From positions 1 through 25,940 of the IMG/VR virus record IMGVR_UViG_3300044675_005167: 25,940 bases of DNA; one strand, 5' to 3'. Below, piece by piece: positions 1 to 25,940 of the stretch (the stretch's first letter is position 1; each line of letters starts with the position of its first letter). The notes below the pieces were generated by a model. It saw only the letters and a list, made by a program, of their open reading frames with translations, had not been told where the DNA came from and made no database searches. This stretch comes from a virus. The translations under genes and the position numbers were made by a program.

Positions 1-2
1 GT

Positions 3-362
3 CAATCTGGTTTAGTAAGAAATGAAGGAATTAAACTTGTAGATACAGAATGGATTGGATTTTTGGATGATGATGATACAATAGATAAAGATTACGTAAA
101 AATACTTTTTGAAAAGTATCAAGATTATGATTTTGTTGTTTGGAGAATAAAATATAATAATAATTTAATACTACCACCATTGAATATGAATGAATTAGTT
201 TTTTCAAATGTTGGTATTTCTTTTTGTTATAAGAACAAGTTTGAAAATTTATTTTTTGATAACAATAGAGATGGTGAAGATTTTGATTTTTTAATGAAAC
301 TACAATCATTAACCACTAATTTTATAATAACCCCTGAAATTTTTTATAACGTAAGACATTAA
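3..362 (+). CDS. Glycosyltransferase family 2-like, 5'-truncated by window edge
   Basis: The reading frame is already open at base 3, so the start lies outside the window and only the last 119 residues are visible. The visible part matches the middle of a GT-A fold glycosyltransferase: an N-E-G-I segment, then E-W-I-G-F-L-D-D-D-D, the usual strand leading into the DxD nucleotide-sugar/metal site. The first ATG in this frame (63) falls inside that motif and cannot be the true start. The protein would transfer a sugar from an activated donor in the cytoplasm; donor and acceptor cannot be read from the sequence. It is the first visible gene of a plus-strand cassette of sugar-modifying enzymes, 17 nt upstream of another glycosyltransferase-like gene. 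Confidence 0.75.
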   Translation, partial: QSGLVRNEGIKLVDTEWIGFLDDDDTIDKDYVKILFEKYQDYDFVVWRIKYNNNLILPPLNMNELVFSNVGISFCYKNKFENLFFDNNRDGEDFDFLMKLQSLTTNFIITPEIFYNVRH

Positions 363-379
363 AAAAAAAATAAAAAAAT

Positions 380-1057
380 ATGAAAAAAGAAATATTAATA
401 ATTGTTCCGTCTAGAAGTGGAAATAGTATTCGATATCCAAATGTTGATAGATTTATTGAAAATTGGAAATTAAATTCTGAAGGTCTTAGTGAACTTTGTA
501 TCGCTCTTGATGATGATGATGAGTTTAATTACCCAAAACACAATGGTGTTATTTATGATATAAACCCTAGAATTAGGATGATTCCAACATTGAATTTAGT
601 TTCAATGAAATATAAAAATGACTATAAATATATATGTTTTTTTGGTGATGACCATGTAATTAGAACAAAATGGGAATCTGAATTTATTAATTTTTTTAAT
701 TCAAAAAATGGTGTTGGTATTGCTTATGGAAATGATTTATTACAGGGAGAACATTTACCGACAGCAGTTTGTTTGACTTCAAATATTATCGATACTTTGG
801 GATATATGGTCCCTAAAAATTTAATACATATGTATGCAGATAATTTTTGGTTAGATATAGGAAAAAAATTAAATATAATTAAGTACTTTAATCATATTAT
901 ATTTGAACATTTACATCCTGATAATGGAAAAGCATCAAAAGATAGTTTATACAAGGAATCCAATTCAGTTTTTTCAATTGATAAGAATGAATATCATAAA
1001 TATATAAATAGCCCACAGTTTAATGATGATATTCAAAAGATTAAAAAATTACTATGA
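380..1057 (+). CDS. Glycosyltransferase-like protein (GT-A type)
   Basis: A 225-residue protein beginning KKEILIIVPSRSGN, a typical first beta strand of a GT2-like enzyme. It has an Asp run at residues 44-47 and a second acidic motif F-F-G-D-D-H (G89, D90, D91, H92) that fits the DxD metal/nucleotide-sugar site. Later motifs (Y-A-D-N-F-W near residue 150, H-L-H-P-D after it) resemble phage and environmental glycosyltransferases. Its stop overlaps the next start as ATGA at 1054, implying translational coupling. The family is assigned by motif; the sugar and acceptor are unknown. Confidence 0.65.
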   Translation: MKKEILIIVPSRSGNSIRYPNVDRFIENWKLNSEGLSELCIALDDDDEFNYPKHNGVIYDINPRIRMIPTLNLVSMKYKNDYKYICFFGDDHVIRTKWESEFINFFNSKNGVGIAYGNDLLQGEHLPTAVCLTSNIIDTLGYMVPKNLIHMYADNFWLDIGKKLNIIKYFNHIIFEHLHPDNGKASKDSLYKESNSVFSIDKNEYHKYINSPQFNDDIQKIKKLL

Positions 1058-1638
1058 GATATAAAACGTTTGACAATCCACATAGTCACGATACTGAGTG
1101 GTATTTAAATAGAGAATCTGCTGACCATATTAATGAAAATGGTCACAGACCAAGATTATTAAAAGTTCAAGAATACTTACTAGAATTAGTAAAAAACAAT
1201 GTAGAATATACTATTTGTGATTTTGGTTGTGGAAATGGAGGTCTAATGAGAGAAATTGAAAGTAAAATTTCAAATGAAATTTGGGGTTACGACTTATGTC
1301 CCGCAAATGTAAAAGACGCTAATAAAAAAGGTAGTAATAATGTATTTTATAAAGATTTCATAACTGATTCAAACATTAGATATTCAGATATTGTTATATG
1401 TACCGAAGTTTTAGAGCACTTAGTAAATCCTGATGATTTCATAATAAAATTATTAAAAAATGGTGTAAAATATATTATAGCATCATCACCAAACTATGAA
1501 ACACCAACAAATCATGCACCATATCATTTGTGGGTATTTAATGGAGATTCATACAAAGATATGTTTTTTAATGCAGGATGGAATGTTACACTACATAATA
1601 AAGATGTTTTTCAATATATAATAGCAAATAATTTATGA
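1054..1638 (+). CDS. SAM-dependent class I methyltransferase
   Basis: A 194-residue protein with the class I motif I D-F-G-C-G-N-G-G from residue 56, motif II W-G-Y-D-L where the acidic residue would bind the SAM ribose, and the later V-I-C-T-E-V-L-E-H-L signature typical of UbiG/Methyltransf_11-type enzymes. Residues around A-S-S-P-N-Y-E complete the Rossmann-like core. It overlaps both neighbours by 4 nt (ATGA). In this glycan cassette it could O- or N-methylate a sugar, but small-molecule targets are equally possible. The fold call is firm; the substrate is unknown. Confidence 0.85.
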   Translation: MRYKTFDNPHSHDTEWYLNRESADHINENGHRPRLLKVQEYLLELVKNNVEYTICDFGCGNGGLMREIESKISNEIWGYDLCPANVKDANKKGSNNVFYKDFITDSNIRYSDIVICTEVLEHLVNPDDFIIKLLKNGVKYIIASSPNYETPTNHAPYHLWVFNGDSYKDMFFNAGWNVTLHNKDVFQYIIANNL

Positions 1639-2267
1639 ACAAATACTCACAACATGGTGAAGACCATTTTATAGACAAATATGGTTTGATTAATAAAGAC
1701 TCAGTTATACTAGATATCGGAGCAAATGATGGAATCACATTTTCAAATTCTAGATTTTTTATAGAAAAATATGGAAGTTCCGCTTTTTTAGTTGAGCCAA
1801 CATCAGAATGTATATCTAGATTAAATAAACTTTATTTGGATAGTAATATGGTAACAATAATTCCATACGCAATATCAGAAAAAAATGAATCAATAAAAAT
1901 AAATGTGGGAAATCTTATGGATTTACCAACTTGTATTAATCAGGTATCAACGTTAATTGATAATGAAAGAGTTTATTGGGAAAAAGGTAGAAATGTGGTT
2001 TACACTGAAGAAACTATACAAAGTATAACACCAACTAAATTAGTAAAACTACTTAATAATGTAACAATAGATTTATTAAGTATTGATACTGAAGGTTATG
2101 ATTATTTTATACTTTCTGAATTGTACAATTTAGGAATTAAACCTAAATTTATAATTTTTGAATGGAATAGTAAATTAGATGTTTTGGAAAAATGTTTAAA
2201 TCTATTACTTGATAATTATGAGATGGTATTAAAACACCCCGTAAATTTAATTTTTAAATTAAAATAA
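1635..2267 (+). CDS. FkbM family methyltransferase
   Basis: A 210-residue protein with the FkbM layout: N-terminal S-Q-H-G-E-D, SAM-binding I-L-D-I-G-A-N-D-G from about residue 25, V-E-P about 27 residues later, and near the C terminus L-L-S-I-D-T-E-G-Y-D followed by F-I-I-F-E-W. FkbM enzymes O-methylate hydroxyls of polyketides and sugars, and are frequent in polysaccharide loci. It overlaps the preceding methyltransferase by 4 nt, so two unrelated methyltransferases are co-translated. A 22-nt gap without a Shine-Dalgarno sequence separates it from the epimerase gene. Confidence 0.85.
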   Translation: MNKYSQHGEDHFIDKYGLINKDSVILDIGANDGITFSNSRFFIEKYGSSAFLVEPTSECISRLNKLYLDSNMVTIIPYAISEKNESIKINVGNLMDLPTCINQVSTLIDNERVYWEKGRNVVYTEETIQSITPTKLVKLLNNVTIDLLSIDTEGYDYFILSELYNLGIKPKFIIFEWNSKLDVLEKCLNLLLDNYEMVLKHPVNLIFKLK

Positions 2268-2289
2268 ACCACATATACTTCAAATAAAA

Positions 2290-3162
2290 ATGAAAATATT
2301 AATAACAGGACATTTAGGATTTGTAGGACGTTCATTCCTTAGATATTTTAATAATAAACATGAAATAACAGGAATTGATTTGAAAGATGGAAATGATTGT
2401 AGAGATTTTTTTAAACAATCAACAGAAAAATTTGATTTAATAATTCATCTCGCAGCAATTGTTGGTGGTAGGGAAACTATTGAAAATGAACCTCTATCTG
2501 TAGCAACTGATTTGTCAATTGATTCTGAATTTTTTAATTGGGTAATAAAAACTAAACAATCAAGGATAGTTTATTTTAGTTCTAGTGCTGCTTATCCAGT
2601 ACATTTACAAATACCCGAATTAAAGTATCGGCTAAAAGAAACTGACATAAATTTAAACGACATTAGATTACCTGACTATACCTATGGATGGTCTAAATTA
2701 ACGGGTGAATATTTAGCTAAATTTGTTAAAGAGCAAGGAACAAAAGTTTATGTTTTTCGTCCTTTTTCAGGGTATGGTGGTGACCAAGATTTAACTTACC
2801 CATTCCCATCATTCATTAATAGAATCAATCAAAAGGTGAATGAATTTGAAATTTGGGGTGACGGAACACAAGTACGTGACTTTATACATATAGATGATAT
2901 AGTAGAAGCTGTTATGACAGTTGTTAATAATGATATTCAGATAGACGCTATCAACTTGGGTAGTGGGATTGAAACTTCTTTTAACACATTAGCTGAAAAA
3001 ATGTTTAAAATTAGTAAGTGGAGTCCAAAGGGAGGGGTTAAGCATCTGATTGATAAACCTATTGGAGTATCTTATAGAGTCTGCAATCCTGATTTGATGT
3101 TATCATTTTATAAACCAAAGTACACTTTAGATGAACGAATTGAACAAATACTCAACAAATAA
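2290..3162 (+). CDS. NAD-dependent epimerase/dehydratase (extended SDR)
   Basis: A 290-residue extended short-chain dehydrogenase. It has the NAD-binding G-H-L-G-F-V-G at residues 7-13, the L-A-A strand motif, a catalytic Ser in Y-F-S-S-S-A-A-Y, and the catalytic Y132-x3-K136 (Y-G-W-S-K). The C-terminal substrate-binding half contains R-P-F-x-x-Y-G and G-D-G-T-Q-V-R-D-F-I-H-I-D-D, typical of NDP-sugar epimerases and dehydratases. It probably interconverts an NDP-hexose used by the neighbouring glycosyltransferases. The exact reaction cannot be told from sequence. Its 3' end overlaps the next gene by 32 nt. Confidence 0.9.
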   Translation: MKILITGHLGFVGRSFLRYFNNKHEITGIDLKDGNDCRDFFKQSTEKFDLIIHLAAIVGGRETIENEPLSVATDLSIDSEFFNWVIKTKQSRIVYFSSSAAYPVHLQIPELKYRLKETDINLNDIRLPDYTYGWSKLTGEYLAKFVKEQGTKVYVFRPFSGYGGDQDLTYPFPSFINRINQKVNEFEIWGDGTQVRDFIHIDDIVEAVMTVVNNDIQIDAINLGSGIETSFNTLAEKMFKISKWSPKGGVKHLIDKPIGVSYRVCNPDLMLSFYKPKYTLDERIEQILNK

Positions 3163-3985
3163 AATAATAAATTTCACACCAACAGGGACTCAAACAACAA
3201 GGGAAAATTCTTACGCCCCACTAACTTCTAGTGAAATTATTGACGAAGTTCATGAAGCATATGAATTAGGTATCACTGTAACACATATTCATGCTAGAGA
3301 CCCTATTACATTAGAAAATACATATAAAAAAGAAGTATATCGAGATATTATAGAAGGTATTAGAAAACATTGTCCTGATTTAAGTGTTTGTGTTTCATTA
3401 ACAGGTAGACAATACCCTGAATTTGAGAAGAGGTCTGAGGTTTTAGAACTATATCCTGATATGGGTTCATTAACCATGTCATCACTTAATTTTCCAAAAT
3501 CAGCATCGGTAAATGAACCTGAAATGATTATAAAATTGATTGAAAAAATGAATGAATATGGTGTAATACCTGAAATAGAATGTTTTGATTCGGGTATGTT
3601 AAATTATACGAATTATTTAATAAAAAAAGGGGTTTTACCACCACCACATTATATTAATGTAATTTTTGGTAATATCTACAATGCTCAATTAGATTTACCA
3701 ACAATATCTTCCATAACTAATATCATACCCGTTAATTCCAAAGTTTGTTTTGGTGGGATTGGAAAGGAACAGTTAAATTCAAATATGATGGGTTTAATGT
3801 TTGTTGATGGTATTAGAATTGGGTTAGAAGATAATCTATATTTCAAAGATAAAGTAAAAACAACTAATATTGATTTATTGAAAAGAATACATAGAATTAT
3901 TAATGAGATAGGTCATAAATATATGACACCAAAAGATTTCCAAAATTTGGGATATGTTAATAGAAAAACTAACAATATTAGGTAA
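3131..3985 (+). CDS. Beta-keto acid cleavage enzyme family (BKACE/Kce-like, DUF849)
   Basis: A 284-residue TIM-barrel enzyme of the family that includes 3-keto-5-aminohexanoate cleavage enzyme. These enzymes react a beta-keto acid with acetyl-CoA, using a divalent metal. Visible signatures are H-I-H-A-R-D (metal His52 and His54), P-E-I-E-C-F-D-S-G-M-L mid-protein, a G-G-I-G segment and a late R-I-G-L-E-D-N-L-Y (E233), close to the position of the metal Glu in Kce. No other in-frame ATG precedes the conserved core, so the 32-nt overlap with the epimerase is real. It is unusual among phage sugar-modification genes and may supply an unusual acyl or amino precursor. Family confident, substrate unknown. 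Confidence 0.85.
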   Translation: MNELNKYSTNKIINFTPTGTQTTRENSYAPLTSSEIIDEVHEAYELGITVTHIHARDPITLENTYKKEVYRDIIEGIRKHCPDLSVCVSLTGRQYPEFEKRSEVLELYPDMGSLTMSSLNFPKSASVNEPEMIIKLIEKMNEYGVIPEIECFDSGMLNYTNYLIKKGVLPPPHYINVIFGNIYNAQLDLPTISSITNIIPVNSKVCFGGIGKEQLNSNMMGLMFVDGIRIGLEDNLYFKDKVKTTNIDLLKRIHRIINEIGHKYMTPKDFQNLGYVNRKTNNIR

Positions 3986-4589
3986 GAGTGATGCAACTAT
4001 CACTATGATTTTGGATAATTTGGAATCCAAAAACATATTTCCTATTATTGAAATAATAAACAATCAAAAACTACCAATAATTAACCGTTTTGAAAATGAA
4101 AAATTTAATATCAAATTGGTTGATGAAATATCAGAAAATAAATCTTTGTTTCTTGGTGTTAATAAACCAAAGAACAAAAAAGTGGTTTTTGAATTATTCA
4201 ATCTATCGTTGGGGTCATTCATTAATATAATTCACAACTCATCACATATTTCTTCCACAACTTTATTAGGTAATGGTGTTTTAATTAACTCATTAAGTTC
4301 AATCTCCGCCCAAACTATAATTGGAAATTTTGTTGGGATAAACAGAAACGTTTCAATTGGACATCATACAATAATTAATGATTTTGTAACAATTAACCCT
4401 GGTGCTAATATTTGTGGATTTGTTGAGATAGGTGAAGAAACCGTTATTGGTGCTGGCACAAATATAATAGATGGAATAAAAATTGGAAAAAACAGTATTA
4501 TTGGTGCCGGTTCTGTTGTTACTAAAAACATTCCAAGTAATGTTGTTGCTTATGGAAACCCTTGTAAAATTATTAGACCTAATGAGTAA
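3954..4589 (+). CDS. NeuD/PglD-like sugar O- or N-acyltransferase (left-handed beta helix)
   Basis: A 211-residue protein with a short N-terminal Rossmann-like half (K-L-T-I-L-G-K-S-D in place of the usual G-x-G-G-H) and a C-terminal half of hexapeptide repeats (I-G-N-F-V-G, I-G-H-H-T-I-I-N-D, I-G-E-E-T-V-I-G-A-G, I-G-K-N-S-I-I-G-A-G-S-V-V) ending A-Y-G-N-P-C-K. This is the arrangement of NeuD/PglD-type acetyltransferases, which trimerise and acylate amino sugars from an acyl-CoA. The start at 3954 is needed for the first beta strand, so it overlaps the BKACE gene by 32 nt. Next to an aminotransferase and a BKACE, acylation of a 4-amino sugar is a reasonable guess. Confidence 0.85.
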   Translation: MLIEKLTILGKSDATITMILDNLESKNIFPIIEIINNQKLPIINRFENEKFNIKLVDEISENKSLFLGVNKPKNKKVVFELFNLSLGSFINIIHNSSHISSTTLLGNGVLINSLSSISAQTIIGNFVGINRNVSIGHHTIINDFVTINPGANICGFVEIGEETVIGAGTNIIDGIKIGKNSIIGAGSVVTKNIPSNVVAYGNPCKIIRPNE

Positions 4590-5154
4590 AATTTTTTGTA
4601 TTGGTTCTAACAAAACAGGAACAACAACTTTGACAAAAATGTTAAGTATTTTAGAATATAATATTTGTCCTGAACATATTATGTTTGAACAAAAATCAAA
4701 ATATTTTGAACAACAATTAAATGGAGAGTATGAAAATCTATTTAAACTTGTTGAGTTATACGATGTATTTGAGGATAGACCTTGGAATCACATCGATTTT
4801 TACAAAATACTTGATGAGAAATACCCAAATTCAAAATTTATTTTAACTATCAGAGATACTGATAATTGGATTGAATCATATAAAAGATGGAATAAATCAA
4901 TATCATTGGATAAGACTTGGTTCTACCCTATTATATCCAATATTTGTTATGGTAATACTGATTTTTTAAATGATGAAAAAACCATGAGAGTAAAATATGA
5001 ACAAAGAAATTATGAAATTATAAAATATTTTGAAAATACAAATAAACTTTTGATTATGGATTTTGAGAAAAATTCGGGATATAATGAGTTATGCGGATTT
5101 TTAAACAAACCATTAATAAAAGAAAAAACACCACATTTAAAAAAAACAAAATGA
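4582..5154 (+). CDS. Sulfotransferase-like protein
   Basis: A 190-residue protein starting at the ATG at 4582; a longer in-frame ATG at 4483 only extends into the previous gene. It opens with F-C-I-G-S-N-K-T-G-T-T-T-L, where K11-T-G-T-T-T fits the 5'-phosphosulfate-binding loop of PAPS-dependent sulfotransferases. F-I-L-T-I-R-D around R91, with S99 downstream, fits the 3'-phosphate-binding region. The length is short for the family but complete in layout. It would transfer sulfate from PAPS to a sugar or similar acceptor. It overlaps the previous stop by 8 nt and the next start as ATGA. Confidence 0.8.
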   Translation: MSKIFCIGSNKTGTTTLTKMLSILEYNICPEHIMFEQKSKYFEQQLNGEYENLFKLVELYDVFEDRPWNHIDFYKILDEKYPNSKFILTIRDTDNWIESYKRWNKSISLDKTWFYPIISNICYGNTDFLNDEKTMRVKYEQRNYEIIKYFENTNKLLIMDFEKNSGYNELCGFLNKPLIKEKTPHLKKTK

Positions 5155-5744
5155 AACATAACCCATACAAAATTGTTAAAATGTTCGAGGAAGAAATCGC
5201 TGATTATACTGGCGCTCCTCATGCAATATCGGTTGATAGTTGTACAAATGCAATTTTTTTATGTTGTAAATATTTTAATGTTAATGAAGTAACAATACCT
5301 AAAAAAACGTATTTATCTGTTCCTCAATCAATAATACACGCCGGTGGTAAAATAAAATTTGAAGACATGGAATGGTCAGGTATTTATCAATTAAAACCTT
5401 ATCCAATTTATGATGCGGCAAAAAGATTAACATCAAATATGTATATTCCAAATACATTTATGTGTCTATCTTTTCACATAAAAAAACATTTAAAAATAGG
5501 TAAAGGTGGGATGATATTAACTGATAATAGTGAAGCTGCGGAATGGTTTAAAAAAGTTAGATATGAAGGTAGAAATGAAGTTAACTATGTAGATGATAAT
5601 ATAAAACTTTTAGGGTGGAATATGTACATGACACCTGTAGAAGCCGCTCAAGGTTTAATGTTATTACAAAATTTACCAAAATACAATCAAGATTTACCTG
5701 AAAATTACATAAATTTAACAACACACGAATTATTTAAAGATTAA
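5151..5744 (+). CDS. Compact DegT/DnrJ/EryC1/StrS-type aminotransferase
   Basis: A 197-residue protein from the ATG at 5151 (overlapping TGA); a longer start at 5091 adds only a Lys-rich shadow of the upstream gene. It keeps the PLP core of sugar aminotransferases: F-E-E-E-I-A-D-Y-T-G near the N terminus, S-C-T-N-A-I, a D-A-A motif (D88) for the pyridine nitrogen and S-F-H-I-K-K-H-L-K-I-G-K-G-G, where K112 aligns with the Schiff-base lysine. Normal members are about 370-400 residues; this one lacks most of the C-terminal domain but ends cleanly just before the next gene, with no leftover homologous sequence. It may be a minimal active enzyme or a PLP-binding remnant. Confidence 0.75.
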   Translation: MKHNPYKIVKMFEEEIADYTGAPHAISVDSCTNAIFLCCKYFNVNEVTIPKKTYLSVPQSIIHAGGKIKFEDMEWSGIYQLKPYPIYDAAKRLTSNMYIPNTFMCLSFHIKKHLKIGKGGMILTDNSEAAEWFKKVRYEGRNEVNYVDDNIKLLGWNMYMTPVEAAQGLMLLQNLPKYNQDLPENYINLTTHELFKD

Positions 5745-5745
5745 T

Positions 5746-6327
5746 ATGTTACACATAATAACACCTTTATATAGATTTGATTTACTTGAAAAAGTATATA
5801 ATTCTATTTTACTTAATGATGACATACGATGGCATATTTCAAAATCAAATAAAAGAGAAGAGTTAAATTTTGATTTTATCAAAAAAGATAAACGAATCAA
5901 AATTTATAATGTGAATTGTGAAGATAATGAAATTTATAAAAAAAGAAATTTTGTTTTTGATTATATCAAAAATGGATATTTTTGTTTTATTGACGATGAC
6001 ACAATATTTCATGAAAATATGTACATGAAATATCTTGAATGTGTTGAGAACAATTTTATTGGGATGTTAATAGGTGAACAATTAAATTACTGCGGAAAAT
6101 TAAGATTAATAGCAAATAAACCTGTTTTTAATAAAATTGATACTGGAAACGTTTTATCACACTATTCATGTCTTAAAGAACTTAGATGGCCTTCAACACA
6201 TATCGAAGGAAAAAATCAAAAGGACTTTTTATTTTGGGAATCCGTATATAATTTTTACAATAAAAAATGTGGTATATGGAATCAACCAATTTCGTACTAC
6301 AATAAACTAAATAATCAAAAAAAATGA
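5746..6327 (+). CDS. Glycosyltransferase-like protein (GT-A type)
   Basis: A 193-residue protein beginning L-H-I-I-T-P-L-Y-R, the first strand of a GT2-like fold. It has Y-F-C-F-I-D-D-D-T-I-F with D83-D85 as the DxD site, then a conserved W-P-S-T-H-I-E-G. It is shorter than common family members but has the donor-binding half intact. It starts 1 nt after the aminotransferase stop and its own stop overlaps the PhoH start by 4 nt, so the glycan cassette reads directly into the PhoH group. Substrate unknown. Confidence 0.65.
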   Translation: MLHIITPLYRFDLLEKVYNSILLNDDIRWHISKSNKREELNFDFIKKDKRIKIYNVNCEDNEIYKKRNFVFDYIKNGYFCFIDDDTIFHENMYMKYLECVENNFIGMLIGEQLNYCGKLRLIANKPVFNKIDTGNVLSHYSCLKELRWPSTHIEGKNQKDFLFWESVYNFYNKKCGIWNQPISYYNKLNNQKK

Positions 6328-7049
6328 CACAAAGAAAAAAAACAAATCCTGTTAATCAAGAACACGATAAAAAACTTACAAGAAAGGAAATTATTACAAG
6401 TATAGTTAAGAAAAAAACAAAAGAAAAATTTTTAACCGAAAGTCAAAGAACTTATTACAATCTTCTAACAACAAATCAAATTACAATTTGCTCAGGTCCC
6501 GCAGGTGTTGGTAAAAGTTACATTGCAATGAAAGCGGCAATTGACTTACTTTCAGACCCTACAACACCATATGAAAAAATAATTATAGTTAGACCCGCAG
6601 TTGAAGCTGAAGAAAAGTTGGGTTCATTACCCGGAAACGTAGAGGAAAAATTAGACCCATACATATTTCCATCATATTATTTAATGAATAAAATAATTGG
6701 AAAAGAAGCTAGAGAAAAACTTAAAGAAATTGATGTTATTGAAGTTTTTGCTTTAGCCTATATGAGAGGCATGAATATAGACAATTCCTTATTAATTTTT
6801 GAAGAGGCTCAAAATTCCACACCAAATCAAATGAAATTACTATTGACAAGAATAGGTTTTAATAGTAAATTTTTCATATCGGGTGATTTAGAACAATTTG
6901 ACAGACATAAAGACAAAACTCAAACAGGTTTGTGGGATGCTATAAGTAAATTTAAAGACTTAAATGATGTCGGAGTTTTTGAATTTAATCCAAATGATGT
7001 TGTTAGAAATCCTTTAATTAGTAAAATATTAAAAAGATACGAAGAATGA
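6324..7049 (+). CDS. phoH: PhoH-like P-loop ATPase
   Basis: A 241-residue protein. Walker A is G-P-A-G-V-G-K-S at residues 58-65, followed by I-I-V-R-P-A-V and G-S-L-P-G-N-V-E-E-K-L-D-P-Y. Walker B is L-L-I-F-E-E-A-Q-N with E160/E161, then I-S-G-D-L-E-Q-F-D. This is the full PhoH signature, related to the N-terminal half of superfamily 1 helicases. PhoH is common in marine phages; its job during infection is unresolved (RNA metabolism or phosphate stress have been proposed). The first 40 residues are a Lys-rich extension. It overlaps both neighbours by 4 nt. Confidence 0.93.
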   Translation: MTQRKKTNPVNQEHDKKLTRKEIITSIVKKKTKEKFLTESQRTYYNLLTTNQITICSGPAGVGKSYIAMKAAIDLLSDPTTPYEKIIIVRPAVEAEEKLGSLPGNVEEKLDPYIFPSYYLMNKIIGKEAREKLKEIDVIEVFALAYMRGMNIDNSLLIFEEAQNSTPNQMKLLLTRIGFNSKFFISGDLEQFDRHKDKTQTGLWDAISKFKDLNDVGVFEFNPNDVVRNPLISKILKRYEE

Positions 7050-7699
7050 GAATAGGTTTTGAAATAAATGGTGTGTTAAGAAATACCATTGAAAAAATAA
7101 CCCAAGTATATCAAAAAAATAATATTGATGGTAACCAAAATGAATTTAGTTATCAAACATATAAATTAGATATGTCAGGTAATACGGAAGAAGAAACTCA
7201 ATCAGAATCTTTTAAATATGAAATGAATTTACCAGTGACTTCTTTGAATCTCACAGAACATTTCAAATTTCAAAACGAAGAAGAATACTATTCATTTTTA
7301 TATGAAGAACACCCGATGGAAATTTTTGGACACTCACCTTCCACTGAAATGACAACATTCAATGATTTAAATAACATTTATTTTAATTTAAGGAATGAAC
7401 ATGATTTAATGATAGTTTCGGATGAAATTGGTAAATCAAAACCCGCTTCATTATTTTTCCTTTCCAAGTTTGGTTGTGAGATAGAAAAAATAAAATTTTA
7501 TAGTAATTCTACAATAAATTCTATGTGGAATGAAATTGATGTTTTACTTACTTCAAATCCTATCTTATTATTAAATCATCCGTCAGATAAAATCTCAATA
7601 AAATTTGAAACTGACTACAATAAAAATATAAACACCCCTCATTCAATTAAAACATTAAAAGAATTTGAGGACAAACTTAAAGAATTAAAAATATGTTAA
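7046..7699 (+). CDS. HAD-like protein with altered catalytic motif
   Basis: A 217-residue protein that starts M-R-I-G-F-E-I-N-G-V-L, the position where HAD phosphatases carry the hhhDxDG motif. The nucleophile Asp is Glu6 and the acid/base Asp is Asn8. Further on, M-I-V-S-D-E-I-G-K-S-K-P fits HAD motifs II/III, and I-D-V-L-L-T-S-N-P fits the position of motif IV without its Asp pair. The fold is therefore inferred to be HAD-like but probably not a normal phosphatase; it could bind a nucleotide or act as a structural or regulatory protein. It sits between PhoH and a small unknown with overlapping ends on both sides. Confidence 0.5.
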   Translation: MRIGFEINGVLRNTIEKITQVYQKNNIDGNQNEFSYQTYKLDMSGNTEEETQSESFKYEMNLPVTSLNLTEHFKFQNEEEYYSFLYEEHPMEIFGHSPSTEMTTFNDLNNIYFNLRNEHDLMIVSDEIGKSKPASLFFLSKFGCEIEKIKFYSNSTINSMWNEIDVLLTSNPILLLNHPSDKISIKFETDYNKNINTPHSIKTLKEFEDKLKELKIC

Positions 7700-7950
7700 A
7701 AATTTTAGGTGAAAACTACTATTTAGATTTGGATGCAATTGATAAATACGTAATAATACCAAATCCATCAGGAATTACAGATTATAATATCAGTGTCGTA
7801 AAATACGAAATGGTTAAAATAATGACCGAAATTTTGGTTACAGAAAATGAAGAAGTTGATGAAAAACTTGGAGAAAAATCTGATTTAACCATCCCATTTA
7901 AATTAGCTTTTAATACACTTTTAAATAAAAAATTACTAAACAAATATTAA
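7693..7950 (+). CDS. Hypothetical protein, 85 aa
   Basis: A small acidic protein with no recognised motif. The N-terminal half is predicted mostly beta (L-K-I-L-G-E-N-Y-Y-L-D-L). The C-terminal half is helical, with an E-N-E-E-V-D-E linker and a hydrophobic F-K-L-A-F-N-T-L-L-N-K-K-L-L end. It overlaps the previous gene by 7 nt and is followed after 1 nt by a glycosyltransferase gene, so it is translated in the same operon. No function can be assigned. Confidence 0.6.
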   Translation: MLKILGENYYLDLDAIDKYVIIPNPSGITDYNISVVKYEMVKIMTEILVTENEEVDEKLGEKSDLTIPFKLAFNTLLNKKLLNKY

Positions 7951-7951
7951 T

Positions 7952-9013
7952 ATGAATTCAGAAAATTTATCTAAATTAGAATTATCCATCGAAAATATGA
8001 AGAACAAAAAAACAAGAATTTATTTTTTTGTTCAAGACAGTAGAGGAAATGCTAAAGCATCTGTTGCCTACATTTATAATATGGCAATGTCATTAAAACA
8101 AAATGGTTTTAATTCCATAATTTTACACGAAAAACCTGATTATGTTGGAGTTTCCGAATGGTTAGGTGAGGAATTTATGAATGAATTACCTCATAAAACA
8201 ATTGAAGGAGAAAAATTAGAAGTTTCACCTGAAGACTTTATAGTTGTTCCCGAATTATTTGGATTCGTTATGCCGCAAATAACTAAATTACCTTGTGGTA
8301 AAATTGTTTTGTGTCAAGCTTATGACCATGTATTGGAAACATTACAACCAGGTCAGTCTTGGAGTCAATTTGGATTTTTAAAATGTATCACAACATCGGA
8401 GTTTCAAAAAGATTATTTAGAAAATGTTATGAGGAATACCACTTTTGATATTTTAGAACCGTTCATTTCCGATGATTTTGTTGAGAGTAATTTACCCGCA
8501 AAACCAATTATTGCGGTTCATTCAAGAGAACAAAGAGACACAATTAATTTAATTAAGACATTTTATTTAAAATTTCCACAATATAGATGGGTTACTTTTA
8601 GAGACATGAGAGGTCTTACTCAAAAGGAGTTCGCAACCACATTAAAAGACGCGTTTTTATCTGTTTGGATTGACGAAACAAGTGGTTATGGTACATATCC
8701 TTTAGAATCCATAAAATCAGGTGTTCCTGTAATGGGTTTAGTACCAAATTTACAACCTCATTGGATGAATACTGAAAATGGTGTTTGGGTTAATAATAAA
8801 ACTCAAATGTCTGATTTTATTGCGGATTTTTTACAAAATTGGTTGGAAGATAATATTAATGAGAACTTACTAACCGAAATGAATAAAACAAAAGAATCTC
8901 TATCAACTAAAGAAAGATTTTATAGTGAGACTGTAAATCTTTTTGAAAAATATATAAACATTAGGTTGAATTCTTTCGAAGAACAACTTGAAAAATTAAA
9001 AGAAACAGTATAA
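7952..9013 (+). CDS. Glycosyltransferase, GT-B fold (GT4-like)
   Basis: A 353-residue protein with an N-terminal half starting R-I-Y-F-F-V-Q-D-S-R-G-N-A and a C-terminal half containing I-I-A-V-H-S-R-E-Q-R and S-G-Y-G-T-Y-P-L-E-S-I-K-S-G-V-P-V. The last segment matches the donor-binding E-x7-E motif of GT4 enzymes, except that the first Glu is Ser244 (the second is E252). The changed Glu may mean a different donor or mechanism. The gene starts 1 nt after the upstream stop and ends 1 nt before the next glycosyltransferase, so two glycosyltransferases precede the late sigma factor in one tight operon. Confidence 0.7.
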   Translation: MNSENLSKLELSIENMKNKKTRIYFFVQDSRGNAKASVAYIYNMAMSLKQNGFNSIILHEKPDYVGVSEWLGEEFMNELPHKTIEGEKLEVSPEDFIVVPELFGFVMPQITKLPCGKIVLCQAYDHVLETLQPGQSWSQFGFLKCITTSEFQKDYLENVMRNTTFDILEPFISDDFVESNLPAKPIIAVHSREQRDTINLIKTFYLKFPQYRWVTFRDMRGLTQKEFATTLKDAFLSVWIDETSGYGTYPLESIKSGVPVMGLVPNLQPHWMNTENGVWVNNKTQMSDFIADFLQNWLEDNINENLLTEMNKTKESLSTKERFYSETVNLFEKYINIRLNSFEEQLEKLKETV

Positions 9014-9014
9014 C

Positions 9015-9818
9015 ATGGAAAAATTTGATGTATCGGTAATCCTACCAATTAAAACATTTCACGCAATAAATTTTGAAGACTATTTTGCAAAATGTATTGC
9101 GTCACTAAAAACACAGAAAGTGTCAATAAATGAATTAGTTATTGTACACACAGATGAAACATCTTTAACAGAATATTTAGAATCTTATGATTTTGAAGAT
9201 TTAAATGTAGTAAAGGTTAAATGGACAAAAGAACCAAATTTTGCTGAACAAGTTAATTATGGTGTTAAAACTGCAAAATCAAAATGGGTTTCTTTATTGG
9301 AGTTTGATGACGAATATTCAATGATTTGGTTTAAAAATGTTAAAAAATACTGTGAGTCTTATTCTGATGTTGATATATTTTTACCAATTGTTGTTGATAT
9401 CGATGAAAAGGGTACCTTTGCGGGATTCACTAATGAAGCGACATTTGCTCTTAATATCTCAAGTGAGATGGGTGTTTTAAGTAATGAAACATTACAAAAT
9501 TTCCAGAACTTCCAAATTTCAGGTATGGTTATTAAAAAACAAACATATTTAGATTATGGGTCTATCAAACCTTCATTCAAATTAACATTTGGGTATGAGT
9601 TCTTCTTGAGAATGACACAAAATTCATCAAAAATAATGACCATTCCAAGAATCGGATACAAACATACAAATTTAAGAACTGGGTCTATATTTTGGAATTA
9701 CAAAAATGGAGATAGTGTTTTAACTGAAGATGAGGTAAGATTTTGGATTGATTCAGCTAAAAAAGAGAGCTTTTTTATTAATGATAGAGCTATAAAATAT
9801 GAAACACAAGAAAATTAA
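9015..9818 (+). CDS. Glycosyltransferase family 2-like
   Basis: A 267-residue protein beginning D-V-S-V-I-L-P-I-K-T, the standard first strand of GT2. It has A-E-Q-V-N-Y-G-V-K-T-A-K-S-K-W-V-S-L-L and then E96-F-D-D-E, which fits the DxD site. A central loop and a late L-R-T-G-S-I-F-W segment complete the domain. The acceptor is unknown; phage capsid, tail or DNA hydroxymethyl groups are all possible. Its stop codon overlaps the ATG of the sigma factor by one base. Confidence 0.75.
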   Translation: MEKFDVSVILPIKTFHAINFEDYFAKCIASLKTQKVSINELVIVHTDETSLTEYLESYDFEDLNVVKVKWTKEPNFAEQVNYGVKTAKSKWVSLLEFDDEYSMIWFKNVKKYCESYSDVDIFLPIVVDIDEKGTFAGFTNEATFALNISSEMGVLSNETLQNFQNFQISGMVIKKQTYLDYGSIKPSFKLTFGYEFFLRMTQNSSKIMTIPRIGYKHTNLRTGSIFWNYKNGDSVLTEDEVRFWIDSAKKESFFINDRAIKYETQEN

Positions 9819-10567
9819 TGGAACTACCTCAATCTTTAAATGGAGAGACCAATTCAGAGATTAAAAAGAAAGGTAGAAAACCAACACAAACAAATTATTT
9901 TGATGTTAGAGAAGAGCAAGCAGTTGTTCGTTTTCTCAGTACCGATTCTATCGAAGAAAGAAATAAAATCTACAATGAGTTTCTTAGAAAACCTTTAGAC
10001 AAAATGATATCTTCTATTATTAGAAGATATAAATTATATCGAAAAGATATGGATTTTGAAGAAATTCATGCCGATACTCATTCTTTTCTGATGACTAAAA
10101 TCGATAAATTTAAACCAGCAAAAGAAAAGAAGGCGTATTCATATTTTGGTACTATCTGTAAGAATTATCTTATGGGTCAAATTATTAAAGACCAAAAAGA
10201 AACTAACAGAAAGATTTCATATGAAGATATATCAACTGATTTAGAAAATAAACCAGAATATTCTTATAGTATTGATAAGGATAATTTTGATTCGGAAAAA
10301 TTAATACAAAATCTTTTAGTTGAGTTGGAAGTTTTTATGAAAGATGAGGAATTAAATGATAACGAAGTTAAATTAGGATATGCTCTATATGATATTTTCA
10401 AAAATTACGATACTATTTTCGAGGAATCTGAAAATAACAAATTCAATAAAAACATCATACTTCTCTCTTTAAGAGAAATGACTAATCTATCTACTAAAGA
10501 AATAAGATGTTCAATGAAGAAGTATAAAACGTTATACGGGGATTTGATTGAGAAAATGGTTAAATAA
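9818..10567 (+). CDS. 55: Late transcription sigma factor, T4 gp55-like
   Basis: A 249-residue protein resembling T4 gp55, the sigma factor that directs host RNA polymerase to TATAAATA late promoters. The central part (about residues 60-135) carries sigma region 2-like helices, including A-Y-S-Y-F-G-T-I-C-K-N-Y-L-M-G followed by K-D-Q-K-E-T-N-R-K-I-S-Y. It is longer than T4 gp55 (185 aa) and has a C-terminal L-R-E-M-T-N-L-S-T-K-E-I-R segment (about 218-230) that looks like a helix-turn-helix. The C-terminal sliding-clamp peptide of T4 gp55 is not seen. Consistent with the role, TATTTATA boxes appear upstream of several downstream genes in this window. Confidence 0.8.
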   Translation: MELPQSLNGETNSEIKKKGRKPTQTNYFDVREEQAVVRFLSTDSIEERNKIYNEFLRKPLDKMISSIIRRYKLYRKDMDFEEIHADTHSFLMTKIDKFKPAKEKKAYSYFGTICKNYLMGQIIKDQKETNRKISYEDISTDLENKPEYSYSIDKDNFDSEKLIQNLLVELEVFMKDEELNDNEVKLGYALYDIFKNYDTIFEESENNKFNKNIILLSLREMTNLSTKEIRCSMKKYKTLYGDLIEKMVK

Positions 10568-10568
10568 G

Positions 10569-10576
10569 TATTTATA
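10569..10576 (+). promoter_or_regulatory. Late promoter-like box TATTTATA, 3 nt before ATG
   Basis: TATTTATA is followed by gtt and then the ATG at 10580. The same box-to-ATG spacing of 3 nt occurs before the genes starting at 21995 (+), 21956 (-) and 23033 (-). It is read here as the -10 element used by the gp55-like sigma factor, marking the switch from the operon above to virion genes. A nearly leaderless transcript would follow. Confidence 0.55.
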
Positions 10577-10579
10577 GTT

Positions 10580-10948
10580 ATGGGAAGACCACAAAAAAAA
10601 GAAATTAATCTTAGTAAAGAATCTATATTATCGTTGATGCAAGAAATCTATAACGAACTTGTAGAACAACGAAATACTGCTATTAGGATTCAAAATAAGA
10701 TGTTGACAATGATGAAAGAACCTGAAGATATGACTTTAATTGGTCCTGTCATTGAAAAACAACAGAAAATAATTAATGATTGTGTTGAAAAAAAATTATC
10801 ATTATCTAAATTACAAGCTTCAATTTGGGAAAAAACAAATTCAACTAAAGAGTCATTTTCGATTAGTGATATCGATATGGACGATGATTTAATGTTAAAA
10901 CTTATAGAGAAAGACACGTCAAGTTTAGATAAACCATATAAAATCTAA
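10580..10948 (+). CDS. Hypothetical helical protein, 122 aa
   Basis: A 122-residue, mostly helical protein with an N-terminal G-R-P-Q-K-K-E-I-N-L-S-K-E-S and a long stretch (about residues 15-90) suited to helical pairing. It ends in an acidic D-M-D-D-D segment and S-S-L-D-K-P-Y-K-I. No family is recognised. It has its own TATTTATA box and opens the virion gene block, 12 nt after the sigma factor and 5 nt before the 638-residue structural candidate. It could be a small structural or chaperone protein. A gp33-type coactivator was considered but has no motif support. Confidence 0.65.
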   Translation: MGRPQKKEINLSKESILSLMQEIYNELVEQRNTAIRIQNKMLTMMKEPEDMTLIGPVIEKQQKIINDCVEKKLSLSKLQASIWEKTNSTKESFSISDIDMDDDLMLKLIEKDTSSLDKPYKI

Positions 10949-10953
10949 AATAA

Positions 10954-12870
10954 ATGGCAACACTTGATGTAAATGCGGGGTTTGAACAAGTAAAATCCAA
11001 AATTAATGCGACCAAAGCATATGGTGATTTAAAGAATCAATATGATAACGCCCAAAAAAAGGTGGGAGATTCTTTTGAACAAGCAGGTTCACAAGTAACT
11101 AATGGTTTAAATCAAGTAAACGACCAAGTAAAAAGTTTTAAAAGAGAGATTAAAAATCAATTTGAACAACTTTTAGATATTAACAATCTTACTGGTGGTA
11201 AAGGTAGTAATTCAATTAGATATGTTAAAAAACTTTTATTAAAAACTGTAAAAAATATTGAACCAAAAATAAGAGAGTTATTATTGGAAGAAGCATTTAA
11301 TGCAGTTGGTTGTGACCAAGAACAAACATATACAGGAGGAACATCAATTTATATTAAAGTTAAGTCTGTTGACCTGGTTAACATGTTAAAAAAGGATTAC
11401 AATAGTGATTTAGGTAAATTATTTTATGAAAAACAACCTTTAGTTATTCAAAATTCTCCATTCTCGATGAATAAAGAATTATACGAAAGAACGCAAAGTG
11501 CCAATTCGTATTCATTTGATAACGGGCAATTTTATTTAGGTCGTTCAGGGCAACCTTTATTTGATATACAATACACACAATTTGATAACTTTGGTCAAAC
11601 AGGACCTTGGTTTAAAGTGGATTTACAAAATAGATTAACCATTAATAAAGTTGGTGAATTTATGGTTGACTACTACAGTACAATCAAGATTTTAGAATTT
11701 CCATCAATTATGGTGAATATTATGGAATCACTTTCAGGTTGTATATCCATAAAAGCAAATGTTGGTTTAGTACAATCTCAAGATGTGACCAAATTTGAAT
11801 TATTAATTCAAAGAATATTAGGTTTGTGTTTTGATAATGTTAGAGAAATTGATGTAAGTGGTGTTGCTAAAATTGCGGAACTTGATGGTGTTGACAATTC
11901 TTTTTTTGAATTTACAGATATCGATTTAAGAAATATCGACCAAAAAATTTCAAATATTAAAAAAGGTGTCATTCAATTCGAGGAGTGTGATTTTGTTGAT
12001 TTACCTGTTAACACCGATGCTATTATTGATGATTTAACATCTCTTTTTTTTGTTCCTGATAATGAATTAGTTGATGCCGCAGACCAACTAACACAAACAT
12101 TGATAAACAACCCTCAATGGGGTGGTTTAGCTATTAGGGGTAATGTAGATGTTGCGGTTAATTTTAACTTCGTTAAATTAATTGTTCAAGGGATAGTATC
12201 GGCATTATTAACACCAAAAATACTTTTACCAATATTCATAATGTTAAAAGCGTTAGGTCAAAATTTTGTTGATTTAGTTGAATCATATGTTGAGTTTGTA
12301 AAAAAATTCTCCAGAATGGCAATTAACTTAGTTTCAAAAATAGGTGCCTTATTTGTAAAGGAATTATTTGAACTTATTAAAAAAGATTTAGTAAATCTGA
12401 TTCAACAGGTTGTTTTGGATGTTGCCAAAGAAAAAGGTGATAAGAGAATTATAATGATTTTAAAATTGATACAATTGTTATTAATAATTGCACAATTTAT
12501 TACAGATTGGAGAAAATGTAAAAGTGTTGTAGATGAACTTCTTCAATTATTAACCGTTGCAACTACAGGTTGGGGTGGTTTTGGTAACGAAATACCTTTA
12601 CCATTATTATTAGCAACAAAATTATTAGATGGTTATTCAGAGTCAAGAGCGTTTATAGGTGCGATAGAAGAGATGCAAAAATTAGGCATTCCTACGGGTG
12701 CAATGCCTGATGGAAGTCCAAATTTAGATGTTTTATCAAAATTCGCTCAGATGAAAGCTATGGCAAAAGAAGATGCTGAAAATAATAAATTAGAAATTGT
12801 TGTTCCACCAATAACCATGACACCTGCGGGAGTTACTGCGTTTGGTACTGCTTTAGGTAAAAAAATATAA
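10954..12870 (+). CDS. Large putative virion protein with hydrophobic C-terminal half
   Basis: A 638-residue protein of unrecognised family. Residues 1-75 are Gln/Lys-rich and helical. The middle (about 120-390) is mixed alpha/beta, with a Cys in S-G-C-I-S-I and acidic loops. From about residue 405 there are several long hydrophobic or amphipathic helices (V-K-L-I-V-Q-G-I-V-S-A-L-L, I-L-L-P-I-F-I-M-L-K-A-L-G, and near 500 I-I-M-I-L-K-L-I-Q-L-L-L-I-I-A-Q-F-I). The tail end is Pro/Thr-rich. It lies just before a gp5-like spike gene, so a baseplate or tail role is likely. The hydrophobic helices suggest membrane contact on injection or burial in a tube. Confidence 0.6.
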   Translation: MATLDVNAGFEQVKSKINATKAYGDLKNQYDNAQKKVGDSFEQAGSQVTNGLNQVNDQVKSFKREIKNQFEQLLDINNLTGGKGSNSIRYVKKLLLKTVKNIEPKIRELLLEEAFNAVGCDQEQTYTGGTSIYIKVKSVDLVNMLKKDYNSDLGKLFYEKQPLVIQNSPFSMNKELYERTQSANSYSFDNGQFYLGRSGQPLFDIQYTQFDNFGQTGPWFKVDLQNRLTINKVGEFMVDYYSTIKILEFPSIMVNIMESLSGCISIKANVGLVQSQDVTKFELLIQRILGLCFDNVREIDVSGVAKIAELDGVDNSFFEFTDIDLRNIDQKISNIKKGVIQFEECDFVDLPVNTDAIIDDLTSLFFVPDNELVDAADQLTQTLINNPQWGGLAIRGNVDVAVNFNFVKLIVQGIVSALLTPKILLPIFIMLKALGQNFVDLVESYVEFVKKFSRMAINLVSKIGALFVKELFELIKKDLVNLIQQVVLDVAKEKGDKRIIMILKLIQLLLIIAQFITDWRKCKSVVDELLQLLTVATTGWGGFGNEIPLPLLLATKLLDGYSESRAFIGAIEEMQKLGIPTGAMPDGSPNLDVLSKFAQMKAMAKEDAENNKLEIVVPPITMTPAGVTAFGTALGKKI

Positions 12871-12871
12871 T

Positions 12872-13087
12872 ATGACTCTTAAAGAAAAATCTGAGAAGGC
12901 GAAAAAAATAATTAAAGATTATAAATCATCATCAAATAAAGATTTAGTATTTGTTATGGATTTTATTCAAGAAGATTTTAAATTAACAAAAGAAAGTTTA
13001 ATAAAATTGAGTGAACATTTAGACAAATTGGAATTAACGTATAAGATGATTCATAAAGAACACGAAAACAGAACAAACAAAAAATGA
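12872..13087 (+). CDS. Small Lys-rich helical protein, 71 aa
   Basis: A 71-residue, strongly charged helical protein (many Lys and Glu) with no recognised motif. It begins 1 nt after the stop of the 638-residue gene and overlaps the following gp5-like gene by 4 nt, so it is probably co-translated with both. A short coiled coil (about residues 25-65) is plausible. It may be an assembly partner of the baseplate proteins; this rests on position alone. Confidence 0.6.
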   Translation: MTLKEKSEKAKKIIKDYKSSSNKDLVFVMDFIQEDFKLTKESLIKLSEHLDKLELTYKMIHKEHENRTNKK

Positions 13088-14664
13088 AAATAGATGAGGT
13101 AAATAATCACCAGATTATATTTCCTGGTAGAGTTTTAGATATCGAAGACCCAATGATGTTGGGTAGAATACGTGTTGAACCTTTAACAGAAGCTTACAGG
13201 GATACTTTAGACGCTGTTCCTGATTGGGATGAAGAAACTGATATATGGACATCAAAAGACCCATTTATTTTTTTACCTTTATTACCTTATTTTACATATC
13301 AAGTTCCAAAAGTGGATGAATACGTTCATATAATTTATATGAACAAGAAATTCATACAACAAAATCAATTTTATATTCAAGGTCCTTTTTCTTCTCCAAT
13401 GGCAACACCATTTGAGAACTATCTACCGGCACAAAAATTTTTGGCCACAGGAGATAGAATTGCTGACTCGGTTTCAATAAAGAATCAAGACGGGACATAT
13501 AAAGACAAAAAAACAACCTATGGTATTTTTCCTGAACCAGGAGATAACGCATTGATGGGTAGAGGTAGTTCGGATGTTATTGTTAAGACTAATGAAGTTT
13601 TAGTTAGAGCGGGTAAAGTAAGTTCATTAAATAAATCACAATTACCATCGGCAAATCCAAATAGAGCTTTTTTACAACTTTCATCTTTCACACAAAGACA
13701 AGAATTGGGAGAAACTGAAAATTTCTTTAAGTTCACTGAAAAAATTCAAATCGTTAAAAAAATATTAATTTGGGATATTATAAATTTGGAAAATAAAGTA
13801 GACACATTTAAAGGAAGTATTAAATTGTATAATACAATCCCAAGTGAGAGAGTTAACACAAATAACTTTAAGATTGATAGTATATTAAGTTTAAGTGAGG
13901 GTACTGACTATGGTGCTCCGATTGAAACATTTATTATTGATAATTTAGGTTCTAATGATGTTATTAATTTAATAAATAAAATTGTTAATGGTCTTATTAA
14001 TGGTCGTTTAGATATCACTGGTTACACAATTAATAATCAAAATAATTTTAACCCAAATTTTACATTTCCATTCGTTGTAACACCCTCCAAAATAACTTAT
14101 GAGAAAGGTAGAACATTTAAAGATTTACAATCAACAAACGATGCCGCACAGTTAAATAACTATATAAATTTTTATAATAATATAAAACCAAATAAAGGAA
14201 AAATAGAAAGTGGATTTTTTATAATTTCAGGTAACAAAAATGGAAATGCTATAACCGGTCCTCAGGGTGATTTTGAAAAACAAAGTAAAACACCAATTAA
14301 TTTTACACCGTCACCTGTAACATATGGTATATTAGGAGCACAAAAACTTTATATGTTTTCATATGATTCTACAGGTCCGAGAGGTAAAATAAATTTAACG
14401 GAAACTTTATATGGAATCCCACAAGAAAAATTCGTTTCAACTGATAAAGGTATTGAACAATTAACATATCCTACAGTAAGAGGTGATGAATTAATGAAAT
14501 TGTTAACAAAAATGTTTGCATTTATCACAGGACACGTACATCAGACTGCAACATTACCACCTGTTCCTGTTGCCGCAGGTAACGGACAAACCACAAATGA
14601 AATAAATCAGATACTCGCAGACTCAGAAAATACAATATTAAATCAAAATATCCGAATTAACTAA
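13084..14664 (+). CDS. Baseplate hub/spike protein with gp5-type OB domain
   Basis: A 526-residue protein. Residues about 10-105 fit the OB fold of T4 gp5/VgrG-like spikes: I-I-F-P-G-R-V-L-D-I-E-D-P-M-M-L-G-R-I-R-V, then a loop with the P-x-W-D type segment and D-E-Y-V-H-I-I-Y, ending F-Y-I-Q-G-P. A long low-complexity middle part follows. The C-terminal region contains T-G-H-V-H-Q-T-A-T-L-P-P, resembling the H-x-H segments of baseplate spike proteins. No lysozyme domain is visible, unlike T4 gp5. It would sit at the tail tip and pierce the outer membrane. Assignment rests on the OB signature and the neighbourhood. Confidence 0.65.
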   Translation: MKIDEVNNHQIIFPGRVLDIEDPMMLGRIRVEPLTEAYRDTLDAVPDWDEETDIWTSKDPFIFLPLLPYFTYQVPKVDEYVHIIYMNKKFIQQNQFYIQGPFSSPMATPFENYLPAQKFLATGDRIADSVSIKNQDGTYKDKKTTYGIFPEPGDNALMGRGSSDVIVKTNEVLVRAGKVSSLNKSQLPSANPNRAFLQLSSFTQRQELGETENFFKFTEKIQIVKKILIWDIINLENKVDTFKGSIKLYNTIPSERVNTNNFKIDSILSLSEGTDYGAPIETFIIDNLGSNDVINLINKIVNGLINGRLDITGYTINNQNNFNPNFTFPFVVTPSKITYEKGRTFKDLQSTNDAAQLNNYINFYNNIKPNKGKIESGFFIISGNKNGNAITGPQGDFEKQSKTPINFTPSPVTYGILGAQKLYMFSYDSTGPRGKINLTETLYGIPQEKFVSTDKGIEQLTYPTVRGDELMKLLTKMFAFITGHVHQTATLPPVPVAAGNGQTTNEINQILADSENTILNQNIRIN

Positions 14665-14672
14665 TATTTATT
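14665..14672 (+). promoter_or_regulatory. Weak late promoter-like box TATTTATT
   Basis: TATTTATT differs from the TATTTATA box by one base, begins directly after the gp5-like gene stop codon and lies 14 nt before the ATG at 14687. It is in one of the few non-coding gaps of the virion operon. In DNA this AT-rich a 7/8 match is weak support. Confidence 0.25.
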
Positions 14673-14686
14673 AGTAAAACATTTGG

Positions 14687-16150
14687 ATGTCTATTAATAA
14701 CTCTTACTTTAGTAAAAATAATACCATTATCTCAAATAGTTTTGTTAATACAGGTAGAAACCCTGTTACAGAACTGTTTTTCGGTAGAGGGTCAAGTTTA
14801 TCATATCCAAATGGATATAGTCGTTTTATATTCGATTTAAATTTAGACTTACTTATAGAAAAATATAATAATGGTTTAATAACAACAGGATGTACAGATA
14901 ATCTAACACATACATTAAGAATGGTAAACACATCGTTCTTTAACGATGAGTTGAACACAAGAACATCTCAAGGTAGAATGAGAACAACTTCATTTGACCT
15001 AATTTTATTTAGAATACCATACATCGATAATGACCCAACCCAACCACAATATTGGGATGAGGGTGTTGGTTATGATTTTGCTGACTTATTATATGAATTC
15101 AGTGATACTGATAAGAATTATTCAGATAGACCATCAAATTGGTATCAAACTACAACAATAGGTGTTTGGGCTCAACCCGGAATTTATAATAATCAAAATA
15201 CAGGAAATTACCCATATTCAGGATTAACCATTATTGATACACAACATTTTGAATTTGGTAATGAAAATGTTGCATTTGACATGACAGATGAAATAAATGG
15301 TATTATTGATGGTTCTATTGAAAATGTTACAGGATGGGGAATTGCTTACAAACCACAGGTTGAAAATATTACAGGTTTGACTGATGTTTATGAAGTTCAG
15401 TTCTTTACAAGACACACACAAACATTCTATGAACCTTATCTGGAAACAAATTATAATGATTATATTGACGATGATAGAAATCATTTTACATTAGGTAAAG
15501 TTAATAAATTATACCTTTATCTTTATGAAGATGGTAATCCAATTAATCTAGATTACACACCTTTAGTTGATATTTTAGACAATACAGGAACACCAATACC
15601 GGGTCTAACAGGTTTAACAACTTGTCAAAGAACTCAAGGGGTTTATGAAGTTGTTGTTCCACCTTTAACGGGATTAAAAACACCTTGTACGTTATCTGAC
15701 AGATGGTATAATTTAAGTTTAAATGGTTTTCCAATACCAAGAATATTAAATGATTTTACATTATATCCATTTAAGAGTTCTATTCAAATTGGAACAACAT
15801 CAATTGACCCTAAAGTATATGGATTTGAATATTACGGAATCAAACAGGATGAAAAAATTCTTAATACAGATATAAGAAAAGTTGGTGTTATAATTAAACA
15901 AGCTTACACAACACAAAAATTATTACAGAAAGTTGAAGCATTTTATCGAGTTTACGTTCGTGAAGGTCAAACTGAAGTTCAAGTTCAAGATTGGACGACT
16001 ATAAACAGAACACCTAATGAATATTATTTCATTTTTGACACCAGAGATAAAATCCCTAACGAGTATTTTATCGACATAAAAGTTAAAAGTAGTGGTGAAG
16101 TCAACACATATAAAAGACAAATTAAATTTCAGATAGTAAACACAAAGTAA
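14687..16150 (+). CDS. Putative virion/tail surface protein with beta-sandwich domains
   Basis: A 487-residue, beta-rich protein without membrane segments. Residues about 20-250 contain S-F-D-L-I-L-F-R-I-P, Y-W-D-E-G-V-G-Y-D-F, R-P-S-N-W-Y-Q-T-T-T, V-A-F-D-M-T-D-E-I-N-G-I-I and G-W-G-I-A-Y. This order resembles DNRLRE-type carbohydrate-associated beta sandwiches, but the match is by eye. The C-terminal half (from about residue 270) reads like Ig-like strands (N-K-L-Y-L-Y-L-Y-E, G-V-Y-E-V-V-V-P-P). It lies between the spike gene and two Cys-rich proteins, so a tail, fibre or decoration role is inferred; sugar binding is only a possibility. Confidence 0.55.
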   Translation: MSINNSYFSKNNTIISNSFVNTGRNPVTELFFGRGSSLSYPNGYSRFIFDLNLDLLIEKYNNGLITTGCTDNLTHTLRMVNTSFFNDELNTRTSQGRMRTTSFDLILFRIPYIDNDPTQPQYWDEGVGYDFADLLYEFSDTDKNYSDRPSNWYQTTTIGVWAQPGIYNNQNTGNYPYSGLTIIDTQHFEFGNENVAFDMTDEINGIIDGSIENVTGWGIAYKPQVENITGLTDVYEVQFFTRHTQTFYEPYLETNYNDYIDDDRNHFTLGKVNKLYLYLYEDGNPINLDYTPLVDILDNTGTPIPGLTGLTTCQRTQGVYEVVVPPLTGLKTPCTLSDRWYNLSLNGFPIPRILNDFTLYPFKSSIQIGTTSIDPKVYGFEYYGIKQDEKILNTDIRKVGVIIKQAYTTQKLLQKVEAFYRVYVREGQTEVQVQDWTTINRTPNEYYFIFDTRDKIPNEYFIDIKVKSSGEVNTYKRQIKFQIVNTK

Positions 16151-16151
16151 A

Positions 16152-16760
16152 ATGCCAAATTATAATATAACACAATGTTTAACTAATACTCCATATATTA
16201 TTTCTGCAAGTACATTAACATTAGGAGAATCAATAGATTTTTATATTGGTGAGGATTTGTTTTGTGGAATTGTTGGTGACGAAACAAACAATCCAATAAC
16301 ACCTCTTTCATTGTTTGGTTCTACCTTCGCAGATTGTTGTGAATGTTTAAGTGCCATTACAGAATTTTTAAATTTTAGATTCATAACTTGTGATTCACTT
16401 GAACAGATTGATATTGAAGCAACTAATTTTTGTAGTCAATATGGTGCACCATTAACAGGACTAACTTATGAAATACAATTTGGAAGTGACCCTTCTTTCT
16501 GCGCAACATTTCAAGAATTAAGTCCAACAGGACAAACTAATTATTTTTATGTTAGTGGACCATTTAATAATTGTAATGCTTGTCAAAACCAAGTACTAAC
16601 GACAATATCCGCCGGAACTGAATACATTGGTTGTTATACTTGTGATGGAGTAACACAAACAATAATTTTACCACACCCTGTATGGACAGATTTAACTGGG
16701 AATGATGTAATTTTAATGGATGCCGTACAACTTGGTGGAATGAACGGATTAAACTCATAA
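16152..16760 (+). CDS. Cys-rich modular virion protein A, 202 aa
   Basis: A 202-residue protein with 12 cysteines. It holds two modules of about 70-79 residues, each ending in a C-x2-C motif (C62-C65 and C141-C144), followed by a C-terminal domain from residue 155 with C161-Y-T-C164 and the end L-G-G-M-N-G-L-N-S. That domain is 34/48 identical to the end of the next gene product. The N terminus M-P-N-Y-N-I-T-Q-C also matches the neighbour (M-A-N-Y-I-V-Q-N-C). No signal peptide is present. Inferred to be a structural or decoration protein; the Cys pairs could bind a metal or form disulfides in the released virion. Confidence 0.7.
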   Translation: MPNYNITQCLTNTPYIISASTLTLGESIDFYIGEDLFCGIVGDETNNPITPLSLFGSTFADCCECLSAITEFLNFRFITCDSLEQIDIEATNFCSQYGAPLTGLTYEIQFGSDPSFCATFQELSPTGQTNYFYVSGPFNNCNACQNQVLTTISAGTEYIGCYTCDGVTQTIILPHPVWTDLTGNDVILMDAVQLGGMNGLNS

Positions 16761-16793
16761 ACGAGATATTTATAAATAAAAAAATATGGCAAA
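16743..16793 (+). repeat. 51-bp direct repeat, copy 1 (gene end, late promoter, next start)
   Basis: Identical to 17818-17868 except for one base (16763 G versus 17838 A). The unit covers the last codons of one gene (N-G-L-N-S), its stop, the TATTTATAAATA box, the A-rich leader and the ATG-GCA-AA start of the following gene. Diverged but indel-free similarity continues upstream at the same 1075-nt offset to about 16626. Confidence 0.95.
16767..16778 (+). promoter_or_regulatory. Late promoter box TATTTATAAATA
   Basis: A perfect 12-bp palindrome containing the T4 late consensus TATAAATA at 16771-16778, 7 nt before the ATG at 16786. It lies in a 25-nt intergenic gap and is repeated exactly at 17842. 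Probable target of the gp55-like sigma factor, driving the gene at 16786. No -35 element is needed in T4-type late promoters. Confidence 0.75.
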
Positions 16794-17835
16794 TTATATT
16801 GTACAAAATTGTGACGTTGAAGGTTTGAATTGGGTAGTTTCATCAGACCAAACATTAAACCCTAATGACATTATATCTTTTGTTCTTGATTCCGAAGAAC
16901 TTATACTTTGTGGTACAGTTTTAAGTGGAACAGTTGATGCACCTGAAGCCACATTCGTTAAATTTTATTCTGATTGTGAAACTTGTAGACAAGATTTTTG
17001 CACCAATAAATTTTTTACATTCGCACCTTGTAATGAAACCGGCACAACATTAACCGCAATAGTTTTTGTAACATATTTTCCTTTAGGTACATATGTTCAA
17101 ATATGTGATGAATGTTATCAAGTAATCTCCAATGATTCTGGAGATACACCTTCCTTACAAATAATTACTCTACCAACATTTGAATCTTGCGAAGATTGTG
17201 AACAAAATAAATACATACATAGAACATTGACTGATTGTAATTCTGAAGAAACTGGTGATTTTGGATGTAACTTTTATTTTCACCCATCAATTCAAAAAGG
17301 TGATGCGGTTGTAGGTACCATTGGTAATTATTCTCTAATTTGTGCTATTGCTGGAAATATATCCTTATCAGGTGACACAGGTGATGGACATCTTGTTTTT
17401 ACAAATATTGGAAGTTGTGATGAGTGTAATAATACTAAATCGGTGAGTTTAATTGAGTTAGAAAATTGCAATACTGAAGAAATCACTTTTGTTGTTCCTG
17501 ATGTTTATACCGATTCTTTAATTCAAGAATCTATAGACTTAGGAGACCCAATTATTTTTTCACGAGGAGCCGAGTGTTATACTTTTATAGCTTATTATGA
17601 TAGTTTCGCTTGTCTTCCTGATTATCCATTTTATAGGTTTGATTCTTCGTTTACAACTTGTGAAGAATGTAATCAACCACTAAGTGGAGGTTCTGAATAT
17701 ATTGGTTGTTATACTTGTAGTGGTGATACACAAACAGTTGAATTACCACATCCTACTTGGACTAATTTAAGTGGTAAAGCAGTTGTAATGATGGATGCTG
17801 TAGTATTAGGTGGCATTAACGGATTAAACTCATAA
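16786..17835 (+). CDS. Cys-rich modular virion protein B, 349 aa
   Basis: A 349-residue paralogue of the preceding protein. Four modules end in C-x2-C at residues 64-67, 135-138, 211-214 and 292-295 (spacings 71, 76 and 81), with an extra C107-D-E-C110. Each module has a strand pattern like G-D-x-I-x-F ... C-Y-x-x-I before the Cys pair. The C-terminal domain (302-349, with C308-Y-T-C311) matches the end of protein A at 34 of 48 positions. The repeated beta modules suggest an elongated fibre or decoration protein, and the shared tail suggests a common docking or trimerisation domain. Its own late promoter precedes it. Confidence 0.7.
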   Translation: MANYIVQNCDVEGLNWVVSSDQTLNPNDIISFVLDSEELILCGTVLSGTVDAPEATFVKFYSDCETCRQDFCTNKFFTFAPCNETGTTLTAIVFVTYFPLGTYVQICDECYQVISNDSGDTPSLQIITLPTFESCEDCEQNKYIHRTLTDCNSEETGDFGCNFYFHPSIQKGDAVVGTIGNYSLICAIAGNISLSGDTGDGHLVFTNIGSCDECNNTKSVSLIELENCNTEEITFVVPDVYTDSLIQESIDLGDPIIFSRGAECYTFIAYYDSFACLPDYPFYRFDSSFTTCEECNQPLSGGSEYIGCYTCSGDTQTVELPHPTWTNLSGKAVVMMDAVVLGGINGLNS

Positions 17836-17868
17836 ACAAGATATTTATAAATAAAAAAATATGGCAAA
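17818..17868 (+). repeat. 51-bp direct repeat, copy 2
   Basis: Second copy of the unit at 16743-16793 with one mismatch. It again joins the end of a Cys-rich gene to a late promoter and to the ATG-GCA-AA start of the next, unrelated gene, so the near-identity spans both coding ends and the non-coding gap. Confidence 0.95.
17842..17853 (+). promoter_or_regulatory. Late promoter box TATTTATAAATA
   Basis: Same 12-bp palindrome and same distance to the start codon (7 nt from TATAAATA to the ATG at 17861) as at 16767. It would drive the two tagged small genes at 17861 and 18178, up to the terminator at 18647. Confidence 0.75.
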
Positions 17869-18178
17869 AGTAGTTAAATTAACCGAATCAGACCTTAATA
17901 GAATTATCGAGAAAGTTTTATTAGAGGCGGAAGAAGATAAACCATTCGAAAAAGGTAAATTTGGTGTTAGAGCATCAAGGTCAAGAGCTGATTATACACC
18001 AACTCCAAAAGAATCTGAAATTATTGATTCTCTTTTTGGTAAGTATAGTGATGATATACCACCGATTGTAATGAGATACCTGAGAAAAATTGGTAGAAAA
18101 ACATTAACTAAACGTTTAATAGATTTAAATCTACTTGATTTAGATACTATTATGGACGAATTTGATGTTAAAGAATAA
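17861..18178 (+). CDS. Putative head-internal protein with N-terminal targeting tag, 105 aa
   Basis: A 105-residue protein. Residues 6-22 read KLTESDLNRIIEKVLLE, an amphipathic helix followed by A23. L20-L21-E22/A23 fits the T4 prohead protease rule (Leu or Ile, any, Glu, then a small residue). The next gene begins with a close variant of the tag. The rest is basic then helical (G-V-R-A-S-R-S-R-A, R-K-I-G-R-K-T-L-T-K-R-L) and has no known domain. Inferred to be packaged in the head and trimmed to about 83 residues. Its stop overlaps the next ATG by one base (TAATG). Confidence 0.6.
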   Translation: MAKVVKLTESDLNRIIEKVLLEAEEDKPFEKGKFGVRASRSRADYTPTPKESEIIDSLFGKYSDDIPPIVMRYLRKIGRKTLTKRLIDLNLLDLDTIMDEFDVKE

Positions 18179-18639
18179 TGAAAAAAGTAATTAAGTTAAA
18201 AGAATCTGATTTACAGAATATTATCATAAAAGTTCTTAATGAACAAGAAAGTGATAGATATATGTTCTTCTCTAATTTAGAACAAATGAGAAGACAGTGT
18301 GATTTATTACTTGATTTAAATCATGATGAGATAGAATCAATACTAGATGATGGACACGATTGGGCTCAAGACCATATCGCCGAAGCTAAAAATAATTTAG
18401 ACCAAGTGTTTGATTTTCTTATGAATACAACAAAACGTTATCATACTATGGATGATGAAGTTGTAAGTGAAGGAAGAAAAAAAACAGGAACAAAATTATG
18501 TGCCAGAGGTAAATCAGCAGCAAAAGCAAAATTTAAAGTGTACCCTTCAGCATATGCTAATGGTTACGCAGTTCAGGTTTGTAAAGGAAGAATGCCAGGT
18601 TTAGATGGTAAAAAAAGGTGTTCTTCACCATATTGTTAA
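18178..18639 (+). CDS. Putative head-internal protein with tag and basic Cys domain, 153 aa
   Basis: A 153-residue protein. The N-terminal tag KLKESDLQNIIIKVLNE (residues 6-22) is homologous to that of the preceding protein, with a candidate cleavage L-N-E/Q that is less typical at P1'. Residues 30-90 are helical and acidic. The C-terminal 50 residues form a basic domain with K-F-K-V-Y-P-S-A-Y-A-N-G-Y and Cys at 108, 135, 148 and 153. From memory, similar segments recur in large phages and algal viruses without known function. A strong terminator follows 8 nt after the stop. Confidence 0.65.
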   Translation: MKKVIKLKESDLQNIIIKVLNEQESDRYMFFSNLEQMRRQCDLLLDLNHDEIESILDDGHDWAQDHIAEAKNNLDQVFDFLMNTTKRYHTMDDEVVSEGRKKTGTKLCARGKSAAKAKFKVYPSAYANGYAVQVCKGRMPGLDGKKRCSSPYC

Positions 18640-18646
18640 TAACTTT

Positions 18647-18678
18647 TTAATCCCTCCCTCTTGAGGGATTAATTTTTT
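18647..18678 (+). terminator. Rho-independent terminator of the plus-strand virion operon
   Basis: A perfect 10-bp stem, TTAATCCCTC (18647-18656) with GAGGGATTAA (18663-18672), a 6-nt loop and a run of six T (18673-18678). It directly follows the gene ending at 18639 and ends the long plus-strand transcript. The left flank is T-rich rather than A-rich, so it acts on the plus strand only. Confidence 0.93.
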
Positions 18679-18708
18679 ATACCTAAACTTCCAAAAAATT
18701 AATATTTT

Positions 18709-19140
18709 ATGACAAGACCTGAAGTTGTCGGGATGATATCCAAAGTATTGTTTAAGGTATATGTGTACTTAAAAGAAAGATTTGACCCCAAATATCCAAT
18801 AACAGATGAAGAAAAATATTTTACAGAAATTTGTTTTACTCTAATAGAAAATCCAAAAAGTAATTTAACAATAGGTCCTAAATCATTAAAAAGGTTTATA
18901 AAGAATGACGAAAAGGACATTTTTGTTGTAATAGATAATAGAAAAGTTACATTAATAAATCACGTATATTGTTATAATTTAGTTTTTGAGGATGATGAAC
19001 AATACTTCAATATGGTTAAAAAGTTTGATGAGGTTTTAGAAGCTAAAAAACAATCTGTCGAAGATGAGATGACAAATAATGTTAAAAATTCTTTAAAAAT
19101 AATATTGTCGAAAGTTAAAAATTCTCCCTCAAAACCTTAA
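18709..19140 (+). CDS. Hypothetical protein, 143 aa
   Basis: A 143-residue protein of mixed charge with no recognised family. The N terminus V-V-G-M-I-S-K-V-L-F-K-V-Y-V-Y-L-K-E-R is a hydrophobic amphipathic helix. The middle contains a beta hairpin (I-F-V-V-I-D-N-R-K-V-T-L-I), and the C-terminal 45 residues are a charged helix. It follows the terminator after a 30-nt gap with no clear promoter, and its last 26 nt overlap the end of the convergent gene at 19115. Coding is supported by length and composition. Confidence 0.55.
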   Translation: MTRPEVVGMISKVLFKVYVYLKERFDPKYPITDEEKYFTEICFTLIENPKSNLTIGPKSLKRFIKNDEKDIFVVIDNRKVTLINHVYCYNLVFEDDEQYFNMVKKFDEVLEAKKQSVEDEMTNNVKNSLKIILSKVKNSPSKP

Positions 19141-20089
19141 TAATAAGTCTTTCCAACGATTCATTTTGTTTCTTTTTTGGTTTGTATGAAACCATTTTTG
19201 GTTTGTTACCCGTTCCTGTTTTAGAATGTGATTTTTCCGCATTCCTTTTCTGAGCACAAGCCGCTTTCTTTTGACTATCACTCATTTTACCAGCAACCCC
19301 TGCCGCACGACATTTAGGATATGATTTGTCAGTTGCTTCAGGTCTTCCACATGGAGGATGTTTTCCATCAACTTTTTTACATATATTGACCCAAGGACCT
19401 TTTGGTTGTTTACTTCCTTTAGGTTTCTTTTTTGTACCAAACCATACCGCCAAATCTTCATTAATTGTATGTGTATCATGAGTATCAATATTATAAGTCC
19501 CATCTTTTCCTTTTTCCCACATACCAACAGTTCGTTTAATATTATTTTTTATTTTCTTCTTCACCTTTATTTTATTAATTGGTATTTTAGAAAACTTTGT
19601 AAAAGGTCCCAATTCAGAATCTTTCCATTTTTTCATACCTAACTCCATAGGCCCACTATATTCACCCGCAAAATCACTAATACCTGATTCAGAAATAACA
19701 TCATCATTTTTTATTTCAACCCATTCATTAAATTTTATAAATGGTTTTGATGTATCTTTTTGTCTTAATTTTTTAGAATGTTCGGGATATTGATTCAATA
19801 TATCTCCATCATCATCACTTTGTGTTGGATGATTTTTCTTATGTTTTGCAATTTTTATAGCATTTTTTTCCATTTTACTAATTTCTTTTTTTGACTTATT
19901 CATTTTACCATCATAAGAATCATATTCTAATTCAGCATTATCATATTTGGATACTGAATCCGTAAATGGTGCAAGTTGTGATTTATCGAATAATCTTACA
20001 CCTGACATTAAAGGTGCAATATAACTACCTCTACCCCCAACATCACCTGTAACCTCGGTTAAAACTTTTTTTATGGTATCTCTTAACAT
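19115..20089 (-). CDS. Putative head-internal protein with basic Cys domain and terminal tags, 324 aa
   Basis: Start taken at the ATG at 20089; a GTG at 20104 would add five residues. The N terminus M-L-R-D-T-I-K-K-V-L-T-E/V (residues 1-13) matches the second half of the KLTESDL-type tag, with L10-T-E12 as a candidate prohead protease site. The C terminus ends L-I-I-K-V-L-R-E-N-F, a similar helix. Residues 230-300 form a Lys-rich domain with Cys at 237, 247, 260 and 278 (P-W-V-N-I-C, Y-P-K-C-R, M-S-D-S-Q-K-K-A-A-C-A-Q-K-R). From memory it resembles a DUF seen in large phages and giant viruses. DNA or RNA binding is plausible from charge. Confidence 0.65.
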   Translation of the reverse strand: MLRDTIKKVLTEVTGDVGGRGSYIAPLMSGVRLFDKSQLAPFTDSVSKYDNAELEYDSYDGKMNKSKKEISKMEKNAIKIAKHKKNHPTQSDDDGDILNQYPEHSKKLRQKDTSKPFIKFNEWVEIKNDDVISESGISDFAGEYSGPMELGMKKWKDSELGPFTKFSKIPINKIKVKKKIKNNIKRTVGMWEKGKDGTYNIDTHDTHTINEDLAVWFGTKKKPKGSKQPKGPWVNICKKVDGKHPPCGRPEATDKSYPKCRAAGVAGKMSDSQKKAACAQKRNAEKSHSKTGTGNKPKMVSYKPKKKQNESLERLIIKVLRENF

Positions 20090-20111
20090 TGTAGAAAAAA
20101 TCACTTATTAT

Positions 20112-20119
20112 TATAAATA
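20112..20119. promoter_or_regulatory. Late promoter-like box in divergent gap
   Basis: TATAAATA on the plus strand (TATTTATA on the minus strand) in the gap between the minus gene starting at 20089 and the plus gene starting at 20135. On the plus strand it is 15 nt before the ATG; on the minus strand 22 nt before the ATG. It could serve either or both genes. Confidence 0.55.
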
Positions 20120-20134
20120 TCTAAAAGTTAATAA

Positions 20135-20356
20135 ATGGAAGAAAAGGAAGTTTTTGCCAAATTATTTAATTCAATTACGGTTGAATCCAAAGAGCATATT
20201 GATGCAATTATTTTATCAATGAGATATGAAGACGCCAAATTTTTACTTATTCAGGCGGTAAAACATGCTTATAATCAAGGGGTTTATACATTAGGAGAAA
20301 GTGAAATTATCTCTAAATCCATAAGGGTTTTAAGCGAAACCAAAGAAAAAGAATAA
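20135..20356 (+). CDS. Hypothetical helical protein, 73 aa
   Basis: A 73-residue, all-helical acidic protein with no recognised domain (M-E-E-K-E-V-F-A-K-L-F-N-S and R-Y-E-D-A-K-F-L-L-I-Q-A-V-K-H-A-Y). It lies between a late promoter-like box and the host-type promoter of the lipoprotein gene. It starts with ATG preceded by an A/T-rich leader lacking a Shine-Dalgarno sequence. Function unknown. Confidence 0.55.
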   Translation: MEEKEVFAKLFNSITVESKEHIDAIILSMRYEDAKFLLIQAVKHAYNQGVYTLGESEIISKSIRVLSETKEKE

Positions 20357-20371
20357 AAAAGATTATTTTTT

Positions 20372-20402
20372 TTTGGTAATTCAAAAAGTTTTTGTATCTT
20401 TG
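20372..20402 (+). promoter_or_regulatory. Bacteroidetes housekeeping-type promoter
   Basis: TTTG at 20372-20375, a 19-nt spacer and TATCTTTG at 20395-20402 match the Bacteroidetes sigma-70-type consensus (TTTG, 19-21 nt, TAnnTTTG). The lipoprotein ATG follows 4 nt later at 20407, implying a very short or absent leader. It differs in type from the TATTTATA boxes nearby and suggests expression by unmodified host polymerase. Confidence 0.75.
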
Positions 20403-20406
20403 TGGT

Positions 20407-20781
20407 ATGAAAAATATAATCATAACCCTTTCTGTTGTACTTTTACTAGGTTCTTGTGCAACAACCAACCAAAAACATTATTATCAGAAACCTAATGGTG
20501 AATGGATGTCCAAAAGGGAACTCGATAGATTCTGTAAACAAGCTCTTCGTAACGCCATGAGGAGTGTATCTAAAGAAGATATGAAGATTCTAATGGGTGT
20601 ACCCATGAATATCGATACAAACTCATTTGGAACAAGTATTTTTGTTGACACGAATACTTTGAATCCTAATTATGTTGTTGATACCCCATTTATTGGTGAT
20701 GCAACTGATACAATCATACATGATATAATTTGGATTGAAGATACAATCAATGGAATACCTTGCAGATATAGTAAAGATTAA
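20407..20781 (+). CDS. Phage-encoded lipoprotein, 124 aa
   Basis: Start taken at the ATG at 20407; an upstream TTG at 20392 lies inside the promoter. Residues 1-17 are a lipoprotein signal peptide: K2, a hydrophobic stretch I-I-I-T-L-S-V-V-L-L-L and lipobox L-G-S-C with C17 lipidated. The mature part begins A-T-T-N-Q-K-H-Y-Y and is otherwise acidic with many Asp/Thr; no domain is recognised. It should reach the outer membrane or periplasmic face of the host. Its host-type promoter suggests early or constitutive expression, so superinfection exclusion or receptor masking is a fair hypothesis. Its stop overlaps the convergent gene by 4 nt. Confidence 0.75.
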   Translation: MKNIIITLSVVLLLGSCATTNQKHYYQKPNGEWMSKRELDRFCKQALRNAMRSVSKEDMKILMGVPMNIDTNSFGTSIFVDTNTLNPNYVVDTPFIGDATDTIIHDIIWIEDTINGIPCRYSKD

Positions 20782-21956
20782 TTGGCGGGTTTTAAATAAT
20801 CCCCTTTTTGGTAGGAACCAATACCTGTAAAATTATAATTATATAATAACTCATAAACACCGTTTGTGAATTTTTTCGCCTTATTATTTTTAACTAACAC
20901 ATCTAATGTCTCTCGACTACTTTTATTTGGTGTTACTTTCTGTACATCAAATATCTTTACCTTTTTAACATCACCCTGAGATATTTTACTTTTATCCCCC
21001 ATTTTAAGAGTATTACCACAAGCATCCAAAACTAAGATAGTTTTCTCAGTTGCATCATCTCTTTCACCTAATGATGGAGCACAAGACCAAAATAAAACAT
21101 TTTTACCTTTAGTTATTCTAACTTCAGGTGTCGAAGAGTGACATTTAGTCTCCAAACATTGTAAACTAATAATTAATTGATTATTTTGAGTATTTGACAT
21201 AATTTGTTTTGCCAAACTATCGTCAATCACTTTTTTGAAATATCTACTACCAGAATCTACTTTATTATTTAAATCCGCAACACCTATAATAACACCATTG
21301 ACTTTAACATTAAACTTCGCCTCATCACATTGATGACCACCTCTACATGGAAAACTTTCGTTCTTTTGCTTATCATAAATAACTTCAACAGTTAAACCAA
21401 CAACACACTCTTCAGGTGATTTAAGAGTCAATTCAACATTAACAAATCTTTCCTTGATATATCTTGGGTCATTTGGATTATCCCCCTTTATCTTCTTCGT
21501 CATCTTCTTATATGGAGTTTCCCCAATTTTAATCTCAGGTTCTTGAAACTCAGGTTTTGAAGATATAACACTTGTCTTATAATAGTCATTCAAGTAAGTA
21601 GATAATATGTTTTTCATGGTTTCAGCTCTTTTTTTAGCTAAATAACCAACCTCAACAGTCTTAGGTGGAGACACCTCATTATCAACATTTGTTACCTGTG
21701 ATTCCCCCGCAATTATTTTTACACTTACAATTGAACCTTTATTACTCAATAAAAAAGGTTTTACCTTCTCATCCATTTGTTTGGATAATTCACTACTACC
21801 CTGTTGATTTAAATTTTTCCACTTCCCATTATCAAAATAAGACTGACTACTTATGTTTATAACATTACCAGATTCAGCCTCATTAATGAGATTATACATG
21901 GATAAGATATGTTTCTTATCCTCTTCCGTGACCAAAAATCTACTTTTACATGACAT
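20778..21956 (-). CDS. Putative head-internal protein with OmpA-like domain, 392 aa
   Basis: The N terminus is a helix, V-T-E-E-D-K-K-H-I-L-S-M-Y-N, followed by L23-I-N-E26/A27. The residues L-I-N-E-A are identical to the predicted maturation site of the major capsid protein in this window. Residues about 35-125 resemble an OmpA/MotB-like domain (Y-F-D-N-G-K-W, I-I-A-G-E-S-Q-V-T-N, V-G-Y-L-A-K-K-R-A-E-T-M-K-N-I-L). The remaining 260 residues are beta-rich with Cys pairs (C-R-G-G-H-Q-C, C-L-E-T-K-C) and no known family. It may be packaged in the head and cleaved; peptidoglycan contact via the OmpA-like part is a hypothesis. Confidence 0.6.
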   Translation of the reverse strand: MSCKSRFLVTEEDKKHILSMYNLINEAESGNVINISSQSYFDNGKWKNLNQQGSSELSKQMDEKVKPFLLSNKGSIVSVKIIAGESQVTNVDNEVSPPKTVEVGYLAKKRAETMKNILSTYLNDYYKTSVISSKPEFQEPEIKIGETPYKKMTKKIKGDNPNDPRYIKERFVNVELTLKSPEECVVGLTVEVIYDKQKNESFPCRGGHQCDEAKFNVKVNGVIIGVADLNNKVDSGSRYFKKVIDDSLAKQIMSNTQNNQLIISLQCLETKCHSSTPEVRITKGKNVLFWSCAPSLGERDDATEKTILVLDACGNTLKMGDKSKISQGDVKKVKIFDVQKVTPNKSSRETLDVLVKNNKAKKFTNGVYELLYNYNFTGIGSYQKGDYLKPAN

Positions 21957-21959
21957 ATC

Positions 21960-21967
21960 TATAAATA
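21960..21967 (-). promoter_or_regulatory. Late promoter-like box TATTTATA (minus), 3 nt before ATG
   Basis: On the minus strand TATTTATA is followed by gat and the ATG at 21956. It shares a 38-nt divergent gap with the oppositely oriented box at 21984. Confidence 0.6.
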
Positions 21968-21983
21968 TCTTAACAGTTAGTAA

Positions 21984-21991
21984 TATTTATA
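21984..21991 (+). promoter_or_regulatory. Late promoter-like box TATTTATA, 3 nt before ATG
   Basis: TATTTATA followed by aat and the ATG at 21995; the 12-bp palindrome TATTTATAAATA here runs into the A of the start codon. On the minus strand the same palindrome could also serve the divergent gene. Confidence 0.6.
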
Positions 21992-21994
21992 AAT

Positions 21995-22378
21995 ATGACC
22001 GATAGAACTAAATTAGAAAATGTATTAAACATGTTAATTAAGAAAAAATTTCCGTTTGTACAAGATGTTGAAGTGGTTAGAATTATACAACATTTTAACG
22101 ATTTACGTGGAGATATTAATTTTTATGTAACCAAAGACTTTATTAAAGAACATGTCAGATATGACTGTTATGACCAAATGGAAAAAGATGATGATATATT
22201 CTTCTCTTTATTCTCCTTTAACTGGTGTTCCGATGAAAAAATAGATGAATCCTATATATACAATTTGGTTGAAACAACATATAAAATGTTAGGACTTGCT
22301 TGGTCACATAGTATTAATAACACAAATCTATCCCTTTCAGTTGTACAATTACCCGAATCTAACGAGAACCCTTCCTAA
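21995..22378 (+). CDS. Hypothetical protein, 127 aa
   Basis: A 127-residue protein with no recognised family: an N-terminal helix (K-L-E-N-V-L-N-M-L-I-K-K-K), a strand-rich middle (G-D-I-N-F-Y-V-T-K-D-F-I) and an acidic, aromatic-rich centre (D-D-D-I-F-F-S-L-F-S-F-N-W-C). No signal or membrane segment. It has its own TATTTATA box, and its last 20 nt overlap the convergent HNH gene. Confidence 0.6.
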   Translation: MTDRTKLENVLNMLIKKKFPFVQDVEVVRIIQHFNDLRGDINFYVTKDFIKEHVRYDCYDQMEKDDDIFFSLFSFNWCSDEKIDESYIYNLVETTYKMLGLAWSHSINNTNLSLSVVQLPESNENPS

Positions 22379-23033
22379 TATTCTCCTCACCCCATAATGG
22401 TTGTAAGTTCTCTAATGACCAACATTCCATGAATTCACTATCACCTATCTCCTGAATATTGTACGAAGCAATTGCCTTAATGTGGTCAACATGCCATTCA
22501 CCATAATTATCCCACGTCATACCGTCTTTAAATTGGTTTTCCAAGTGAAATATTAACTCGTCAGGAGTGTATTGTAGGATGTCAAAGTAATGACCATTCT
22601 TTTGAATATTGTTCTCCTTTAATACCTGATAAATTGCAGTCCTGAAATTGTTGATTAACTTATAAAGGGGGTCTTTTGATTTACGAGTTCTTTCGTAGTT
22701 TCTTTTTACTTTACGGATTTTATCTATATTTTTTTCACGGTATTCTTTGAGGTATTGTTTACGATGCTCTTTATTTTGTTCATACCAAGTTTTTACATAC
22801 TCGTTAAGTTTTTCTTTATTTTTTTCTCGATATTTTTTATCGGCAACTTTCTTACCCCCAATAAATCTTCTTCCCGAAGGACCAAATACTATACCATTCT
22901 CTTTTAAAATTCTAATTACGACTTGTTTATTTATCCCCATTTGTTCTGATATACTTTGTGAACCTAAAAGCCCAACATTGTACATTTGTAGTATTTTTTC
23001 TAATTCATTTTTTGTGGGTATATATTTTTTCAT
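22359..23033 (-). CDS. HNH homing endonuclease with N-terminal HTH
   Basis: A 224-residue protein. Residues 8-48 look like a helix-turn-helix (S-I-S-E-Q-M-G-I-N-K-Q-V-V-I-R-I-L). A Lys/Arg/Glu-rich helical linker (about 60-120) follows. The HNH nuclease is at residues 180-222: W-H-V-D-H-I (H181, D183, H184), C-W-S-L-E-N-L-Q-P-L-W (N209) and E-E-N-I-R-K-G (N218). This is a free-standing phage homing endonuclease that would nick or cut DNA in phages lacking it. It sits 105 nt downstream of the major capsid gene, separated by a terminator, with its own promoter-like box. The 3' end overlaps the gene ending at 22378. Confidence 0.88.
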   Translation of the reverse strand: MKKYIPTKNELEKILQMYNVGLLGSQSISEQMGINKQVVIRILKENGIVFGPSGRRFIGGKKVADKKYREKNKEKLNEYVKTWYEQNKEHRKQYLKEYREKNIDKIRKVKRNYERTRKSKDPLYKLINNFRTAIYQVLKENNIQKNGHYFDILQYTPDELIFHLENQFKDGMTWDNYGEWHVDHIKAIASYNIQEIGDSEFMECWSLENLQPLWGEENIRKGSR

Positions 23034-23036
23034 ACT

Positions 23037-23044
23037 TATAAATA
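23037..23044 (-). promoter_or_regulatory. Late promoter-like box TATTTATA (minus), 3 nt before ATG
   Basis: On the minus strand TATTTATA is followed by agt and the ATG at 23033 of the HNH gene. A related TATATTTATC lies just upstream on the same strand. Confidence 0.6.
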
Positions 23045-23083
23045 TAAGTGATAAATATAAAAAACCTATTGTTTTTTTTAATT

Positions 23084-23116
23084 AAAAAAAAAAGGTCAGA
23101 AAAATCTGACCTTTTT
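23084..23116 (-). terminator. Rho-independent terminator of the major capsid gene
   Basis: On the plus strand ten A (23084-23093), the arm GGTCAGA (23094-23100), an AAAA loop, the arm TCTGACC (23105-23111) and five T (23112-23116). Read on the minus strand this is a perfect 7-bp stem followed by ten U, 22 nt after the capsid gene stop. It could also work weakly on the plus strand. Confidence 0.93.
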
Positions 23117-23138
23117 AGGATGTTATTTAAGATTTTGA

Positions 23139-24968
23139 TTATCTCAATTCTCTTAAATCGAATGTACGAACACCATCAACGGTAATTCTTGCATAGAAGC
23201 GGTTATTTACCATCTTCTTCGCGTAACGAGTCATTATACCTTTAATCGGTGTAAAGTTGAACGGATTGTACATTGTTGGAGTTAATTGTAATGGTACATA
23301 CGGAGCGTAGATGTATCCTGTATCAAGTAACGATGTTCCTTTATGTCCGATTAACACTTGGTTAGGTGGGAAATAAGGGTCACGGTATACTTGGTAACGA
23401 CCAGCTAAAGTACCAACTCTTTCAATACCCATGTTGTATTGGTCTTGCTCAGGTGAAGCGTTAGATACGTGGAAGTATTCTAAATCATCAAAGATAGCAG
23501 AAACCTCACTTGATACAACAATCCAGTTAGCTCCACCACGAAGTGTTGACTTGTGGATTTGTGCTGACAATTGGTTGATTGCAGTAATCAATGTTTGATT
23601 CCAATCTTTCTGAGTGTAAGAAGTTGTTGCAGAAATTCTTCTCCATCCGTTGTAATCCCAACGTAAGTTCCAAGCTGCACCTTTACGTAAATCACGAAGG
23701 ATTTCACGGTCGATTTCAGCCGCAACTTGTTCAGACAATAAAGCCGTTAATTCAGCCTCAGCGTCGATGTTGTGGAATGCCGCAACGTCTTGAGCTAATT
23801 CAGGAGACCATTGTGCTCTTAATTTTCTTTCAGTTACAGTAACAGTTACTGATTCTAAGTCGAAAGAAACCTCACCAATTTTGTCTTCGAATTCTAATTC
23901 TTCATAACGTCTGAAAGCAGCGTAGAATGAAGTAGTTGTGTTAGCAGTGATAGTTGAACCTGTGTAACCATCTAAAGATGTTGCGTTACAATCAGCACAT
24001 ACTGGACAAGATAAATCTACTTCTAAGTAGATACAACCGTTAGCATCACATACATTTTTGAATGAACCACCGTTACCAGTTGACGGCCATGATGTAGTAG
24101 TTGTATTACCGTAACTAACGATACCTTTACCATATTGTTGTGTTACCACACGGAACAATAAAGGACCTGTAGAAATTGTACAAGGGTTAGTTGTAGATGC
24201 AGATAAACCTGAACCTGTGAAGATAATTAAATCAGATAAGAAAGTTTCTGTATCCATTTCATTACCATCAGGACCGATTAATTTTCCTGCTCCTGTATCA
24301 GCAAAACCACACATTTTGATGATGATTTTACGTACGTTAGTTGCAGTAGCGTATTCAGTTGTAGCTGAAGCTAAAGAACCATTTGACCATACTTGAATCT
24401 CAGTACTAGCAGTAATTGCTGACCAACGACCTTTTGAATAGTCAAATAAACCTGGAGGGTCTAAAGCAGCTTCATTTCCTTCGTAGAATAAATCGTAAAG
24501 GTTTTTAGCGTAAGGAGTACCACTTGTGTAACCAGCGTTTGGATTTCCAGGGTAGTTACCAGGAGAACCTACAGGTGCGTAGTGGTCACCACTTGATACA
24601 TCACTCCATTGAGTGTTAGTTCCACCACTGTAACCTTGAATTTTTGGTACGAAGTAGAATAATTTACCGATAGGTAAGTTCATAGCTTGAACTGACACGA
24701 TGTCGTTAGCTAATAATTTAGAGAACACACGTCTAACGATAGGAAATACAACAGTTTCGAATGAACCTGAAGAACCGTCAGAAGTTGCTTCGTTTATCAA
24801 GTGGCTAGCTTGGTTTTCATATAACTGAGCCACGTTTTCTTTTAGGTGGCCTTTAAGACCTTCAAGGAACCCTAATTTGTCCCATTTGTTGATAGTATCT
24901 TCTTTGATAACTTTAAGGTGTTTTAAACCGATGTTACCAACAAGACCTGATTCTAATAATGCTCCCAT
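23139..24968 (-). CDS. 23: Major capsid protein, T4 gp23-like
   Basis: A 609-residue protein with the T4 gp23 layout. An N-terminal propeptide (I-N-K-W-D-K-L-G-F-L-E-G-L at about 26-38) ends at a predicted prohead protease site L57-I-N-E60/A61, close to the T4 cut after residue 65. It is followed by F-P-I-V-R-R-V-F-S-K-L-L-A-N-D-I-V-S-V-Q-like packing helices, and the C-terminal half carries the HK97-type core. It is longer than T4 gp23 (521 aa), with an insertion region holding five Cys within 21 residues (C307, C312, C321, C324, C327). The DNA is clearly richer in GC than its neighbours and uses CGT for Arg, as expected for a very highly expressed gene. A terminator follows. Confidence 0.93.
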   Translation of the reverse strand: MGALLESGLVGNIGLKHLKVIKEDTINKWDKLGFLEGLKGHLKENVAQLYENQASHLINEATSDGSSGSFETVVFPIVRRVFSKLLANDIVSVQAMNLPIGKLFYFVPKIQGYSGGTNTQWSDVSSGDHYAPVGSPGNYPGNPNAGYTSGTPYAKNLYDLFYEGNEAALDPPGLFDYSKGRWSAITASTEIQVWSNGSLASATTEYATATNVRKIIIKMCGFADTGAGKLIGPDGNEMDTETFLSDLIIFTGSGLSASTTNPCTISTGPLLFRVVTQQYGKGIVSYGNTTTTSWPSTGNGGSFKNVCDANGCIYLEVDLSCPVCADCNATSLDGYTGSTITANTTTSFYAAFRRYEELEFEDKIGEVSFDLESVTVTVTERKLRAQWSPELAQDVAAFHNIDAEAELTALLSEQVAAEIDREILRDLRKGAAWNLRWDYNGWRRISATTSYTQKDWNQTLITAINQLSAQIHKSTLRGGANWIVVSSEVSAIFDDLEYFHVSNASPEQDQYNMGIERVGTLAGRYQVYRDPYFPPNQVLIGHKGTSLLDTGYIYAPYVPLQLTPTMYNPFNFTPIKGIMTRYAKKMVNNRFYARITVDGVRTFDLRELR

Positions 24969-24998
24969 TTTTTTTGGTTTTTTATTTTTGTTTTAGGT

Positions 24999-25940
24999 TT
25001 ATTTTAATTTTGACATCAAATCTTTCATTCTCAAGAACTGAGGATTTTCATAAGTTTTTGACTCAATCAAGTTAGCTGCTGAACCTGAAATAGGTGATTT
25101 TTCAATTCTTTTTTCAACTGATTCAGTAACTGTTTGTACTTGTGTGCTTGTTGATGAAAGTTCATCTTTGATTGTCTTGTACAAATTCTTAGATTCTTTA
25201 ATATTTTCAACCGAATCAAATCTTCTAAGAATATTGATTTTTTCTTGTTTTGATGTTGAGTGTTCTGTAAACAAACGTGTAGCGTATGCTAAGTTTGAAT
25301 TAAATACCGCAACTTCATTTAATTTATTTCTGAATACATTTAAAGCTTTTCTATATTCTTCATTTTTTTCTCTAAGAATTTGAACTTCTTTTTGGGAAGT
25401 ACTTTCTTCGATAGCGGTGTTAAATTGAGAATGTGCTCTTGGTTTCGGTAAACCACCTTTTCTAAATTTAGACCCTGAACCTAAGGTTCTTGAAGCTTCT
25501 TTAGTTTCCACTTTTTTAGTACCAGCTTTTACCACTGTATTTTTTCCTAATTTTTTACCAAGGTTTTCTCCTTCTTTGTATTCAAATTTTGCTTTACCTG
25601 TACCAACTGATTTAGGTCCTTCTTTCATTTTTTCTTTGAACCCACCAGCCATATTAGGTTTTTTAGCGAATTTGAATTTCGAAGCACTTCCGAATCCTTT
25701 ACCTTTAGGTTTAGAAGTTATTTTAGACTCTTCAAGATGTGAATCTTCATCCATATCTTCTTCGTCATCTTCTTCACCTTCAAACATTTCGTCTTCGTCT
25801 TCGTCCTCATCATCAAATGAGATTTCGTAAACTACAGACTCGTCTTCTTCGTCTTCTTCAGAACTTTGTTCACCGAATACTTTATTAACGATATCATCAA
25901 CATCATCAGATTCATCCATTTCCATTTCTTCATCATCAGA
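24999..25940 (-). CDS. 22: Prohead scaffold/core protein, gp22-like (5'-truncated)
   Basis: The frame stays open to the window edge (S-D-D-E-E before the Met at 25925), so the true start is outside. The visible 313 residues begin with a very acidic stretch (Asp/Glu runs), then a Lys/Gly-rich basic segment, then coiled-coil helices (about L-R-E-K-N-E-E-Y-R-K-A-L-N and N-I-L-R-R-F-D-S-V-E-N) and end L-M-S-K-L-K. Position immediately upstream of the capsid gene and the charge pattern fit T4 gp22, the scaffold that is degraded by the prohead protease. Candidate cut sites are H-L-E-E/S, A-I-E-E/S and N-L-I-E/S. The gap to the capsid start is 30 nt. Confidence 0.8.
   Translation of the reverse strand, partial: SDDEEMEMDESDDVDDIVNKVFGEQSSEEDEEDESVVYEISFDDEDEDEDEMFEGEEDDEEDMDEDSHLEESKITSKPKGKGFGSASKFKFAKKPNMAGGFKEKMKEGPKSVGTGKAKFEYKEGENLGKKLGKNTVVKAGTKKVETKEASRTLGSGSKFRKGGLPKPRAHSQFNTAIEESTSQKEVQILREKNEEYRKALNVFRNKLNEVAVFNSNLAYATRLFTEHSTSKQEKINILRRFDSVENIKESKNLYKTIKDELSSTSTQVQTVTESVEKRIEKSPISGSAANLIESKTYENPQFLRMKDLMSKLK

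Follow-up and report, generated by a model that had tools for sequence, protein, structure and literature searches.

The window, a virus record of 25,940 bases, contains a gp23 gene and represents part of the genome of a T4-like phage. It carries sugar/glycan and structural genes upstream of the head genes. A first-pass annotation had drawn attention to four open reading frames, at 17861, 18178, 19115 and 20778, as putative cargo proteins of the phage head with unrelated bodies behind one common, cleavable N-terminal tag. This locus raises the question of whether a short N-terminal sequence may serve as an address that brings unrelated proteins into the capsid. All four reading frames were found, with the N-termini described (Table 1).

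Table 1. Positions of the tags, bodies, modules and head genes in the window (arrows mark predicted cuts or module boundaries)
Feature	Position	Strand	Remarks
Promoter-like element TATTTATA	17842..17849	+	Just upstream of the 17861 gene
Type-1 tag of the 17861 gene, residues 1-22, MAKVVKLTESDLNRIIEKVLLE	17861..17926	+	Profile 41.8 bits; predicted cut E22↓A23
Body of the 105-aa tagged 17861 protein	17927..18178	+	No known family
Type-1 tag of the 18178 gene, residues 1-22, MKKVIKLKESDLQNIIIKVLNE	18178..18243	+	Profile 37.3 bits; predicted cut E22↓Q23
18178 body	18244..18639	+	Helical about 26-88; second boundary E98↓G99, of the form (V/M/I)xE↓G; basic Cys/Lys-rich module after it
19115 modular polyprotein, 324 aa	19115..20089	-	Only four (L/I)xE sites: E12, E134, E211, E322
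19115 C-terminal tag-like helix NESLERLIIKVLRENF	19118..19165	-	Full internal tag joined to a further body in several relatives
19115 module C (DLAVWFG...)	19166..19456	-	Basic, Cys-rich, weakly DUF5872-like
19115 module B (SGISDFAGEY...)	19457..19687	-	Preceded by ISE; by eye similar to a short repeat of A
19115 module A (VTGDVGGRGSY...)	19688..20053	-	In homologs often preceded by E↓ATSD
19115 half-tag MLRDTIKKVLTE	20054..20089	-	Predicted cut E12↓V13
20778 body	20778..21878	-	Residues about 31-180: OmpA/MotB-like peptidoglycan-binding fold (AlphaFold model)
Type-2 tag of the 20778 protein, residues 1-26, MSCKSRFLVTEEDKKHILSMYNLINE	21879..21956	-	Predicted cut E26↓A27
gp23 major capsid protein	23139..24968	-	PF07068, E 4.8e-74; predicted propeptide cut HLINE60↓ATSD
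gp22-like scaffold/core protein	24999..25940	-	Acidic; reaches window edge; position and C-terminus SKTYENPQFLRMKDLM as in the gp23-adjacent gene of relatives

The head genes and their protease

The window was compared with 80 close gp23 relatives and with long contigs of up to 296 kb. Sequence comparison showed that I-N-E ends the predicted gp23 propeptide in 80 of the 80 relatives and is followed by Ala. The gp23 proteins of 18 tag-bearing giant contigs carry I-N-E as well, with Ser in place of Ala after the cut in one of them; the exception is one second gp23 copy in these contigs, which has L-V-T-E↓T. By analogy with T4, gp23 would be cut at I-N-E. Genes for an S77 prohead protease were detected in 17 of 18 long relatives, and in the window's own phage this gene is expected just past the window edge, next to the gp22-like gene. 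Of the 28 tag-bearing contigs, 18 have both the S77 and the gp23 gene and the others have neither. The largest tag-bearing contig lacking both genes, of 274 kb, looked like a refutation; this reading was rejected, since the contig is colinear with the relative G001 and breaks off on either side of the head module that it lacks. The tag-bearing phages are giant T4-like phages, probably of Bacteroidota.

The type-1 tag ends sharply at a glutamate

The products of the 17861 and 18178 genes both begin with a full 22-residue tag, here called type 1, as the first-pass annotation had proposed. Its consensus, MKKIIRLTESDLxRIVKRVIxE↓, ends in (I/L)-x-E. Screening of 2,489 open reading frames from the window and relatives with a 17-column profile gave 75 matches of at least 14 bits, compared with 0 in shuffled proteins, and nearly all of these matches start about 5 residues past a Met. 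The tag is mostly 20 to 23 residues long. Alignment of 67 tagged proteins revealed conservation confined to residues 1 to 22, with M1, E9 and E22 present in at least 90%. With one type-1 body counted per family, P1 is Glu in 44 of 46 and P3 is I, L or V in 46 of 46, and the information, 4.0 bits at P1, drops to 1.2 at P1' and to about 0.7 beyond. Because the seed pattern had demanded the terminal Glu, the count was redone with proteins picked solely on the tag's first half; Glu was located exactly at the predicted cut in 47 of 49, and I, L or V at P3 in 48 of 49. The tag start often carries a second (L/I)xE (66 of 68 type-1 and 46 of 55 type-2 tags), a frequency that is partly a product of pattern selection.

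In the window, the best homolog of the 17861 body (G005:89372, 64% identical) is tagged too. In the 18178 tag, E22 is invariant across 16 aligned homologs. Within the 18178 family, P3 of the second boundary is usually V or M rather than I/L. An AlphaFold model of the 18178 product (mean pLDDT 56) was too poor for use. The 20135 gene, a further candidate for a type-1 tag, proved to be a false positive: the matching sequence LGESEIISKSIRVL lies near the C-terminus, far from the start, and the gene forms a separate conserved family.

A second tag class shares the ending and little else

The claim that one tag is common to all four genes stood for the 17861 and 18178 products. It did not stand for the other two, because the 19115 product carries only the distal half of the tag and the 20778 product carries a separate type-2 tag. 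Type 2 follows the pattern M..(L/I)xE..K.RIL.LH...(Y)LxE↓, with a consensus like MKKLYFLNEEEKNRILNLHESATKxQYLxE and a length of about 19 to 36 residues. The pattern gave 38 matches versus 0 in shuffles, further members were found by profile, and the class is widespread in relatives. An (L/I)xE lies within 24 residues in 49 of 55 type-2 tags, counted only beyond the core and leaving out the LHE that overlaps it, compared with 9% of background windows; the remaining 6 of 55 have no such motif nearby. The family MNAYFFKMNQAEKNDILDQHK, which lacks an (L/I)xE ending, was dropped as a type-2 member. The presence of at least two tag classes in these phages is well supported, and a third class, EEI.RIKEMMG..(L)NE, is tentatively proposed from a few proteins.

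The full type-1 tags, half-tags and type-2 tags have the (I/L)xE ending in common and little else. This result bears on an alternative in which the tag would stay uncut and act as a sorting helix, directing proteins to a membrane, the replication compartment or the tail lumen, with the terminal Glu kept for another reason. Such a role would suit the strongly amphipathic and basic type-1 consensus, as well as some tagged bodies that resemble endolysins or tape-measure parts by profile. It is nevertheless unlikely, because conservation halts exactly after (I/L)xE, a motif also present at the gp23 site, and because tags that otherwise differ keep this ending. The earlier description of an N-terminal tag that looks cleavable and ends in (L/I)xE is strongly supported, the motif being the same as that of the gp23 propeptide site.

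The 19115 product is a modular polyprotein

The half-tag and the similar C-terminal helix reported for the 19115 product are both present. The protein is, however, not a simple tagged protein, as had been assumed, but a multi-module polyprotein, whose four (L/I)xE sites all coincide with module boundaries. Its start codon was taken as the ATG at 20089; a GTG-initiated frame extends to 20104. The E↓ATSD found before module A in homologs has the same P1'-P4' residues as the gp23 site. At the module C boundary, Glu is present in 29 of 29 homologs, with I, L, V, M or F at P3, and some relatives begin directly at module B or C, right after such a Glu. The C-terminal helix amounts to a full tag in L033, L041, L042, L044, L047, L056 and L062 and is followed there by a further body in one open frame; some C-terminal helices of this family end without (L/I)xE.

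The basic Cys/Lys-rich end modules of the 18178 and 19115 proteins have look-alikes that are separate small genes in marine phages, the 18178 module standing alone as a gene in small marine phages. In the Prochlorococcus phage P-SCSP2, look-alikes of both modules are positioned between the scaffold and capsid genes, the pairing of module C having been made by eye.

Unrelated and fast-changing bodies

Single-linkage clustering of 127 tagged genes of both types gave 73 unrelated body families. Whether the tag is always terminal was examined in new contigs, where 152 of 155 tags lie at the N-terminus and 111 body families carry them. In both samples the bodies are as unrelated as the first-pass annotation had stated. 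Up to 18 scored tagged genes occur per genome. In G001, a homolog in three relatives was found for 4 of 18 tagged bodies versus 219 of 348 untagged genes (p = 8e-4), and tagged bodies thus turn over fast. The notion of an extendable set with fast turnover is strongly supported, as is its co-occurrence with the S77 protease.

Recognisable Pfam domains are few among the tagged bodies and mostly of cell-wall type (PG_binding_1, LysM, Peptidase_M23, NLPC_P60 and a weak SLT). These domains fit proteins that would encounter the cell wall during entry, although a late action is also conceivable for endolysin-like enzymes. There was no sign that the tag has spread onto replication enzymes. The AlphaFold model of the 20778 body indicates an OmpA-like peptidoglycan-binding fold: a Foldseek search against the PDB gave a best E value of 3.5e-4, the top 24 matches belong to the OmpA/MotB-like fold class, and a homolog has a weak Pfam OmpA match.

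Tagged genes often stand in tandem clusters, for example at 110-117 kb in G001, an arrangement that would also be left by duplication of one old family with a common N-terminus whose bodies diverged past recognition. This origin is very improbable in view of the clearly different domains (OmpA-like, peptidoglycan-binding, M23, LysM and NlpC/P60). Furthermore, homologous bodies occur with either a full tag or a half-tag, and in the polyprotein family the modules begin at the Glu boundary. By sequence comparison, the tag is a portable module: a protein that gained a tag together with late expression would become cargo.

A promoter-like element upstream of tagged genes

The element TATTTAT was searched for in the 60 bases upstream of genes. 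It was detected for 74 of 127 tagged genes and 50 of 53 gp21 genes, compared with about 3% of random 60-mers. The tagged, gp21, sheath and tube genes have it in common, and most replication genes are without it. The replication gene dnaB carries the element in 4 of 4 cases, and the argument for late expression is therefore only moderate.

Tagged proteins as predicted head cargo

Taken together, the tagged proteins are probably precursors of head cargo that would be addressed to the prohead by the tag and cut after (I/L)-x-E by the S77 protease, with release of the body in the capsid. In the proposed mechanism, the amphipathic helix, whether N-terminal or internal in polyproteins, would be the address that docks a protein onto the prohead core. 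During head maturation, the S77 (gp21-type) protease would cut after (I/L)-x-E and free the body inside the capsid, and some bodies would probably exit with the DNA and may act on the cell wall or in host takeover. The two well-supported tag classes, and tentatively the third, would serve many unrelated bodies. Judged from sequence, a tag on unrelated, fast-changing proteins is most likely the phage's way of loading its head.

The tagged proteins could also be structural proteins associated with the head core or scaffold, which would be trimmed and then kept in the capsid or lost as fragments rather than injected as effectors. In T4, the core proteins gp22, gp67 and gp68 are cut by gp21 (PMC5694885). 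In relatives, the genes for the protease and gp23 are preceded, a few genes upstream, by a tagged family with E↓APIDY, and the stand-alone position of the 18178 Cys/Lys-rich module between scaffold and capsid genes in the small cyanophage suggests a DNA- or head-related role. Most tagged bodies, unlike structural head proteins, are poorly conserved and differ among relatives, and domains that bind or cut the cell wall recur among them. A structural role is possible but the less likely of the two.

A wider picture may be drawn, to which we give about an even chance. A clade of T4-like phages of about 230 to 300 kb, probably of Bacteroidota, would possess a head-address code of several classes, steady capture of bodies and cleavable polyproteins. 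Each virion would deliver a different set of perhaps 10 to 20 proteins as infection begins, with the cell wall as one of their targets.

Comparison with known systems and distribution of the tags

The system is best explained as a greatly expanded functional analogue of the T4 capsid targeting sequence (CTS). As with the CTS of IPI, IPII, IPIII and Alt, processed by gp21, a short N-terminal propeptide (of predicted removal here) is common to unrelated bodies and ends in a motif with Glu, an S77 protease is present, and gp23 has the same motif. In IPIII, ten N-terminal residues are enough for packaging and residues 8 and 10 for processing, and Alt is cut at both ends, with a C-terminal propeptide as well (PMC9026906). 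The proteins of this kind in T4 number four, and their propeptides span about 7 to 19 residues, compared with about 22 for type 1. In contrast to T4, the present system has two or more unrelated tag classes, another (L/I)xE at most tag starts, a larger number of scored tagged genes per genome (up to 18) and internal tags in polyproteins. The tags are accordingly regarded as a much expanded variant of the T4-type system.

The propeptides of inner-body and ejection proteins in SPN3US and phiKZ are comparable in that they belong to giant myoviruses and are cut after Glu, as predicted here. In SPN3US, many head proteins are cut after Glu by the prohead protease, and the paralogs gp53 and gp54 have an identical N-terminus (PMC5694885). 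These propeptides carry the motif A-x-E or S-x-E, are mostly longer than 100 residues and occur on few bodies (PMC10052503); the present tags differ in the (I/L)xE motif and in their length, mostly 20 to 23 residues for type 1 and about 19 to 36 for type 2.

Encapsulin and other cargo-loading peptides are short peptides that address a protein to a capsid-like shell, which is the role proposed for the tags. Peptides of the encapsulin type are not known to be removed by a protease. In the literature searched, which leaves out most subscription journals, no published description of the present tags was found.

If this reading is true, an N-terminal tag ending in (I/L)xE flags proteins without annotation in giant environmental phages, by the hundreds, as predicted virion cargo and predicts the exact new N-termini of cargo proteins. 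The same cargo class in T4 holds IPI, which acts against restriction, and Alt, an enzyme of host takeover. IPI and IPIII help T4 on particular hosts, and IPI inhibits a restriction system (PMC9391042). The results further suggest a quick route by which large phages could gain packaged functions, namely the fusion of a 22-residue tag to a new body.

Searching with the exact degenerate tag pattern gave, among the matches listed, hits in virus contigs, and the same pattern gave 0 matches in 84,980 bacterial and archaeal genomes. A tblastn search of cultured phages with a 23-residue consensus tag, a query so short that the search is weak, gave no match. Flavobacterium phage immuto, the closest of the cultured relatives examined, encodes gp21 and gp23, yet neither tag class was recognisable in it, which indicates that the tags are a feature of the lineage and not a requirement of the protease. 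Divergent tags are present in the 484-kb phage LR756508.

Head-associated and neighboring genes in the window and related phages

Analysis of the giant relative G003 revealed a subtilase that bears SprB repeats together with a Por_Secre_tail, a type IX secretion sorting domain. Two more SprB-repeat proteins also adjoin the capsid gene of this phage. This gene set points to Bacteroidota as hosts and to the use of type IX secretion by the phage.

Features of the window and of comparison phages
Feature	Location	Remarks
Subtilase, SprB repeats, Por_Secre_tail	L099:5628-9257 (G003)	Immediately after gp23
S77 protease and gp23, two sets	31-35 kb and 233-238 kb of contig G026, which is 268,739 bases long	
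Putative small lipoprotein gene (MKNIIITLSVVLLLGSC)	Window 20392-20781	Convergent with OmpA-like predicted cargo gene
73-aa gene, untagged	Window 20135-20356	Beside predicted cargo genes; conserved
HNH-like, endonuclease-looking gene	Window 22359-23033	Adjoins gp23; by eye
Sugar and glycan gene cluster	Window 63-6327	Glycosyltransferase-, epimerase- and aminotransferase-like, by eye

The two sets of head genes in the contig G026 differ in the motif at the gp23 site (INE|A versus VTE|T), and this contig represents either an assembly chimera or a two-capsid phage. Divergent tags (MRLSERKLRRIVKEE..., MENIKSFDSFNE...) were found in huge phages of other lineages, L146 (LR756508) and L317 (LR756502), which suggests that additional tag classes exist.

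Within the window, the 73-aa gene is kept next to the predicted cargo genes across many relatives. Small lipoprotein genes similar to the putative one of the window adjoin homologs of the OmpA-like gene in the comparison sequences L019, L023, and L026. The HNH-like gene had no match in Pfam; its homologs are present in many relatives, and it possibly encodes a homing endonuclease.

Prochlorococcus and Pelagibacter phages (L315, L316, and L318) encode the KLCARGKAAAKRKFKVYPSAYANAYA module as a separate, very small protein. In two of the three, its gene is close to another small, Cys/Lys-rich gene that by eye looks like module C, the basic Cys-rich third module of the 19115 polyprotein.
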